Shown piece by piece: positions 1 through 64,000 of a stretch of 64,000 nucleotides of DNA. A program made the position numbers and the translations under genes. This DNA comes from Acidobacteriota bacterium (GTDB taxonomy: Bacteria; Acidobacteriota; Holophagae; Thermotomaculales; Thermotomaculaceae): positions 1 through 64,000 of the forward strand of contig JAADGL010000029.1 of NCBI GenBank assembly GCA_013152385.1, given 5' to 3'. A model generated the notes under the pieces. The model was not told the DNA's origin and did no database searches. It saw only the letters and a program-made list of their open reading frames with translations. Numbering within the stretch: position 1 is the stretch's first letter; every line of letters starts with the position of its first letter.

Positions 1-1396
1 AAATGCCGGTTTTTTCCCGTTCTTTCTGTTCCAGCTCTCCCATTGCCGTCCGAACATTCCGGGCAAGCCCCCTGAGCCGGTCCAGTTCTTCTGAAACTCC
101 GGAGCGGATCATTCCCGGCCCTTTCAGCCTCGGTGCGTTTTCTTCCAGTACCGAATCCAGTTTCAGGAAAACCGGTTCCAGGTTATGAAGCCTGTTTGTG
201 AAAGTCGAAAACGGCGCATCTTTCAAAGAGTTCCGGAGAAGGGGAATTGCCGCCAGTCCCTGTTTTAAAATGACCAGTTCCGGTGGAGAGACGGTTCCCA
301 GTGTGGCCCGGGTGACAATCCGTTCCATATCTCCGATCATTGACAGGGTATTTTGAATTTCAGTCAGCTTTCTCGGAGTGTCCAGCAGCCATTCCACAAT
401 GGAAAGCCGGGTTTCAATTTCACGGATATCTTTCAGGGGAAACTGAATCCAGTCTGCCAGTTTGCGTTGTCCCATCGGGGTGAGGGTTGAATCCAGTGCC
501 CACAGAAGGCTGCCTTTCCGTTTTCCGGTTGCGGCAGATGCCAGGAGTTCGAGATTCTTCCGGGTTACCGGGTCTACGGTTAACTGGCGGCTCTCTTCAC
601 TGTACACCAGGCTTTTTACCGCGAAATTCCGGGTTTTGTAATTGTCTTCGAGATAATGGAAATATCCCCCGAGGGCCTGCAATGCGTGTTTTCTGCCTTT
701 AATACCGAACCCTGCCACTGTACCCACTTCAAACAGTTCCTGAATCCGTTCCACCGCAAATCGGCTGTCAAACGCGGTTTCTTCCAGCTCATTCAGGAGT
801 GGGGAGAAATTCCGGAAATCTGCCATCATTGAAGATGAAATTCTGCCGACAGGTGCCACGATTTCCCGGGGAGACAGAAGCTGAATTTTTCTGGAAAGTG
901 CCGCAGCGGGAATTTCCATCAGGCGGCATTCCCCTGTTGTGGGGTCGCCAAACACCAGCCCCGCCTTTTTGCCATCCGGGGAAACCGATAAGAGCCCGTG
1001 TCCGGAAGAATCTTCATCTGAATTTAAATGTGAGGTTGCCGGGGTCAGCACGGTGACCACTGCCCGTTTTACCACTCCTTTGGCCTTTTTCGGGTCTTCC
1101 ACCTGTTCGCAGATTGCTACCTTAAATCCGGCTTTCAAGAGTTTTGCCGCGTAATTTTCATACGCGTGCCAGGGTACCCCGCACATGGGCGCTTCGCCGA
1201 AAGTCCCCTTTCCGCGCTTTGTCAGCGCGATTTCCAGCACTTTTGACGCCTGTACCGCGTCTTCAAAAAACATCTCGTAAAAATCACCCATCCTGAAAAA
1301 GAGGATGTGGTCCGGATACTGTTCTTTTGCTTCCACAAACTGCCGCAGTGCCGGGGTGAGTCTGGTTTTGTCAATGGTCAATTCCCTGCTCCCCAT
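1..1396 (-). CDS. mutS: DNA mismatch repair protein MutS (3' end outside window)
   Basis: The protein recognises base mismatches and insertion-deletion loops and recruits MutL. Only the N-terminal ~465 residues are inside the window; the clamp remainder and the ATPase domain lie to the left of base 1. Translated from 1396 it begins MGSRELTIDKTRLTP, followed near residue 37 by MGDFYEMFFEDA, which carries the mismatch-reading Phe-x-Glu of the family, then the connector domain and the helical lever region (ALDSTLTPMGQRKLADW). The ATG at 1396 has no strong Shine-Dalgarno sequence; a TTG six codons later, preceded by GGAGCAGGG, is an alternative start. Divergent from the VIT/vWA gene. Confidence 0.93.
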   Translation of the reverse strand, partial: MGSRELTIDKTRLTPALRQFVEAKEQYPDHILFFRMGDFYEMFFEDAVQASKVLEIALTKRGKGTFGEAPMCGVPWHAYENYAAKLLKAGFKVAICEQVEDPKKAKGVVKRAVVTVLTPATSHLNSDEDSSGHGLLSVSPDGKKAGLVFGDPTTGECRLMEIPAAALSRKIQLLSPREIVAPVGRISSSMMADFRNFSPLLNELEETAFDSRFAVERIQELFEVGTVAGFGIKGRKHALQALGGYFHYLEDNYKTRNFAVKSLVYSEESRQLTVDPVTRKNLELLASAATGKRKGSLLWALDSTLTPMGQRKLADWIQFPLKDIREIETRLSIVEWLLDTPRKLTEIQNTLSMIGDMERIVTRATLGTVSPPELVILKQGLAAIPLLRNSLKDAPFSTFTNRLHNLEPVFLKLDSVLEENAPRLKGPGMIRSGVSEELDRLRGLARNVRTAMGELEQKEREKTGI

Positions 1397-1521
1397 GGTG
1401 TAATTCCAACTCAAACGGTGACGCAATTGTACCACAGAAGGCGGTGTTTCCCCCTGTTGAAATGAGAGGGGCACTGTGCCCGCACCACACCGGTTCCGGT
1501 TCTCCGGCCATGACGAAAATC

Positions 1522-1530
1522 TGGTATACT
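1522..1530 (+). promoter_or_regulatory. extended -10 promoter for the VIT/vWA gene
   Basis: TG at 1522-1523, one base, then TATACT at 1525-1530 forms an extended -10 element. No good -35 box is visible 17 bases upstream. The start codon lies 42 bases downstream with GGAGG in between. Confidence 0.45.
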
Positions 1531-1572
1531 TATTGCATTAAAAACCTGTGAGATAAATGAACGGAGGAAAAG

Positions 1573-3861
1573 ATGCGAAAAATTTTCATACTATTTCTGT
1601 TTTTGCCGGTGTTTCTGCCTGTGATGGCGGGGCAGCGGGAAACTCCCCCTGTTGACAAAACATTGTCCCCTTATTTTTTTGTGAAATCGGATAATCCGTC
1701 TGTGGACAGCCTGCCGTTGAAATCCACTTCCGCGAAAGTGGATATTGCCGGTGTAATTGCCGATGTGACGGTTACACAGGAATACCGGAATGTGGGGAAA
1801 GTGCCTCTGGAAGCTACGTACATTTTCCCGGCCTCCACCCGGGCGGCAGTGTATGGAATGAAAATGACGATAGGGAAACGGACACTGACGGCAAAAATTG
1901 AAGAACGCCGGAAAGCCCGGCAGGACTACGAACAGGCCAGAAACGAGGGGCGGAGCGCATCTCTTCTGGAACAGCAGCGGCCCAACGTTTTTCAGATGAG
2001 TGTCGCCAACATCATGCCCGGAGACACGGTCAAAGTTGAATTGAAATATACCGAACTGCTGGTTCCCACCGACGGGGTGTATCGTTTTGTTTATCCTACG
2101 GTTGTGGGGCCCCGGTATTCGGAAACACCGGACACGCCGGGGCAGAAAGACCAATGGGTCAAAAACCCCTACCTTCATCAGGGGGAGGCGCCTCCCTACA
2201 CCTTCGGGATTTCCGTGAATATTTCCTCTCCGATACCGGTTCAAGACGTGTTCAGCCCCAGCCACAAAGTTAATGTGGCATTTGACGGGCCGAAAACAGC
2301 AGCCATTCGTCTGGATAAAAGTGAAAAAAACGGCGGAAATCGTGATTTTATCCTCAACTATCGTTTGTCCGGGAAAAAAATCCAATCCGGGCTGATGCTG
2401 TACAGGGGAAAAGGTGAAAACTTTTTTCTTTTGATGGCGGAACCGCCGAAGCGGGTGAAACCGAAAATAATTCCCCCCCGGGATTATATATTTGTTATGG
2501 ATGTATCCGGGTCCATGCGGGGATTTCCCCTGAACATTTCCAAGACGCTGATAAAAAATCTGATTTCCTCTCTGAGGCCCACCGACACCTTTGATATTCT
2601 GCTGTTTTCAGGGGGGAGCCGCCTGCTGAGCCCGGAACCCCTTCCTGCCACAAAGGAAAATGTTCATAAAGCGGTTACCTTAATTGACAGCCTGAATGGA
2701 GGCGGAGGAACCCGGCTCCTTCCCGCTATGAGGCAGGCACTGGCACTGCCGATAAAAGACGGGGTGTCCCGGAGTATTGTGGTGGTGACTGACGGATATG
2801 TATCGGTGGAACAGGCAACCTTTCAACTGATTCGTAAAAACCTCAACCATGCCAACCTCTTTGCTTTTGGAATCGGAACATCTGTAAACCGGTATCTCAT
2901 CGAAGGAATGGCACGGGCCGGCCTGGGGGAACCCTTTGTGATTACAAGTCCCGGAAAAGCTCCGGCCATTGCTGAAAAATTCCGAAACTATATCCTTTCG
3001 CCGGTGCTGACGGACATTAAAGTGAACTTTAAGGGGTTTGATACCTACGACGTAGAACCGGCATCCATTCCCGACCTCTTTGCCGGGCGTCCGGTGGTGG
3101 TATTTGGCAAGTGGAAGGGAAAAGCGGCGGGGAAAGTTACGGTTACCGGTATTTCGGGGGAAGGGGCCTATAAAGCCGAATTTCCCGTGACATCCCGGCT
3201 GGAGAAGAAAGAAAATGCGCCACTTCGCTATCTCTGGGCCCGTACCCGGATCGCGGAACTGTCCGATTATGCCAAATTCAACGAATCTGAAATCAAGCCT
3301 GAAGTCACAAAACTGGGCTTGAAATATAACCTTATGACCGCCTATACATCCTTTGTTGCCATTGATACGAAAATCCGGAACAAAGACGGTAAACGGATTA
3401 CCGTAAAGCAGCCTCTGCCATTGCCTCAGGGTGTGGCCGATACAGCAGTGGGCGGCGGCAGATTTCAAAAATCACTGTCTATGTCCCGGCCGCAATATGC
3501 CGTTGGAATGGCCCCCCCCGCGCCCACCGGTGCCATTGCTCCCGGCAGGAGAAATCCGCAAATCGGAAACTTGGGAGTGATGCATGTGAAGGCTGTGGGA
3601 TTTTCACAGAACCGGGTTGCCCGGGCGCTGAAAAAGATGCAATCTCAGTTGATTCGCTGTTTGCAGCCCACCGGTACGCGGCAGGTTCATATTTCTGTCG
3701 CGGTTCACCTGAATCCGGACGGAAACCAGCTAATCTCTATCCGGGTCAGCGGGCTGTCGGCAGCCGCTGCTTTCAAGAAATGTGTTCAGCCTCAATTGTC
3801 GCAGCTTGTGCATCAGCTGAAGAAAAGCAGCGGCAGTTTTTCCTTTGACATTTTCCTGTAG
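1573..3861 (+). CDS. exported VIT and von Willebrand factor A domain protein
   Basis: This 762-residue protein has a Sec signal peptide (about residues 1-19, ending VMA-GQ). A VIT domain follows (about 40-180, with VTVTQEYRNVG and the typical Y-x-F-P segment), then a vWA domain (about 300-470) whose MIDAS begins D310-V-S-G-S314 and continues to a TDG motif. The last ~95 residues (FSQNRVARALKKMQSQLIRC onward) resemble the AgmX/PglI C-terminal domain seen in secreted myxobacterial proteins. The layout is like the sortase-target vWA proteins of marine bacteria, but no LPXTG-type anchor is present, so it is probably periplasmic or secreted. GGAGGAAAAG precedes the ATG. Function is inferred as metal-dependent protein binding; no partner gene adjoins it. 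Confidence 0.85.
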   Translation: MRKIFILFLFLPVFLPVMAGQRETPPVDKTLSPYFFVKSDNPSVDSLPLKSTSAKVDIAGVIADVTVTQEYRNVGKVPLEATYIFPASTRAAVYGMKMTIGKRTLTAKIEERRKARQDYEQARNEGRSASLLEQQRPNVFQMSVANIMPGDTVKVELKYTELLVPTDGVYRFVYPTVVGPRYSETPDTPGQKDQWVKNPYLHQGEAPPYTFGISVNISSPIPVQDVFSPSHKVNVAFDGPKTAAIRLDKSEKNGGNRDFILNYRLSGKKIQSGLMLYRGKGENFFLLMAEPPKRVKPKIIPPRDYIFVMDVSGSMRGFPLNISKTLIKNLISSLRPTDTFDILLFSGGSRLLSPEPLPATKENVHKAVTLIDSLNGGGGTRLLPAMRQALALPIKDGVSRSIVVVTDGYVSVEQATFQLIRKNLNHANLFAFGIGTSVNRYLIEGMARAGLGEPFVITSPGKAPAIAEKFRNYILSPVLTDIKVNFKGFDTYDVEPASIPDLFAGRPVVVFGKWKGKAAGKVTVTGISGEGAYKAEFPVTSRLEKKENAPLRYLWARTRIAELSDYAKFNESEIKPEVTKLGLKYNLMTAYTSFVAIDTKIRNKDGKRITVKQPLPLPQGVADTAVGGGRFQKSLSMSRPQYAVGMAPPAPTGAIAPGRRNPQIGNLGVMHVKAVGFSQNRVARALKKMQSQLIRCLQPTGTRQVHISVAVHLNPDGNQLISIRVSGLSAAAAFKKCVQPQLSQLVHQLKKSSGSFSFDIFL

Positions 3862-3872
3862 CGCATCCGGAT

Positions 3873-3908
3873 AAAAAAGCGGGGGGAGTTATTCTCCCCC
3901 CGCTTTTT
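3873..3908. terminator. bidirectional intrinsic terminator
   Basis: A 10-bp GC-rich stem (arm GCGGGGGGAG, 3879-3888, paired with 3894-3903) has a 5-base loop, with an A run before it and T5 after it. It separates the convergent VIT/vWA and tricorn-like genes and can serve both. Confidence 0.9.
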
Positions 3909-3958
3909 ATAAGTTTGCCCGATGTTTTCTGTTCGGACTCAATGTTCCTTCCCGGTTT

Positions 3959-6900
3959 TCACCGTGGCCGTATCGTGGTTTTCACTTTGGGGAAAACGGA
4001 TTTCGCGTTAATTTCACGGGTCAGGACTTCTATTGCCTTGTTCAGCTGGGCGTCTATGCCTTTTGCCAGGTCATTGGGGTTGTTTTGAACGATGATGTCG
4101 GGAATTGCTCCCCGGCTTTCCAGCTGATGTCCGTGAATGTCCCAGATTCCGATGAAAGTTTTACGGATGGAGCCGCCGTCAATGAGTTCGTGTTCATTCA
4201 CCGCAAGGACAAAGCCCAGTGTCTGAACGCCAATCAGTTTTCCAAGCCCCAGCACCTTGAACGCGTTGGGAAATACTTCGGCATCCGAGTAGGAATGTTC
4301 ATTACAGAGCACAACGACTTTGCCCCGGAAGATGTTCTGCGGCCGGGGCAAATCAATACCGTCCCGGATTCTTGTGATCTGGTACTGGCGCCGTTCCAGA
4401 TAATCAATGAGCTGGGGGTCAATTCCGCCGCCGCCGTTGAAACGGACGTCAAGAATCAGCCCTTCTTTGTCAAAATAGGCATGTATGGCGTTGAGGAAGG
4501 TGTTGAGCTGTGCCCCCATCATGTAGTTCAGGTGGATGTAGCCGATCCGGCCGTGTGATTTTTCTTCCACCAGTTTCCGGTTGTGTTCCACCCAGTTGAG
4601 GTAGCGCAGGCGGTATTCGGATGAGATGGGTTTTACTTTTACTTCCCATGCCCCTTTCACTTCCGGCTTGTCGTTGACTTTCAGAAAAACGGTTCTGCCG
4701 ACGGTATTGAGAAGGTACATGTGATAATCCACGTTGGTGTGAACAGTGGAACCGTCAATGGCAATCAGATAATTGCCTTGCTTGACTTTCTGCCAGGGAT
4801 GGCCCAGCGGTGCCTGGTATTCTTTGTAGAAGGGGTTTCCGGGATAAATTTTTTCGAATTTGTAGAAACCGGATTTATCAGGTGTCAGTTGAGCGCCGAT
4901 ACTGCCGATTGTAACCTTTTTCGGATGTGGCATGTCTCCGCCCCGGGCGCCCTGGTGGGATGCGTTGAGTTCTCCCACCAGCTGTACCAATACCCGGTTG
5001 ACATCGTTCCGGGTCTGGCAGTAATCAATCAGCTTTCCGTATTTCTTTTTCATTGCCGGCCAGTTGACTCCGTGAATATTCGGGTCATAGAAATTGTCCC
5101 GGATCAGGCGCCAGCTTTCGTTAAAAATCTGGTGCCATTCCGCTCTCCGGTCCAGGTGCATGGAAAGTTTTGCCAGTGAAATCCGGCCTTCTTTCCCTGC
5201 CGGCCGTCCGGCGGAAATAATCTGGAAACTGCTCTTTTTTGCCAGCAGTACTTTTTTCCCGTCGTGGGAAATGGCAAATCCCTGAATTCCTTTGGCGATG
5301 GGGGTCAGTTTCTCTTTTTCGATGTTGTACAGGTACAGGTTAAAGCCCCGGTTCCAGTCTATTTTCTTCCCTGCTTCCAGTTTTTTCTGCAGCGGCATGA
5401 AACCAATGTAAAGCCCTGCTTTTCCGGCTTTCAGATCCACATAACTGTATCCGGTAACCGGCAGCAGCTGAACCCGGTTCATAATACCGTCGAAATCAAT
5501 TTTGACAGTGACTTTCCCGTCTTTTTTCCCCTTGGCGGCTTTTTTGTCTTTCGGGTCTGTTTCTTTCTTATCTGTTTTTGCGGACTTGTCGGTATTTTTC
5601 TTTTCAACGACTTTTTCTTCGTCCCAGGGTTTTGCCAGCGGGTCTTTATCTTCCCGTGTCAGACTCATCATGGCAATCCGGGAGTTAGCGCCTTCCCGGT
5701 CGGTGACAAAGTACAGATATTTGCCGTCGGTGGAAAAGGCCGGATTGTGGTTTTGTTCAAAGGAACGGAACAGCAGGTGGTCTTTTCCTGCCGTCAGATT
5801 GTACACGTGGATTTCCGGTACCATGTTGCTGCCGAGGATGGTGTAGGCAATCCATGCGGAATCCGGTGACCAGGTATAGTCCATCTGGCCGTAACGTTTG
5901 GACCGGTTGACCAGGAATTCTTTTTTTGTTTTGGTGTTGTATACCCAAAGGGCAAAGTCGTTGCTCTGGTAGGACAGATATTTTCCGTCCGGCGACCACA
6001 TCAGATTTTTCAGAAAGTTGGTTTTATGGTGGGTCAGTTTCACCGGTGCGGTTTTTGCAAACTGGTCCACAAGGTAAATGTTGTCCGCGATGCCGTCCCG
6101 GTCGGAGATGAAGGCAATTTTGCCTCCGCCGGGAGACCAGACCGGCTCGGTGTCCCGGGCGGCGCAGTCAAATGTCAACTGCCGGATTTCCCCGTTTTTT
6201 GCCGGCGCGGAAAAAATTTCACCGCGGGCGGAGAAAACAGCCCGTTTACCGGTGGTGGAGATGTCATATGTATCGAGAAATTTCACCGGATTCACAAATT
6301 CGTAACCGGGGACAACATTCTGAACCGTGTCGGGAATCCGGATTTCAACGGTTTTCCCCGTTTGAATGTTGTAGGAATAGATACCGGCATTGCATTCAAA
6401 GACAATGCGTTTCCGGTCGGAGGAGAGGGAAGGCCATTGAACATTGTCTTTCTTGAAATTTGTGAGCCGAACCTGTTTTTTTGTTTTGAGGTTCATCCGG
6501 TACAGATTGGCCATTTTGCCTTTTTCCGAAACAAAATAAATATTGTTTCCCACCCACATGGGCCAGGATTCGTTGATGGGTGTGTTTGTGAGGTTGACAA
6601 ATTTCCCGCTCTTCTTCGTGTACATCCAGATATCGGTGTTGGCTGTGCCTTTGTACCGTTTCCACCACCAGAAATAAAGGGAATGGCGGTTCAGCACGTA
6701 GCCGTCGCCCTTGTCATTGAAACAGAGTGTCGAAGCCTGGTCCACCGGCAGCACTTCCGGCAGCCCGCCTTCCACGCTTACTTTGAAAATCCTGGCGAAA
6801 AACGGCGAAAAGGATGCAGCCCGGGACAGGAAATAAATTTCTTTTCCATTATTGGACCATTCCAGCATAGCGGCACCTTCCGGTTCAAAAGTCAGCTGGC

Positions 6901-7195
6901 GGACGGTTCCGCCTTCCGAGGGGATAATGTAAACATTGGGATTGCCGTTGAAATAGCTGGAAAATGCAATCCATTTCCCGTCCGGCGAGAACTTCGGATA
7001 CGCTTCGGTTCCCACCGCCTTGATAAGGCGAACAGGGTTGCTGCCATCCAGGTTGGCGGTAAACAAATCGTCCTGATAAATGAAACACACTTTTGTTGCC
7101 GATGCGTCCGGTGTCCGCATCAGGTGCATGATGTTTGCCGCCATTACCGATGCGGAAAGCAGCACCACACCCATTAAAACCCAAATTTTTTTCAT
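3959..7195 (-). CDS. tricorn-like S41 serine protease
   Basis: A 1078-residue exported homologue of tricorn protease, which trims oligopeptides. It starts with a signal peptide (MKKIWVLMGVVLLSASVMA). Two sets of WD/PD40-like beta-propeller repeats (FSPDGKWIAF, WSPDGKYLSY) fill roughly residues 25-530. A Lys/Asp-rich linker (about 545-575) follows, then a PDZ-like region and the C-terminal S41 core. Catalytic positions match the Thermoplasma enzyme closely: S746-H747 in NASH, nucleophile S970 before D971 in HSYSDAEVF, and E1026 in QLESRGAIPD. AGGAGG lies just upstream of the ATG. The signal peptide implies a periplasmic role, unlike the cytosolic archaeal enzyme. It stands alone between terminators and neighbours of unrelated function. 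Confidence 0.93.
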   Translation of the reverse strand: MKKIWVLMGVVLLSASVMAANIMHLMRTPDASATKVCFIYQDDLFTANLDGSNPVRLIKAVGTEAYPKFSPDGKWIAFSSYFNGNPNVYIIPSEGGTVRQLTFEPEGAAMLEWSNNGKEIYFLSRAASFSPFFARIFKVSVEGGLPEVLPVDQASTLCFNDKGDGYVLNRHSLYFWWWKRYKGTANTDIWMYTKKSGKFVNLTNTPINESWPMWVGNNIYFVSEKGKMANLYRMNLKTKKQVRLTNFKKDNVQWPSLSSDRKRIVFECNAGIYSYNIQTGKTVEIRIPDTVQNVVPGYEFVNPVKFLDTYDISTTGKRAVFSARGEIFSAPAKNGEIRQLTFDCAARDTEPVWSPGGGKIAFISDRDGIADNIYLVDQFAKTAPVKLTHHKTNFLKNLMWSPDGKYLSYQSNDFALWVYNTKTKKEFLVNRSKRYGQMDYTWSPDSAWIAYTILGSNMVPEIHVYNLTAGKDHLLFRSFEQNHNPAFSTDGKYLYFVTDREGANSRIAMMSLTREDKDPLAKPWDEEKVVEKKNTDKSAKTDKKETDPKDKKAAKGKKDGKVTVKIDFDGIMNRVQLLPVTGYSYVDLKAGKAGLYIGFMPLQKKLEAGKKIDWNRGFNLYLYNIEKEKLTPIAKGIQGFAISHDGKKVLLAKKSSFQIISAGRPAGKEGRISLAKLSMHLDRRAEWHQIFNESWRLIRDNFYDPNIHGVNWPAMKKKYGKLIDYCQTRNDVNRVLVQLVGELNASHQGARGGDMPHPKKVTIGSIGAQLTPDKSGFYKFEKIYPGNPFYKEYQAPLGHPWQKVKQGNYLIAIDGSTVHTNVDYHMYLLNTVGRTVFLKVNDKPEVKGAWEVKVKPISSEYRLRYLNWVEHNRKLVEEKSHGRIGYIHLNYMMGAQLNTFLNAIHAYFDKEGLILDVRFNGGGGIDPQLIDYLERRQYQITRIRDGIDLPRPQNIFRGKVVVLCNEHSYSDAEVFPNAFKVLGLGKLIGVQTLGFVLAVNEHELIDGGSIRKTFIGIWDIHGHQLESRGAIPDIIVQNNPNDLAKGIDAQLNKAIEVLTREINAKSVFPKVKTTIRPR

Positions 7196-7426
7196 GAAAG
7201 CCTCCTGAAATCACAAATCCAGACCATTTTACGGCGTTTTGGGCATGATTGTTCAGTTTTTTGTTCTTTTTTAAATAAAATTTGAATTTATTATAGAAAC
7301 AGGAAAATAAGAATGTAAAAGAGGCCGGACAATCCCATGCTGCTGTTATAACTTTATCAATAAAGCCGGGATTCTCCCTCCAATTGAGACAACAGCCGGT
7401 GATTTTTTCGAAATCAAACGGAGGCT

Positions 7427-8644
7427 TTACGGTTTCCGGCCTGCGGCGGGAGAAGAAAACATGGGTTTTGCCGCTGTATGAAAGATGAGAATCATCAGAA
7501 CAGCCAGCGGAAGATACGAAAACCAGAGCGGCATGGGGCCCAGTTTTTCGTAAACAAAACCGCCGATGGCGGGGCCGAGTACCAATGCGGTGGAAAAAGA
7601 CAGGGAATAGAGGCCCATGTAGCGGCCCCGGCGGTTTTCCCCGGCACGAAGTGCCACCATGGCGGAAAACTGCGGGAAGGACAGGATTTCTCCGGTGGTC
7701 CACAATACCACGGTGAAGGCTGCAAACAGCCCGGAGTGCCCGAAGGGGAGGATGGCAAAGCCGATGGCAAAAAACAGAATTCCGGCTGTTGCCATGCGGA
7801 GGGGCGGCACCGTTTGCAAACGGGTAATCACCGGCATTTCCACCGTCACACAAATCAGGGCATTGAGGGCGAAGAGCAGCCCGATGGCGCTTGCGTTAAG
7901 TCCGTAAACAGAATCCATGAACAGGGGATAGGTGCTGAGCAGCTGCATAAACATCATTCCGTAAACAACGATTACCGAAAGAAAAAACAGGAAAGGGAAA
8001 TCTTTTAATGGCGATTTGCCCCGGAGCGGGCTGCCGGTTTCACAAGCCTTTTTTCGGAACGGTTCATGATAAAAATAGAGTAAAACAACAGCGGCGGCAA
8101 GACAGGTCAAACCATCTGCCCAGAACAGGAACCGGTATCCTGCCAGCACCAGTACCCCGCCCACAGCCGGGCCGATGGTGGCCCCGATATTGATGGCCAG
8201 CCGGTTCAGTGAATATCCCCTTGTCAGTTGTTCCGGCGGGCAGGCATCTGCCACTGCAGCGGCATTTGCCGGGCGGAATGCCTCCGCAGCCACACCGATT
8301 CCCGCCATCATGGCCCGGATTCCGTTTATTGAATGAAGATGCCCCAGTGCGATGAATCCGAGACCGTTGAGAATCAGACTGGCAGCCTGAACTTTCTTGT
8401 GTCCCAGTCTGTCCGCGACAAATCCGCCCGCCACCGTACCGGCCATGCCGCCGATGCCGTAGAGGCTGATGGTAAGTGCCGCTTCTGCCGGAGATACCCC
8501 CAGTTTATTCACAAGATACAGTGCCATAAACACCAGTACCATTGAACCGCTGCGATTGATCAGCACCACCAGGGCCAGCATCCAGGATGCCCCCGGCAGC
8601 CCGCTGAATGATTGGATATACCGCTTCCACGTCTTTTGAATCAT
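7427..8644 (-). CDS. MFS transporter (DHA1-like)
   Basis: A 405-residue integral inner-membrane protein with about 12 hydrophobic segments. The loop between TM2 and TM3 carries the major-facilitator motif (GGFVADRLGHKKV). The N-terminal half resembles multidrug exporters of the MdtH/DHA1 type (SGSMVLVFMALYLVNKLGVSPAEAAL). The substrate cannot be read from the sequence. AGGAGGAG lies 13 bases before the ATG, a somewhat long spacing. It follows the gamma-glutamyltransferase gene on the same strand with a 55-base gap, so the two may be co-transcribed, but no functional link is evident. Confidence 0.88.
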   Translation of the reverse strand: MIQKTWKRYIQSFSGLPGASWMLALVVLINRSGSMVLVFMALYLVNKLGVSPAEAALTISLYGIGGMAGTVAGGFVADRLGHKKVQAASLILNGLGFIALGHLHSINGIRAMMAGIGVAAEAFRPANAAAVADACPPEQLTRGYSLNRLAINIGATIGPAVGGVLVLAGYRFLFWADGLTCLAAAVVLLYFYHEPFRKKACETGSPLRGKSPLKDFPFLFFLSVIVVYGMMFMQLLSTYPLFMDSVYGLNASAIGLLFALNALICVTVEMPVITRLQTVPPLRMATAGILFFAIGFAILPFGHSGLFAAFTVVLWTTGEILSFPQFSAMVALRAGENRRGRYMGLYSLSFSTALVLGPAIGGFVYEKLGPMPLWFSYLPLAVLMILIFHTAAKPMFSSPAAGRKP

Positions 8645-8699
8645 TCCGTTTATCTCTCCTCCTTCATTTCAACGGGAAAAAGCCGGTACGGTTTCGTTT

Positions 8700-10382
8700 T
8701 TATTGAATCCGGGTAACGCCGCTGCCCCGGGGGTCGGCGGCGGCTTCTGTTTTTCCGTTGTCCGGCCGGAAAATAATAATCGCATTTCCCAGTTTCCGAA
8801 CCCTTTGGAGACGTTGCCCGGATTTTCTCAATCTTTCAGTCAATATTTTGTTTTCATATAATTGAGGTTCTAAGTTTATTACATTCGGTAGCCACTGATG
8901 ATGAAAACGCGGTGCAGCAACTGCCTCTTTGGCATTCATGGAAAACAACGATAAATTCAAATAGGTCTGCAAAACAGTGGTAATAATCGTACTGCCGCCG
9001 GGACTTCCCAGCGCCATCCGGAACCGGCCGTTTCGGAGAACAATGGCAGGGGTCATGGAAGACAGCATCCGTTTTCCCGGTGCAATGGCATTGGCAATTC
9101 CCCCCACCAGGCCGTAGAGATTCGGGGTGCCGGGTTTGGCGGAAAAATCATCCATTTCATTGTTCAGGAGAATCCCTGTTTTTTCCAATAGAATTCCGTT
9201 GCCGAACGAACCATTCAGGGTGTAGGTGACAGAGACACAATTTCCCTTTCTGTCCATCACGGCATAACTGGTGGTTTGGGGAGACTCTTTTATTATCAGC
9301 CCGCTTGTTTCCACCGGCCCCAGCCCGGGAAACACCCCGGCGGATGGTGTGGCATGATTCGGCCGGATTCCGGCTGCCCGTTTTTCAAGGTATGCCGGCA
9401 TCAGCAGACGCTGCCAGAAGACGGGAAAGGAATCCGGGCCGCCAAGGTAAGTGTTCCGGTCGGCATAGGCCCGTTTTTCAATCTCGGCAAGAAGATATAT
9501 GGTTTCAACGCTGTTGGCTTTTAACCCGGCAGCGTTGAAATTTTTCAACATTCCCAGAATTTCACCGATTGCAATGCCGCCGGAAGAGGGAAGCGGCATC
9601 AGGTAAAGATCGTCGCCGTTGAATTTAATATGAACCGGTGTCCGCCACAGTGCCCGGTAGTTTTTCAGGTCGGAAAGGGTAATGATGCCGCCTTTCTTTT
9701 TCAATTCTTTCACAAATTTCCCAGCTGTTTTACCCCGGTAAAATTCCCAGGCTCCGTGATTCGCGATTTTTTTCAGTGTCTTTGCCAGTGCAGGGCGATG
9801 CAGAAGAATATTTACCGGAAGCGCTTTTCCCCCGGGGCAGAAAATCCGGCAGCTGCCGGTATCGGCAGACAATTTTTTAAAATGGCTGAGAATTGCCTGA
9901 TGTTGATAGGAAGAAATTTGATATCCCTCTTTTGCCAGATGGATTGCCGGTATTAACAACCTTTTCCACGGAAGATGCCCGTAACAGCGCCACAATTCCG
10001 AAAATCCCCTGACGGTTCCGGGCACACCGGCAGAAGATGCGGAAAGAGTGGAAGCCCCCGGAATTACATTCCCGTTTCTGTCCAAATACATGTTCCGGGC
10101 GGCAGCGGAAGGCGCCGTCTCCCGAAAATCCAGTGCCACCGGCTCGTTTCCCGGACGGTATACCATTGCAAAACCGCCGCCGCCGATATTCCCCGCCTGT
10201 GGATAGGTAACGGAAAGGGCAAACCCGATTGCCACCGCGGCGTCCATTGCGTTTCCGCCCTGCATTAAAATTTTTATTCCTACTTCTGCCGCTATCGGTT
10301 CCGGCGCCACGACCGTATTTTGCCCCGTCGCCGGAAAGACTGCCAGCAATACTCCCAGAAACAGGCACACAATCTGTTTCAT
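8700..10382 (-). CDS. ggt: gamma-glutamyltransferase
   Basis: A 560-residue secreted glutathione-degrading enzyme (gamma-glutamyltranspeptidase, Ntn-hydrolase) that self-cleaves into two subunits. It has a signal peptide (about 1-20). DFRETAP holds the Arg that binds the gamma-glutamyl group. The cleavage site and nucleophile T370 lie in QTTSYAV, with GNCVSVTYTLN after it as in the E. coli enzyme. NNEMDDFSAKPG and GSPGGSTI complete the active site. GGAGGAAATGG precedes the start. Length is normal for the family. It would release glutamate and Cys-Gly from periplasmic glutathione-type substrates. Confidence 0.95.
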   Translation of the reverse strand: MKQIVCLFLGVLLAVFPATGQNTVVAPEPIAAEVGIKILMQGGNAMDAAVAIGFALSVTYPQAGNIGGGGFAMVYRPGNEPVALDFRETAPSAAARNMYLDRNGNVIPGASTLSASSAGVPGTVRGFSELWRCYGHLPWKRLLIPAIHLAKEGYQISSYQHQAILSHFKKLSADTGSCRIFCPGGKALPVNILLHRPALAKTLKKIANHGAWEFYRGKTAGKFVKELKKKGGIITLSDLKNYRALWRTPVHIKFNGDDLYLMPLPSSGGIAIGEILGMLKNFNAAGLKANSVETIYLLAEIEKRAYADRNTYLGGPDSFPVFWQRLLMPAYLEKRAAGIRPNHATPSAGVFPGLGPVETSGLIIKESPQTTSYAVMDRKGNCVSVTYTLNGSFGNGILLEKTGILLNNEMDDFSAKPGTPNLYGLVGGIANAIAPGKRMLSSMTPAIVLRNGRFRMALGSPGGSTIITTVLQTYLNLSLFSMNAKEAVAAPRFHHQWLPNVINLEPQLYENKILTERLRKSGQRLQRVRKLGNAIIIFRPDNGKTEAAADPRGSGVTRIQ

Positions 10383-10538
10383 CCATTTCCTCCGTTTTTA
10401 TATTTTAACATGCCCGGAAAAGAAGAACAGTACCCGGCTTTTTCTTTTGAACCGGATATTCTTGTTAGTTTCACTGCATATTTTGGAGTTTGGGTATGGC
10501 ATTTGACTGTGGAAAAATCGGCAGCTACCGCTGTTCTC

Positions 10539-10547
10539 TGCTATACT
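10539..10547 (+). promoter_or_regulatory. extended -10 promoter, probably giving a leaderless mRNA
   Basis: TG-C-TATACT (10539-10547) ends six bases before the ATG at 10554, so transcription would start at or next to the start codon. The gene has no Shine-Dalgarno sequence, which agrees with leaderless expression. Confidence 0.4.
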
Positions 10548-10553
10548 TCCGGT

Positions 10554-11786
10554 ATGAAGGATGAGCGTGAGATTGTGTTTCTCAACATCGTATTCGGCCT
10601 TTTGTTCATTGCCATGCCGCTTTCGATTTCGGTAACGGAAATTTCCATTGCTTTGTTGCTTTTTTCTTTGCCGCTGGCCGGGTCAAAGGGGATGCGGTAT
10701 CGGGTGTTCGGGAGCGGATTTCCGGGAATATTGTTTGTGCTTCTGCTGATAGTTCCGATTTTGTCACTTGTTAATTCTCCGGATATTTCGGTTTCGCTTC
10801 CGTGGATTCGCCGTCATTTTTTCATGCTCCTCATTCCCCTTGTGATGGTAACGGTTCCCTCTGTTTCCGGTCATTGGAAAAGATTTCTTACGCTTTTTGT
10901 CGGAGCCGCCACGCTGGCTGCCGCTTATGCTGTTTTGCAGGTGTTTTTCGGGGAGAATTTGTCAAAACCATTTTTCTGGAAAGGCTATTATGTTCATTCC
11001 AGCGCTTTTTTCTCTCAGCCGAACACACTGGCGGAGGTGCTGGCGTTCGGGTTTCTTGCCGCAATTTTTCTGGCCCGTGTTTCGGAGTCCCGCCGGATCT
11101 TCAAAGTGGCGGCGTTCGTGTCCGTTTTTCTGATTCTTGCCGGAATTGTTTCGACCCGGACCCGAACACCTCTGACAGCGGCTGTGCTGGCCGGAAGCTG
11201 GCTGGCAGTCCGGTTTTTTAAACGGAAAGGGTTTGTTGCCGTTTTGTTGATTGTGATTCTCGGCCTGGCGGCAAATCATTTTGATGATCGGCTTTTCTGG
11301 CGTTTCCGTCAAATCGGGAGCCATTCCCGCGGGGATAGAATGGAAATTTGGCACTATGGCGTTTCCGCAATAGAATCTCATCCGGTTCTCGGCATCGGCT
11401 ATGGAAATTTCCGTGAATTTTTAAAGACGCACACCGATGTGTCCCATCGCTATTTAATCCGGTATAACCATACCCATTGTAATGTCCTTGAGGCTTTTGC
11501 CACAACCGGCATTGTCGGACTGATCATTTTTCTGTTTTTCTGGGGGCGGGTGGCATGGGACATGTTCATTGCCTGGCGTCATTCCCGTGAGCCTGCGGCC
11601 AATGCCGCTTTTTTGACTATTTTTACGGCTTACCTTGTTTTCCACGTGGAAGGGCTCACGGAATGTACATTGAGGGATGCTGAAGTTGCGCTTCCATTGT
11701 ATGTACTGATCGGTATTTTTTATGTGCTGCGCGGTGCAACAGTATTGAAAAGCGGTTCGGCGAATTCGGCAGAAATGTCCGGCTGA
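10554..11786 (+). CDS. O-antigen ligase / Wzy-like polysaccharide polymerase
   Basis: A 410-residue polytopic membrane protein with about 10-12 hydrophobic segments. It has a large periplasmic loop holding the conserved Wzy_C features: FFSQPNTLAEVLAFG, then a DRMEIWHYGVSAIESHPVLGIGYGNF segment typical of the family, and RYNHTHCNVLEAFATTGIVG. Members join or polymerise lipid-linked oligosaccharides at the periplasmic face of the inner membrane. The frame is open upstream to 10320, but the hydrophobic protein starts naturally at MKDEREIVF (10554). No sugar-transferase genes are adjacent, so the exact substrate is unknown. Confidence 0.85.
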   Translation: MKDEREIVFLNIVFGLLFIAMPLSISVTEISIALLLFSLPLAGSKGMRYRVFGSGFPGILFVLLLIVPILSLVNSPDISVSLPWIRRHFFMLLIPLVMVTVPSVSGHWKRFLTLFVGAATLAAAYAVLQVFFGENLSKPFFWKGYYVHSSAFFSQPNTLAEVLAFGFLAAIFLARVSESRRIFKVAAFVSVFLILAGIVSTRTRTPLTAAVLAGSWLAVRFFKRKGFVAVLLIVILGLAANHFDDRLFWRFRQIGSHSRGDRMEIWHYGVSAIESHPVLGIGYGNFREFLKTHTDVSHRYLIRYNHTHCNVLEAFATTGIVGLIIFLFFWGRVAWDMFIAWRHSREPAANAAFLTIFTAYLVFHVEGLTECTLRDAEVALPLYVLIGIFYVLRGATVLKSGSANSAEMSG

Positions 11787-11791
11787 CAGAG

Positions 11792-11817
11792 AAACAGCGG
11801 GGAATTCCCCGCTGTTT
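11792..11817. terminator. bidirectional intrinsic terminator
   Basis: An 11-bp stem (AAACAGCGGGG, 11792-11802, paired with 11807-11817) has an AATT loop and T-rich flanks. It lies between the convergent O-antigen-ligase-like and elbB-like genes. Confidence 0.85.
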
Positions 11818-11833
11818 CATTTTCGGAAAATGG

Positions 11834-12490
11834 TCAAATCATATCCATCAGCGCATCCACCATGCTGGAAATTCCGGCATGAACCTCTGAAATCCGTTTT
11901 CCCAGCATGTAGGCGGGAGTAGAAATCAATTTATTCTTTTTGTCCACGTGAAATCCGTCCACCGGGCATTGAAAGTGCATGGCTCCCATTGCTTCCAGTG
12001 CGTTTGCAGTTGCCTTGTCGTTTCCGATGGTGAGTTCGGGGTTGAGTTCACCCAGAGCTCCGGCCACCACCGCCGGTGAGATACAGATGGCGGCAATGGG
12101 TTTTCCCATTTCATGAACTGTTTTCAGCAGCCGTGCCACAGCGGGATCTACGGAAGCGTCGGCTCCTGAAACCGCGAAGTCGCACAGATTCTTTGCCGCA
12201 CCGAACCCTCCCGGGAGAACCAGTGCGTCCAGTTCCGCCGGATTCAGCGCGTCAATGTTGGTAATTGCGCCCCGGGCAATCCGGGCCGATTCCACCAGTA
12301 CATTCCGTTCTTCTCCCGGCATAACTTCGCCGGTCAGGTGGTTGACCACGTGCATCTGCGTTTTGTCCGGTGCCACCATTACAATGTCACAGTTTCGTTT
12401 ATCCAGTTCCAGCAGCGTCAGAACCGCTTCATGGATTTCTGACCCGTCATATACCCCGCACCCTGAAAGCAAAACACCAATTTTCGGCAT
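11834..12490 (-). CDS. elbB: ElbB-like DJ-1/PfpI-family protein (glyoxalase-type)
   Basis: A 218-residue cytosolic protein of the DJ-1/PfpI superfamily. It begins MPKIGVLLSGCGVYDGSEIHEA, which is characteristic of ElbB (isoprenoid biosynthesis-associated glyoxalase). LPGGFGAAKNLC is the family's glycine turn. The nucleophile region reads AICISPAVVAGALG, with the conserved Cys followed by Ile-Ser. ElbB has weak glyoxalase III activity in E. coli and was linked to isoprenoid yield; its physiological role is unsettled. The frame extends to 12508, but GGGAGG immediately upstream of 12490 fixes the start there. Confidence 0.88.
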   Translation of the reverse strand: MPKIGVLLSGCGVYDGSEIHEAVLTLLELDKRNCDIVMVAPDKTQMHVVNHLTGEVMPGEERNVLVESARIARGAITNIDALNPAELDALVLPGGFGAAKNLCDFAVSGADASVDPAVARLLKTVHEMGKPIAAICISPAVVAGALGELNPELTIGNDKATANALEAMGAMHFQCPVDGFHVDKKNKLISTPAYMLGKRISEVHAGISSMVDALMDMI

Positions 12491-12597
12491 ACCCGCCTCC
12501 CAATGCAAAAAATCAAATACCTGGTCAAATTTTACCAGACAACAAATTCTCCCACAAGGATTTGACCTGATTTCAGAGAAAATCCGGGGATCTGCGG

Positions 12598-12626
12598 TTG
12601 CCGGTGCAAAAATTTTCGGTTATTAT
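12598..12626 (+). promoter_or_regulatory. sigma-70-type promoter of the rhomboid gene
   Basis: TTGCCG (12598-12603), a 17-base spacer and TATTAT (12621-12626) sit 34 bases upstream of the ATG at 12661. Confidence 0.55.
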
Positions 12627-12660
12627 GAGTCTTAATTGAAGAGATTCCGGAGGCAAGAAC

Positions 12661-13356
12661 ATGTTTTTCCCTTATCGGGATGACAACCCTGCGGAAACGG
12701 TTCCCTATGTCACCATCGGGCTGATTGTGTTGAACACCCTGATTTTCATTATTATGTATGCCGGAGGGGCAGGGGTTTACCGGTTTTCCGTTATCAATTA
12801 CGGGCTGATACCGGCAGAACTGACCCATTTTCAAAATATGTATCCCTCTGTTGCAATTCCTCCGGCCTTGAGCCTGATTACCTCGCTTTTCATCCACGGA
12901 GGTTTTCTCCATCTGGCAGGAAATATGTGGTTTTTATGGATTTTCGGTGACAATGTGGAGGATCGGCTGGGGCATTTTCGCTATTTCATCTTTTATATCC
13001 TTGCGGGTATTTTCGCTTCCCTCCTTCATGTGGCCTTTTTTCCGGACTCCGTTATTCCGGTTATCGGTGCCAGCGGTGCTATTTCAGGGGTTCTGGGGGC
13101 TTATGCGGTTTTTTATCCCCATGCCCGCATCCGCACCTTCATTTTTATTTTTTTCTTTTTTACAACCATTATGGTGCCGGCAGCAGTTTTTATCGGTATC
13201 TGGATTTTCTTTCAGGCCATAAGCGGGATTCTGTCCCTCGGCACCGCAGGCGGCGGTGGTGTGGCGTGGTTTGCTCATCTTGGCGGATTTCTGTTTGGTA
13301 TTTATGCCCTGCGCTTTTTTACCGGCAAAAAAAGACTGTTCCAGCCGGAGGATTGA
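12661..13356 (+). CDS. rhomboid family intramembrane serine protease
   Basis: A 231-residue polytopic membrane protease that cuts transmembrane helices. HLAGNMWFLWIFGDNVED supplies the conserved H-x3-N oxyanion region. Nucleophile S138 lies in GASGAISG and the general-base H206 in AHLGGFLFG, so the Ser-His dyad is intact. Seven hydrophobic segments fit the rhomboid fold. CCGGAGG precedes the ATG. The final residues (GKKRLFQPED) are cytoplasmic in type. mgtE follows 39 bases later. Confidence 0.93.
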   Translation: MFFPYRDDNPAETVPYVTIGLIVLNTLIFIIMYAGGAGVYRFSVINYGLIPAELTHFQNMYPSVAIPPALSLITSLFIHGGFLHLAGNMWFLWIFGDNVEDRLGHFRYFIFYILAGIFASLLHVAFFPDSVIPVIGASGAISGVLGAYAVFYPHARIRTFIFIFFFFTTIMVPAAVFIGIWIFFQAISGILSLGTAGGGGVAWFAHLGGFLFGIYALRFFTGKKRLFQPED

Positions 13357-13359
13357 CGG

Positions 13360-13365
13360 TATAAT
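13360..13365 (+). promoter_or_regulatory. possible -10 box of the mgtE promoter
   Basis: A perfect TATAAT lies 4 bases after the rhomboid stop and 30 bases before the mgtE ATG. The -35 region (TGTTCC, 13337-13342) is weak. Confidence 0.35.
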
Positions 13366-13395
13366 GAGCAGGCTGTCTGTATACCGGAGGAAAAG

Positions 13396-14772
13396 ATGAC
13401 CAGTCCGAAAATCGCCTTTATCGCCGAATCGATGAAAAAATTTATCCGCCGCCGGGCGTTCGGGAATCTGGCCAATCTGCTGAACAAAGTTCACCCTTCC
13501 GAGCTGGCGGATGCCATTGAGGCACTGAAGCCCATTGACCAGGGCCCGGTTTTGGATTTTCTCATTGAAAAACAGAAAGAAATGGCCGCAGACATGTTTG
13601 TGGAGCTGAATGAACGAGTTCAGCATAAATTTGCCGAAGAACTGGAACCGGAAAAGCTGGCATCCATTCTCCGGTTGATGAATTCCGATGATGCGGTTGC
13701 AATTATTGAAGACCTCCCCGAAGACCGCAAAACAAGTATTCTGAACCTGATTCAGGATACTCCCCAGGTGGAAGAACAGCTTCTCTACGCGGACGATACC
13801 GCCGGCCGCATTATGACCACCGACTATTTTTCCCTTCCGGATTCCATGACGGTGAAGGAAGCCATTGAGCAGCTGCAGCAGCTGGAAGAAAAAGCGGAGA
13901 TGGTGTTTTATCTCTATCTTGTAGATGAGGAAGGCCGCCTGAGCGGAGTGCTTTCCCTGCGCCAGCTTCTTCTTTCCACCCCGGGTACCCGTTTGAAAGA
14001 AATTATGAATCACCGCCCCATTTCGGTGAGTGTTGACACGGACCAGGAAGAGGTGGCGTCTCTTGTTTCCCAGTATGATCTATTGGCAATTCCTGTTGTG
14101 GATCACGACCGGGTTCTGGTAGGTATTATTACCGTGGACGACGTTATTGATATTATCCGGGAAGAGGCGGAAGAGGACTTCTACCGCATGGCCGGTACTT
14201 CCGAAGAAGAAATTCTTCATCGGGGGAATCCGTGGAAAATTGTTAAAATCAGGATTCCCTGGCTTCTGCCGGCCTTTCTCAGTACCTTTGTGGTGGCATC
14301 CATGCTGGACTACATCAAGGGGAATTTTGCCTATTTTGCTCTTTTTGTTGTATTCATGCCCATGATTAACGCTACGGCGGGGAATATCGGAGTTCAAAGC
14401 ACCACCATTATGGCCAGGGAACTTGCATTGAAACGGATTGAAGAAAATAAATGGCTCACCCTGTTGTGGAACCAGTTTAGAATCGGCTTCATAATCGGAT
14501 TGATTTTCGGCATGATTGCTTTTGGATTTACCTACGTTCTCTATCCCGGCGGCAATATTCCGAAACTGGTACTTTCCGGTTCGGTGGGTATCGCGATGCT
14601 TATCGCTGTCAGTATTTCCTCCGCGTACGGGACCCTGCTGCCCCTTTTTCTGAAGCGGTTGGGACTGGACCCCGCAGTGTCCACAACCCCCTTTGTCTCT
14701 TCCTCAAACGACATCATGGGGCTCTTGATCTACTTTTCCGTTGCATTTGCGGGAATTCATTTTTTCGGATAA
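13396..14772 (+). CDS. mgtE: MgtE family magnesium transporter
   Basis: A 458-residue Mg2+ channel/transporter. The N-terminal cytosolic MgtE_N superhelix (about 1-130, PSELADAIEALKP) is followed by two CBS domains (about 130-255; ITVDDVIDIIREEAEEDF ends the second) and then five transmembrane helices. The pore segment is FMPMINATAGNIGVQSTTIMAREL, including the N-A-x-G-N-x-G-x-Q signature, and the last helices have TPFVSSSNDIMGLLIYF. Length is typical. CCGGAGGAAAAG precedes the ATG. In the family, cytosolic Mg2+ binding to the N and CBS domains closes the pore. Confidence 0.96.
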   Translation: MTSPKIAFIAESMKKFIRRRAFGNLANLLNKVHPSELADAIEALKPIDQGPVLDFLIEKQKEMAADMFVELNERVQHKFAEELEPEKLASILRLMNSDDAVAIIEDLPEDRKTSILNLIQDTPQVEEQLLYADDTAGRIMTTDYFSLPDSMTVKEAIEQLQQLEEKAEMVFYLYLVDEEGRLSGVLSLRQLLLSTPGTRLKEIMNHRPISVSVDTDQEEVASLVSQYDLLAIPVVDHDRVLVGIITVDDVIDIIREEAEEDFYRMAGTSEEEILHRGNPWKIVKIRIPWLLPAFLSTFVVASMLDYIKGNFAYFALFVVFMPMINATAGNIGVQSTTIMARELALKRIEENKWLTLLWNQFRIGFIIGLIFGMIAFGFTYVLYPGGNIPKLVLSGSVGIAMLIAVSISSAYGTLLPLFLKRLGLDPAVSTTPFVSSSNDIMGLLIYFSVAFAGIHFFG

Positions 14773-14849
14773 CCCGAACAAACAATTTTTGACACGAACC
14801 GTACAACAGGATGAACGCAAGAGAATTGTCCTGTTTTGAAATCAGGAGG

Positions 14850-14866
14850 GCGGTACGCTTCTTGCA
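14850..14866 (+). promoter_or_regulatory. sigma-54-like -24/-12 promoter
   Basis: GGTACG at 14852-14857 and TTGCA at 14862-14866 place GG and GC 10 bases apart, as required for sigma-54. It matches the TGGCACG-N4-TTGCW consensus except for T in place of C at one position and the leading bases. Transcription would start near 14877, leaving a ~48-base leader before the TPR gene. An ACAGGA/TCCTGT inverted repeat lies directly upstream. Confidence 0.5.
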
Positions 14867-14924
14867 TTGTTCTCACGGGTACACATAATCGGCCCGGAAA
14901 TGGGAATTTTAAACGGAGGTTAAG

Positions 14925-15701
14925 ATGAAGCGGAAATTTTTTTTACTGTTTTTGGCTGCGGTTGCGATGACGGCAGTTTCAATCGCGGTACCGGCAAAAG
15001 CCCAGACCATGTCGGAATTGTATAACAAAGCCGAATCCAATTCGATGAGAGAGATTGAGAAAGGCAAAAAAGAATTGGATGCCGGTAAGCTGAAAGCGGC
15101 GGAGAAACATTTTAAAGAAGCTGCCAAATTGATGAAGCAGAACTATCAGGCCTATGCCTATCTCGGCATCGTGGCCTTTATGAAAAAAGATCTGAAAGCA
15201 TCTCTGGACTGGTTCAAGACCAGTTTTGACAAATTCAGTGTGTACAAAGCCTATATTCTGGAAAGAAAAAGAGATTATGTCCGGGAACTGGAACGGCAGC
15301 AGGGAAATCTCCGCCTTGAACTGGACAAACATGACATGCAGTACGAAGGTATTAATGCAACAGCGGTTGAAACCCACTATGAATCTGTAAAAAATATGCT
15401 GAAGGACTACAAGAAACAGCTGGAAAAAGATAAAAATATGAAATATCCGGCATTTTTTCATTTCAAATACGGCAATGCACTGTTTGCGGCCCGGAAAATG
15501 GACAAGGCAAAGGAACAGTACCTTGCGGCTGTTCAGACAGACCCGAATTTCAAAGATGCCTATTCTAATCTGGCAGTCTGCTATTTTATCGGCGGTGATT
15601 GTCCCCACGCGGTGCAGGCATACAAAAAAGCGAAGGAGCTGAAAGCAAAAATCAATCCGCGCTTCGAACGGGATTTGAAAAAGCGCTGTGGCGTTCAATA
15701 A
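14925..15701 (+). CDS. exported tetratricopeptide repeat protein
   Basis: A 258-residue protein with a signal peptide (about 1-26, ending AKA-QT). A first TPR unit covers about 50-100 (LKAAEKHFKEAAKLMKQNYQAYAYLG) and a second pair about 175-240 (FFHFKYGNALFAARKMDKAKEQYLAAVQ, then NLAVCYFIGGDCPHAVQAYKKAKEL). Between them is a charged helical segment. AACGGAGG precedes the ATG. It is probably a periplasmic scaffold; no enzymatic motif is present. A sigma-54-like promoter and an inverted repeat in front suggest activation under a specific condition. It is monocistronic, ending in a strong terminator. Confidence 0.8.
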   Translation: MKRKFFLLFLAAVAMTAVSIAVPAKAQTMSELYNKAESNSMREIEKGKKELDAGKLKAAEKHFKEAAKLMKQNYQAYAYLGIVAFMKKDLKASLDWFKTSFDKFSVYKAYILERKRDYVRELERQQGNLRLELDKHDMQYEGINATAVETHYESVKNMLKDYKKQLEKDKNMKYPAFFHFKYGNALFAARKMDKAKEQYLAAVQTDPNFKDAYSNLAVCYFIGGDCPHAVQAYKKAKELKAKINPRFERDLKKRCGVQ

Positions 15702-15749
15702 TTCCGGTTCTTTCCCTTTCGGAAGGAAGCGTTTAAACTGATTGAACCG

Positions 15750-15774
15750 GGGGGAGGTTTTCCTCCCCCTTTTT
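15750..15774 (+). terminator. intrinsic terminator of the TPR gene
   Basis: An 8-bp stem GGGGGAGG (15750-15757) pairs with CCTCCCCC (15762-15769), with a TTTT loop and T5 after it. Confidence 0.85.
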
Positions 15775-15841
15775 GTGTGGCCGGCCCCGATAATTTATTG
15801 CTCCGGAACTCATGATAGTTTTTCTTGAAAGCGGTTCTTTG

Positions 15842-16690
15842 TCAGATCAGGAGAGTTCCGGAAGAATCCCAGGAAGTGTAAACATGGCCGTCATTGGCAA
15901 AAATCAGGCTTCGGATATTGTCGTCTGCGGGGGCTTCCTGGATACAGTAGTCGGAAGTTGCTATAGACATGCGCCCGATATCCGAAATTGACACACCCAA
16001 ATCCGGCAGACGGCGGACCAGCCTGCCTCCCTGTTTTTCAATATAATCTTTCTGTGCCGCCATTACCTGTCCGAACAGACTTTCGCAGTTGTGGTTTTGA
16101 ATCCATTCGGCTTCCGGGGTGTCTGCTGCCGAAGAAGGGTAAGACAATTTTCGAAAAGTGCATTGGCGCACAAATCCGGAAGACAACAACTCAATAATTT
16201 CCCCGACATCTCCGGTGCGTACCAAAGGGGTGGAAAACAGCCGGTCGCTGACATTCAGTGTTGCCCGAACAACCAGGCCGGTTTTTTCCGCTATTGCTGA
16301 AATTCTGCAGACGGTATCTATACCGCTTCGGTCGTCGGCTGACATGGCAACTATATTTACCCCGATTTTTTTCAATAAACGCAGTTCCTCCATGCCGTGG
16401 GAGCCATTGTGCCACCATCGGGAATTGGTTTGAATTTCCATGGGAAAATCCGAGAAAACATGAATCAGTTCTCCCCACAGTTCAATTGAGTCCATCGGTT
16501 CTGTTTTCCCGGTAATCATGACGGAGGTGACGCCTGTGGCCCGGGCCAGTGTTGCCACTTTCGGCATATTCTGCCGCATCAGGTCTATGTTTTCGCAATA
16601 CATTCCTGTCATTCTGGATACACAATAGGGACACAGCCTGCATTCCTGTTTGCCATGTGGGACACAAATCGAAAGATTGTTGGCTTTCAT
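15842..16690 (-). CDS. radical-SAM-like protein with a CX2CX2C cluster motif
   Basis: A 282-residue cytosolic protein. Its N-terminus (ICVPHGKQECRLCPYCVSRM) looks like a radical SAM iron-sulfur loop. The three cysteines (17, 20 and 23) are spaced CX2CX2C rather than the usual CX3CX2C. Downstream segments fit a TIM barrel: SVMITGKTEPM after strand 2, MEIQTNS, IVAMSADD and LVVRATLNVSD. The C-terminal IFANDGHVYTSWDSSG lacks the cysteines of a SPASM domain. GGAGGAGTGAG precedes the ATG. The substrate is unknown and no partner gene adjoins. It could be a radical SAM enzyme with a variant cluster loop or an inactive relative. Confidence 0.65.
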   Translation of the reverse strand: MKANNLSICVPHGKQECRLCPYCVSRMTGMYCENIDLMRQNMPKVATLARATGVTSVMITGKTEPMDSIELWGELIHVFSDFPMEIQTNSRWWHNGSHGMEELRLLKKIGVNIVAMSADDRSGIDTVCRISAIAEKTGLVVRATLNVSDRLFSTPLVRTGDVGEIIELLSSGFVRQCTFRKLSYPSSAADTPEAEWIQNHNCESLFGQVMAAQKDYIEKQGGRLVRRLPDLGVSISDIGRMSIATSDYCIQEAPADDNIRSLIFANDGHVYTSWDSSGTLLI

Positions 16691-16842
16691 CTCACTCCTC
16701 CGCTTACAGCTTGCTTCGGCACGGAGTATAGCAGAAAATCAAGCACTTTTTTCGGGTACCCGGCTGTAATTCGGGAAAAACAAAAAGCTGTTTTTTCTTA
16801 TATTGTTTTACAAATTCATGCACCAACCTTCTGCCGGGAGTG

Positions 16843-16851
16843 TGCTACAAT
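16843..16851 (+). promoter_or_regulatory. extended -10 promoter of the tat operon
   Basis: TG-C-TACAAT (16843-16851) lies 31 bases upstream of the tatA ATG. No convincing -35 box is visible. Confidence 0.4.
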
Positions 16852-16882
16852 CAGTTCGGATTGAATGTAAGGGAGGTGCTGA

Positions 16883-17068
16883 ATGGGCAACCTTGGAATC
16901 GGCGAAATTCTCCTCATTTTTCTTGTGCTTCTCCTCCTTTTCGGCGGCAAAAAACTGCCGCAGCTTGCGGAGGGAATGGGCAAAGCGTTGCGGAATTTCC
17001 GGAAAGCCGTGCAGGAACCGGATGAGATTGAACAAACAGATAAAAAAGAAGATAAAGAAACAAAATAG
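16883..17068 (+). CDS. tatA: twin-arginine translocase subunit TatA
   Basis: A 61-residue protein with a short N-terminal membrane helix (IGEILLIFLVLLLLF). The hinge FGGKKLPQLAEGMGKALRNF leads into the amphipathic helix, followed by an acidic/lysine tail (EQTDKKEDKETK). This is the pore-forming or membrane-thinning subunit that exports folded proteins with twin-arginine signals. GGGAGG precedes the start. tatB begins 25 bases after its stop. Confidence 0.93.
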   Translation: MGNLGIGEILLIFLVLLLLFGGKKLPQLAEGMGKALRNFRKAVQEPDEIEQTDKKEDKETK

Positions 17069-17093
17069 TACACCTGCTCACGGGAGGTCCTGA

Positions 17094-17480
17094 ATGTTTG
17101 GGATGGGTATCGGTGAACTGGTGTTGATTTTTGTCATTGCGCTGATTGTGTTCGGCCCGGACAAATTGCCGTCAGTTGCCCGTACTGTCGGAAAAGTTGT
17201 CCGGGATTTGAAAAAAACGACAGATGAATTGAGTGAAACCATTCAGCGGGAAATCGGGCTTGATGATATCCAGTCCAGTCTGGACCTCCCGGCCGAAGTC
17301 CGGAGAAATATGCGCAATATGGTTCTGCCTCCGGACGAAGTGGCAAGGCGGCGTAAGGAAAAACTGAAAGAAATCGAAGAACGGCAGGCAAAACGGAAGC
17401 TGGAAGAATCTGTTATTGATGTTTCTGTCAAGCCGGAAAGTATGGAAAAAGAGGATACAGAGGAAAGCACGGATGGGTGA
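17094..17480 (+). CDS. tatB: twin-arginine translocase subunit TatB
   Basis: A 128-residue member of the TatA/TatB family: membrane helix GIGELVLIFVIALIVF, hinge FGPDKLPSVARTVGKVVRDLKK, and a long amphipathic and coiled tail. The greater length, the FGP hinge and the position between tatA and tatC favour TatB, the receptor partner of TatC; a second TatA cannot be excluded from sequence alone. The 3' end overlaps the tatC start by 8 bases, indicating translational coupling. Confidence 0.85.
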   Translation: MFGMGIGELVLIFVIALIVFGPDKLPSVARTVGKVVRDLKKTTDELSETIQREIGLDDIQSSLDLPAEVRRNMRNMVLPPDEVARRRKEKLKEIEERQAKRKLEESVIDVSVKPESMEKEDTEESTDG

Positions 17481-18228
17481 AGAACTGAACTCTTTCTTCG
17501 GCCATTTGGCTGATCTTCGGAAACGCCTCATATATTCTCTCCTTTTTCTGTTCCTCGGCTTTGTTGCCTGCTACGGTTTTCACAAGGAGCTGTTCCATAT
17601 ACTGGCACTGCCGCTTTTGAAAATCGCACCGAAACAGTACAGCAACGTCTTTGCTTTTCACACCCTCAGCGAGCCCTTTTTTACTTATCTGCGCCTTTCT
17701 TTTTACGTGGGTATTTTTGTGGCGTCTCCCTTTGTTCTGCATCAGCTCTGGCTGTTTATTTCACCGGCACTGTATAAAGAAGAAAAAAAATATGCCATTC
17801 CCTTTATCCTTTTTTCCACAGTACTTTTCCTTGCCGGCGGGTATTTCGGTTATGCCATCGGATTAAAATACATGATTTCGTTCTTCCTTCAGGAAGCGCA
17901 GGGGCTTGTACCGGTTTTGACCATGGATAAATATATTTCTCTGACCACCACCATTATTCTCGGAATGGGGCTGGTGTTCGAGACACCCATCATAATTCTG
18001 TTTCTGGCATTGATGGGGCTGGTGGATCATGTGATGCTGCTGAAGAAGTTTAAATATGCCATTGTAATTATTTTTATCATTGCCGCAGTGATTACGCCTT
18101 CGGGGGATCCGGTGACCCAGACCGTGTTTGCCCTTCCCATGCTGATTCTTTATCTCCTTGGTGTTCTGGTGGCGTATATGTTCGGCCGGGAACGGGGAAA
18201 AGAAACAGACAAGAGCGAAACCGAATAA
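17473..18228 (+). CDS. tatC: twin-arginine translocase subunit TatC
   Basis: A 251-residue inner-membrane protein with six predicted helices that binds twin-arginine signal peptides. FGHLADLRKRLIYSLLF is the conserved N-terminal E/H-L-x-x-LRKR signature, here with H-L-A-D-L-R-K-R. FAFHTLSEPFFTYLRLS and GLVFETPIIILFLALMGLV are the conserved first periplasmic loop and the later helix motif. The frame is open further upstream to 17416, but the ATG at 17473, inside the last codons of tatB, gives the conserved N-terminus. Confidence 0.95.
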   Translation: MGEELNSFFGHLADLRKRLIYSLLFLFLGFVACYGFHKELFHILALPLLKIAPKQYSNVFAFHTLSEPFFTYLRLSFYVGIFVASPFVLHQLWLFISPALYKEEKKYAIPFILFSTVLFLAGGYFGYAIGLKYMISFFLQEAQGLVPVLTMDKYISLTTTIILGMGLVFETPIIILFLALMGLVDHVMLLKKFKYAIVIIFIIAAVITPSGDPVTQTVFALPMLILYLLGVLVAYMFGRERGKETDKSETE

Positions 18229-18293
18229 AAAAACAGACCACAGTTTAAATCACAAACAATATGGTTATTGCCTGTTCCGCTGATGCTGCTGTG

Positions 18294-19136
18294 TCAGAAG
18301 GGGTCGGAAAAGATGTCCCGGTTGGAAACGGAATGCAATGGTATTTCTTTAATCTTTCTGTCTTTTTTTGTAAAAATTTTTTTTCGCCACTCAAGATTTT
18401 TCACCGGTTCCAGAAAAATGCTTTCTTCATATGCTTCTTTGAAAACCGCTGCGGTGGGTTGTGTTTCAAAAAACAAAAACCCTGTTTTCAGTCCCTTTCG
18501 TTTAAGCCAGCGCCGGAACGACTGGACATCATAGATGCCGACCTTTTTTCCTGGAACCAGCGGAACAAATGCCTGTGTTTCCGCGTCTTTGAACATTTTC
18601 CGATAGCGGAGGGACGATTCACAGCCGCAGTAATCCTGGCGGTACAGCTTGTATTTTTTTGATTCTTCAACGGATTTTTTGAACCCGTCATCCTTTTTGA
18701 AATCCGATGGCAGGTATTCCACCCCGTATTTTTCCGCCACAGCTTTTCCGATCCGGTTTACCCGTTCCACCCGTTTGTGCGGACTGACGGTAAGTACGGT
18801 GGCAAACAGGTCGAATCCGTTTTCTTTCGCATACGCGGCGGTTTTTTCCAGCCGGATTCGGTAGCAGATTGAGCAGCGTCCCGCTTTTTCCGGCTGGTGG
18901 CGAAGGGTGGCGGTGCGCCGGTCAAATTTTTCCGGTTCAAATGGAGGCACTGCCAGCCGATATCCTTTTGTTTCTGCCAGCCGGCGCATTTCATCTGCCC
19001 GTTTTTCATGCTCCTCTTCCGGATAAATGTTGGGATTGTAGAAAAAACAGGTTACCTCGTAATTCTGTTCCAGTTTTTCAGGTATCCATGAGGCATCCGG
19101 CGCGCAGCAGATGTGGAGTAGCAGTTTCTTCTTCAT
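18294..19136 (-). CDS. queH: epoxyqueuosine reductase QueH
   Basis: A 280-residue enzyme for the last step of queuosine biosynthesis, reducing epoxyqueuosine in tRNA; it is the cobalamin-independent alternative to QueG. The metal ligands expected of the family are visible: the Cys pair in LLLHICCAPDAS (residues 10-11), CSICY in the middle, and YCGC later. FYNPNIYPEEEHEKRADEMRRLAE is the conserved N-terminal segment. The ~100 C-terminal residues after YCGCESSLRYRKM are longer than in compact family members, with IYDVQSFRRWLKRKGLKTG and a basic tail. It stands alone behind a terminator. Confidence 0.9.
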   Translation of the reverse strand: MKKKLLLHICCAPDASWIPEKLEQNYEVTCFFYNPNIYPEEEHEKRADEMRRLAETKGYRLAVPPFEPEKFDRRTATLRHQPEKAGRCSICYRIRLEKTAAYAKENGFDLFATVLTVSPHKRVERVNRIGKAVAEKYGVEYLPSDFKKDDGFKKSVEESKKYKLYRQDYCGCESSLRYRKMFKDAETQAFVPLVPGKKVGIYDVQSFRRWLKRKGLKTGFLFFETQPTAAVFKEAYEESIFLEPVKNLEWRKKIFTKKDRKIKEIPLHSVSNRDIFSDPF

Positions 19137-19194
19137 GGAAAGAGTATATCATGGAGATTGAAGTGGTGCGAGGGGGAGTGGCCGCGGCTGTACG

Positions 19195-19228
19195 GAAAAA
19201 AAGGCGGGGAAAAAAGTTCCCCGTCTTT
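19195..19228 (-). terminator. intrinsic terminator of the aminotransferase-pckA operon
   Basis: Read on the minus strand, GACGGGGAA, a short T-rich loop and TTCCCCGCC form a ~9-bp stem with one wobble pair, followed by T7. It lies 55-90 bases after the pckA stop. Confidence 0.75.
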
Positions 19229-19282
19229 CTTTGAATTTGTTTTTCCGCTAACCCGGCACCGGGCTTCTTTTGGATGTTCCGG

Positions 19283-20926
19283 CTATATTTTTTTCGGATT
19301 GCACGCAATCACTTCCGGAGACGCGCCGTTTTGAAATTTTTTGAAGTTTTCAATGTAAAGCGCGGCAAGTTGCCGGTATTTCTGCCAATAGGCATCCGGA
19401 TCGTGCCACGCTGCCTCCGGGGTCAGTACTTTGTCCGGAACATCAGGGCAGGTTTTCGGCACTTCGAAACCGAACATTTCATCCTTTCTGTACTCAACAC
19501 CATCCAGTTTTCCGGAGAGCGCCGCGTCCAGAAGCGCCCGGGTATACCGGATGCTGATCCGTTTTCCCACACCGAAGGGGCCGCCGGTCCAGCCGGTGTT
19601 GACCAGCCAGCAGCGGACATTGTAGCGGAGGATTTTGCGTTTCAGCAAATCAGCATAGAAATGGGGCGAATGCACCATAAAAGGGGCGCCGAAGCAGGCA
19701 CTGAATGTGATTTCCGGTTCCAGGCCGAGGTCCAGTTCCGTTCCGCTGACTTTCGCGGTATAGCCGGAGATAAAATGATAAAGCGCCTGGTCCGGGGACA
19801 GCCGGGCAATCGGCGGCATGACACCGGAGGCATCGCAGGTCAGAAGAATAATGTTTTTCGGATGTCCCGCCCGTTTTTCCGGAACCGAGTTGTCAATGTA
19901 GCTCAGGGGATAGGAAGCCCGGGTGTTTTCCGTCAGGGTTTCATCATCCAAATCCAGCCGTCTGGAAACCGGGTCAAAAACGACGTTTTCCAGAATGGTG
20001 CCGAAACGCCGGGTGCAGGCGTAAATTTCCGGTTCGGCAGAGGCGGAAAGGTTAATGACTTTGGCATAGCAGCCATTTTCAAAATTAAATACCCCGTCAT
20101 CGCACCAGCCGTGCTCATCATCCCCGATGAGGCGCCGGCGGGGGTCGGCGGACAGCGTGGTTTTTCCGGTTCCGGAAAGTCCGAAGAACAATGCGACATC
20201 ACCGTTTTTCCCCACGTTGGCGGAACAGTGCATGGTCATGACATTCTGTAACGGCAGCAGGTAATTCAGCACACTGAAAACGGATTTTTTGATTTCTCCG
20301 CCGTAACCGGTGCCGCCGAGGAGGGCAATCCGGTGTTTGAAGCTCAACAGGATAAATGTTCCACTGTGGGTACCATCCATTTCCGGCACACCCCGGAACG
20401 ATGGGGCGCAGATGACGGTAAATCCCGGAATAAAGTGACGGTATTCATCCATACCGTTTGGCGAAATCAGCATGTTCCGGGCAAAGAGAGAATGCCAGGC
20501 CAGTTCCGTCACCACCCGGACAGGGAGCCTGTAATCCGGGTGGGCACCGCCGTAACAGTCCTGTACAAATACATCCCGCTGCTGAAAAAATGCCTGAAGC
20601 CGATTTAACACATCATTGAATTTATCTTCACTGAACGGACGGTTGTATTCGCCCCACCATATCCGGTCTTCGCTGTCGGTTTCCCGGACAATGAATTTGT
20701 CATTGGCAGCCCGGGCGGTGTGTTTGCCGGTATTGACAATCAGAGGTCCCATATGGGCGATATTCCCTTCGCGCCGGAACAGCGCTTCTTCGTACAAAGC
20801 GGCGGACGAGAGATTCCAGTATGCTTTCCGGACATTTTTCAATCCCAGGCTTTCCAGATTAAACTCACTGGCCCGGTCTGCCGCAATTTTCTGTGCCGGT
20901 GTTTTGATATTTAAGAAGTCCATCAT
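19283..20926 (-). CDS. pckA: phosphoenolpyruvate carboxykinase (ATP)
   Basis: A 547-residue enzyme that converts oxaloacetate plus ATP to PEP plus CO2 (gluconeogenesis), or the reverse in some anaerobes. The ATP-type signatures are present: FGLSGTGKTTLSADP (P-loop), RRLIGDDEHGW, WLVNTGWTGGPFGVGKRISI and RYTRALLDAALSG. The frame is open to 20995, but the ATG at 20926 overlaps the upstream aminotransferase stop as ATGA and has GAGGG upstream, so that start is used. The pairing links aspartate/oxaloacetate interconversion to PEP. Confidence 0.96.
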   Translation of the reverse strand: MMDFLNIKTPAQKIAADRASEFNLESLGLKNVRKAYWNLSSAALYEEALFRREGNIAHMGPLIVNTGKHTARAANDKFIVRETDSEDRIWWGEYNRPFSEDKFNDVLNRLQAFFQQRDVFVQDCYGGAHPDYRLPVRVVTELAWHSLFARNMLISPNGMDEYRHFIPGFTVICAPSFRGVPEMDGTHSGTFILLSFKHRIALLGGTGYGGEIKKSVFSVLNYLLPLQNVMTMHCSANVGKNGDVALFFGLSGTGKTTLSADPRRRLIGDDEHGWCDDGVFNFENGCYAKVINLSASAEPEIYACTRRFGTILENVVFDPVSRRLDLDDETLTENTRASYPLSYIDNSVPEKRAGHPKNIILLTCDASGVMPPIARLSPDQALYHFISGYTAKVSGTELDLGLEPEITFSACFGAPFMVHSPHFYADLLKRKILRYNVRCWLVNTGWTGGPFGVGKRISIRYTRALLDAALSGKLDGVEYRKDEMFGFEVPKTCPDVPDKVLTPEAAWHDPDAYWQKYRQLAALYIENFKKFQNGASPEVIACNPKKI

Positions 20927-22140
20927 AGCCAGTCCCTCACCAGTTTTCGGTCGTTGATATAGATTTCGTTGGGAGAAGTGGTGTCCAGCGCCCATTTGAT
21001 ACGGGCAATTCCTTCGGTAATCTCTTTGATGCTTTTACAGAAGGACAGGCGGAGATAACCTTCCATTCCGAAGGCACTTCCCGGAACCGTTACCACCATG
21101 ACTTTTTTCAGCAGGAAATGAGCCAGTTCTTCTGAATTTTTGCTGTAAGCCCTGAAATCCGCCAGGCAATAGAGTGCGCCGTCCGGTTTTGAAATTCGTA
21201 TTCCATTGAACCCTTCCAGTTCCTGTACCATGAGATCCCGGAGATTCTGGAGGGTAAGCCGGAGGTTTTCCACCGTACTCTGAATGCCGTTGAGGGCCCC
21301 TGCAGCCGCAGCCTGAGAAATCGCAGGCGGGCAGGACGAACCGTGGCCCTGTACTTTGATCATGGTCCGTACCAGTTTTCTCGGCCCCACAACCCAACCG
21401 ATACGGAAACCGGTCATGGCATAAAGTTTGGAAATTCCGTTGAGGATAATAATTTTGGAATCATCAATATCCCGGGTGGTAAACCGGGTGGCGGGCACAC
21501 AGGCTTTTCCGCCATAAACCAGTTTGTGATAAATATCATCCATAATAAGCCAGATTCCTTTTTTCTCACAGAATTCAACCATTTCCCGGATAAAATCTTC
21601 AGGATAGATGGCACCGGATGGATTGTTCGGATTGTTGAGGATAATGGCTTTGGTATAGGAAGTAACCGCATCGGCAATTTCCGAAAACTGCGGTTGAAAC
21701 CGCCCGTCTTCGGGATGAATAATCACCGGAACTCCGTAGGCGATTTTTACCATTTCCGGATAGCTGACCCAGTAGGGTGCCGGGATAATGACTTCATCCT
21801 GGGGGTTGAGAATGGTGGCAAGGATAACGCTGAGCGACTGCTTGGCACCGCCGGAGGCAATGACCTGGTCCGGGGCCACTTTGCGCCCGTAATTTTCATC
21901 CATGTACCGGATGATGGCCTGTTTCAGTTCCGGTGTGCCGTCGGTTGGGGTATAGTGAATGTTGGCATCCGACAGCTTTGCCATCGCGCTTCGGATCGCG
22001 TCCACCGGCGTCGGACTCTTGGGTTCGCCAATTCCAAGGTGAATAACCGGTTCTCCGCGTTCCCGCATCTTCCGCGCCTCTTCATTGAGCCGCATTGTGG
22101 GCGATTCAATTAAAGACCTTGCCATCAGGCCGATACTCAT
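20923..22140 (-). CDS. aspC: pyridoxal-phosphate aspartate aminotransferase (class I)
   Basis: A 405-residue fold-type I aminotransferase interconverting aspartate and oxaloacetate, as judged from its family and its operon with pckA. Motifs are the glycine segment IHLGIGEPKSPTP, SGGAKQSLSVIL, NNPNNPSGAIYP, and the PLP-binding Lys in NGISKLYAMTGFRIGW. The protein is closest in style to the 1b subgroup. GGAGGAGCCCCC precedes the ATG. The last codons overlap the pckA start by 4 bases. Another dicarboxylate or aromatic specificity is possible. Confidence 0.9.
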   Translation of the reverse strand: MSIGLMARSLIESPTMRLNEEARKMRERGEPVIHLGIGEPKSPTPVDAIRSAMAKLSDANIHYTPTDGTPELKQAIIRYMDENYGRKVAPDQVIASGGAKQSLSVILATILNPQDEVIIPAPYWVSYPEMVKIAYGVPVIIHPEDGRFQPQFSEIADAVTSYTKAIILNNPNNPSGAIYPEDFIREMVEFCEKKGIWLIMDDIYHKLVYGGKACVPATRFTTRDIDDSKIIILNGISKLYAMTGFRIGWVVGPRKLVRTMIKVQGHGSSCPPAISQAAAAGALNGIQSTVENLRLTLQNLRDLMVQELEGFNGIRISKPDGALYCLADFRAYSKNSEELAHFLLKKVMVVTVPGSAFGMEGYLRLSFCKSIKEITEGIARIKWALDTTSPNEIYINDRKLVRDWL

Positions 22141-22359
22141 GGGGGCTCCTCCTCCCTTTTGTCCGTTCGGACAGAATCATGTGATTAAAAAAGATCCGTT
22201 TGAGTCAACAGGCTCAGCAAATAATGTAACGGTTATAACGCAAAAAAAAACCGCTGTCAAACCGAAAGCATTTCTTCCGATGGATTGGTTTTTTTGATAA
22301 AAGCGGCGGATTGAAAAAAAACCATTGAAACACTCTGCTGAGAATTCAAAATGTTTTTC

Positions 22360-22389
22360 TTGACAATCAGGGGAACAACCCGTTAAATA
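22360..22389 (+). promoter_or_regulatory. promoter of the histidine kinase gene, probably leaderless
   Basis: A perfect -35 TTGACA (22360-22365), an 18-base spacer and TAAATA (22384-22389) end 5 bases before the ATG at 22395. No Shine-Dalgarno sequence fits between them. Confidence 0.5.
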
Positions 22390-22394
22390 ATGGC

Positions 22395-23210
22395 ATGGAA
22401 TACACGTTGTTGCTGATCAGCCTGTTTGTCAATATCCTGTTGCTGTTTCTGCTGGTCTGGACCCGCCGGAAGCAGGAAACCTATCGGCAGGCTGCTTTGC
22501 GCCACAAGGAATATCTGGAAATGTTCATCCATGATATGAAGAATCCTTTATCGGTATCCAAAAGTTCACTGGAACTGCTTCAGGACCCGGAGATGGCCGG
22601 TATGCTCGGTGTTTTTGAACAAAAAAAATACATTGCCAACGCGCTGGACTCCATTAACCGGGTATTTGCAATGGTGCTGAATGCGCTGGATGTTTCCAAA
22701 TACGGCGGCGGTGGCCTGACATTGGAGCCGGAACCGGTGGATATCCCTCTTCTGGTGGAAGAAACAAAACGGGAATTTCAGGTTCGCCTTCAATTGGAGA
22801 AAAAAGAGATTCTGTTTTACCCTCCGGAGAGTTTTGATCTGGCAGTGGTGGACCGGGATGTACTGAAGCGGGTACTGGAAAATATTATTTCCAATTCCCT
22901 GCGGCATACGAAAGAGGGAAAAGGCCGGGTGGAAATTTCCCTTTCCATGGACAAAGAAAAGGAGCAGTTTGAAATCCGGATTATTGACAATGGAGAGGGA
23001 ATGGAAGAAACCGACCTTGAAAAAATATTTCAGGCCTTTATTCAGCTGAACCCGGAAAAACGAAAAAACCGGATGGATACCGGAATCGGCTTGACATTCT
23101 GCAAACTGGCGGTGGAACGCCACGGGGGTAGAATACTGGTAAATTCAACCCGGAATGTGGGAACGGTATTTACCATTCAAATGCCGATGGATGCCTCCGA
23201 CCATGCCTGA
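22395..23210 (+). CDS. sensor histidine kinase with one membrane anchor
   Basis: A 271-residue kinase. A single N-terminal membrane helix (LLLISLFVNILLLFLLVW) leads directly into HisKA with phospho-acceptor H46 in HDMKNPLSVS. The HATPase_c domain follows: N box NIISNSLRHT, G1 DNGEGMEE, and G2 TGIGLTFCKLAVERHGG. There is no periplasmic sensor, PAS, HAMP or receiver domain, so its input must come through the helix or from a partner protein. No response regulator adjoins. The last 8 bases overlap a zinc-ribbon gene, suggesting coupling. Confidence 0.92.
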   Translation: MEYTLLLISLFVNILLLFLLVWTRRKQETYRQAALRHKEYLEMFIHDMKNPLSVSKSSLELLQDPEMAGMLGVFEQKKYIANALDSINRVFAMVLNALDVSKYGGGGLTLEPEPVDIPLLVEETKREFQVRLQLEKKEILFYPPESFDLAVVDRDVLKRVLENIISNSLRHTKEGKGRVEISLSMDKEKEQFEIRIIDNGEGMEETDLEKIFQAFIQLNPEKRKNRMDTGIGLTFCKLAVERHGGRILVNSTRNVGTVFTIQMPMDASDHA

Positions 23211-23415
23211 CCGCCACCGTTTTCACGAACATAAAGACCTGTTGAGGTGTAAATTCTGCGGTATTACCGAAGAAGAGACGACTATGCTGCAGAAATGCCC
23301 CATGTGTTTTACGATTTTTTGCCCCAATTGCGGATATTCTTTCGGCGGACGCCAGTTTTGTTCCAAATCCTGTGCGGATTATTTTTATTTCGGCGAAGGA
23401 GATGAGGAAGGGTAA
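23203..23415 (+). CDS. small zinc-ribbon protein
   Basis: About 70 residues with eight cysteines arranged as CKFC, then CPMC and CPNC separated by four residues, and a final CSKSC. This pattern should bind two zinc ions. The start chosen (23203, MPDRHRFHEHKD) lies inside the end of the kinase gene; an ATG at 23191 is possible. Translational coupling to the histidine kinase suggests a shared signalling role, but no family is recognised. Confidence 0.65.
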   Translation: MPDRHRFHEHKDLLRCKFCGITEEETTMLQKCPMCFTIFCPNCGYSFGGRQFCSKSCADYFYFGEGDEEG

Positions 23416-23956
23416 CACAAGTGGTACAAATGGCAATGAGCATAACAAAATAAAATAACTTTTCCCTGAAAACGCCGGATTGCCGGCTTCCCCCGCAGGA
23501 AAGCGGGACTTGTGGGCAGGCAAATCATTTGTTTGTTAATGTCTGAATGGAATTACAGATAAAGCACCTTTCCTCCCCAAACTGTACCAAACCGAATGAG
23601 AGTGCCAGAGTTCAGAAATTCCGGGGACAGATTGCTAAATTCTGTTAAAGAAAATATTTCTAATCGAATAATCAGCTATATTTCCCACTGGTGATTCTTT
23701 GCATCAGAAGATATGATAATTTCCACGAAAACAAGTTGTATTTTACGAACAGGAAGTGTGAATGAAGGGGAAAAGCCGAAACCTTGATTTCCAAAATACA
23801 AGTAGGTAATTATGGAATTAATAGAAAACAAACGGGGGGAAAAGATTTGTAATTGTGTTCCCGGAATTTTCTCAGCAGGGGGCGTTTGGCTTATACGGCC
23901 CGGGATGTGATAAGGTGGAACAGGATAAAATCACATTTATCGCTATGGAGGGGATG
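23416..23956. other. 541-base intergenic region with two small hairpins
   Basis: This is the longest stretch without a gene. Near its left end two short stem-loops stand in tandem: GCCGG/CCGGC at about 23471-23484 and CCCGC/GCGGG at about 23491-23506. Neither is followed by a T run. The rest is comparatively AT-rich with no frame that I can support as a gene and no riboswitch that I recognise. The last ~15 bases hold the Shine-Dalgarno sequence of the hydrolase gene. Confidence 0.5.
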
Positions 23957-24769
23957 ATGAAGATTGCATTGGTACAGCAGCATGCCACAGTAGACAAAGG
24001 AGAAAATTTGAAACGGGGGCTGGCGGCAATGGAAGAAGCGGCAGCGGCCGGGGCAAAGCTGGTTTGTTACGCGGAGCTGGCGTTTGAACCGTTTTATCCG
24101 CAAGTGCTGCCCGCGGGCGATGTTCAAAAGCTGGCGGAACCGGTTCCGGGGCCGGTGACGGAGATGTTTATGGCAAAGGCAGAAGAGTTGGGCGTTGTTG
24201 TGGTTTTAAACCTTTTTGAATTGGACGACGGCAAGGCTTACGATTGTTCCCCGGTGATTGACGCCGACGGCACTCTGGCCGGAAAGACACGGATGGCCCA
24301 TGTGCCGGATTATGAGGGCTTCCATGAGCAGCACTACTATACGCAGGGAAATCTCGGTGCCCCGGTTTTTGATACGGCGGCGGGCCGAATCGGAATCGCA
24401 ATCTGCTATGATCGTCATTATCCGGAGTATATGCGGGCGTTAAAGCTGAACGGTGCCGAGCTGGTGGTCACTCCCCAGGCCGGGGCGGTGGGAGAATGGC
24501 CGGAGGGATTGTATGAGGCCGAAATGCGGGTGGCGGCATTCCAGAACGGTTATTTCACCGCGCTCTGCAACCGGACAGGAAAGGAATCCGGTGTTGAGTT
24601 TGCCGGTGAATCTTTTGTCTGTGGCCCGGACGGGCAGGTACTTGTCCGTGCCGGGACCGGAACAGATGAGATTGTTTTTGCGGATATTGATTTAAAACAA
24701 ATTTCAGAATCCACCGCCGAACAGTTGTTTTTTCCCGACCGGCGTCCGGAAGATACGGTTAACTGGTAA
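23957..24769 (+). CDS. carbon-nitrogen hydrolase (nitrilase superfamily)
   Basis: A 270-residue cytosolic amidase-type enzyme. The Glu-Lys-Cys triad lies in CYAELAFEPF, GKTRMAHVPD and IAICYDRHYPEYMR. HVPDYEGFHEQHYYTQGN resembles the loop of N-carbamoylputrescine amidase and beta-ureidopropionase. An arginine decarboxylase is encoded elsewhere in the window (51879-53960), so N-carbamoylputrescine hydrolysis in polyamine synthesis is conceivable, but no agmatine deiminase gene is seen. The frame extends to 23855, but GGAGGGG just ahead of 23957 fixes the start at MKIALVQQH. Confidence 0.85.
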   Translation: MKIALVQQHATVDKGENLKRGLAAMEEAAAAGAKLVCYAELAFEPFYPQVLPAGDVQKLAEPVPGPVTEMFMAKAEELGVVVVLNLFELDDGKAYDCSPVIDADGTLAGKTRMAHVPDYEGFHEQHYYTQGNLGAPVFDTAAGRIGIAICYDRHYPEYMRALKLNGAELVVTPQAGAVGEWPEGLYEAEMRVAAFQNGYFTALCNRTGKESGVEFAGESFVCGPDGQVLVRAGTGTDEIVFADIDLKQISESTAEQLFFPDRRPEDTVNW

Positions 24770-24784
24770 GAAAAAAATGATAGT

Positions 24785-26359
24785 TTAACTCCCTGTTGCG
24801 TTAAATTGTTTCTCTTTCCGGGTGTTTTTGCGTATTACAATGGTTCTCGCGGCCATATCACCAACCCGTTGCCAGTTTTCCGTAAATGCCACCACCAGCA
24901 CTCCCACAAGGAAGGAAAAGAATCCGTCCACCACTTTCAGAAGGTTTCGCACGATGGCGCGCCCGAAACCGCACGGTTTCAGATCTGTGCCCAATACCCG
25001 GATACCGGTCAACCATTTTCCGGGAGTGATGCCTTTGCGGCCTTCCATGAAACTGAAAATCAAAAAGCAGACGAAGGCCCAGATAAATCCAACAAAAAAT
25101 AAACCGAACACAACAGGGATATGTGTTTTTCCTTCCGCCAACTTCTCAAAATCACTGGAAAACAGTAAAATACTCCCCAGCAGCATGGGAAAAGCGAGAA
25201 TTACCACATCTACCAGCATGGAAACGCCCCGGCGAATAATAGAAGCAAATTCATACGATGTTCCGTCTTTTTCGTACCGAATCACGCGATCCCGGCGCAT
25301 CAGAAGAGATAAAATGAAAGCCAACAGGAACGGCATGGCATAGCCGACAATTTGGGGAATAAGCGCGATGGACATAAAGTGCTCTGGAATGGGCCCGTCC
25401 CCTGCTGTTTTCAAATCGATTATTTTCTTCTGTCCATGGAAAACAGCCATTCGAAGGGTATTGAATGTTGTTTCTGTCAACGCAACCAGATTTTTCCGGT
25501 CTGTCAACGAGAGGCACACTCTTAACGTTGCGGTATTCAATTTTATCGGTTTCTTCCAGGCCCCTCCGGGTAGAAGCATTATTTTCCGATTTTCTGCAAG
25601 ATACACCTTTTCCCCGTCGGAAACCACACTCCATGGGCCATGAATTTTTCCCAGAATAATCCAATGTACTTTCTTTTCGTTGGAATTCAATGGCAGGGTA
25701 CTTAAATATAATGAGTTTCCGTATTTCATGTAAATGTCAGGACGGCCGAATAAAACGACTACCCGAAGTTCCGGTTCAGCAACAGCCTTTTGTTTCGGAT
25801 ACGGGATTACAATTTCATCCTGCCTTTGCCATGTATTGTTCACAAATTCCATGAGTACCCATCCTTCCGGCCGGTTGGCAAGAACAGCCGGAATACCATC
25901 CATAAAAAACGGATTGGAAATCACACCAAGATTGGTTCCCTGCTGCTTTTCCTTATACCCGGCCTCGGTCCACAATCCAACGTGATTTTCCGAAATTATC
26001 CAGATTCCGTCAGTAGACGCAAGCAGATATGCACCTTTCAACGGGATGGTGCCCACCGATTTTGGTTTTGCTTTATCTTGAACAGGCCACTGAATCAGGG
26101 TGGAAGGTTGTTCCTTTTGGGAACCGATACCGATGGCATGTTCTGTGTACCACATGCTGCCATGCCAATAAACAGCACGGTCAATTCGAAAATCTTTCAT
26201 ATTAACTGTGCTGGTCATGAAGTTTGACATCATGCTGAACATAATGACAAGAGGAGCCACAAATTGCATAATCAGAAAAACTGCCCCCAGAACCCCCACC
26301 AGAATTGTAAAATGTTTTTTGCGCTCTTCAGATATGTAACCTGCGTATGTATCCGCCAT
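24785..26359 (-). CDS. RDD-domain membrane protein with a large extracytoplasmic insert
   Basis: A 524-residue protein. One membrane helix lies near residues 17-43. A ~270-residue region rich in short beta strands follows (ILGKIHGPWSVVSDGEKVYLAEN-like repeats), probably periplasmic and propeller-like. A second helix (about 330-350) precedes a C-terminal RDD domain (about 370-515) with RRGVSMLVDVVILAFP, GKWLTGIRVLG and WQRVGDMAARTIVIRKN. RDD proteins are mostly of unknown role; some move ions or small solutes. AAGGAGAGGG precedes the ATG. Fusion of RDD to a long exported sensor-like region is unusual. Confidence 0.78.
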   Translation of the reverse strand: MADTYAGYISEERKKHFTILVGVLGAVFLIMQFVAPLVIMFSMMSNFMTSTVNMKDFRIDRAVYWHGSMWYTEHAIGIGSQKEQPSTLIQWPVQDKAKPKSVGTIPLKGAYLLASTDGIWIISENHVGLWTEAGYKEKQQGTNLGVISNPFFMDGIPAVLANRPEGWVLMEFVNNTWQRQDEIVIPYPKQKAVAEPELRVVVLFGRPDIYMKYGNSLYLSTLPLNSNEKKVHWIILGKIHGPWSVVSDGEKVYLAENRKIMLLPGGAWKKPIKLNTATLRVCLSLTDRKNLVALTETTFNTLRMAVFHGQKKIIDLKTAGDGPIPEHFMSIALIPQIVGYAMPFLLAFILSLLMRRDRVIRYEKDGTSYEFASIIRRGVSMLVDVVILAFPMLLGSILLFSSDFEKLAEGKTHIPVVFGLFFVGFIWAFVCFLIFSFMEGRKGITPGKWLTGIRVLGTDLKPCGFGRAIVRNLLKVVDGFFSFLVGVLVVAFTENWQRVGDMAARTIVIRKNTRKEKQFNATGS

Positions 26360-26416
26360 TATCCCTCTCCTTATTGGATGTCCAAGTTCATTACATATTG
26401 AATATGTCTTTTATTC

Positions 26417-26445
26417 ATTGTACCAGCCGCTTCAATCCATTGACA
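26417..26445 (-). promoter_or_regulatory. promoter of the RDD gene
   Basis: On the minus strand TGTCAA (26445-26440), a 17-base spacer that ends in TGG, and TACAAT (26422-26417) form a -35 plus extended -10 promoter about 57 bases before the start codon. Confidence 0.5.
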
Positions 26446-26461
26446 CAAGTATTTCCTTAAG

Positions 26462-26500
26462 AAAAAAATAGAGTGGTTCCACTTTCGGGCCCTCCGAAAG
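26462..26500 (-). terminator. possible terminator after the 89-residue gene
   Basis: On the minus strand a CTTTCGG/CCGAAAG hairpin is followed by a weak AGTG/CACT hairpin and then T7. It lies 62-100 bases after the stop of the upstream gene. Confidence 0.4.
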
Positions 26501-26561
26501 ACGTTCTTTAGTTGTGTTCATCTATAAATTGTTTTATTCGATTGAGACGTTTTCCTTCCGG

Positions 26562-26831
26562 TTACCATCTGAAAGGACCGGCTACGATATGCCCTGTTTC
26601 TCTGCACGCGAATCCGGCTTCAAGGTCATAATGAGCATCTCTGTTTTCCCACTTTTCGATGACTTTGCTCAAAACCAGCTCTTTTCTTATCTCATAAAAA
26701 TGCAGAGGACGGCTGAAAACCACCGCCATCGGACAATCAGTTCCCCCCGGTTCATCAATCCTAGAGACAGTATTTCCAAGTTTTAATTCAAGCTTAACAA
26801 TGGGTTTGAGATGCCGGCTCAAGCTATTCAT
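26562..26831 (-). CDS. hypothetical protein, 89 residues
   Basis: I do not recognise this protein. It is soluble, with mixed charge and two cysteines (DCPMAVVF, FACRETG). GGAGAGGAGAAA before the ATG is a strong ribosome site, and the gene follows the TPR gene by 25 bases on the same strand, so it is probably the second gene of that operon. No membrane helix or motif is visible. Confidence 0.6.
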   Translation of the reverse strand: MNSLSRHLKPIVKLELKLGNTVSRIDEPGGTDCPMAVVFSRPLHFYEIRKELVLSKVIEKWENRDAHYDLEAGFACRETGHIVAGPFRW

Positions 26832-26856
26832 TTTCTCCTCTCCGGGCTGACATCAG

Positions 26857-28710
26857 TCAAAAAAGTTCACGGATGCTTTTAACAAACTGTTCTTCGATGA
26901 CATCCGGTTTTGTGTTCATTGTTAAAAGGCGGTCTAATTTTTGCCGGTATTCGGAAATGATTCCGGGCCGAATCTTTTTCATTTGACGAAAGGTTTGCAC
27001 AAGCATCATTTTTATTGTTTTGTTTCCCGGTTGACTGATACACAGTTGCAAAATTCCGTCCAGGATTTCATGTTCACCGTACAGTCCCTGCCCTTTTGGG
27101 CCAATAACAGCCAATTGTTGTTCCAAGCGCAGAAGGTATTCCGATGCCGGTTTGCCAATGGGAAGTTTATACCAGGATGGCGGTGTTATTCTCGGTATCC
27201 CGGCTTTTTCTTCCAGTAAACGATGGGTGTTTTCCAGCAGATCCCGGACAGCAGGGCCGGGATTGTCCGGGTTCACTTTTACTCCCGATGTCCCAAGGCA
27301 TGTGCCGTCAGCCACTTTAATGAGTCGAAGGGCAATTCTCCATTTCGACTCCCTTGTATCCACGGTAACAGCAATTGCCATATCCGGAACAGGGTTCAAC
27401 CGCCCCATCAACTGAACCACATCATTGTCTTCAAAAGGCGTTCCGAAAAGAGCAAATGCCTGTTCGCCCATAAAGGCAATCAGTGCCGTGCCACTGGCTT
27501 CGGTTGTTAGATGAATGTGCTCGGAAAGCAGCAGGGGTACAGAACGGCTCAGTCTTCCGGGAGCATTGCTGAGCTGCAACTCCAGCTTTTTCGGTTGTTC
27601 CCGGAGCAGTGCTGTGCTGCCGATAATAGCCACCCGCTTTGATTTTCCGGTTTTCTCAGGGAAAAACGCAGCAAAAGGTGAATTGTCACGTCCCCAGAGC
27701 GGGCCTTCAATTGTGAGAATTCCCATGGACTGCGAACCGGGAACCCGGTCGGCAGCCTTTTCTGCAACATGAGCTTTTGCCAGTTCCTTTTCCCAGTAAT
27801 CAAGTGTCGGCCGCCAGTCCGGGCGGTTGTGTGTATACAGTTCGTCCAATATGGAATGTGCCTGCCCGGGTTGTCCAAGGTCCAGATAGGCTTTAATCAG
27901 ATTGTTTCCCACTTGAAGCCCATGGACTTTTGAATCATAATGAGGTGCCACAAGACGGATGAGTTCATTAAGATAACCGTTTTGTCCAAGGTCTCCACTC
28001 ATCTGCATCAACAGATCCGACGGTATCGGTTGCCCCGCCCGGCGGATAGCTTCGAGATACAGTTTTTCAGCAGCTGTCCTGTCCCGGTTCCGAAGGAAAG
28101 ACTGAGCTTGCCAGAGCAGTACCCGCCAGCTCCCCGGCAGTTTGGCAATTTTCCGGTAGCACTCCTGTGCAGCAGCATCTCCACCTCGCTCATGGTGCAT
28201 GGCAACAAACCACATGAATCCGTTCTCCTGGTTGGGATTCAGTTCTAATGCGTGCCACAGAGTCGCCTCTGCCAGGGAATCTTTTCCTTGTTCACTGTAA
28301 ACTTTTGCGAGATTTGTCAAGATGATACCATCTTCACCGTGTCGGGAAATGTAGGTTTGAAACACACGTTCCGCGTCATCCAGACGCCCCGCTTTCATGT
28401 ACACAATCCCAAGCATTGTAGTGCCGCGGTCGGGTAAAGGGTCAATTGCATACAATTGTTCCGCGTGTGACACCACTTCGCCGGCAAACCCGTCCTGCAC
28501 AGCGGTGACAAGCATACTATATAATTCATCCGGGTTGTTCTTTGCTTTTTCCAGGTTATATCCAAGGACTTTTTCTTTCCATGTATTTCGGGGAATGTAA
28601 AAAGCCTTTCCGAATTCATCATGTAACTCTATCAAATCCGGGTTCTTTACAGATGTTACCGGTTTCTTTTCCACCTTCTTTTTCCCGAACAGATTTTGAA
28701 AAATTCCCAT
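26857..28710 (-). CDS. large tetratricopeptide repeat protein
   Basis: A 617-residue cytosolic protein with no signal peptide. The basic N-terminus (MGIFQNLFGKKKVEKKP) leads into TPR-type helix pairs over about 60-330 (GMVYMKAGRLDDAERVFQTY-like units, AKVYSEQGKDSLAEATLWHALEL, LGQPGQAHSILDELY). The second half (about 370-540) is a mixed alpha/beta region with VAIIGSTALLREQ and LIAFMGEQAFALFG that I cannot assign. The frame is open to 28815, but GGGAGAAGG sits just upstream of 28710. The 89-residue gene follows. The role is unknown. Confidence 0.75.
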   Translation of the reverse strand: MGIFQNLFGKKKVEKKPVTSVKNPDLIELHDEFGKAFYIPRNTWKEKVLGYNLEKAKNNPDELYSMLVTAVQDGFAGEVVSHAEQLYAIDPLPDRGTTMLGIVYMKAGRLDDAERVFQTYISRHGEDGIILTNLAKVYSEQGKDSLAEATLWHALELNPNQENGFMWFVAMHHERGGDAAAQECYRKIAKLPGSWRVLLWQAQSFLRNRDRTAAEKLYLEAIRRAGQPIPSDLLMQMSGDLGQNGYLNELIRLVAPHYDSKVHGLQVGNNLIKAYLDLGQPGQAHSILDELYTHNRPDWRPTLDYWEKELAKAHVAEKAADRVPGSQSMGILTIEGPLWGRDNSPFAAFFPEKTGKSKRVAIIGSTALLREQPKKLELQLSNAPGRLSRSVPLLLSEHIHLTTEASGTALIAFMGEQAFALFGTPFEDNDVVQLMGRLNPVPDMAIAVTVDTRESKWRIALRLIKVADGTCLGTSGVKVNPDNPGPAVRDLLENTHRLLEEKAGIPRITPPSWYKLPIGKPASEYLLRLEQQLAVIGPKGQGLYGEHEILDGILQLCISQPGNKTIKMMLVQTFRQMKKIRPGIISEYRQKLDRLLTMNTKPDVIEEQFVKSIRELF

Positions 28711-28864
28711 TGTCCTTCTCCCGCTTCTGCTTGTTAATAAAATACAAAATTCATAACCATGATAAATGGTTTTCTTATGGGCCGATTGTACTCCCGGCAC
28801 AGATGCTGTCAACACGGAAATGCATTTTCCCCTGAATAAAAGTGAAGAATACGGGTTTGGTAAG

Positions 28865-28890
28865 AAAAAAGGGGGGTGTTTTGCCCCCCT
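28865..28890 (-). terminator. terminator of the Gld-like ABC operon
   Basis: Minus strand: a 7-bp stem AGGGGGG/CCCCCCT with a 7-base loop, followed by T6. It starts 12 bases after the DUF4340-like gene stop. Confidence 0.85.
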
Positions 28891-28901
28891 CTTGCGGATA
28901 T

Positions 28902-29915
28902 TCAGGCCATCGGCCTGATTTTTGTGTGTTTCAGTTTTATGGTGTTTTTGGTTTTTGGTTTGCGTTTTTCAAGGATTTCTCCCGCACTTTTCTTCACCCG
29001 GTCCACTTTCCAGGTGGAAAGGAGAAAAGGGAAGTCGCATTTGCTGGATACCGCCGGATATTTGCCGTCTTTGTTCTGTTTGTAGATTTTCAGGGTGGCA
29101 GGTTCCGTTCCCTTGAATATGAGGGTGAAAATCGGATCTTTCAGGGTTTTCAGCTGTGCTTTGGGCAGAAAGCTGTCACAGTTGAGGGTGCAGGCGGTGA
29201 GAATCTGTTCCACCTGTCCGTCCAATGCCGTCCGTCCGTCCGGAGTTTTCCATTTTGGACCTTTGGGTTTTTTGGCCGGGGATGCCGTTGTTTTGCCTTT
29301 TGGGTTCGGCGTTACAGATACCGGGGTGGTTTCTTTGGTGAGGATAATGGGTTTTCCGGTTTTCGGATGCAGTTCAATTCCGGTCACAGCGTTTTTATCC
29401 ACTTTTAAGACGATTTTGTCCCGAAGTTTGTCCACACTGATGTCAAACTCCCTGCGCAGATTTCCAGCTGCGAGGTAAACGTCCTTTTTCCCCGGCAGGC
29501 TGATATAAGTGTGGTGGTAGGTACTGGCGATTTTCCCGATACTGATATCCCTGACTTTTTTATCCCCCGCATAGAGGGTGACCCGGATGGCATGATCCGG
29601 ATCCAGGTTGTACCGCGTGGTTTCCCCGGATTCCGCTGCAAGTGCGGTTAATTTCAGGCCGGACATGGCGGAGGCCATTTTTTTCAACCGGTTTTCATCG
29701 GCTTTGAATCCCTGGGGTTCAATGAGCCAGCGGTCATCATGGTGTTTGATGGTAAGGCTTTCGTTTTTCCGCTTGATGACAATCCGGTCAATTTTCTCCA
29801 CTTTCAGTTTATCGAAGTGGGGCAGTGTGTAGTGGGTCCGGTTTCTGTTCCGGAGGCCGAGGTAAAGCCCCAGTGCCACAATGGCCACGATGAGAAGAAT
29901 GGTTTCTTTTTTCAT
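28902..29915 (-). CDS. DUF4340-like membrane-anchored protein
   Basis: A 337-residue protein with one N-terminal membrane helix (ETILLIVAIVALGLYLGL). An extracytoplasmic region follows whose repeats DKLKVEKIDRIVIKRKNESLTIKHHDDRWLIE fit the DUF4340 family (there seen twice). A Pro/Lys-rich linker (about 225-250) separates the halves. Such genes commonly sit last in GldA/F/G-type ABC operons, as here: the GldG-like stop is 4 bases upstream. GGAG lies ahead of the ATG at 29915; the frame itself extends to 30029. The biochemical role is unknown. Confidence 0.82.
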   Translation of the reverse strand: MKKETILLIVAIVALGLYLGLRNRNRTHYTLPHFDKLKVEKIDRIVIKRKNESLTIKHHDDRWLIEPQGFKADENRLKKMASAMSGLKLTALAAESGETTRYNLDPDHAIRVTLYAGDKKVRDISIGKIASTYHHTYISLPGKKDVYLAAGNLRREFDISVDKLRDKIVLKVDKNAVTGIELHPKTGKPIILTKETTPVSVTPNPKGKTTASPAKKPKGPKWKTPDGRTALDGQVEQILTACTLNCDSFLPKAQLKTLKDPIFTLIFKGTEPATLKIYKQNKDGKYPAVSSKCDFPFLLSTWKVDRVKKSAGEILEKRKPKTKNTIKLKHTKIRPMA

Positions 29916-29919
29916 GGCG

Positions 29920-32133
29920 TTACTCCTTCTTTCCGCTGTTGAACATCCACTGAATGCGCCGCTTCCGGACTGACCTGCGCCAGAGTACCAGAAAACCGAA
30001 CAGGATGACAAGGATGGGCAGTCCGGCAATGTTCAACACTTTTACAGTGGTTTTTACCGCCGCGCTGGTTTCTTTCAGCGGGTTGAACTGCTGGACTTTC
30101 GACCGGAGTTTGGCGGTTTCCACACGGTTATTCAGGGCGTCAATGACATTCATGGCAAAGGTGGCGTTGGGAGAATTTCCTTCTTTGTCTATTACGTTGT
30201 CTTTGAGAATTTCCGAGGTGCCGATAAGAAGGAGTTTTCCCGGTGCGCCGGTGCTGATTACGGTTCCGCTTTCACTGATGTTTCCGGCGGGGTTTTCTGT
30301 TTTTTTCTTCGCTTTTTTGTTTTTGGTTTTTTTGTCAGCTGTTGTTTTTCCTGCTTTTGCCGGTTTTACCGGTGCCGGTTTCCCAGCGAAGTAGCTGGGG
30401 AATTTTCCGGATACCATGACCGCCAGCGGATAGGATTTCATTTGACCCTTTTCAACCGGAGGGTGAATAAACATGGGATTCAGATTGATTTGGCCTTTCA
30501 TGAGCCAGGATTCAGGAGAACTGGAAAAGATTATGTCTGCTGTCAGTTTGTTGTCTTTCAGGGTATCTTTTTTCAGCTCAACGGGAGCGGCTTTGATGGT
30601 GACCAGCTCTTTGATGTTTTCCATGTACGGCAGTTTTTCGTTTATGCCGGCGGTCTGGATGATGGGGGCGAAATAAATGGGTTTTTCGCCGCCGCCATAG
30701 ATCTGGGGAAGTTTCTGTTTATAGCACTTTTTATCCAGAACAAGGGCGTCCTGAACCGAAAGTCCATAGTGTGCCAGAAGTTTTTCCAATCCGGTACGGT
30801 TGGGAATGTAAACCGGGCCCTGACGGTTGAACTGATACTGGTTCTGCTGCATTTTAAGCTCATGGAAGGGGTCCAGGAACAGTGCCAGTGATTTGCCTTT
30901 CATCAGAAACTGGTCAATTTCGAACAGTTCATATTTGCTGAAAGGTTCGGTGGGGCCGGCAATGATGAGGCAGTTGATGTCGTCCGGGATTCCTTTGTCT
31001 TTCAACCGAACCCGGCTGATGGAGTAGGTTTCGGATAACATTTTCTGCAGATTTTCCAGCGCCGGTTTCGACTGCTGGCCCATAGCGGCTGCAAAGCTGC
31101 TGAGAGGGATGGTTCCGTGGTCAGTGAGGTAACCGATTTTTTCATTGATGTCCACTACGGAATCCACCACACCGGAGATGGTGTCTCCCAGCTTGGAAAC
31201 GTCTTCCAAACGGTACTGGGTTCCGATCAGGGGAATCTGTTCAACCAGAATCAGCGGAATTTCCTGAGCTTTGTCTTTGTATTGAACAAGGATTCCTGCG
31301 GTTCCGCTCCCGGCCGGTTCCTGCTCTCCGGTACGGGGGTTCCGGAATTCCCGCCATTTCAATGTCAGGAGGTTGTGGGCTTTGGCTTCCGCTGCGGCTT
31401 TGGCATCGGTTGACGGATCCAGGGAAACAAATTTCAGTTTGCCGTAGTATTTTCCGTTGAGATTTTCCACTACTTTTTTCAGCTTTTCCGGAATCTCAGA
31501 CAGTCCTTTCATTCGCATGGCGGCGGCAACCCGGTTCAATGATGAGGAGAGAAAGAGTTTTATCCGGACATCCCCTTTCAATCTGAGGAAGGTGCTGATT
31601 TTGTTGTTCATTTTTCGGATGGTGCTGGTAATTTTGTATTCCAGCCCGTTGGTGCTGGTAATGGCCGGAATTTTATCTACCATGTCTCCGTGTATAAATA
31701 CCATTCCCATGAATGCTTTCTGAAATTTTACCTGGTCCTGTTCGATGTTCCGTACCTGTACCGGGGTGATGCCGTAGTTTTCCGCCAGTTTCTGGTTGGC
31801 GCGGGATTCAGGTGTGGCTTCCCCTTCTTTTGTGCTGACGTTGTAAAATTTGTAGTTGAAGTACCGGTTTCCCGCTTCGGCATATTCATCCAGCATATCA
31901 TGGAGGTAGCGTTCGATTCCGTTGTAGGGCGCCGGCAGGTTTTTGGTAAAAAAGACTTTGATGGTTAAGGGTTCTTTCAGGGTTTTTACCACGTTCCGGC
32001 TTTCTTTTGAAAGAGAGTAGACATGGTGTTTTGTCAGGTCAATCCTGAAGAATAAGGTAATGCCTGCCAGGTTGATGAGTACAACCAGCACCAGGTAGGC
32101 CAGAAATTTTCCGTATTTTCCAAATCTGTTCAT
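29920..32133 (-). CDS. GldG-like ABC transporter auxiliary protein
   Basis: A 737-residue protein with an N-terminal membrane helix (FLAYLVLVVLINLAGITLFF), a large extracytoplasmic region and a C-terminal helix (VLNIAGLPILVILFGFLVLWRR). HVYSLSKESRNVVKTLKEPLTIKVFFTKNLP is the typical start of the GldG/ABC_transp_aux family. The middle has GPTEPFSKYELFEIDQFLMKGKSLALFLDP, the ThuA-like glutamine-amidotransferase-like fold of that family. A Lys-rich linker precedes the final domain. In Bacteroidota GldG works with GldA and GldF in gliding; in non-gliders the role is uncertain. Confidence 0.88.
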   Translation of the reverse strand: MNRFGKYGKFLAYLVLVVLINLAGITLFFRIDLTKHHVYSLSKESRNVVKTLKEPLTIKVFFTKNLPAPYNGIERYLHDMLDEYAEAGNRYFNYKFYNVSTKEGEATPESRANQKLAENYGITPVQVRNIEQDQVKFQKAFMGMVFIHGDMVDKIPAITSTNGLEYKITSTIRKMNNKISTFLRLKGDVRIKLFLSSSLNRVAAAMRMKGLSEIPEKLKKVVENLNGKYYGKLKFVSLDPSTDAKAAAEAKAHNLLTLKWREFRNPRTGEQEPAGSGTAGILVQYKDKAQEIPLILVEQIPLIGTQYRLEDVSKLGDTISGVVDSVVDINEKIGYLTDHGTIPLSSFAAAMGQQSKPALENLQKMLSETYSISRVRLKDKGIPDDINCLIIAGPTEPFSKYELFEIDQFLMKGKSLALFLDPFHELKMQQNQYQFNRQGPVYIPNRTGLEKLLAHYGLSVQDALVLDKKCYKQKLPQIYGGGEKPIYFAPIIQTAGINEKLPYMENIKELVTIKAAPVELKKDTLKDNKLTADIIFSSSPESWLMKGQINLNPMFIHPPVEKGQMKSYPLAVMVSGKFPSYFAGKPAPVKPAKAGKTTADKKTKNKKAKKKTENPAGNISESGTVISTGAPGKLLLIGTSEILKDNVIDKEGNSPNATFAMNVIDALNNRVETAKLRSKVQQFNPLKETSAAVKTTVKVLNIAGLPILVILFGFLVLWRRSVRKRRIQWMFNSGKKE

Positions 32134-32143
32134 CTCGCCCTCC

Positions 32144-32854
32144 TCAGAATTTTTCCCGCATGCTCAACGCGGCGAGGTACAGTGACAGGAATATGACACT
32201 GATGAAGTAGAGAAAGTCCCGGGAATCCAGTACCCCTTTGGCAATGTTCTGAAAATGGCGGTCTGCGCTGATGTACTGGAAGAATCCCAGCATGGAATCC
32301 GGAAGAAAGAACAGCATTTTGCCGATGAGGGTCAGTATGAAACAGATGGCGGTTCCGATAATGAAAGCAATAATCTGGTTTTTGGTCAGGGATGAGGCGA
32401 AGATGCCGATGGCGGCAAATGCGCCTGCAAGAAATAATGCTCCGATAAATCCTCCGATAACCGGCCCCCAGTCCAGTTCTCCGAGAAAGGAGATGGAGAC
32501 TGCGTAAACCAGAGTCGGTGCCAGCATTACCGCTGAAAAGGCCAATGCCGCAAGGAATTTCCCCACCACCACATCACGTATCGAAACCGGCAGGGTTAAC
32601 AGGGTTTCGTAGGTACCGACATTGAGTTCATCCGCCACCAGCCCCATGGTAATGGCAGGGATAATGAAGGCGAACAAAAGAGGCAGCAGGGCAAAAAAGT
32701 TCCGGAGCTCCGCCTGGTTGTAGAGAAAGAAGGTGGAGAAGAAGAACCAGCCTGCGAGAATCAGAAAAATGGAAATGACGATATATGCAACGGGAGAAAC
32801 GAAGTAAGCGCCAAATTCCCGTTTGAAAATCGGATAAATTCGTTTTGCTGTCAT
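32144..32854 (-). CDS. ABC-2 type permease (GldF-like)
   Basis: A 236-residue polytopic membrane protein with six hydrophobic segments. YPIFKREFGAYFVSPVAYIVISIFLIL and ITMGLVADELNVGTYETLLTLPVSIRDVVVGKFLA are characteristic of GldF/NosY-type permeases. It follows the ATPase stop by 1 base and is followed by the GldG-like gene, so the four genes form one tight operon. Confidence 0.92.
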   Translation of the reverse strand: MTAKRIYPIFKREFGAYFVSPVAYIVISIFLILAGWFFFSTFFLYNQAELRNFFALLPLLFAFIIPAITMGLVADELNVGTYETLLTLPVSIRDVVVGKFLAALAFSAVMLAPTLVYAVSISFLGELDWGPVIGGFIGALFLAGAFAAIGIFASSLTKNQIIAFIIGTAICFILTLIGKMLFFLPDSMLGFFQYISADRHFQNIAKGVLDSRDFLYFISVIFLSLYLAALSMREKF

Positions 32855-32855
32855 G

Positions 32856-33791
32856 TCAGTTCTCCTTTGTCAGTTCACGGAAAACCGTTTCCAGGCTGCG
32901 GGATTCCCGGTGAAATTCCAGCAGGCCCCAGTCGTTGTCCCGGATAATCCGGTACACATCGGGACGGACATCGGTATCTGCGTCACAGGACAGCATCAGG
33001 GATACCTGTCCGTCTTCCGGGGCGCCTGTTTTGACCTCGTTGACTCCGATAACAGGGCTGAAAAGCGCTGTACAGGCTGCAGTGTCGGCTCCGGTAAGCT
33101 TAATTGAGAGGGTATAGCGTCCGGAAGCCTGCTGTTTCAGCTCTTCGGTGGCACCGTCCGCCACGATTTTCCCCTTGTGGATGATGACAATGCGGTCGCA
33201 GGTCGCTTCCGCTTCACTGAGGATGTGGGTAGAAAAAATAACGGTTTTTTCTTTTCCCACTGCTTTGATAATTTCCCGGATTTCAATAATCTGATTGGGA
33301 TCCAGTCCGGAAGTGGGTTCATCCAGTACCAGGATTTCCGGGTCGCTCATCATGGCGTGGGCAAGGCCCACCCGCTGGCGGTAACCTTTTGACAGTTCGT
33401 GAATCGCTTTGTGCATTACTTTTTCCAGGGCGCAGGTCTTTGCCAGTTCCCGAACCCGTGCCATCCGGTTTTCCGGGGCGATTCCGCGGATTGCCGCCAC
33501 ATCCATCAGATAATCATAAACCAGCATGTTCTGGTAAAGCGGTGCGGATTCAGGCAGATATCCTATCTGTTCTTTTATGGACAATGTGTCGGTGCGAATG
33601 TCCCTGTCGCCCACCCGGACGGTTCCGCCCGTTGGCGGCAGGTAGCCGGTGAGAATGCGGAGCGTGGTGGTTTTCCCCGCTCCGTTGGGGCCGAGAAGCC
33701 CCAGGACTTCTCCTTTTTCGATGTCGAGGCTGACATCGTTTACTGCCACGGTTTCCCCGTAGCGTTTGGTGAGGTGTTCAATGTGGATCAT
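32856..33791 (-). CDS. ABC transporter ATP-binding protein (GldA-like)
   Basis: A 311-residue ATPase: Walker A GPNGAGKTT, signature LSKGYRQRVGLAHAMM, Walker B ILVLDEPTSGLDP, and the H loop FSTHILSEAE. The C-terminal ~80 residues (ELKQQASGRYTLSIKL...) form the extension usual for GldA/NatA-type subunits. The frame is open to 33980, but GGAG lies just before the ATG at 33791 (MIHIEHLTKRYGE). It is the first gene of the operon with the permease, GldG-like and DUF4340-like proteins. Confidence 0.93.
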   Translation of the reverse strand: MIHIEHLTKRYGETVAVNDVSLDIEKGEVLGLLGPNGAGKTTTLRILTGYLPPTGGTVRVGDRDIRTDTLSIKEQIGYLPESAPLYQNMLVYDYLMDVAAIRGIAPENRMARVRELAKTCALEKVMHKAIHELSKGYRQRVGLAHAMMSDPEILVLDEPTSGLDPNQIIEIREIIKAVGKEKTVIFSTHILSEAEATCDRIVIIHKGKIVADGATEELKQQASGRYTLSIKLTGADTAACTALFSPVIGVNEVKTGAPEDGQVSLMLSCDADTDVRPDVYRIIRDNDWGLLEFHRESRSLETVFRELTKEN

Positions 33792-34042
33792 GTGCAACTC
33801 CTTTTTCCACAAATTCCGGTTCGGTTGCGTCTTTGGCGCAGCACTGAACACTTGGTTTCCGAAAACCGAATTGCCCCGGCCGGTTTTCATCTCCCCTGTG
33901 ATTTCCATTTTCAGCCGGAAATCACAACACCGAGATAAATTATAATCCTTCATTTTAATTGGTAAAGAGTTTTTTCTCATTCAAATCGGAATCCCGAACC
34001 CGTCGCTCGCGGGCATTGAATTTCCAGCCTGCCGCAGACTCC

Positions 34043-34071
34043 TTGCCAATGAAAAAAAAAGAAGGTATAGT
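34043..34071 (+). promoter_or_regulatory. promoter of cfa
   Basis: TTGCCA (34043-34048), a 17-base A-rich spacer and TATAGT (34066-34071) lie 20 bases upstream of the ATG. Confidence 0.6.
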
Positions 34072-34090
34072 TTTTTACAGGAGGCAGATT

Positions 34091-35212
34091 ATGACATCGG
34101 ATAAGTCGGAATCCTTCGTGCGTGACATGTTGGCACAGGCCGGGGTGTCTGTGGACGGAAACCGCCCCTTTGATATCCGGGTCCATGATTCGCGCCTCTA
34201 CCGGCGGGTGCTGGCGGAAGGCGCACTGGGGCTGGGTGAAGCTTATATGGACGGGTGGTGGGACTGCGAGGCACTGGACGAATTTATCAGCAGGGTAATG
34301 CTCGCAAACCTGGAAAAAGAAGTGAAAGGAAACTGGAAACTTCTCTGGCATGTATTCAAATCAAAGTTTTTCAACCTGCAGAAGATTTCCCGTGCCTACC
34401 AGGTGGGGGAACAGCACTACGATGTCGGAAATGAGCTTTACCGGGCCATGCTGGATAAGCGGATGAATTATACCTGCGCATACTGGAAAAACGCGGAAAC
34501 CCTGGACGAGGCCCAGGAGGCCAAACTGGATCTGGTGTGCCGGAAAATCGAGCTGGAACCGGGAATGAAGGTGTTGGAACTGGGATGCGGGTTTGGCTCT
34601 TTTGCCGGATATGCGGCGGAAAAGTACGGCGTCCATGTAACAGGGGTAACGGTTTCAAAACGTCAGGTGGAACTGGGCCGGGAATTATGGAAGGGGCTGC
34701 CGGTGGAACTGCTGCTGAAAGATTACCGCAGCGTGTCGGGAGAATACGACCGGGTGGTTTCCATTGGGATTATGGAACATGTGGGATACAAAAATTACCG
34801 GACATACATGGAAGTTGTAAACCGGACACTGAAAAAAGACGGAATTGCGTTTATTCACACCATCGGGGGAAATGTCAGTACCACCACTGCCAACGCCTGG
34901 ACAACAAAATACATTTTCCCCAACGGAATGCTGCCTTCCGTGGCGCAGCTGTCGAAAGCAATGGAAGGGCTCTTTATTCTGGAAGACCTGCACAACTTCG
35001 GCCCCGATTATGACAGAACCCTGATGGCATGGTATGAAAATTTTGAGAAAGCATGGCCTGAATTAAAATCCCGTTATGACGAGAGATTTTACCGGATGTG
35101 GCGGTACTATCTGTTGAGCTGTGCCGGGGGTTTCCGTTCCCGGAGCACACAATTATGGCAGCTTGTTATGACACGTCCCGGACGGAGACAGCCGAACTGC
35201 CGGTTCGGGTAA
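34091..35212 (+). CDS. cfa: cyclopropane-fatty-acyl-phospholipid synthase
   Basis: A 373-residue SAM-dependent enzyme that adds a methylene bridge to unsaturated acyl chains of membrane phospholipids. HYDVGNELYRAMLDKRMNYTCAYW is the family substrate/lid segment. VLELGCGFGSFAGYAA is SAM motif I. SIGIMEHVGYKNYRTYME follows, and the C-terminus SCAGGFRSRSTQLWQLV is conserved. GGAGGCAG ahead of 34091 and a promoter at 34043-34071 fix the start, although the frame is open from 33959. The 3' end overlaps or abuts the next gene, a lipid-type reductase. Confidence 0.95.
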   Translation: MTSDKSESFVRDMLAQAGVSVDGNRPFDIRVHDSRLYRRVLAEGALGLGEAYMDGWWDCEALDEFISRVMLANLEKEVKGNWKLLWHVFKSKFFNLQKISRAYQVGEQHYDVGNELYRAMLDKRMNYTCAYWKNAETLDEAQEAKLDLVCRKIELEPGMKVLELGCGFGSFAGYAAEKYGVHVTGVTVSKRQVELGRELWKGLPVELLLKDYRSVSGEYDRVVSIGIMEHVGYKNYRTYMEVVNRTLKKDGIAFIHTIGGNVSTTTANAWTTKYIFPNGMLPSVAQLSKAMEGLFILEDLHNFGPDYDRTLMAWYENFEKAWPELKSRYDERFYRMWRYYLLSCAGGFRSRSTQLWQLVMTRPGRRQPNCRFG

Positions 35213-36191
35213 GGGGCCGAACCGTGATTTCCACTGACGCTGTCATTGTCGGCGGCGGCCCCGCCGGTTGTGCCGCGGGATGGAAACTGAAACAGGCGGG
35301 CGTGAATTCTATTATTCTGGACAAAACGGATTTTCCCCGCCTGAAACTCTGCGCCGGCTGGATTACTCCGCGGGTTTTGAGAAAACTGGGAATTACGGCG
35401 GGGGACTATCCCGGCGGCATCAAAACATTCAATGCCCTGCATTTCCATGTTTACGGCATTCCGCTTCCTGTTTTGACCCGTCAATTTTCCATCCGGAGAA
35501 TCGAATTTGACCACTGGCTGCTGAAAAGGGCCGGTGTGCCGGTGCACCGGCACTGGGTTCACCGCATTGAGCAGAAGGAAGATACGTTCATTATTGACAG
35601 TATGTTCCGCTGCAAATGGCTGGTGGGTGCGGGGGGGACAAACTGCCCGGTGTACCGTACTTTTTTCAGAAAATTACGTCCCCGTGAAAGAAAGAAACAA
35701 ATTGTTTCCATGGAACTTGAATTTCAAACAGAATACCGGACAAAAAAGTGCCATCTCTGGTTTTTTCAGGGAGGGCTCCCCGGTTATGCCTGGTTTGTCC
35801 CCAAGGATGACGGTTGGTTGAACATCGGTATCGGCGGGAAACATGCGGCAGTGGCAGAAAAGAAAAAGGGCTGGATGTCCGTGCATTATGGGACCAGTTT
35901 ACCGGTTTCCTTGTAAAAAAGAAGCTGTTGAAAACGCCGCCGCCGGTTCCCGGCGCATACAGTTATTATCTCCGGCAGACCGGTCCGGTTCAAAAAGGCC
36001 GCGCACTGATTACCGGAGATGCTGCCGGCCTGGCCACCCTGGATATGGGCGAAGGTATCGGCCCTGCAGTTGAAAGCGGCCTTCTGGCTGCCGACACGAT
36101 TCTCACCGGCAATCCTTTTTCCTGTGACAGTATTCCCCGCTATTCACTGCCCGGCATTATCTTTTCTGCAAAAAGATTTTCGCAACAGTAA
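35155..36191 (+). pseudogene. geranylgeranyl-reductase-like FAD oxidoreductase, frameshifted
   Basis: The product would be a ~345-residue flavoprotein. The FAD motif VIVGGGPAGCAAGWKL and DKTDFPRLKLCAGWITPRVL are in one frame. This frame ends at 35916 after a non-homologous tail. The conserved second FAD motif GDAAGLATLDMGEGIGPAVESGL is in the -1 frame, which is open to 36191. The switch falls in an A-rich stretch at about 35857-35868 (GAAAAGAAAAAGGG). Homology therefore crosses a -1 shift: it may be a real mutation, a sequencing error in the A5 run, or recoding. The start may be ATG 35155 or GTG 35224 (preceded by AAGGGG). Family members reduce prenyl double bonds of lipids or quinones. Confidence 0.75.
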
Positions 36192-36227
36192 CAGAAGCGG
36201 GAACTCCCGCTTCTGTTACTGTTTTTT
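36188..36227 (+). terminator. intrinsic terminator of the cfa operon
   Basis: A 14-bp perfect stem (GTAACAGAAGCGGG, 36188-36201, with 36206-36219) has an AACT loop and T6 close behind. It includes the stop codon of the oxidoreductase. Confidence 0.92.
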
Positions 36228-36236
36228 CAGCTTGTG

Positions 36237-38057
36237 TTACCGCCTTCTCAGATTAAAGATCGGCACACGGCTTTTCAAATCAAGAACCCAGGTAGTCTTA
36301 TGCCCCCGAAGGCCGGTTCCGGTGGCGGTACCTTCAATACGATTTCCCTTTATTTTCCCCGTGTAGATCTGAACACAGCCGCCGTTCCAGCCCTGCCCGG
36401 AGCAGTCCCGCCGAATTACAACGCGGTTTTCTGCAATTTTTCCTCTCATTGCGTCGGTTCGGGGCCTTGGACAGCAGGACCAGCTTGACATGCCGGTGAT
36501 TTTCCCTTTTCTTATCCGCAGGGTCCAGACGGAGGTATAAAGAGTGTTGTCAATATAAACTTTAACGTTGTATTTGCCGGTTTTCAGATTCAGGCGTGCG
36601 ATATGGGCGGCAGGCATTGGTTTTGTTCCGGCTGCCCGGCCGCCGGTGGAAATGGCCACAGCGCCGCCGGGAATGCGATCCCAATTCCGTTTTCTGGAAT
36701 TCCATTTGTAAATTCCATGCCCGCCGGGTACCGAATCGGTCCCGAGTACCCACCGGCTTTCGCCGCCGGCGGTGATGTCTGTGCCCCGGCCCGGAAGCAT
36801 GCGCCATCCGCTACCGCTCCATTTGTAAATACCGCCCGCATCGTTTACGACCCACGGATTTCCGGCATCATCCACATCAATTCGAACCGCGGCGCCGGGA
36901 ATCCGCTTCCAATTGGAACCGTTCCATTTATAAATTTCATACCCGCCGGGGATTTTTCGGGTACCCAGCACAAAAACAGAACCGTCTGCCCCGATGCCAA
37001 CGTCCACAGCTTTTCCCGGCATCCGTTCCCAGCGTCTGTTCCAGCGGTAAATGTCATGCATCTTATTGACAACCCAGGGCGCCCCCCGGGGCCCGACATC
37101 CAGCCGGACCGCACCGCCGTCTATCCGGACAAAGCGGTTTTTTATCCACCGGTAAATATCATATCCGCCGTAAACCGGATTGGTCCCCACAATCCACACC
37201 GATCCGTCTGCCCCGACGCCAACATCCCTTGCCTTTCTGCCGGGAATGTACTGCCAGCCGTAGTTTTTTGTTAACCGGTATACTCTGCCTGTGTTGTTGA
37301 CCACCCAGGTGCAGGGCAAACTGCCGGATATTCGCCCCGGGGACAGCGGCGGAGCCGCGACTGTACCGGGATGTACTTTTTCAGGCACAAACAGCAGTTT
37401 ATATTCCACCCGGCAGGGGAAATACGTCTTTTCCGCTGTATTTGAATTGTGGAACATGGCTTCGGTTACGGTCAGCCGGTACCGGCCTGTGCCGAATTTC
37501 GGAATTCCTTCCCAGAACTGAATTCTGCCGTCTTTACGGATTCGGTACCGAAGAGCCGGTGGCCCGGTCCGGTTTACGTACGGCCCGGTGCTGACCAGTT
37601 TTCCGTTCCGGAACAGGGCGTAACGGAGACCCGGCCCGAACCAGACATTATTCCATTTTCCATTCTTTTCCATTTTGGATATTACGGCAGCGGCACCATC
37701 ATAGCGCCAGCTTTTATTTACACGGGTTGTAAAGAGGAGATACACAAATCCGGGTTCATTCAATTGAAAGTCAATGTCTCTGTGAACTGCGGGCCAGACT
37801 GTGCCCCAGCGCAGAGGGGAGCGCCGTTGACGGTCCGAACAGCGGAACCACGGAGCCGCACCGGAATTCCGGGCGGTAAAACATGTCTCAAATTTGATAC
37901 GGCCGCTTGCAAGAACCTGTGCCCCCGGTACCACCCGGGCGCTTTTCCATCCGTTCGCCCCCAGAACCGGAACAGACACGGCTGCCGGCAGCAGTAAAAT
38001 TAAACAGATGAATATCTTAAAAAATAACCGACAAAGCCCCATTCTTCTGACCTGCAT
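36237..38057 (-). CDS. exported tectonin-type beta-propeller protein
   Basis: A 606-residue protein with a signal peptide (hydrophobic segment about 10-34). An N-terminal beta domain (about 40-220) precedes six tectonin-like blades (about 240-480). Blades alternate between a short type (WVVNNTGRVYRLT..., WVVNKMHDIYRWN, WVVNDAGGIYKWS) and a longer type carrying GTNPVYGGYDIYRW-like inserts, so the propeller looks like three copies of a two-blade unit. A final ~110-residue beta domain has GKYNVKVYIDNTLYTSVWTLRI and several cysteines. GGAGG before 38057 fixes the start. Tectonin propellers bind carbohydrates or other surface ligands; the ligand here is unknown. Downstream partner of the HELGH protein. 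Confidence 0.78.
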   Translation of the reverse strand: MQVRRMGLCRLFFKIFICLILLLPAAVSVPVLGANGWKSARVVPGAQVLASGRIKFETCFTARNSGAAPWFRCSDRQRRSPLRWGTVWPAVHRDIDFQLNEPGFVYLLFTTRVNKSWRYDGAAAVISKMEKNGKWNNVWFGPGLRYALFRNGKLVSTGPYVNRTGPPALRYRIRKDGRIQFWEGIPKFGTGRYRLTVTEAMFHNSNTAEKTYFPCRVEYKLLFVPEKVHPGTVAAPPLSPGRISGSLPCTWVVNNTGRVYRLTKNYGWQYIPGRKARDVGVGADGSVWIVGTNPVYGGYDIYRWIKNRFVRIDGGAVRLDVGPRGAPWVVNKMHDIYRWNRRWERMPGKAVDVGIGADGSVFVLGTRKIPGGYEIYKWNGSNWKRIPGAAVRIDVDDAGNPWVVNDAGGIYKWSGSGWRMLPGRGTDITAGGESRWVLGTDSVPGGHGIYKWNSRKRNWDRIPGGAVAISTGGRAAGTKPMPAAHIARLNLKTGKYNVKVYIDNTLYTSVWTLRIRKGKITGMSSWSCCPRPRTDAMRGKIAENRVVIRRDCSGQGWNGGCVQIYTGKIKGNRIEGTATGTGLRGHKTTWVLDLKSRVPIFNLRRR

Positions 38058-38125
38058 CCTTACCTCCTTGTTTTTCATTTTCCCGCTTTCATTTCATCGA
38101 GAAAAAAAATTTTGTTTCGGGAATG

Positions 38126-41100
38126 CTATTCATCATCGCCGTCATCTCCGGTCTCCTGATCAAAGAAATTATTGTCGTCAACGCTATGGCCATATCCGTT
38201 ATCCCGGGCATCATCAGGGTCATTGTAATCACGGCGGACATGGCGGGAGGAATGTGTTTTGCTGTTCATCTGTTTCTTTTTCGGCAGCAGCAGCCCGCCG
38301 ATTCCCCCGCCCAATCCGGTTACAGCAAGTAAAATCGGAAAGTTAAGCTGTACCTGCCGCAGCATTTGCTCTCCCAGGGAAAGTGCAGTCTGTATGGTTG
38401 CCGGTATTTCTGCATTGGCGGGAAAGGAAAAAAGAATCCAGGGCAGCAACGGCACCAGCAATCCGGCAATAAGCCCTCTGAAATATCCCCGTACAATAAA
38501 CCCCGCAATGAGGCCGCCCAACAGCCATGCGGCAGCGGGGAGCCAATCGCCACTTGTGTTCCATGCTGTCCAGGGCGAAACGAAAAGACTGCCGAAAGAT
38601 AAGTTTTCATTTCCCGCCGGTTTCAGAATCAGCTGTCCCATTGCCAGTACGCCTGCTGCAGCGAAAGGAGAAATAATCAGTGCCGCCAGCAAACGGCGAA
38701 GCAGCCAGGCAATGGTGGTAAGAATAAGAAAAACAAGGGAAAAAATTCCGACCAATGCCCACCAGGGGAAAGAAGACAATCTGTGGCGTAAATTTTCGAC
38801 AGGAGATATTCCGGATCTATTCTTTTGTACCGGAACCGGGAGCAAAGCGGTTTCCGGCAACAGATTCCTTAACTTTTTTTCTGGATTACAGTGGGAAATA
38901 ACTGTCAGTATTCCGTTTTTGTCCAGCGTCAGAAGCTCCCCCGTTTTCAACTGTTTCACCGAACCGGCATTGGGTACAACCTGCACCTTTCCTTCCAGCG
39001 TACTGATTTCGGTAACTCCGTTTCGGTTTACAATTACCTGAACCACCGTGCCCAACGGTGTGACCTTTCCCCCCGGGACAGCCAGTACTGCTGGAAAATC
39101 TATCCCCGCCAGGCCCCGGAAAACAGTGATTTCGGTTCGGGATTTCAGCATAATCTCCGCCGGTGCTTTCAGCACCACGGTACGACGGTTATCCATATCG
39201 GACAAATCAATGCTGATCATTCCCTCTGTAACATTGAGCCGGCTCCCGAAAGGAACCGGAACCACCGGAAACTGCCCGAAATCAACCGCTTTTCCGTTAA
39301 TTTTCAAAGCGGCGGTTTTTTCACCGTATCCCATGGCCGCAGTCGGAGCCGGAGCCATGCCGGGAATCAACCTGTATCTTGCGGCCAGTGCCACAGGGTC
39401 TGCCGGCCCGAAAGTGCCCGGCATCCGATTTTTACTTTCTATCCATTGATAGATTGTCCGGGCGGGACGATTAACCAGACTCCCCAGCCAGCCTTGCGGA
39501 CGGTCCATATAAAGAAGCATGGTATTCAGGTAGTCGCTGAACACCGCCCCGGGCTGATTTTGGCATGCCCTCCCGTAGAAAACCCGGAGAAACCGGGTCT
39601 GTACCCCCTCAATCATATAGCCGGGTTCCATGTTCCCGACAACCTTCATTGCTTTTTCATCTGTTTCGAATTCTGTAAGATAGCCGATTCGCTTAAAATA
39701 TACCGAATCTTTTATTTCCGGATGACGGCTCAGCCAGAAACGCCGGAACAGAAGTGCAAAGAAATCCGCCGTATTTTCCGAGAAAGAAATAAACGGCAGT
39801 TTCAGCGGTAATTGGCCCGGCTCGGTTTTCCATGTACTGTGCAGCCCGGTGGAGAGCTTGTTGTAACACATGTTAATGTAACTGAAGCGTTCCACCAGGT
39901 TGTGGTGGGCAAAATGGCCCAGTTCATGGGGAATAATTTCATAGCCTGCATCGTTATCTTCACGCAGATTTTCTGACCAGTATTTTTTTGAAGTATCGGG
40001 GATGTGAATTATGCCGCTGTCGTCGGTAAAATTGTCAGTAAAATAGGGGACATTGCCCATTCCCCCGTCCACAAAGACAATCCGTCGAAGCGCGGTTTGA
40101 ATCCGGGACTGTTCCGATGGGGTCAACGGCATGGCTGCAAAAAATTCAGCCGCCACATTCCGCAAGCGGGTTACGTGTTCATCCGGTGTCAAAACATCCA
40201 CAAGGCCGACATCAACGATTTTGCCCGGTGCCGGTGCTTCCGGTACCGGGAGTTCCAACGGCAGCCGGTCCCTGTCACCCCAGGCAATCCACCACTTTTT
40301 TGCTGTTCTGCCGCTGACCGGATGCTGCGGATGAACCAGAATCCGGAACGCCCCGGCATTGTCTTTCCAGTTTGCCACAAAAAGGGCGGCATTCATCAGG
40401 AACAGGCCGGGAGGAGCCGTTTCCGGCCGCGGTTTCATGTCCGGCCCCACGGTTGTGCCGATAATCATGGAAAGATTCAGGGGAACAGACAAGGTGGCAA
40501 ATGCGGATTTCCCCGTATCTTTGAGCCTTACCTCGGCATCAAGTTTCAGCCGCAGGGAGGATGGGTCAGGGTCTATCCTGCCGGGGTCAGCGGGCGTGCG
40601 GATAATTATCGGGACAGCCAGAATTCCGTTCTTGTTCAATGTGCCGTTGCCTGCGGGATGGGTCACAAAATCCGGAACCGTCCATTTCAGTTTAATCCGG
40701 GCGGATGTTATCGGATTTCCTTTGTCATTTCGTACCAGAATCTTAATTACACTGTTCCCGGGAACCGGCAGCAATTTCGGATTTTTAAAAGAAATTTTTA
40801 TTCCGTTTACGGAAGGGTCCAGAATCATTGTCAGTGAAACGGAAAACGGTTTTTCCCCCTCGGTTTCCGCAAACAGCCGGAAATAACCGTCCGTGTCTGT
40901 TTCAACGGTTTCTTTCAGGGACCCGATTGCTACCCTTGCCCCCGGAACCGGCTTTCCCCGAACATCAACAACTCTGCCGCTTACGGTAATTGAAGACGGG
41001 GAAATGTTTCCGGTGTCCACAATGCGGCTTTTTGAAATAAAGCCTTGTTTCTTCACGAGAAGGCGGAAGGAAACGCCGCTGTTAACCGATGCGGATAAAC

Positions 41101-41710
41101 CTTCCGCTTTTAGATTTTTCAGCAATTTGACCATGTAAGGCGCCGGGTCCGGTCCGCCGGTGCTGGTAACGGAAAATGAAATCAGAGGTGTAATGTCCAC
41201 CCGCATTCCGCGGGTCCGGGGAACTGTCCATTTCATCACATCATTTTTATACACATGGGCCGGACAATCGGATTCCGCCACCTTAACCCCTTCCAGTACA
41301 CGGGTGGTTTTGACAATTTTCGGCATCGTACCGTAAACCCCTTTTGCCATTTCCCCGAACCCCTTTGCAACCTTAAACAGGGACTTTTTGGCTTCTTTGT
41401 CCCGAAACACCATGCAGCCAAGGCTAATGCCGTTTTCAGGATGGGAAAGGTTGATTGTGTAAAACTCCTGCCCTTCTTTTCCGGCTACGCTTACTGCCGG
41501 ATTAAGATTGAAATCCAATGCCGTTTGCCGCAGTACTTTCTTGCAGCGTTCCATTAAGCTGCCGGCAGTCAAAGGCATTGCCGCCGCCAGCAGCAACAGT
41601 ATTGCCATTGTTCCCGGAAAAATTCGTAATTTTGCGGCGGTTATTTTTAATTTCGGAAGACAGATGCGTGTGTGAACCGGAGGAAACCGAAAGGCTGATT
41701 TCATGTTCAT
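38126..41710 (-). CDS. multi-domain membrane protein with HELGH metallopeptidase-like and FecR-like domains
   Basis: 1194 residues. A signal or anchor helix (about 35-50) is followed by an unassigned domain, then a carboxypeptidase-regulatory-like Ig fold (about 240-300, VSGRVVDVRGKPVPGARVAIG...TDTDGYFRL). A domain with HELGH at 595-599 and a downstream ENTADFFALLFRRF looks like a zincin (HExxH plus third ligand Glu). A FecR-like stretch follows (about 870-940, TEISTLEGKVQVVPNAGSVKQLKTGELLTL). The end has four or five membrane helices (about 985-1150) and an Asp-rich tail. The start is taken at 41710, where ATGA overlaps the upstream stop; M at 41704 is possible. No known family has this whole architecture as far as I know. 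Confidence 0.75.
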   Translation of the reverse strand: MNMKSAFRFPPVHTRICLPKLKITAAKLRIFPGTMAILLLLAAAMPLTAGSLMERCKKVLRQTALDFNLNPAVSVAGKEGQEFYTINLSHPENGISLGCMVFRDKEAKKSLFKVAKGFGEMAKGVYGTMPKIVKTTRVLEGVKVAESDCPAHVYKNDVMKWTVPRTRGMRVDITPLISFSVTSTGGPDPAPYMVKLLKNLKAEGLSASVNSGVSFRLLVKKQGFISKSRIVDTGNISPSSITVSGRVVDVRGKPVPGARVAIGSLKETVETDTDGYFRLFAETEGEKPFSVSLTMILDPSVNGIKISFKNPKLLPVPGNSVIKILVRNDKGNPITSARIKLKWTVPDFVTHPAGNGTLNKNGILAVPIIIRTPADPGRIDPDPSSLRLKLDAEVRLKDTGKSAFATLSVPLNLSMIIGTTVGPDMKPRPETAPPGLFLMNAALFVANWKDNAGAFRILVHPQHPVSGRTAKKWWIAWGDRDRLPLELPVPEAPAPGKIVDVGLVDVLTPDEHVTRLRNVAAEFFAAMPLTPSEQSRIQTALRRIVFVDGGMGNVPYFTDNFTDDSGIIHIPDTSKKYWSENLREDNDAGYEIIPHELGHFAHHNLVERFSYINMCYNKLSTGLHSTWKTEPGQLPLKLPFISFSENTADFFALLFRRFWLSRHPEIKDSVYFKRIGYLTEFETDEKAMKVVGNMEPGYMIEGVQTRFLRVFYGRACQNQPGAVFSDYLNTMLLYMDRPQGWLGSLVNRPARTIYQWIESKNRMPGTFGPADPVALAARYRLIPGMAPAPTAAMGYGEKTAALKINGKAVDFGQFPVVPVPFGSRLNVTEGMISIDLSDMDNRRTVVLKAPAEIMLKSRTEITVFRGLAGIDFPAVLAVPGGKVTPLGTVVQVIVNRNGVTEISTLEGKVQVVPNAGSVKQLKTGELLTLDKNGILTVISHCNPEKKLRNLLPETALLPVPVQKNRSGISPVENLRHRLSSFPWWALVGIFSLVFLILTTIAWLLRRLLAALIISPFAAAGVLAMGQLILKPAGNENLSFGSLFVSPWTAWNTSGDWLPAAAWLLGGLIAGFIVRGYFRGLIAGLLVPLLPWILFSFPANAEIPATIQTALSLGEQMLRQVQLNFPILLAVTGLGGGIGGLLLPKKKQMNSKTHSSRHVRRDYNDPDDARDNGYGHSVDDNNFFDQETGDDGDDE

Positions 41711-42030
41711 TCCGGTGTTATCTGCGTATTCGGCCCCAAACCGGGCGCATCCCCTTCTTTTCCCGGCCGGGAAACCTTCCATCCCGCACTTCCCAGCATC
41801 AGCAGGCCAAATCCGATACTGCCCCAGATAAAAATCAGTTCCTGCTCCTGTTCCCGGGATTTTTGTTGATTTTCCCTCTCGACTTTCGCGTAAGTTTCCG
41901 CATCCGTAATAAATGTTGTAGTTTGCCGTGTATAGGGTTTCGGATCATAATTGAAACCGAGAAACAGGCCGAAGGCAAGTACAATAATGCCTGCGATCCC
42001 TGCCGGGGTTTTCAGAATTTTCCTGAGCAC
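41707..42030 (-). CDS. small protein with two membrane helices
   Basis: About 107 residues. Helix 1 (GIAGIIVLAFGLFLGF) and helix 2 (LIFIWGSIGFGLLMLG) flank a ~40-residue polar segment (DAETYAKVERENQQKSREQEQE, likely helical). The start is a GTG at 42030 preceded by GGGAGG with ideal spacing; upstream in-frame ATGs have no ribosome site. The stop overlaps the start of the HELGH protein gene, so the two are coupled. No family is recognised. Confidence 0.65.
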   Translation of the reverse strand: MLRKILKTPAGIAGIIVLAFGLFLGFNYDPKPYTRQTTTFITDAETYAKVERENQQKSREQEQELIFIWGSIGFGLLMLGSAGWKVSRPGKEGDAPGLGPNTQITPE

Positions 42031-42112
42031 GATGTCCTCCCGTTTTTCAGACTGTTTAATTAACTGGAATAACCTTAACATGACAGGCCCGGGAGAAGCA
42101 AGATTGAATCCG

Positions 42113-42191
42113 TCCTGCTGCCACAGGATGTTCGCTGCCCCCCCTGGCACTTCATCCTAATGATTCGGAGCCGTAGGCGGAGATGCCTCGG
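42113..42191 (-). ncRNA. possible structured leader of the tectonin/HELGH operon
   Basis: Read on the minus strand, three stem-loops follow each other upstream of the small TM gene. The first is CCGAGGC/GCCT-A-CGG (42191-42171). The second has an outer GGATG/CATCC and an inner TGCC/GGCA stem (42157-42126). The third is TCCTG/CAGGA (42128-42113). The second and third share three bases and cannot both form fully. No known riboswitch class is recognised, and the segment could simply be fortuitous secondary structure. Confidence 0.3.
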
Positions 42192-42311
42192 TATGAAACA
42201 GGGATTGTCAGGCTTGAACTGCAAACGATACTGCTCTCACAAATACCGGTACGGAAGATGGGGTAGGGTGATGTGAATTCCGAAAAGCATAAACATGAAA
42301 GAGGATTTTTC

Positions 42312-43295
42312 TTATTCTCTTCCAAAGCGGCCGGAAACGATACTGAGAGTGTCCATGGCGGCTTTCCATGCCGCCAGTTCTTCCCGGATAAAATAGATGC
42401 TGCCCTGGCTGCTTTCGGTGCGGTAGGGCAGGGACAGCAGCTCTTTCTTTTTCAGTGCTTCCGGAGGGATTGCGGCTTCTTTCATTGCGTCTTTCAGACT
42501 CAATACGTCAAACATGTCCACCCGGGTATTTTTTCGAAAGCAGAATCGGCGGGTGACGGTTTCCACCGTGATCCGTTTGTTGAAATGAAAGGCTTTTTGA
42601 AGAAAAACAAGGTAATCATCCCGGCCGGTCTGATAACGGCACTGGGCTTTTCCGATGAGAGCGGCCACGTTTCCGTAGTTTTTATGCAGTGCCATGTCAC
42701 ACAGCAATTCCCCTTTTTCATATTCCCGGTGGTAGATGGCAATGTCTGCCAGGTTTGTAATAAATTCCGCAGAGCAGCCGTTATGACGGGCAGGATAGCC
42801 CAGCCAGGGAAGCAGCCGTTCTGTTTCGTTCCGTTTTGCGCAGAAAACCAGATACTGCTCCAGAAGCGGCGGATCCGGAGTGTTTTCCAGCAGCATTGCG
42901 AATATCCGGTAGACAAAACGGGGGTTTCCATCGGGAAGAAGGTGATTCAATACCTGTTTCAGGCGGATTAGTTTACGGTCTGTCTGCCCGAATAATGTGG
43001 AAATTTCCTCCTCCCCGATGCGGGCGGCAAGGAGTAGGCGGATTTCATTTTCAGAGGGGTTTCCTGTTGCAACACTGTTTTGGGCCTCGTGAAAGACGGA
43101 GATGAGATGGGCCTGCATCCGCTGAGAAAGTTTGATTTCACGGGGAAGCTGGTGGTTCAGGGCGTTCAGCATATTTTCCGGTTCGGAAACATCAAGGGTA
43201 AAGGTGGTCAGCGGAAGTTTCATCCGGATAAACAGGAGAATGGAAATCTGTTTCTTATCCGGGTTAAAAGTGTCTACCGCAAGAAAATCTCTCAT
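42312..43295 (-). CDS. hypothetical helical-repeat protein, third gene of the mazG-mnmA operon
   Basis: 327 residues, cytosolic, no signal or membrane helix. Helix-rich segments such as EFITNLADIAIYHREYEKGELLCDMALHKNYGNVAALIGKAQCRY look like degenerate TPR units. The N-terminal ~60 residues (LPLTTFTLDVSEPENMLNALNHQL) may form a separate beta/alpha domain. The ATG overlaps the mnmA stop as ATGA with GGAGG just upstream, so translation is coupled. I do not recognise the family. Confidence 0.7.
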   Translation of the reverse strand: MRDFLAVDTFNPDKKQISILLFIRMKLPLTTFTLDVSEPENMLNALNHQLPREIKLSQRMQAHLISVFHEAQNSVATGNPSENEIRLLLAARIGEEEISTLFGQTDRKLIRLKQVLNHLLPDGNPRFVYRIFAMLLENTPDPPLLEQYLVFCAKRNETERLLPWLGYPARHNGCSAEFITNLADIAIYHREYEKGELLCDMALHKNYGNVAALIGKAQCRYQTGRDDYLVFLQKAFHFNKRITVETVTRRFCFRKNTRVDMFDVLSLKDAMKEAAIPPEALKKKELLSLPYRTESSQGSIYFIREELAAWKAAMDTLSIVSGRFGRE

Positions 43296-44335
43296 TCAGC
43301 CTCCACGATAATCCCGCCGCCGACAACACGGTCGCCGGAATAAAGGGTCAGTATCTGTCCCGGTGCCACAGCGGAAACAGTTTCCCGGAACCGGATGGTA
43401 AGTGCAGTTCCGGCGGCCTGAAAAATGTCTTCCACTGCTTTCGGTTCCTGATTGTAGCGGATACAGCCGGATATTTCTCCGGAAATTTCGGACAGGGGGT
43501 TGAAGCTCCGCACCGATACGGTCTGTTTTTCAAGGTAATGCCGTTCTCCCACAATAACAGTACGGTTTCGCCCATCCAGTTTCAGTACGTAGAGGGGTTC
43601 ATGCCAGGCAATGCCCAGCCCTTTCCGTTGCCCAATGGTGAAGGCGGAAATTCCATGGTGAAGTTTGAAGATATGGCCGGATACATGTTTTATAAACCCT
43701 GGTTTTTCTTTGAGTTGACCCGATACAAAGACATTAGGTGGCTTTCCGCCGGTGAAACAGAGTTCCTGGCTTTCCCGTTTGTCTGCCACCGTGAGATTCA
43801 GACGGGATGCGATTTTCCGGACTTCCGGTTTTGTCAGTTCCCCCAATGGAAACATCATGTTGGTGATATGCTGCGGGCGGACCATAGAGAGGAAATAAGA
43901 CTGGTCTTTGGCATGGTCTTTTCCCCGGTACAGTTTTCCGTTTTTCACCCGGCAGTAGTGTCCGGTTGCCAGTTTTTCGCAATTATAATGATCCAGCAGT
44001 TCCGCGAGGCCTCCGATTTTTAAAAAACGGTTGCATTGCCCGCAGGGGTTCGGGGTTTCCCCCAGGCGGTAGGCATCGATGAAAGGCCGGACAACGGCGC
44101 GGCTGAATTTTTCTGAAAAATCCAGAGAGTGGTGGGGAATTCCGAGTTTTCGGCATACTTCTTTTGCGTCTTCGGTGTCCTGTGCGGAACAGCAGATTTT
44201 CAGATTGCAGCGGGCGGTTTCCACATCCGGGTGAAAAACCAGTGTAATTCCGATGACTTCGTGCCCCGCTTCTTTCAGCAGGTGGGCGGAAACACAGGAG
44301 TCCACCCCTCCACTCATGGCCAGCAGAACCCGCAT
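43292..44335 (-). CDS. mnmA: tRNA-specific 2-thiouridylase MnmA
   Basis: 347 residues. The enzyme adenylates and thiolates U34 in the wobble position of Lys, Glu and Gln tRNAs. The PP-loop MSGGVDSCVSAHLL is at the N-terminus. The catalytic cysteine pair lies in TPNPCGQCNRF and QELCFTGG. LATGHYCRVKNGKLYRGKDHAKDQSYFLSM and TIGQRKGLGI are family hallmarks, and the C-terminal beta-barrel is present (RYNQEPKAVEDIF). It begins 2 bases after the mazG stop and overlaps the next gene. Confidence 0.96.
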   Translation of the reverse strand: MRVLLAMSGGVDSCVSAHLLKEAGHEVIGITLVFHPDVETARCNLKICCSAQDTEDAKEVCRKLGIPHHSLDFSEKFSRAVVRPFIDAYRLGETPNPCGQCNRFLKIGGLAELLDHYNCEKLATGHYCRVKNGKLYRGKDHAKDQSYFLSMVRPQHITNMMFPLGELTKPEVRKIASRLNLTVADKRESQELCFTGGKPPNVFVSGQLKEKPGFIKHVSGHIFKLHHGISAFTIGQRKGLGIAWHEPLYVLKLDGRNRTVIVGERHYLEKQTVSVRSFNPLSEISGEISGCIRYNQEPKAVEDIFQAAGTALTIRFRETVSAVAPGQILTLYSGDRVVGGGIIVEAE

Positions 44336-44337
44336 TT

Positions 44338-45126
44338 CTACTTCTCCTCCGCTTTTGCGGCCTGCCAGAGGGCTTCAAGTTGCTCCGGTGAGGAGGTTGT
44401 CACGTCGGCGGCCTGCTCCATTTTCCCGAACCGGTTCATGAATTTGCGGTTGCTGAGACGAAGGGCATCTTCCGGGTCAATGCCGTGTTTCCGGGCAAAA
44501 TTGGCAATGGTAAAGAGCAGATCCCCCAATTCTTCCCGAAGCCCGTCTCTGTCGCCCGCGGCTTCCGCTTCTTTCATTTCCGCCCATTCTTCATGGATTT
44601 TTTCTTCCACTTCCGCAGGTGTGTTCCAGTCAAACCCGATTCTCGACGTTTTAACTCCGATCTGGTATGCCACCTGGAGGGCGGGAAGGCTTCCGGGAAT
44701 TCCCGAGAGAAATCCCTTTGGCACGGTGTTGCCGCCGTTTTCCGTTTCTCTTTCCTTTGCTTTGATTTTTTCCCAGTTTTCCAGGACTTCGCCGGTAGAG
44801 TGAACCGTTTCGTCACCGAAAACATGGGGATGGCGGCGAATCATCTTTTCGTTAATCCGGCGGAGAATATCCGCCATGGTAAACAAGCCTTTTTCCTTTG
44901 CGATCCGGGCCATGAACACAATTTGAAGCTGCACATCTCCCAGTTCGCCGCAGAGGGCGTCAAAATCTTTTTTGTCCACTGCTTCAATTACTTCGTAACT
45001 TTCTTCTATTAAAAATGTTTTCAGGGATTCAAAGGTCTGTTCCCTGTCCCACGGACAACCGTTTTCTCCCCGCAGGCGATCCATTATTTCCACCAGTTTC
45101 CGGCATTCGGCTGTGATTTCCTTCAT
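44338..45126 (-). CDS. mazG: nucleoside triphosphate pyrophosphohydrolase MazG
   Basis: 262 residues with two MazG domains. The first (about 10-125) has LRGENGCPWDREQTFESLKTFLIEESYEVIEAV and ELGDVQLQIVFMARIAKEKG, with the EExxE...ExxD metal site. The second (about 160-255) has EVEEKIHEEWAEMKEAEAAGDRDGLREELGDLLFTIANFARKHG. It hydrolyses NTPs to NMP and pyrophosphate, cleaning the pool or lowering ppGpp in some species. It is the first gene of a three-gene operon with mnmA. Confidence 0.95.
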   Translation of the reverse strand: MKEITAECRKLVEIMDRLRGENGCPWDREQTFESLKTFLIEESYEVIEAVDKKDFDALCGELGDVQLQIVFMARIAKEKGLFTMADILRRINEKMIRRHPHVFGDETVHSTGEVLENWEKIKAKERETENGGNTVPKGFLSGIPGSLPALQVAYQIGVKTSRIGFDWNTPAEVEEKIHEEWAEMKEAEAAGDRDGLREELGDLLFTIANFARKHGIDPEDALRLSNRKFMNRFGKMEQAADVTTSSPEQLEALWQAAKAEEK

Positions 45127-45156
45127 ATTTTCTCCCTTTCCCGCCGGGGGCTGCGC

Positions 45157-46770
45157 TCAATCATTCAAAAGCGGGCCGTTGACCCGGTACCCGAACAGAT
45201 AGCTCCTTCCCGGCATGGGAATTCCGGGGAGGGTTTCATAACTGTCGTCCAGTGAGTTTTTTATTTTCAGATAAAATCCGGTTCCGAAGAAGGTCAGGTC
45301 CAGCACCGAGGCATTGGGCAGGCCGGGAATGTCCAGAAATTGATACACCATTGATAAATCTTTTCCGTTGTAGCGTATAACCCACCGGTTTTTGGGGGCG
45401 TACCAGGTGTATTTGGTTTCCAGGTCAATGGAGGAATTTCGGCTGACCATCTGGTATCCGGCTGACCATTCTCCGGCAACGGCGGTGACTTCCAGGCCCT
45501 GGACCCGGGAGTGTTCGATATTCTCAGCATGCCAGATTGCATCCCGGCGCACCCAGTCAATGATGCCGGATTCGTTCCGGTAAAAGAAGGTGGCTTTCCA
45601 CCATGCCCGTCCCACAGTTACATTTACATTCCAGGCTTTTTCCGGACAGAGTTCCGGGTTTCCCCGGTTTACCGGGGATTGATAGTAAAGTTCGGTATAG
45701 TCCGGGAGGCGGACGGTTCTGGACGCTTCAATGGAAAGGCTGTATTGGCCGGCCATGCGGTATATTCCCACAAAAGGCATCCATTCCCCTCTGTCCCGGG
45801 ATGAATCCACGAAAGTCAGCCCCGGGCGGAGAGTAAACCCGCCGGCCTGCAGTACGGTTGCCCCTTTTGCAGTTAACTGGTGGTCATTGTGTTGGCCCAG
45901 CACGATGCCGGATACGCTGTTGGCGGTAAAATCGTAGGACAAAAAGAAATTTCCCGGCAATTGAAATTCCTGATGAAATCCGCTTCGTACCGTTCGGGTG
46001 ACGTTTTTGTAAAAATCGGGATGATCCCGGTCCAGCAGAAAAGTGTCGTCATGACGGATACCGTATACGGTCAGATTTTTCCAGGTGGTGGATGCCAGAT
46101 AGGTTTCTGTTTTCTCACGGGAGGCGTAAGGGGCATAAAAATCCTGAGCACCGAAATCTTTTCGGTTAAACGCGGTAAACACCTTTACCCCGTTCTGTTC
46201 TCCCTGCCATGTGACATTGGTGGTGTGAAAATCCGTGTTGGGCCGGTAACCGTCCGATCCCTCCAGCAGGTAGGAGAGGCCGTACTGGGCGGCATAGACG
46301 TGGTAGTAGCGGTCTGTTCCGTAAACAAAATTATAGCGTTCTTTCCGGTTGCTGCCGGTTTCGAGGTTCACCTGCCCGCTGAAACCGTAAGGCAAATCCC
46401 CGCCGGAGGCGGCAGGACGGACGGAAAAGGTCTGCAAATCTTCCGGCGCCACCGGAATGTCAAAATTATGATGATAGGTTTGGGCATTATTCAGGGGAAT
46501 TCCGTTCAAGAGTACCCCGATTTGATTTCCCCTTGCGCCGCGGAACGAAATATCTGCCTGAATTCCCCCCGGCCCCCGGGTGGACAGTGACAGTGAAGGG
46601 AAAAATTCGAACAGGTCTGCTGAATTGAGCAGGGTGAATTTGTCCACTGTTTTCTGGTCAATTACTTCTGTTTTTTCCGCGCTCCCTGCTTTTGCGGTTA
46701 CCACCACCTGTTCACTGACTTTCGGATTTGCAGTGAGCAGTAACAGGGCAAGTATAATTCCATGGCCCAT
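45157..46770 (-). CDS. TonB-dependent outer-membrane receptor
   Basis: 537 residues, short for the family (BtuB is about 600). After a signal peptide the mature start EQVVVTAKAG serves as the TonB-box region. The plug domain (about 35-130) contains ISFRGARGNQIGVLLNGIPLNNAQTYHHNFDIP and the VNLETGSN exit strand. The barrel makes up the rest, with alternating aromatic strands and PMPGRSYLFGYRV at the end, followed by an unusual seven-residue tail without the terminal aromatic. AAGGAG precedes the ATG. It would import an iron complex, cobalamin or a similar ligand; the ligand cannot be read. No ABC importer adjoins. Confidence 0.88.
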   Translation of the reverse strand: MGHGIILALLLLTANPKVSEQVVVTAKAGSAEKTEVIDQKTVDKFTLLNSADLFEFFPSLSLSTRGPGGIQADISFRGARGNQIGVLLNGIPLNNAQTYHHNFDIPVAPEDLQTFSVRPAASGGDLPYGFSGQVNLETGSNRKERYNFVYGTDRYYHVYAAQYGLSYLLEGSDGYRPNTDFHTTNVTWQGEQNGVKVFTAFNRKDFGAQDFYAPYASREKTETYLASTTWKNLTVYGIRHDDTFLLDRDHPDFYKNVTRTVRSGFHQEFQLPGNFFLSYDFTANSVSGIVLGQHNDHQLTAKGATVLQAGGFTLRPGLTFVDSSRDRGEWMPFVGIYRMAGQYSLSIEASRTVRLPDYTELYYQSPVNRGNPELCPEKAWNVNVTVGRAWWKATFFYRNESGIIDWVRRDAIWHAENIEHSRVQGLEVTAVAGEWSAGYQMVSRNSSIDLETKYTWYAPKNRWVIRYNGKDLSMVYQFLDIPGLPNASVLDLTFFGTGFYLKIKNSLDDSYETLPGIPMPGRSYLFGYRVNGPLLND

Positions 46771-46901
46771 GAATCCGTCTCCTTATAAAAAACATGGCAA
46801 AAACCGGAAGAATGGAACTTGTTCACAAACTTCCATACAACAGAGGCGATTATAAAGCATAGATGATGACGGGTAAAGAAAAGCGGAGAGGAAAATTCGG
46901 T

Positions 46902-47636
46902 TCAGAATTTTTCATTCTGTTTGAAATAGCAGGCCATTTCAGGCGAAGGGGGATTGGAAACCGTATGATTTTGAACCCAGTTCAGCAGGCTGGGCCCCAT
47001 ACCTGAAAACTGCCGCCAGGTAACAGGGGGCACAGAATTCGCAACTTTACGGCCGATACCCATGCTCATCATGACCTTGCCGTTATCCTGTTTCAATGAA
47101 ATGTCCGCAACTATCAGCGGGCGGGTGCGGTCTCCATATGAAATGGCGAAAAAACGGGAAAAAATATCCAGATATGTTTCCCGGCTCTGATTGTCATAAA
47201 TGATGGAAGCGGATACCCGGAATGCTTTTTTCCGGTGGACATACCGGATTTCAATGGTGTAGCGGGTACCTGCCAATGCTTTGGTCAGGGAGGAATAGAG
47301 TATGCTTGAAGGTGTTTGCCCCGGTGAAACGGTTGAAGCCGGTGCCGGGGGGGGAGGAGAAACTTCGCGTCGGATCCGGGGTCTGCTTTTCAGGCCGGAC
47401 TTCTGAGTGGAATTTACATTCATCTGCGGAGTTGAAATCTGATTCGTACTGCGGACGGGAGAGGTATTCTTCAGAAGGCTGAATGCTGCGATTAGAATTA
47501 TAATTCCAATCACAATCCAGAGAATTTTTTCGGTCCGGGATGGCCCCGCTTTTTCCCGGATAATCGGTTCTCCGCAACTGGGACAGAATCGGGTATGATC
47601 GTCCGGAATGCGGGCTCCGCATTTTTTACAGAACAT
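46902..47636 (-). CDS. zinc-ribbon membrane protein
   Basis: 244 residues. The N-terminal zinc ribbon (MFCKKCGARIPDDHTRFCPSCGEPI) has two CxxC knuckles. A membrane helix follows (ILWIVIGIIILIAAFSLL), then a low-complexity Pro/Ser stretch (PPPPAPASTVSPG) and an extracytoplasmic beta-rich domain of ~140 residues (GTRYTIEIRYVHRKKAFRVSASIIY). GGAGAAGG before 47636 supports that start over the upstream in-frame Met. It overlaps the preceding small membrane protein gene by 11 bases. The function is unknown. Confidence 0.75.
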   Translation of the reverse strand: MFCKKCGARIPDDHTRFCPSCGEPIIREKAGPSRTEKILWIVIGIIILIAAFSLLKNTSPVRSTNQISTPQMNVNSTQKSGLKSRPRIRREVSPPPPAPASTVSPGQTPSSILYSSLTKALAGTRYTIEIRYVHRKKAFRVSASIIYDNQSRETYLDIFSRFFAISYGDRTRPLIVADISLKQDNGKVMMSMGIGRKVANSVPPVTWRQFSGMGPSLLNWVQNHTVSNPPSPEMACYFKQNEKF

Positions 47637-47991
47637 CCTTCTTCTCCAGTCGTTCCGCATGTGTGGAAATAAAGGGAAGTATAAACTGCATATCTTCCGT
47701 TTTCCTTACAATAATCCAAATACAACAGGCAAGATAAGCCATCCAGTAGAAAATGGAAACAACCCGGAACAGCCCGCCCAGGAGCGGCAGCTCGGTCAGG
47801 ATTCGGAAAAGAAAGAAGAAAACGGCTGTGGCTGCCAGGTAAATGGTCCCTTCTCGAACCAGTGCCTGATGGCGGGGGGAGACGCTACCGTAAACAGGCC
47901 AGAGAAACAATACCAGCGGTCCTGAGAAGCAAAGAATCAGGAATTGCGTGTGCCAGTTGTTCAATCCTTTCATATCCCTTTCATTTGACAT
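47626..47991 (-). CDS. small integral membrane protein
   Basis: About 121 residues with three or four hydrophobic segments (FLILCFSGPLVLFLWPV, GTIYLAATAVFFFLFRIL, VVSIFYWMAYLACCIWIIV), resembling DUF4870-like small membrane proteins. A strong promoter places the transcription start next to the ATG at 47991, so a leaderless start is preferred; an ATG at 47973 with GAAAGGG upstream is an alternative. Coupled to the zinc-ribbon gene downstream by overlap. Confidence 0.7.
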   Translation of the reverse strand: MSNERDMKGLNNWHTQFLILCFSGPLVLFLWPVYGSVSPRHQALVREGTIYLAATAVFFFLFRILTELPLLGGLFRVVSIFYWMAYLACCIWIIVRKTEDMQFILPFISTHAERLEKKDVL

Positions 47992-48001
47992 GATAATGCA
48001 A

Positions 48002-48030
48002 GTATAAACCACATTTGATTATTTTGCAAA
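48002..48030 (-). promoter_or_regulatory. promoter of the small membrane protein gene, leaderless
   Basis: On the minus strand TTGCAA (48030-48025), a 17-base spacer and TATACT (48007-48002) are near-consensus. Only ten bases separate the -10 box from the ATG codon at 47991, and there is no ribosome site. Confidence 0.55.
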
Positions 48031-48114
48031 ACAGAATTCCGCTCATTGGATGATTCGGCTGAACGCCGGATTTGTCCGAACAAAAAAATGCTGCAGCTCA
48101 GGTACGATTTTTTG

Positions 48115-48142
48115 TTGACCAAAGTCCAGAATATGGTAGACT
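48115..48142 (+). promoter_or_regulatory. promoter of the tRNA-Phe-thiI unit
   Basis: TTGACC (48115-48120), a 16-base spacer ending in TGG, and TAGACT (48137-48142) lie 17 bases upstream of the tRNA, giving a short 5' leader. Confidence 0.6.
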
Positions 48143-48159
48143 CTCTTCTGCACTACGGT

Positions 48160-48235
48160 GCCCAGGTAGCTCAGTCGGTAGAGCAGGGGACTGAAAATCC
48201 CCGTGTCGGCAGTTCAATTCTGTCCCTGGGCACCA
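48160..48235 (+). tRNA. tRNA-Phe (GAA)
   Basis: A complete 76-base cloverleaf. The acceptor stem is GCCCAGG/CCTGGGC, the D stem GCTC/GAGC, and the anticodon stem GGGGA/TCCCC with loop CTGAAAA (anticodon GAA). The T stem is GGCAG/CTGTC with loop TTCAATT, and CCA is encoded. U8 and C13 are both present. thiI starts 27 bases downstream. Confidence 0.97.
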
Positions 48236-48262
48236 TTTTTGTATTCGGAAAAGGAAAGTGAA

Positions 48263-49426
48263 ATGGAATTTGTATATATTGTCCGTTTCGGAGAAATCTG
48301 GATTAAAGGGAAAAACCGGCGGTTTTTCGAGCAGGCGCTGGAACAGAATATCCGGCGTACCCTGAGCCGGGCAGGCCGGGACACAAAGATTGAGAAAGAG
48401 CGGGGCAGGCTGTATGTGCTGGAATCGGCGGATGATCCCGGAGAAACGGCAGCACTGTTGTCAAGGGTCCCGGGGATTGTATCGGTTTCTGTCGGCATTC
48501 GCTGTGAGAAATCGGTGGAAAGCCTTGCGGAAAACGGGTTAAAGCTGATGCGGAAGATGGCGCTTGCCCCTGTCAGTTTCAAGGTGGAATCCAAACGGGC
48601 GGACAAGACTTTTCCCATTCCTTCTCCTCAATTGAGCCGGGCGGTGGCGGAGCATCTGCTGACTCACGGGCTGGATGTTCCGGTGGATGTACACCGTCCG
48701 GAGATGGTGTTCGGTGTGGAGATTCAGCAGCACGGCGCCTATGCGTTCTGCCGGACTCTCCGGGGAGCAGGCGGTTTGCCGGCCGGTGTTTCGGGAAAGG
48801 TCGCACTCCTTCTTTCCGGAGGAATTGATTCTCCGGTGGCGGGATACCGGATGCAGAAACGGGGTGCTACGGTGGAACCGGTATATTTTCACGGATTTCC
48901 TTTTACTTCGGATATGGTCAAAGACAAAGTGGCCCGCCTGGCTAAAAAGCTTGCTTTTTATCAGGATTCCCTGACACTCCATGTTGTAAATTTTACGCCG
49001 GTGCTGACGGCGCTGAAACAATCCTGTCCTGAAAAATTTACGATTATTGTGATGCGGCGGTTTATGGTTCGAATTGCTGCGGAAATTGCGGAGAAATCCG
49101 GTTGCCGGGCATTGGTTACCGGGGACAATCTGGGGCAGGTGGCGAGTCAGACATTGGATAATCTGGAGTGTGTAACAGAGGCCTCACCGCTGATGATTCT
49201 GCGTCCGCTTCTTTCTTTTGATAAATTTGAAATCATTGAGCAGGCAAAACAAATCGGTACTTATGACATTTCCATTGAGCCCCACGAAGACTGTTGCGCA
49301 CTGTTTGTCCCGAAATTTCCCGAAATTTACGGAAAACCGGAAGAAGCCCGGAAAGCGGAAAATGGAATGGATATATATGGCCTGGTTGCGGAGTGCGTTG
49401 TATCAACGGAAGAAATATCGGTGTGA
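48263..49426 (+). CDS. thiI: tRNA 4-thiouridine synthase ThiI
   Basis: 387 residues. The enzyme activates and thiolates U8 of tRNAs; some members also serve thiamine thiazole synthesis. The N-terminal ferredoxin-like plus THUMP region (about 1-165) begins VRFGEIWIKGKNRRFFEQAL. The PP-loop is LLLSGGIDSPVAGYRM. NLGQVASQTLDNL is conserved, and there is no C-terminal rhodanese domain, so it is the short Bacillus-type form. AAGGAAAG precedes the ATG at 48263; the frame extends back into the tRNA gene, which is why the downstream start is used. No clear terminator separates it from the tRNA. Confidence 0.95.
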   Translation: MEFVYIVRFGEIWIKGKNRRFFEQALEQNIRRTLSRAGRDTKIEKERGRLYVLESADDPGETAALLSRVPGIVSVSVGIRCEKSVESLAENGLKLMRKMALAPVSFKVESKRADKTFPIPSPQLSRAVAEHLLTHGLDVPVDVHRPEMVFGVEIQQHGAYAFCRTLRGAGGLPAGVSGKVALLLSGGIDSPVAGYRMQKRGATVEPVYFHGFPFTSDMVKDKVARLAKKLAFYQDSLTLHVVNFTPVLTALKQSCPEKFTIIVMRRFMVRIAAEIAEKSGCRALVTGDNLGQVASQTLDNLECVTEASPLMILRPLLSFDKFEIIEQAKQIGTYDISIEPHEDCCALFVPKFPEIYGKPEEARKAENGMDIYGLVAECVVSTEEISV

Positions 49427-49435
49427 GGAGAGAAA

Positions 49436-49774
49436 ATGGCACATCAATGGGATAATGAAAATACAAAAGCACCTGAAAAGCGTTTCTGTATGATGACGGG
49501 AAAGAAGCAGAGTATTGAAGATCTGGTTTCTTTCCCGGCGGATTATAATTTTAAAATTATGGGGAAAACCCGGGAATTGGATATTGAGCGGGTACTGACA
49601 CAAATGGAGGCGCTCACCGGGAGAAAAATTTCCAGGGAGCTGCTGCGCAAACGGGCCAGCCGGGAAGGGAAGTATACTTCTTATTCGGTTCGGGTTTTTC
49701 TGCATGGGGCGGAAGAACTGACGGCAATTTATGCCATGCTGAAAGCTGAAGAATCGGTTGTATATTATCTTTAG
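49436..49774 (+). CDS. YbeD-like (DUF493) protein
   Basis: 112 residues. The ~85-residue C-terminal domain has FPADYNFKIMGKTR and SREGKYTSYSVRVFLHGAEELTAIYAMLKAEESVVYYL, matching the ACT-like fold of the DUF493/YbeD family. The ~25-residue polar N-terminus (MAHQWDNENTKAPEKRFCMMTGKK) is an extension over E. coli YbeD. GGAGAGAAA precedes the ATG, 9 bases after the thiI stop, so it is probably co-transcribed with tRNA-Phe and thiI. The role is not established; an allosteric or regulatory function is suspected from the fold. Confidence 0.8.
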   Translation: MAHQWDNENTKAPEKRFCMMTGKKQSIEDLVSFPADYNFKIMGKTRELDIERVLTQMEALTGRKISRELLRKRASREGKYTSYSVRVFLHGAEELTAIYAMLKAEESVVYYL

Positions 49775-49779
49775 CCTGC

Positions 49780-50259
49780 TCAATTTATTCGTTTGTCCGG
49801 CCCGGAAACCGGTTCAGGCAGTTTTTTTATGACAGAGGCCCTCTTTCCGGAGGAAATGTCTTTTCCCTCATTGTTGTTCATGCCGGTGATGTCGGTTGCG
49901 GCCACCAGTGTTTTGAAACTTTTTTCATCCAGCGGTTTGTCAAGATGAACCATACGGATATTGTTCGCGCCGGGGCGGGCAACAAACTGCATCCGTTTGT
50001 AGAGGGCGCTGGCGAGCAGGACGGTGGTTTTGGGGGCGGATGCGGCAATTTTTTCAGCCAGTGAGAATCCGGACATCCCGGGAAGCAGGGGATCAATGAA
50101 AGCCAGCAGGAATTCGTTTTTCCCGATGGTTTCCAATGCTTCGTCACAGTTTTTTGCGGTAAGCGCATGGAGTCCCAGCTCCGCAGCCCAGGCGGCACGC
50201 TGCTCCAGATCTCGTGGGTTGTAGTGAACAATTAATATGTTTTTAGACACGCATTGCAC
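49780..50259 (-). CDS. atypical response-regulator receiver protein
   Basis: 159 residues; a single receiver domain with no output domain. The phospho-acceptor D56 is kept (AFIDPLLPGMSG), as are the switch residues (LLASA) and the Lys in LDKPLD. The N-terminal acidic pair that binds Mg2+ is replaced by His-Tyr (ILIVHYNPRD), so phosphorylation may be altered or absent. The start is the ATG at 50259, or the GTG three codons later, which has better spacing from AGGAGG. It ends with a ~35-residue basic tail. It is convergent with the YbeD gene. Confidence 0.8.
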   Translation of the reverse strand: MQCVSKNILIVHYNPRDLEQRAAWAAELGLHALTAKNCDEALETIGKNEFLLAFIDPLLPGMSGFSLAEKIAASAPKTTVLLASALYKRMQFVARPGANNIRMVHLDKPLDEKSFKTLVAATDITGMNNNEGKDISSGKRASVIKKLPEPVSGPDKRIN

Positions 50260-50426
50260 CTCCTGTAAAAAATAAATTCAATATTGCTCTTATAATGTAG
50301 CTTTATTATTCTTTTTGTAAAGAGGATTTTTGCAAAAATTTTATTCTGTTATTCATATGACATGTTTTTTTAAAAACTGTATATAAAAATAACAATATTG
50401 TGAAAAATCCGGGCGGTTTTGGAATT

Positions 50427-51125
50427 TTATTTCTTTTTTTGCAGAAGGCGGTCAATGATTTTTGCAGCAACAGTCAGGCCGAATGTGCCGGTGACAGTGA
50501 TAATGGAGGCAATTTGCCGGGTTTTTTCGGGAGTTTGTCTTTTTTCAAGGGAATAAACAACAGTAAAATCTGCGTTTCCGTGTCCCCACTGGCGCAGTTT
50601 TTTTCTCATTTTTCCTGCCAGCGGGTCATTTTTTGTTTCCCAGATGGACCCGGCGGCAACTTTTGTGGGGTCAAATTTAAAGCCGGCACCGGTGGATGCG
50701 ACGATGGGGATGTTATTTTCAATACAGTAAAGAATCAGATTGAGTTTCGGAATCAGCGCATCAATGCAGTCTGCCACGATGTCAAAGCTTGTAAAGTCCA
50801 TTTCGCCGAAGGATTCCCGGTTGAGGAACAATGGGTAAGATTCCACGGAGATTTCCGGGTTGATATCTTTTGCGCGTTTTTCAAAGCTTTCAACTTTGTT
50901 TTTCCCCAGTGTTGAGTGCAGCGCAAAGAGCTGACGGTTCAGGTTTGAAGGTTCGGATCGGTCGCTGTCAATGACGGCAACGGTTCCGACGCCGCAGCGT
51001 ACAAGGGCTTCCGCACAGAAAGAACCGACACCTCCCAGGCCTGCCACCAGTACCCTGGACTGTTTCAGGGTTTCGACGCCGTTGTCTCCGATGATGGGGG
51101 CAAGCCTTGAAAACTGTTCTACCAT
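50427..51125 (-). CDS. tcdA: tRNA threonylcarbamoyladenosine dehydratase (TcdA/HesA family)
   Basis: 232 residues, an E1-like ATP-dependent enzyme that cyclises t6A37 to ct6A in ANN-decoding tRNAs. The nucleotide motif VLVAGLGGVGSFCAEALVRCGVG is followed by VIDSDRSEPSNLNRQLFA and the conserved DCIDALIPK. WETKNDPLAGKMRKKLRQWG and PEKTRQIASIITVTGTFGL are typical of TcdA (CsdL). The ATG at 51125 lies inside the end of tatD, with GAGG upstream; the frame reaches 51152. Last gene of the speA-tatD-tcdA operon. Confidence 0.9.
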   Translation of the reverse strand: MVEQFSRLAPIIGDNGVETLKQSRVLVAGLGGVGSFCAEALVRCGVGTVAVIDSDRSEPSNLNRQLFALHSTLGKNKVESFEKRAKDINPEISVESYPLFLNRESFGEMDFTSFDIVADCIDALIPKLNLILYCIENNIPIVASTGAGFKFDPTKVAAGSIWETKNDPLAGKMRKKLRQWGHGNADFTVVYSLEKRQTPEKTRQIASIITVTGTFGLTVAAKIIDRLLQKKK

Positions 51126-51874
51126 CCGAATGCCTCTTTCGCGTTGTTCCATGTCAGGGTTTTGAATTCTTCCGGTTCTATCCCGGCTCTGGCAGCTATT
51201 CCGGCTGCGATACGTGGAAGATTGGCCGGTACATTCGGAAATGGCATTCCCGGTGGCGGCAGGTCGGGTGCATCTGTTTCCACAAGGAGCTGTTCAGGGT
51301 CCAGTCCCCGGAGTACTTTATGTGCTTTATGGGCATTTTCCCGGGTGGCCGGCCCTCCGAAGGAGAAGTAAATTTTGGGAATCAGCCGCTGCAGCTGTTT
51401 GGCAAATTCCAGTGAACCGGAGTACATGTGCATGATGACTGTCAGTTCCGGGTAGTTTCCGATGATTTCAAGAAAATCGGGGAAAGCCCGGCGCAGGTGG
51501 ATGGAAACCGGCAGGTTCACCGCTGCGGCCAGGTCCAATTGTTCCCGGAACACGGTTTTCTGCTTTGCAGGGTCAAATTTCTTCTCAAAATAATCCAGCC
51601 CGATTTCTCCGATGGCGATGCATTTCGGGTTTTCTTCGGCAATCCTGCGGATTTCTCCGAGGGTGTGCGTGTTTGTTTTATCAATGAACAGCGGGTGAAT
51701 CCCTGCCATCAGAAAGATTTCCCTGTATTTCTCCGCCAGACGCAGTGCTTCCGTACTGCAACCGATAGTTCCGGCAATGGCGAATCGGGATATTCCCGCG
51801 GAAATGGCCCGGGAAATGTCTTTTTCAGTCAGTTCTTCTGCTGCATCAAGATGACAGTGACTGTCTGACCACAT
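51119..51874 (-). CDS. tatD: TatD family metal-dependent hydrolase
   Basis: 251 residues, a TIM-barrel deoxyribonuclease/hydrolase. Metal ligands are visible: SDSHCHLD (H-x-H), GEIGLDY, PVSIHLRRA, MHMYSGS and VETDAPDLPPPG. Compared with E. coli TatD the LHxR segment reads IHLR. The role is exonuclease activity in DNA repair or turnover. It is 4 bases downstream of the speA stop and overlaps tcdA by 7 bases. Despite the name it has no required link to Tat export. Confidence 0.95.
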   Translation of the reverse strand: MWSDSHCHLDAAEELTEKDISRAISAGISRFAIAGTIGCSTEALRLAEKYREIFLMAGIHPLFIDKTNTHTLGEIRRIAEENPKCIAIGEIGLDYFEKKFDPAKQKTVFREQLDLAAAVNLPVSIHLRRAFPDFLEIIGNYPELTVIMHMYSGSLEFAKQLQRLIPKIYFSFGGPATRENAHKAHKVLRGLDPEQLLVETDAPDLPPPGMPFPNVPANLPRIAAGIAARAGIEPEEFKTLTWNNAKEAFGW

Positions 51875-51878
51875 GGTA

Positions 51879-53960
51879 TTATTTTCCTTCCGGGAGTTTG
51901 ATTTTTACCGAAAATCCGGCTTCTTTCAGTACGGATTCCAGGTGGGGAATCAGTTCGGAACCGGCGATGGTAAGGCGGATTGTGCTGTTCTCAATTTCAA
52001 AACCGCTGACCATAGGCAGGTCGGAAAGAATGGCGCGGATATCCGAATGGCAGCGGGGACAATCGATTTCCGTGATTTGCAGCAGAAGGGTCAGCGGCTG
52101 AGTCCGCTGTTCCGGTAGCCCGGAAGGGATTCTGCGGAGGTAGGTGGTTTTTCCCAGGCTGTCGGCGATGCCGTTTCCGGTTTTCCATTTGTTCCGAAAC
52201 CGTTCCGGATCATAACCGTTTTGTTTCAGCATATCTTCGATTGTGTCCCCTTTGTCATGGCGGAGGATTTGAAAGCGATTGTCTCCGGTAACTTTCACAA
52301 AGAAAGTGTCCGGGGTTCCAAAGAGGTTGTGGGCATTGGCCATGGCATCCTGATAGGCGCCGGTGAGGAAAATTCCGAGATAGTAGGGTTCGTTTTTAAG
52401 CCGGTGAAATTTCAGGGTTTCCCGGGTGGAACTGATGTCTGCGAAACGGGTGATTTTCCCGTCCGAATCACAGGTGATGTCTGCCAGGACAGCAGATTCT
52501 CCCGGTACTTCCCGGAGCCGGTGGATAGGGGCGATGGGGAAAATCTGCCGGATAGCCCAGGCATCCGGAACAGAGCGGAAAATGGAAAAGTTGGTAACAT
52601 ATTTGGACGCAAGGAGGGAATCCAGTGTTTCCAGTTCTTCCGGGCGATGGTCCATTCTGGGAGCGAGTGCAGCCACTTTCCGGACAATGTTCCAGAAAAT
52701 CTGTTCACCCGCCGCCTTCTGTTTCAATGTCAGAACACCGACATTGAACAGGGTGTGGAGCTGTTCTTTCATGTGGATGGCATCGTGGAAGTATTCCACA
52801 AGATTGCGGGTGTTCAACAGTTCATAGGTTTCCATTAAATCCACCAGAAGCTTGTCTTCGCTTTCCATGCTTTTTTTCAGCGGCATGGGCTGGAACAGGG
52901 AATGCTTTTCCACCACATCCACAACCATCATGCTGTGGTAGGCGGTGATGGCCCGCCCGCTTTCGGTAAAAATTTCCGGTTCCGGTACTTCCTGCTGGTC
53001 ACAGACACCTTTCATATGGAAAATAAGGTTGTTTGCGTATTCGGTAACCGTGTAATTGATGCTGAATGCACCGGATGAACGGCTTCCGTCATAATCAATT
53101 CCCAGCCCCCCTCCGAAATCAACGATTTTCACCGGAACACCCATATGAAACAGTTCGGCGTAAATCATGCCGGCTTCTTCTGTCATTGCTTTAATTTTTC
53201 TGGAATGTGTGACCTGGGAGCCGATATGGGCATGGAGCATAATCAGCCGGTTCATGAGTCCGTGTTCCTTTAAAAATGCCACCGCTTCTACAATTTCAGA
53301 GGCGGTGAGCCCGAATTTTGCGAAATCACCACCGGATTCTTCCCATTTTCCGGTTCCCTTTGTGTGGAGCCGGGCCCGGATTCCGAGAAACGGCAGGTGT
53401 TCCGGTTTTGTTTTTTTTATCAGAGAAACAAAAATTTTCAGTTCTGAAAATTTTTCAATAACAAGAAAAACCCGTTTGATTTTCCCTGCCGCAGCAAGAA
53501 TCATTCCCATGTAGCTTTCATCTTTATAACCGTTGCAGACAATAGGGGTATTTCTGTTTGCCACAGACATTATCGCGGCCAGTTCCGCGATGGAACCGGC
53601 TTCCAGTCCGATTCCGCTTGATTCGCCTGCGGAAAGAATGGCTTCCACCACAGGAAAGGACGGGTTGGCTTTGACGGGATAAACCGGGGTGTAGTTTCCG
53701 GAATAATTGAATTCTTCCGTTGCCCGGCTGAAAGATGAGGTCAGTTTTGAAATGGAATAGTCCAGCATCTGAGGGAAATGAAACTTCAGTGGAGTGCATG
53801 CTCCCCGGTCTTTCACCTTCTGCACCAGTGAAAAAAGATCCAGCCGTACGGCTTTTTCTTTGCCGGGTGTGAGCCAGAGATGTCCGTTGTCGCCGCCGTG
53901 GAAAAAACCGGCACCCCAGTCGGAAATCCTGTAATACTGTTTGGCATCTTCCGTAATCAT
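51879..53960 (-). CDS. speA: biosynthetic arginine decarboxylase with C-terminal HMA-like domain
   Basis: 693 residues. The first ~610 match PLP-dependent SpeA, which makes agmatine from arginine: YSGNYTPVYPVKANPSFPVVEAI (PLP lysine), GIGLEAGSIAEL, MLHAHIGSQV, VDFGGGLGIDYDG, ESGRAITAYHS and DAWAIRQIFPIAPIHRLRE. After a short linker, residues about 622-690 fit a heavy-metal-associated fold: LLLQITEIDCPRCHSDIRAIL (C634-x-x-C637), FEIENSTIRLTIAG, and LESVLKEAGFSVKI, in the beta-alpha-beta-beta-alpha-beta order. The start at 53960 (MITEDAKQYYRISDWGAGFF) is preferred over 53999, because the promoter -10 lies between them. First gene of an operon with tatD and tcdA. Confidence 0.93.
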   Translation of the reverse strand: MITEDAKQYYRISDWGAGFFHGGDNGHLWLTPGKEKAVRLDLFSLVQKVKDRGACTPLKFHFPQMLDYSISKLTSSFSRATEEFNYSGNYTPVYPVKANPSFPVVEAILSAGESSGIGLEAGSIAELAAIMSVANRNTPIVCNGYKDESYMGMILAAAGKIKRVFLVIEKFSELKIFVSLIKKTKPEHLPFLGIRARLHTKGTGKWEESGGDFAKFGLTASEIVEAVAFLKEHGLMNRLIMLHAHIGSQVTHSRKIKAMTEEAGMIYAELFHMGVPVKIVDFGGGLGIDYDGSRSSGAFSINYTVTEYANNLIFHMKGVCDQQEVPEPEIFTESGRAITAYHSMMVVDVVEKHSLFQPMPLKKSMESEDKLLVDLMETYELLNTRNLVEYFHDAIHMKEQLHTLFNVGVLTLKQKAAGEQIFWNIVRKVAALAPRMDHRPEELETLDSLLASKYVTNFSIFRSVPDAWAIRQIFPIAPIHRLREVPGESAVLADITCDSDGKITRFADISSTRETLKFHRLKNEPYYLGIFLTGAYQDAMANAHNLFGTPDTFFVKVTGDNRFQILRHDKGDTIEDMLKQNGYDPERFRNKWKTGNGIADSLGKTTYLRRIPSGLPEQRTQPLTLLLQITEIDCPRCHSDIRAILSDLPMVSGFEIENSTIRLTIAGSELIPHLESVLKEAGFSVKIKLPEGK

Positions 53961-53969
53961 AGCTGTCCA

Positions 53970-53999
53970 ACTATAAACCAGTGGGAAAAGCAGGGTCAA
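53970..53999 (-). promoter_or_regulatory. promoter of speA, probably leaderless
   Basis: Minus strand: TTGACC (53999-53994), an 18-base spacer and TATAGT (53975-53970). The -10 box ends nine bases before the ATG at 53960, and no good ribosome site is visible. Confidence 0.5.
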
Positions 54000-54038
54000 G
54001 GAAAAAGAAAACCGGCAGCTTCAGTTTCCAGGTGCCGT

Positions 54039-54061
54039 CACCTGTTTTGACAAAACAGGTG
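54039..54061. promoter_or_regulatory. perfect 23-bp palindrome, candidate operator
   Basis: Two 11-base arms (CACCTGTTTTG and its exact complement) flank a single central A at 54050. The site ends 7 bases before the -35 box of the cytochrome promoter and is ~90 bases upstream of the speA transcription start. There is no T run, so it is more likely a dimeric regulator site than a terminator. Confidence 0.65.
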
Positions 54062-54068
54062 CCTCTAA

Positions 54069-54097
54069 TTGACAGATAATAATGAACATTATAATAT
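54069..54097 (+). promoter_or_regulatory. promoter of the cytochrome-porin operon
   Basis: A consensus TTGACA (54069-54074), a 17-base spacer and TAATAT (54092-54097). The start would be near 54104, giving a leader of ~117 bases before the cytochrome ATG. Confidence 0.6.
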
Positions 54098-54220
54098 GCT
54101 AATATTCACAAAGTTCTTGCGAATAACAAAAGAGGTTGTTATATTGCATATAAGGTCAACAGTGCGCGGTAAGATTTTTTCTATTAACTTCATGAACCGA
54201 AAACAAAAAATGGAGAGGTT

Positions 54221-55147
54221 ATGAAGGAGGCGAAACTATTTCTCATGACGGTGTTGGTATGCGCAGTGCCGCTTGCCTATGCCGGTGCGGGGGGGGATCT
54301 CGTCGGAGATAAGTCCTGTGCAGATTGTCATGGGGAGCTTGTGGCTTCATTTAACAATAGCTTCCACAGCACCTTTTTTAAAAAAGGTGACAAGTTTAAA
54401 TGCGAAGCATGCCACGGCCCCGGACAGGCCCATATGGACAATGAAGATCCGACACTGATTGCAGGCCCGGAAAATAATATGAAGAAGCTGGAACAGAATT
54501 GTCTGTCCTGCCATTCCAATGTATTGCACGGGCTGAAAGAAAAACATGTGATGGAATATGGGATCGGCTGTACCGATTGTCACAAAGTTCACCAGCCGGC
54601 TTATAAAGGATCGTTGAAAGAGTACGAAAGCCGGCTGTGTCTGAAATGCCATCAGGACGTGAAGGCAAAAATGTATCTGCCTTCCCACCATCCGGTGAAG
54701 GAAGGAAGAATGACCTGCATTGACTGCCATAAGTTTGACGGCTCGGAGGATGTGGCATCGGAAAATACCATGCCGGAGCGGGTAAATGAAACCTGCCTGT
54801 CCTGCCATCCTCAGTATCGCGGCCCGTTTGTATTTGAACATGCTCCGGTGGCAGAGAATTGTTTGATTTGTCATGATCCCCACGGCAGTGTGGCAAACAA
54901 TCTTCTGAAAGCAAATGAGCCGTTTTTGTGCCTGCAGTGTCATCAGATGCATTTTCATACCGCTTTGCCGGGTTATGAGGGGGACTTTGTTCCCCGGAAC
55001 CATCCGGACCGCGGCCCGTTTACGTCTACAATGACCGGTGCGAAACGGGGATTTTTAACCAAATGTACGCAGTGCCATACCATGATACACGGGTCCGACC
55101 TGCCGTCTGAGGCGCGGAGCGCTCAGGGCAAAGCATTGACCAGGTAA
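54221..55147 (+). CDS. periplasmic decaheme c-type cytochrome (MtrA/DmsE family)
   Basis: 308 residues with a signal peptide (ending AYA-GA) and ten CxxCH heme sites: CADCH, CEACH, CLSCH, CTDCH, CLKCH, CIDCH, CLSCH, CLICH, CLQCH and CTQCH. Size and heme count match MtrA, PioA and DmsE, which carry electrons across the periplasm into an outer-membrane barrel. GGAGAGGTT precedes the ATG. The matching barrel gene follows after 10 bases. Together they would pass electrons to or from an extracellular acceptor or donor; no outer-surface cytochrome gene (MtrC/OmcA) is in the window. Confidence 0.95.
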   Translation: MKEAKLFLMTVLVCAVPLAYAGAGGDLVGDKSCADCHGELVASFNNSFHSTFFKKGDKFKCEACHGPGQAHMDNEDPTLIAGPENNMKKLEQNCLSCHSNVLHGLKEKHVMEYGIGCTDCHKVHQPAYKGSLKEYESRLCLKCHQDVKAKMYLPSHHPVKEGRMTCIDCHKFDGSEDVASENTMPERVNETCLSCHPQYRGPFVFEHAPVAENCLICHDPHGSVANNLLKANEPFLCLQCHQMHFHTALPGYEGDFVPRNHPDRGPFTSTMTGAKRGFLTKCTQCHTMIHGSDLPSEARSAQGKALTR

Positions 55148-55157
55148 GGAGGAAAAC

Positions 55158-56873
55158 ATGAAGAAATTTGCGATTTTTCTGTTGGCCTGCCTGCCGTTGA
55201 TTGCCTGGCCGACAATGGCGGGAGACCATGTGGATGCGAATAATTATGTGGAAACCGGATTTCACGGCAGTGATATCAGTAAAGATCATAATCAGGTTTC
55301 CGAATATTCTCAGAGTAAAACACGGGTTCAGGGCCTGCTGAAAGTCCGGACGATAGATGCTTCCGGTGACTTGAAATACCGTCTGGATCTGGCATTGTTC
55401 AGCAATGATGATATGAAGATGAAACTGGTGATTCACAAGGGGAGTTGGTTTACCAGCACCACCAGCTACAACAAATTTCTCCACAAACTGGGGCATGACA
55501 CCCTGTCAAACCTCAGCTGGCGGGAGGCGGAAGACCGGGAAGGCACAATTCCGGCCCACAAAGAATTAACCCATGTGGACTACGATCCCACCCAGGATTA
55601 TTACAAGGTTTATGAGGATTTCCGGCAGGTATTTGATATCAGATTGAACACGGCAATGCCTTCGGATATTCAGGTGGGATTTCGGGCGCAGTCCCGTACC
55701 GGTTATCATCAGGTAATGCAGCTTTCCCACTGCGATACCTGCCACGTGCAGAGCAAAGCTGCCCGGGTGGATGAAAATGCCTACGATATCTGGGCAAAAT
55801 TCCATGCGAAAGTAAAAAAGTTTGATGTCAGCTACAAATATACTTATTCCAAATTCAACAACCAGGCTGATGAAACATCCTTTTACATTGATTTGCCGAG
55901 ACACCCTGCAACCGGTGGGGCCATTGACGAGTTCGGGAGCCGGACCCTTTTCGGCGGAGAAACCCTTCCTTCCGAATTTAACAATGACAACAGGAAATCC
56001 ACCCATGAGATTCACGTGGAGGGCGCGGTCAGCAGCCGGGATACTGTTGTGGCAGGTGCCAGTTATTCGGATCTGACCAATGAATTTACGAATCTGGATC
56101 TGACCACGTCTACCGGTTCTTTCCGCTGGTCCCATAAGTTTCGGACAAATTTCGTGGTGGATACTTTTCTGTCCTACTACACTATGGACAATGACGATGT
56201 GTTTGTTGACATTCCGGCGTGGCGGGACGGACGGCCCGGGGGCGGGCAGCCGTTGTCATGGACCCGGTATTCCGCATACAACCGGAATGTCTCTTATGTG
56301 AAACTCCGGGCACGCTACAAAATGGACGGTAATAACCGGTTTACATTCAGTTACCGCTATAAGCAGACAGACCGGGACAATGTGGTTGTGAATCTTGAAG
56401 ATGGTTCCACAGATACCAAGTCCAGCCTTTTTAAAGTCCGCTGGGACGGCCGGTTTGATGAACTGAGGGCAAATGTCGTAGCTTCTTTTGAATCCATCAA
56501 TCATCCCTTTGAAAACGCGCGGGGCATCAATGAAGCGCCTGCCGCCGCTTATACCCCGTTTCCGGACAACAGTGTAATTTATTATTTCCAGCGGCAGGTT
56601 ATCGGTGAAGCAAGCAACATGCCGTCCCAGGACCTGAATGTCCGGGGTAATCTCAGTTATCGTTTTTCGGATAAGGCATCATTTAATATGTATGCCGGTT
56701 TCCGCAGCGGTGAGAATAATGAGCTGAACACGTATACCATGAATATTACCGCAAGAACGGCGGGGACAAGTATGTTTTTTGTGCTGAATGAAAAAACAGT
56801 TTTGACAGTCGGCTACGATTACAGCTTCTCAAAGCAGAATGCTGTGTTTTCGGTGCCGGTCATGGATGGGTGA
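55158..56873 (+). CDS. MtrB/PioB-family outer-membrane porin, ending at an in-frame TGA
   Basis: A 571-residue N-terminal part of a beta-barrel that sheathes the decaheme cytochrome. It has a signal peptide (ending TMA-GD) and long amphipathic strands (RFTFSYRYKQTDRDNVVV..., LNVRGNLSYRFSDKASFNMYAGF). A CDTCH sequence (C192-C195-H196) could bind a heme or form a disulfide. The frame stops at TGA 56871-56873 (codon 572), but the same frame continues with barrel sequence to 57308. The total would be ~716 residues, the usual size of MtrB. AAGGAGGAAAAC precedes the ATG. Confidence 0.9.
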   Translation: MKKFAIFLLACLPLIAWPTMAGDHVDANNYVETGFHGSDISKDHNQVSEYSQSKTRVQGLLKVRTIDASGDLKYRLDLALFSNDDMKMKLVIHKGSWFTSTTSYNKFLHKLGHDTLSNLSWREAEDREGTIPAHKELTHVDYDPTQDYYKVYEDFRQVFDIRLNTAMPSDIQVGFRAQSRTGYHQVMQLSHCDTCHVQSKAARVDENAYDIWAKFHAKVKKFDVSYKYTYSKFNNQADETSFYIDLPRHPATGGAIDEFGSRTLFGGETLPSEFNNDNRKSTHEIHVEGAVSSRDTVVAGASYSDLTNEFTNLDLTTSTGSFRWSHKFRTNFVVDTFLSYYTMDNDDVFVDIPAWRDGRPGGGQPLSWTRYSAYNRNVSYVKLRARYKMDGNNRFTFSYRYKQTDRDNVVVNLEDGSTDTKSSLFKVRWDGRFDELRANVVASFESINHPFENARGINEAPAAAYTPFPDNSVIYYFQRQVIGEASNMPSQDLNVRGNLSYRFSDKASFNMYAGFRSGENNELNTYTMNITARTAGTSMFFVLNEKTVLTVGYDYSFSKQNAVFSVPVMDG

Positions 56874-57308
56874 GCGGGTCAAATCAACCCTGACGGTGTC
56901 GGGGGATGTATGCATTATGGCAGCGCAACCGATTTGACCACCAATTACAGCACGGTGAACAGTTATTTTTTCACCCTGGATTCCAGGCCTTTCCGGAACA
57001 TTGCCGTCTCTTTCAAAACCGCCGTTAACAATTCCAAAATGGGGTTTGACCCCCTGTCCGGCTGGGTAGGCCCTATGGACCGTATCCCAAAACTGGATTT
57101 TGACGGGTTCGCGGAGGTGAATTCATATTCCGACCTGGCTTCGGATTCTTATGAATTCGATCTGAATCTGAATTTCATCATCAACGATAATCTGTCTGTT
57201 CTGGCGGAAGCCAATTTTCAGAATTTTGACGATCATCAGCCCTATGTTTACGGGGACACTACCGGCCGGTGGTTTTACGGGAAACTTTCCCTTCGTTACA
57301 TTTTCTGA
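56874..57308 (+). CDS. C-terminal part of the MtrB/PioB-like porin, same frame after TGA
   Basis: Reading on from the in-frame TGA gives ~144 residues. A loop with Cys at codon 584 (GGCMHYGS) is followed by beta strands (SYFFTLDSRPFRNIAVSFKTAVNN, YEFDLNLNFIINDNLSVLAEANFQ) and the terminal strand WFYGKLSLRYIF, whose final Phe is the normal BAM signal. It could start alone only at ATG 56910, without a ribosome site, and lacks a signal peptide. So it belongs to the upstream gene, separated by nonsense mutation, error or recoding. Confidence 0.8.
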   Translation, partial: AGQINPDGVGGCMHYGSATDLTTNYSTVNSYFFTLDSRPFRNIAVSFKTAVNNSKMGFDPLSGWVGPMDRIPKLDFDGFAEVNSYSDLASDSYEFDLNLNFIINDNLSVLAEANFQNFDDHQPYVYGDTTGRWFYGKLSLRYIF

Positions 57309-57336
57309 TTCTTTTCCGTGTTGACCTTACAATGAA

Positions 57337-57366
57337 AACCGCCCGACTTTTGTCGGGCGGTTTTTT
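57337..57366. terminator. bidirectional intrinsic terminator
   Basis: An 11-bp stem (AACCGCCCGAC, 57337-57347, with 57352-57362), TTTT loop and T run. It ends the cytochrome-porin operon and can also end the convergent GntR-ABC operon. Confidence 0.92.
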
Positions 57367-57385
57367 GTACCTGCAAAGGTTCAGT

Positions 57386-58093
57386 TCAATAATTGCGAAA
57401 GTGGCGCAGCCGGTATAATCCCATTGCTCCGAAAAAAAGGCCAAGCTCCATTGCGGTAATAAGCGGCGTTTTATAGGTGTTCAGAAAGTCGGTAATATCA
57501 TTGAAAGGAATTGTAATTGAATAATGCTGAAGTGAAAGTGCCGTGACAACCGGGAGCAATCCGAAAACAAACAGCACGCCCAGTACAACGAGGAGGTTTG
57601 CCATATTTGAGCTGGTCCATTTCTGCAGCCAGAGGCTCAATGCCGCAAGGAGCAGGAACAGCGGCATGGTTTTGATAAAAGCGGCGGCATCCTGGAAAAG
57701 TGAATGAAATGTGGGCATTCCGGTAAATTGAAGAGATGGGGATATCAGCTTCAAAACCCCCGCAATTGTCCATATTCCGGCGCAGAGAACCAGGGTTATT
57801 ATGAGATAGACAATCATTAAGTAAATGAGTTTGCCGAAAAAAACTTCGAAACGGGATAGGGGCAACCGGGAAAAGAATTTCCCTTCACCGTTTCTGCCGC
57901 GGGAAAGAACGAAGAGTGGGCCGAGAAATCCAAGAAATTTTCCCAGATAAAACATCTGCAGATGGATGGTTCCGGATTTTCCCAGGACGAGCTGACCGGT
58001 TGTTAACAGAAGTATGATTGCGAAAAACACCAGTAAAAGCATCGTGGTGGCGTGTTGCTTATTTGTGAGATGTAATTTGATTATTTCAAACAT
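57386..58093 (-). CDS. ABC transporter permease of the GntR-linked operon
   Basis: 235 residues with six hydrophobic segments (ATTMLLLVFFAIILLLTTGQLVL, YLMIVYLIITLVLCAGIWTI, NLLVVLGVLFVFGLLPVV and others), a half-size ABC-2 type permease resembling YtrC/D-type subunits. AGGGAGGACAAA precedes the ATG at 58093. It follows the ATPase gene by 16 bases. The substrate is unknown; related YtrA-controlled systems respond to cell-envelope stress. Confidence 0.82.
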   Translation of the reverse strand: MFEIIKLHLTNKQHATTMLLLVFFAIILLLTTGQLVLGKSGTIHLQMFYLGKFLGFLGPLFVLSRGRNGEGKFFSRLPLSRFEVFFGKLIYLMIVYLIITLVLCAGIWTIAGVLKLISPSLQFTGMPTFHSLFQDAAAFIKTMPLFLLLAALSLWLQKWTSSNMANLLVVLGVLFVFGLLPVVTALSLQHYSITIPFNDITDFLNTYKTPLITAMELGLFFGAMGLYRLRHFRNY

Positions 58094-58109
58094 TTTGTCC
58101 TCCCTGTTT

Positions 58110-58982
58110 TTATGCAAATGCTTCAAAAACATCTTCAATGGAGGGGGTTTCCGGCTTGAATTTCATCCCCCGGGCCTGTAAATCCATTGTGGTTTTTTCC
58201 GGATGGTCACTTATGATCGCCGCATCTCCGATCAGCCGGCCTGCTTCTCCCTCGATTTTCACGTCCGGTAGTTTGCCGAAAACAAATTTCCGATATGTTG
58301 ACTGCATTTCCATCAGTCCTTTCCGCATCACAAGGCGTCCCTGTTTCAGAAACAGGGCTTCGTCGAACAGGTTGGCAATTTCATTGATGAGGTGAGTGGC
58401 AATGATAACAGTGGTTTCCCGCTCCGCTACAATCGACAGCAGGTTTTTGTAGAAATATTTTCGAACCACCGGGTCTGTAACCCCCAACGGTTCGTCAAGA
58501 AGCAGCAATTCCGGTTCCGGGCAGAGTGCCAGCGCCTGGAGTACCTGCATCCGCTGGCCGGTGGAAAGCGATTTGATGGGTTTTGTCCAGTCAAAATCCG
58601 ACATGCTGCGAATCCGGTTTTCCAGTTCAGTATCCCAGTTTTCATAAATTTTTCGATGGGAATTTACATAACTGTCTGCTGAAATCCCCGGAAACATCTC
58701 CGCAGGCGAAGCTACAGAAGTGATTTTCTGCAGAAATTGGTGGGTGTTTCCCGGAGTCATTACCTTTCCCCTGAAACGGACCTCTCCGGGCTTGTAAGCA
58801 AGAAGACCCAGTACGCAGTTCAGAAGTGTGGTTTTTCCTGCCCCGTTTCTGCCGAGAAGTGCGTAGATTTTCCCGCCCTCCAATGACAGTGAAAAATCTT
58901 CGAAGACAGTTGTTTTTCTGAAAAGCCCCCCGCTGTACGCATGGGTCAGCCCATTGATCTCCAGTAATATTTCACTGTTCAT
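58110..58982 (-). CDS. ABC transporter ATP-binding protein of the GntR-linked operon
   Basis: 290 residues. Walker A is GRNGAGKTT, the signature LSTGQRMQVLQAL, Walker B LLLLDEPLGVTDP, and the H loop IATHLINE. After the core a ~70-residue tail (RKFVFGKLPDVKIEGEAGRLIGDAAII...) ends with PSIEDVFEAFA. The start overlaps the regulator gene by 11 bases, so regulator, ATPase and permease are translated together. Confidence 0.9.
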   Translation of the reverse strand: MNSEILLEINGLTHAYSGGLFRKTTVFEDFSLSLEGGKIYALLGRNGAGKTTLLNCVLGLLAYKPGEVRFRGKVMTPGNTHQFLQKITSVASPAEMFPGISADSYVNSHRKIYENWDTELENRIRSMSDFDWTKPIKSLSTGQRMQVLQALALCPEPELLLLDEPLGVTDPVVRKYFYKNLLSIVAERETTVIIATHLINEIANLFDEALFLKQGRLVMRKGLMEMQSTYRKFVFGKLPDVKIEGEAGRLIGDAAIISDHPEKTTMDLQARGMKFKPETPSIEDVFEAFA

Positions 58983-59361
58983 CTTTTCCTCCGTTATATG
59001 CGATGTCTATTTTTTTCATCACTGTTTTTTTGGGGACATTCAGGGATCGTGCTGTTTGAACCAGATCCTGTATCTTGCCGTCAATAACTGTGTTGCCAAA
59101 CCCTTTCATGAATTCTTCCGGCGGATTTTTCGTTATAAATGCGCCGACACCTCTTTTCATCACGATAATGCCCTCCTTTTCCAGTTCCCGAAACGCCTTC
59201 CCTACCGTGTTGGGATTGATACTGAGGCGGACAGCCAGATCCCGAATGGACGGTACCGGAGATCCGCCGACAAGTTCTCCGGATACCACCCGCATTTTGA
59301 CCTGCCGGACAATCTGCCGGAAAATGGGAACCGGATTCTGTTCATCAATTGTAATAATCAC
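58972..59361 (-). CDS. GntR-family regulator, YtrA subfamily
   Basis: 129 residues. The winged-helix domain (about 10-75) has PIFRQIVRQVKMRVVSGEL, PSIRDLAVRLSINPNTVGKAFRELEKEGII and MKRGVGAFIT. The short (~50-residue) C-terminal helical part is that of YtrA-type members, which dimerise and usually repress their own ABC operon. The start is GTG at 59361, with GGGAGGG just upstream. A symmetric operator overlaps its promoter region at 59376-59409, indicating autoregulation. Confidence 0.92.
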   Translation of the reverse strand: MIITIDEQNPVPIFRQIVRQVKMRVVSGELVGGSPVPSIRDLAVRLSINPNTVGKAFRELEKEGIIVMKRGVGAFITKNPPEEFMKGFGNTVIDGKIQDLVQTARSLNVPKKTVMKKIDIAYNGGKDEQ

Positions 59362-59375
59362 CTTTTTCCCTCCCT

Positions 59376-59409
59376 GTACTACTGTACTATTTGCATAGTA
59401 CGGTGGTAC
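59376..59409. promoter_or_regulatory. nested symmetric operator for the GntR/YtrA regulator
   Basis: The core is two 7-base arms (GTACTAT, 59384-59390, and ATAGTAC, 59395-59401) around TTGC. Four bases outside each arm stands another GTAC (59376-59379 and 59406-59409), so symmetry spans 34 bp around the same centre. It lies 15 bases ahead of the GTG start. Confidence 0.75.
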
Positions 59410-59535
59410 GGTTGAAAATGTTTCAAAAAAAATTCAATTGTTGTTTTTCCTGTGATATAAGCAAACGGAAGGTAAATCCGTTCTCTGTTTGGCCGGGGGT
59501 TTCGGCAGAAGCAGGGATTCCCGAAAGGAGTGATT

Positions 59536-60906
59536 ATGAAATCCTATGATCTGATTGTGATAGGCGCAGGCCCGGGCGGCTATGTCAGTGCGATTTACGG
59601 GGCAAAACACGGACTGAGAACCGCTGTTATTGAAAAGGATGAGCGTCTCGGCGGCACCTGTCTCAATGTGGGGTGTATTCCCACCAAAACGATGATTGAA
59701 ACCGCTGTTTTGATGCGGAAAATCAATCACGCAAAGGATTTCGGCATAAAAGTAGAGGCGTTTCAGCTGGACAGTGAAAAATTGTTTAAACGCAAAAAAC
59801 GGGTGGTGGACCGCCTGACCCGTGGAATTGCTTTTCTGATGAAGGAAAACAATATTGATGTTTTCCGTGGAACAGCTTCTTTCCGGGACAGTGAGACGGT
59901 TGAAGTGGACGGTGCCACTCCCTTGAAGTTTAAAAACTGTATCATTGCCACCGGGTCGGTTTCCGCGAATCTGCCCCATATCCGGGAAGATGGGCAATGG
60001 CTTCTGAACAGTACCGGGCTTCTTTCCCTGGAAAAATTTCCGGAATCCCTTGTCATTATCGGTGGCGGAGTAATCGGTGTTGAATTCGCATCTGTTTTCA
60101 GCACGTTCGGTGTTTCGGTAACCGTTCTGGAATGGATGAACCAGCTGGTTCCCGGGATGGACGGAGAGGTGGCGGACGAGCTTCAAAAGGCATTGAAGAA
60201 GATGAAAGTAAAAGTTCATACCGGAGCAAAGGTTACCGAAGCGGCGAACGGTTCGGTTGTGTTTGAGAAGAATGGCGAATCCCACAGTTTGCCGGCGGAT
60301 AAGGTTCTGCTCTCGGTGGGGCGCAAGCCCAATACCGCCGGTTTGAATGCGGAGGCAGTCGGGGTTAGATTCGACGGCGGGCACATTTCGGTGAATCAAA
60401 ACCTTCAAACATCTGTACCGGGGATTTATGCGATCGGAGATGTGATTAATACGCCGAAACTTGCACATCTTGCGTCACGGGAAGGGCTGAAAGCGGTTCA
60501 CAGCATTCTGGGAATTGAGGATGAAGAGGATATCCTTATGTCCTGTCCTTCGGTGGTGTATTCCTATCCTGAAATTGCTTCGGTGGGATTGACTCCGGAA
60601 ACGGCGGAAAGACAGGGGTTCAAGGTACAGTCAGTTTCTTTTCCATTGACAGCCAACAGCAAAGCCTATGTGGAAGGTATTAAATCCGGTTTTGTAAAAG
60701 TGGTGGTTGAAAAAGGAAGCGGCCGGATACTCGGTGTTCACATTATCGGGGGGAAAGCATCGGAGATGATCGGGGAAGCAACACTCGCGGTACGGGAAGG
60801 GCGGACAGCGGAAGAAATGGGACGGATGGTCCATCCCCACCCCAGTGTCAGCGAGTCTCTCATGGAAGCTTTTCATATGGCAACGGGAATTTCCATTCAT
60901 ATTTAA
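59536..60906 (+). CDS. lpdA: dihydrolipoamide dehydrogenase
   Basis: 456 residues, the E3 flavoprotein of 2-oxoacid dehydrogenase complexes or the glycine cleavage system. FAD motif DLIVIGAGPGGYVSAIYGAK is followed by the redox disulfide C42/C47 in GGTCLNVGCIPTK. The NAD motif is VIIGGGVIGVEFASVF, then YAIGDVINTPKLAHLAS. The C-terminal His-Glu pair is in HPHPSVSESLMEAF. AAAGGAG ahead of ATG 59536 sets the start. No E1/E2 or lipoate genes adjoin, so its complex is not known. Confidence 0.95.
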   Translation: MKSYDLIVIGAGPGGYVSAIYGAKHGLRTAVIEKDERLGGTCLNVGCIPTKTMIETAVLMRKINHAKDFGIKVEAFQLDSEKLFKRKKRVVDRLTRGIAFLMKENNIDVFRGTASFRDSETVEVDGATPLKFKNCIIATGSVSANLPHIREDGQWLLNSTGLLSLEKFPESLVIIGGGVIGVEFASVFSTFGVSVTVLEWMNQLVPGMDGEVADELQKALKKMKVKVHTGAKVTEAANGSVVFEKNGESHSLPADKVLLSVGRKPNTAGLNAEAVGVRFDGGHISVNQNLQTSVPGIYAIGDVINTPKLAHLASREGLKAVHSILGIEDEEDILMSCPSVVYSYPEIASVGLTPETAERQGFKVQSVSFPLTANSKAYVEGIKSGFVKVVVEKGSGRILGVHIIGGKASEMIGEATLAVREGRTAEEMGRMVHPHPSVSESLMEAFHMATGISIHI

Positions 60907-60960
60907 CCGGGCTTTTCGACAGGAAAAATCGGTTTACAGGCTGGTCATTGGCTGTTGCTG

Positions 60961-60969
60961 TGCTATAAT
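60961..60969 (+). promoter_or_regulatory. extended -10 promoter of the methyltransferase gene
   Basis: TG-C-TATAAT, a perfect extended -10, lies 31 bases ahead of the ATG at 61001. The -35 region is poor. Confidence 0.5.
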
Positions 60970-61000
60970 CCCTTCTGCATAAAACATGAAGGGGGGCTCC

Positions 61001-61567
61001 ATGAGTCCGGACACGAATGACATTCCCATTGTAAAGAAAAACTGGATAAAGAAACCAACCTGGCGCAATATTACGCTGCTGATTATTATTTTCCTGCTCT
61101 ATTACTTTGCAAAGCCTACACTTCTGACCTTTCTCGTGGGTGGTTTGCTGGTAATTTCCGGTGAACTGATTCGCCTCTGGGCTGCCGGTTACCTTATGAA
61201 AAACCAGGAGCTTGTTGTTGCGGGGCCCTACGCATTTATACGGGATCCTCTGTACCTCGGTTCATTGCTTATTTTTTCCGGTTTGTCTGTGGCAGGTCGG
61301 AACTGGATTCTTCTTATTGTGGTTCTGCTGGGATTTTTCGGCTTTTATCTCCCTCACAAAATCAAGGTGGAAACCACGAGGCTGAAAGAACTTTTCGGGA
61401 AACCGTATGAGGATTACCTCTCCAAGGTCCGCAGCATTATTCCCCGCCTGACTCCGTATCCCAATAGTGGAGACCAATGGGAGTTCAGACAGATTTTTCA
61501 TAATTCCGAGCATGCCACCGGCCTGGTAGTGGTTCTGGCATGGTTGGTTTTTGCGTTATATCTTTAA
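61001..61567 (+). CDS. isoprenylcysteine carboxyl methyltransferase-like membrane protein
   Basis: 188 residues with four or five hydrophobic segments. GPYAFIRDPLYLGSLLIFSG and the later KVETTRLKELFGKPYEDYLSKV are the SAM-binding signature of the ICMT/PEMT superfamily. Bacterial members methylate small lipids, quinone precursors or unknown substrates. AAGGGGGG before the ATG at 61001 fixes the start. The C-terminal ~25 residues form an extra hydrophobic helix (GLVVVLAWLVFALYL). Confidence 0.85.
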   Translation: MSPDTNDIPIVKKNWIKKPTWRNITLLIIIFLLYYFAKPTLLTFLVGGLLVISGELIRLWAAGYLMKNQELVVAGPYAFIRDPLYLGSLLIFSGLSVAGRNWILLIVVLLGFFGFYLPHKIKVETTRLKELFGKPYEDYLSKVRSIIPRLTPYPNSGDQWEFRQIFHNSEHATGLVVVLAWLVFALYL

Positions 61568-61617
61568 TGAAACGAGTCAACACCGCCTGTGGGCGAAAAC
61601 GGAGGAAAAACACTTCA

Positions 61618-64000
61618 ATGAAAAAAATAATCCCGCTGATTCTGTTGGTTATGCCTGTTTTCTTTTCCGGATGCTATCATTCCACCGGAATTGATGCTCC
61701 CCTCAGTATTATTTCCCAGGTGGATGATACAAATTCCGCTGATTTTATCACCGACAGCCCGAAGGCAATGGCGGCAATTGGAGATTATTACATCAGCAAC
61801 AACCATTTTGATATGGTTGTGGACGGCGGAATTGTCGGGGAACGGAAGCAGAATTATCTGGCTCCCACCGGCGGCTCCATTATTGATATCACAACCATTA
61901 CGGTGAACAGCCTCGGGCAGCGGAACAGTTACAATAATGATAATTTGAATGAGATTTTCCAGGTTGTGAATGCCAACCTCGGAACCCCGGTGGCGTATAC
62001 TTCCATTCGGATTGAAACTCTGACAGATCAGAGTTCCACCCTGTTGATGGATGGATTTGTCATGGATAGAGACGGTTCTCTACAGGCAGCCGGGATGCAG
62101 GTAGATCCTGAAACTCATTTGGTGCCTTCTTTGAAAGTTCAGACCCGATATTATATTGAAAAAAACTCGGATTTTCTGGTAATGACAACGGTTGTTCAGA
62201 ATACCGGTTCCACTTCCGCACCGGTTTCCACGGTCGGGGATTATGTGTTTCTCGGCGGAAACAGCCTGCGTCCTTTTATTCCTGTACCGGGCTACGGGTA
62301 CTGTCCGGAGGGCGGGATTTCCCCGCAGACGCCGGCATATGCCCCGTATGTAACTTTTGAAGAAAGTGTGGCCCCCTATGAGACCTTCGGTATGTATTCC
62401 CCGGATGACGGAGTACTGCAAGTGGCATTTGATTCCGGAGACCGGGCTTACAAACGGTCCGGCGGCCAGTATCTGATTGTGAGTAAGCCTTCTCATCCCG
62501 GAAACACACTGGCCCCGGGAGAGTCCGTAACTTTTGTTCGGAATCTTCTGCCGAGATTGTCTCCGAACCAGTACACGGCGGCATATTATGTAATTAACGA
62601 AATGCTGGCATTGGAGAATCCCCGGAACCTCTTTGAGGAGACCGGCCGGGTCAGCGGTGTTGTGAATTACAATATTAATCAGAAAAACCTGATTGTAACA
62701 GCGGAACAGATTCTTCCGGGTTCCTATTTCAATGGGTATGAGATTGCCTCCTCTCCGGTTCCGGTTCCTTTTGCGGCGACAAGGACTTCAGATACCGGTG
62801 GTTTTAACCTGGCCCTGCCTCCCGGCCGGTATCAATTGCGGATTTACGGAAATGGAATTGAAAATTATGTAACGACAACTTATACAAAAGTGGATATCGG
62901 GGACCCCACAGTCACCGGAGATGAAACGTACACGCAACTTCCCATTGATATCACTGCGGGCCAGAGCCTGAATGCCGGGGAAATTTCTCTTTACACCCCG
63001 CTTCCCGGGCATGTGGAAGCAATTTCTAAAAATGAGAGCGGGGACATCGTGGCTTCAAGAGTGACAATCGAAGCTACCGACGGAGGTGCCCCGGTCAACT
63101 TCGGAGATGAAGAGGGCGGTGAATTCGGCGGCTTGAACCAGTACCTTTTGTACTATGGTGATCGGAAGGTCACACTTCGTCAGGGAGAATTCCGCTTTAT
63201 TTTCTCCCATGGTTTTCTCTATGACATCGCAAAGCAGGATGAAAGTATTACCGAGGGACAGGACGATACCGGCAATACAATTATCGTTACAACTCCGGAT
63301 ACGATAGAAGTTACGCTGTCAAAAGTAGTGGATCCGGGCAAATACATTTCTTTTGACCCGACAATCCGTTCCAGCAGCAGCTACAATTGCTCTGTTAACC
63401 CTATTGAACGAGTGATGGAAGCCTACACCGATGATGTCGGTGTGGTAATGACAACAGATACCGATGTGGTTGCCGACCCCAGGGATTATGTCAAAGCATT
63501 GGAAGCTCGTTATCGAATTGAAACCAACAATGGTGTGGACATTGATCCGAATGCTGTGCATGTGATCAAAGGAACGACAGTGCGGAATTTTATGCCGGGA
63601 GATTTGCTTCCCCGTGGTTTCGGAAAACTGGCGGTCTTTCCCCTGGCATGGAAAAAAGGCGTGAAAGGGTTTGGAGTCGGTGAAACCGGGGATCGGCGTT
63701 TTGCCACGATTCTGGATAATATTCGGAATATTCAGAAAACGGAAAATAAAACCCTGTATTCCATTCTTCTTGACCCGAGAGGCACTGACACACTGCCAAA
63801 CGGGATGGTTTCCGGGTTGTTTACTTCCATGAATATGCCGGTTCCCGCAACACTGAATGATCCCTATTTCAGCAAAACCTCCGAACTCGGTACCGGAACA
63901 AAAAACGGTGATTTTAACGTAATGGAAATTCTGGCCGGGAATAATTACACTCATTATCTCAAAGTCCGGGCGGACTGGTTCAATATCCTGCATGAAGGGC
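61618..64000 (+). CDS. lipoprotein with a degenerate CehA/PHP-like domain (3' end outside window)
   Basis: At least 794 residues; the end is off the right edge. The signal peptide ends in lipobox FFSGC, so Cys19 should be lipidated. The first ~460 residues are beta-rich and include a domain with an RYQLRIYG-type strand. A C-terminal region of about 560-794 follows the order of CehA/McbA-type PHP hydrolases: PIERVMEAYTDDVGVVMTTDTD, LYSILLDPRG, and MEILAGNNYTHYL...DWFNILHEG. The expected metal residues are missing: the H-x-H site reads DPTIRSSSS, TDH reads TDTD, and NHPR reads LDPRG. It is probably a non-catalytic binding protein. GGAGG lies 12 bases ahead of the ATG. Confidence 0.7.
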   Translation, partial: MKKIIPLILLVMPVFFSGCYHSTGIDAPLSIISQVDDTNSADFITDSPKAMAAIGDYYISNNHFDMVVDGGIVGERKQNYLAPTGGSIIDITTITVNSLGQRNSYNNDNLNEIFQVVNANLGTPVAYTSIRIETLTDQSSTLLMDGFVMDRDGSLQAAGMQVDPETHLVPSLKVQTRYYIEKNSDFLVMTTVVQNTGSTSAPVSTVGDYVFLGGNSLRPFIPVPGYGYCPEGGISPQTPAYAPYVTFEESVAPYETFGMYSPDDGVLQVAFDSGDRAYKRSGGQYLIVSKPSHPGNTLAPGESVTFVRNLLPRLSPNQYTAAYYVINEMLALENPRNLFEETGRVSGVVNYNINQKNLIVTAEQILPGSYFNGYEIASSPVPVPFAATRTSDTGGFNLALPPGRYQLRIYGNGIENYVTTTYTKVDIGDPTVTGDETYTQLPIDITAGQSLNAGEISLYTPLPGHVEAISKNESGDIVASRVTIEATDGGAPVNFGDEEGGEFGGLNQYLLYYGDRKVTLRQGEFRFIFSHGFLYDIAKQDESITEGQDDTGNTIIVTTPDTIEVTLSKVVDPGKYISFDPTIRSSSSYNCSVNPIERVMEAYTDDVGVVMTTDTDVVADPRDYVKALEARYRIETNNGVDIDPNAVHVIKGTTVRNFMPGDLLPRGFGKLAVFPLAWKKGVKGFGVGETGDRRFATILDNIRNIQKTENKTLYSILLDPRGTDTLPNGMVSGLFTSMNMPVPATLNDPYFSKTSELGTGTKNGDFNVMEILAGNNYTHYLKVRADWFNILHEG

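Follow-up and report, generated by a model that had tools for sequence, protein, structure and literature searches.

An MtrB-like outer-membrane porin gene at positions 55158 to 57308 (forward strand) of the window (the whole stretch of 64,000 nucleotides analysed here) carries a TGA at codon 572 (56871 to 56873). The question that this locus raises is whether the triplet breaks the gene or is read as selenocysteine (Sec). The frame described in the earlier note was confirmed: the gene starts with an ATG at 55158, comprises 716 codons and ends with a TGA stop codon at 57306 to 57308, and the read-through product of 716 residues terminates in ...LRYIF, with a C-terminal Phe. Directly upstream, on the same strand, lies a gene for a decaheme c-type cytochrome (54221 to 55147; 308 aa, ten CXXCH motifs), and a gap of 10 nt separates its stop codon from the porin start, forming a compact two-gene unit. 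A likely intrinsic terminator of this unit, at 57339 to 57365 (forward strand), can be read from the sequence as CCGCCCGAC-TTTT-GTCGGGCGG-TTTTT; a consensus scan gave no report of that element. Besides the decaheme gene, no other multiheme gene was found in the window, nor was any found in the flanks of six relatives. An Rfam search of the decaheme-porin operon returned sub-threshold matches only, and tblastn of plasmids gave no match. On the reverse strand, positions 51879 to 53999 encode a biosynthetic arginine decarboxylase; residues 15-607 correspond to SpeA, and they are followed by roughly 100 additional C-terminal residues, which contain a CPRC motif, are HMA-like by eye and have no Pfam match.

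Both products can be assigned by profile to families that are already described. The porin matched NF041027 (GSU2204 family CXXCH-containing (seleno)protein) with 393.1 bits (cut-off 350) over residues 6-571; the match ends directly before the TGA, and both CDTCH (residues 192-196) and the TGA at 572 are present. The decaheme matched NF041028 (GSU2203 family) with 355.9 bits (cut-off 325) and TIGR03508 with 220.8 bits. Searched against Pfam, the porin had no match; with TIGR03509 (MtrB/PioB) it reached 18.2 bits in its C-terminal part only, under the cut-off of 240. A profile search of solved structures with the porin gave nothing, the best E value being 1.6 for a match to the CXXCH only. Among 396 sampled genomes of the phylum Acidobacteriota, 32 contain the GSU2204 family above cut-off. 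Members of this family are already listed as predicted selenoproteins, without redox motif or function, in reviews of 2022 and 2026 (PMC9312934, PMC13188914). The earlier note expected a Sec-containing porin of this kind to be new, which is mistaken, as the family is found in NCBIfam and in both reviews; the Sec reading is already known for the GSU2204 family, and the porin of the window adds one member. In Geobacter given hematite or magnetite, transcripts of GSU2204 and GSU2203 increase by a factor of about 1.5 to 2.7 (PMC4070692). In the literature searched, no biochemistry on a GSU2204-family protein was found.

Conservation of the in-frame TGA

Full-length orthologues of the same family (n=7, from separate assemblies, 48-83% identity) were aligned with the porin, and each of them has a single in-frame TGA, at the corresponding position (7/7). 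Together with the window and 23 more Acidobacteriota loci, TGA is present at this site in 31 loci. Every locus readable through the site has either TGA or, in seven cases, a Cys codon (TGC or TGT); Trp was never found. The site lies within a motif (D)G-U-(A/G)-(G/A), with surroundings such as DGUAGGVTxGQFGS, and in distant paralogues that score under the cut-off of the family it is occupied by other residues, e.g. Lys or Thr. A genome scan with a narrow alignment gave six near relatives only; those that bear names are all Acidobacteria, and are metagenome-assembled genomes. In the porin tree, the seven Cys-type loci form one clade (SH-aLRT 100) nested among Sec loci (87), so that a single Sec-to-Cys change would be the simplest reading.

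Selection on the two parts of the gene was compared by dN/dS, which was 0.10-0.15 over the 144 codons 3' of the TGA and 0.09-0.11 before it. Purifying selection is equally strong on both sides of the TGA. Separately, dS against three congeners was 0.55 in 56874 to 57305, about half of the 1.0-1.1 found in the 145 codons before 56871.

A nonsense mutation or a sequencing or assembly error, which would mean a broken porin or a base that is really TGG and which the earlier note had held to be at least as likely as Sec, fits a lone TGA in an otherwise open frame, and the window alone could not discriminate; but the TGA is repeated in separately assembled, independent genomes at 47-83% identity and purifying selection persists 3' of it, so that an error, a fresh nonsense mutation or a split gene is excluded for practical purposes. 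Another possibility is that translation stops at codon 572 and that the ATG at 56910, where an ORF of 132 aa begins, starts a separate protein. However, the stretch between the TGA and this ATG is conserved in frame, each family member is a single barrel with its last strands encoded 3' of the TGA, and the Cys homologues have an uninterrupted frame of about 724 codons. A separate protein is therefore very improbable.

SECIS hairpin and selenocysteine machinery

If the TGA encodes Sec, a bacterial SECIS (bSECIS) element would be expected 3' of it. Comparative folding points to an apical stem-loop of this kind at 56888 to 56904 (forward strand), in which 56888-56894 pair with 56898-56904 to give a 7-bp stem with a GGU triloop (56895-56897), 21 nt after the UGA and with a folding energy of -10.9 kcal/mol. 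The hairpin that had been noted about 20 bases after the TGA is real, and its stem extends the 6 bp originally seen by one C-G pair. The published constraints on bSECIS elements are a loop of 3-9 nt, a stem of 4-16 bp, a G in the first two loop positions, a distance of 16-37 nt from the UGA and an MFE of at most -7.5 kcal/mol (PMC13188914). The hairpin of the window agrees with every one of them, the distance range that had been claimed for it included.

When the 52-nt stretch of the window was tested alone by dinucleotide shuffling, its folding was not significant (z -0.62), so the case for a SECIS rests on comparison. With a synonymous-codon null, in which the protein is held fixed, the window gave z -3.1 (p 0.016), and 30 Sec loci gave a mean z of -2.47, with p < 0.05 in 20 of the 30. 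Across the eight members of the window's family, 100% of the stem cells are paired, including one compensatory change from C-G to U-A; in 22 more distant loci the figure is 84%, versus 32-52% when the partners are slid by 1-2 bases. The letters themselves differ, the window having CCCUGAC-GGU-GUCGGGG and other loci a stem around GGCCA-GUU-UGGC. The hairpin is under selection beyond the protein sequence. In the two Cys loci that were folded it is absent (z +0.6 and -0.4 with the synonymous-codon null), as is expected once Sec has been lost.

The search of the source genome for sel genes that the earlier note had proposed found selA, selB, selD and selC. Profile matches were obtained for SelA (465 bits), SelB (351.5 bits) and two SelD proteins, scoring 390 and 371 bits; the gene of the latter has an in-frame TGA too, within AAGUAGK. 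The genome also encodes a tRNA-Sec whose anticodon is TCA (UCA). The selD copies are located at G000:C13:23873-24796 and G000:C20:64858-65787; one copy is part of an open frame of 748 codons, which may be a fusion, and the other is itself a selenoprotein. SelA was found in 21 of the 23 genomes with a TGA-type porin, and the remaining two (G005 and G103) have SelB above cut-off. In the genomes with a Cys-type porin, SelA was missing from six of seven, the exception being G427. The association of SelA with porin type gave a Fisher value of 0.0003, which ignores the relatedness of the Cys loci and includes several genomes that are incomplete (63-92%).

These results also bear on whether UGA might be read as another amino acid, such as Trp, or be passed by non-specific readthrough or suppression. 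UGA is known to encode Trp in some bacteria. In this case, however, the porin gene itself ends in TGA, which shows that TGA is not reassigned throughout, homologues have Cys and never Trp at the site, the genome holds the full Sec set, and a SECIS lies 3' of the TGA. We give such a reading hardly any chance. Taken together, the conservation of the TGA, the Cys homologues, the SECIS and the machinery make it almost certain, as far as comparison of sequences can tell, that the porin is a genuine selenoprotein with Sec at codon 572. SelB bound to the hairpin at 56888 to 56904 would deliver Sec-tRNA(UCA) to the UGA codon 572, yielding the 716-residue protein. It is likewise very probable, leaving the role of Sec out of the estimate, that the porin is a GSU2204-family selenoprotein which forms an MtrB-like outer-membrane barrel made with its decaheme. 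The Sec interpretation of the earlier note thus held in its core, while its novelty and the partner that it had seen in Cys584 did not.

Invariant residues, the decaheme partner and the possible role of Sec572

The only CXXCH of the porin is CDTCH at residues 192-196 (55731 to 55745, forward strand), whose C, C and H are invariant in an 18-sequence alignment. In L035 numbering, the invariant residues of the porins are those of this CXXCH (C178, C181 and H182), a His (H104) and the Sec/Cys. Except for the CXXCH cysteines, Sec has no conserved Cys partner; since there is no second conserved free Cys, a thioredoxin-like dithiol mechanism is unlikely. Cys584 is indeed present in the window, and also in L011, but is replaced by Ser or Trp in the other six of the eight family members, and was rejected as a resolving cysteine. 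In seven loci (L025, L031, L035, L039, L040, L045 and L049) there is a Cys at Sec minus 7, and it is always accompanied by a second Cys about 110-120 residues N-terminal to Sec. This co-occurrence suggests a disulfide tying the Sec loop to a neighbouring loop. Four loci of one clade (L022, L027, L034 and L036) carry, within the N-terminal third of the protein, an extra unpaired Cys with NYCPYYQ-like surroundings, for which no partner is apparent.

The AlphaFold model of the porin, made with seven sequences, has a pLDDT of 33 and is not usable for distances. Its DSSP pattern contains many antiparallel strands, with no reliable count to set against the 26 of an MtrB/PioB-type barrel, and the porin has a C-terminal Phe; when the strands are read back from the C-terminal one, residue 572 falls in a long loop (563-593). 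In MtrB, periplasmic turns are tight and extracellular loops are long (PMC7198977). By loop-length parity, the sole guide that a model of this pLDDT leaves, the Sec loop would be on the extracellular side, and the CXXCH loop (about 186-200) would be on the same side if the doubtful strand 473-485 is a loop.

The decaheme partners were compared for the window (54221-55147) and loci L010-L087. Heme motifs 9 and 10 are separated by 42-61 residues in all partners of Sec/Cys porins, versus 20-29 in partners of non-Sec/Cys paralogues. The decaheme of the window has this enlarged spacing, with CLQCHQMHFH, and a CxxCHxxHFH-type motif at heme 9 occurs in all Sec/Cys loci but one (L040, with HFQ). What is new here is that Sec/Cys porins are always paired with a decaheme of enlarged heme 9-10 spacing; the correlation may reflect one evolutionary event. 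The decaheme also has ten invariant or nearly invariant non-proximal (distal-type) His residues. As it keeps these, its own hemes need no Sec ligand, and the idea that Sec is the missing ligand of a decaheme heme was rejected.

Where, then, might Sec act? The C-terminus of MtrA faces outwards (PMC7198977). This orientation, the loop placement, the CXXCH and the change at heme 9-10 together suggest that Sec acts at the conduit's outer mouth. The barrel would form a sheath around the decaheme, as in MtrAB. The long loop on the extracellular side (about 563-593) would bring Sec572 close to the CXXCH loop of the porin and to the remodelled decaheme segment between hemes 9 and 10, and Sec572 may provide an additional site, redox-active or heme/metal-ligating, at the point at which electrons exit the heme wire. 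We propose this role tentatively, at slightly less than an even chance.

Alternatively, Sec may be structural or protective, either in a selenylsulfide with a Cys of the CXXCH or in a metal-binding or anchoring site, with the CXXCH carrying no heme; this differs from the preferred explanation in the role of Sec only. The CXXCH cysteines are the sole other invariant thiols, and the Cys pair near the Sec loop suggests structural disulfides there. However, in exported proteins of cells that make cytochromes, CXXCH is the canonical motif for attaching heme c, and that of the porin fits such attachment, its H being invariant too. Moreover, Sec has been retained over wide divergence, and Sec kept instead of Cys across such divergence usually marks catalysis. 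A structural Sec therefore seems rather unlikely, although it deserves to be kept in mind.

For the preferred site at the outer mouth, a more specific form can be envisaged, in which the porin carries its own heme at the CXXCH, paired with Sec at the extracellular mouth. Sec would be a heme/metal ligand or a catalytic selenol handing electrons of the decaheme to an external acceptor, and the whole would be a conduit of eleven hemes plus selenium that lacks a separate surface cytochrome. Such a heme-Sec pair in the barrel has lower odds than an additional redox or ligand site at the outer mouth, and we regard it as doubtful.

Given how common the GSU2204 family is in Acidobacteriota, automatic annotation that ignores Sec would leave a probable electron-transfer protein of the outer membrane split or truncated. 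A family entry without motif or function becomes testable in two respects, namely whether there is a heme in the porin and whether the wire has Sec at its outer end. For the Sec porins, the Cys clade provides a natural comparison.

Comparison with known systems

The unit of the window resembles the GSU2204 family of Geobacter sulfurreducens and its relatives in having a GSU2203-type decaheme directly upstream and an NF041027 match that runs up to the Sec codon. In contrast, its porin belongs to a divergent Acidobacteriota branch (393 bits, versus up to 584 for other loci), and its hairpin is made of other letters than those of the other loci. With MtrAB, DmsEF and PioAB it shares a DmsE-type decaheme, a large barrel of MtrB-like length and the pattern of short turns and long loops. 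It is unlike them in the presence of Sec, of one CXXCH in the barrel and of the enlarged heme 9-10 segment; in addition, no MtrC-like cytochrome gene lies within the window, and the porin has no Pfam match and falls under the TIGR03509 cut-off. ExtKL of Geobacter (GSU2937-2936) is similar in that an electron-transfer cluster encodes a predicted Sec protein along with an outer-membrane porin (PMC5877670). There, however, Sec is in the cytochrome, whereas in the unit described here it would be in the barrel.
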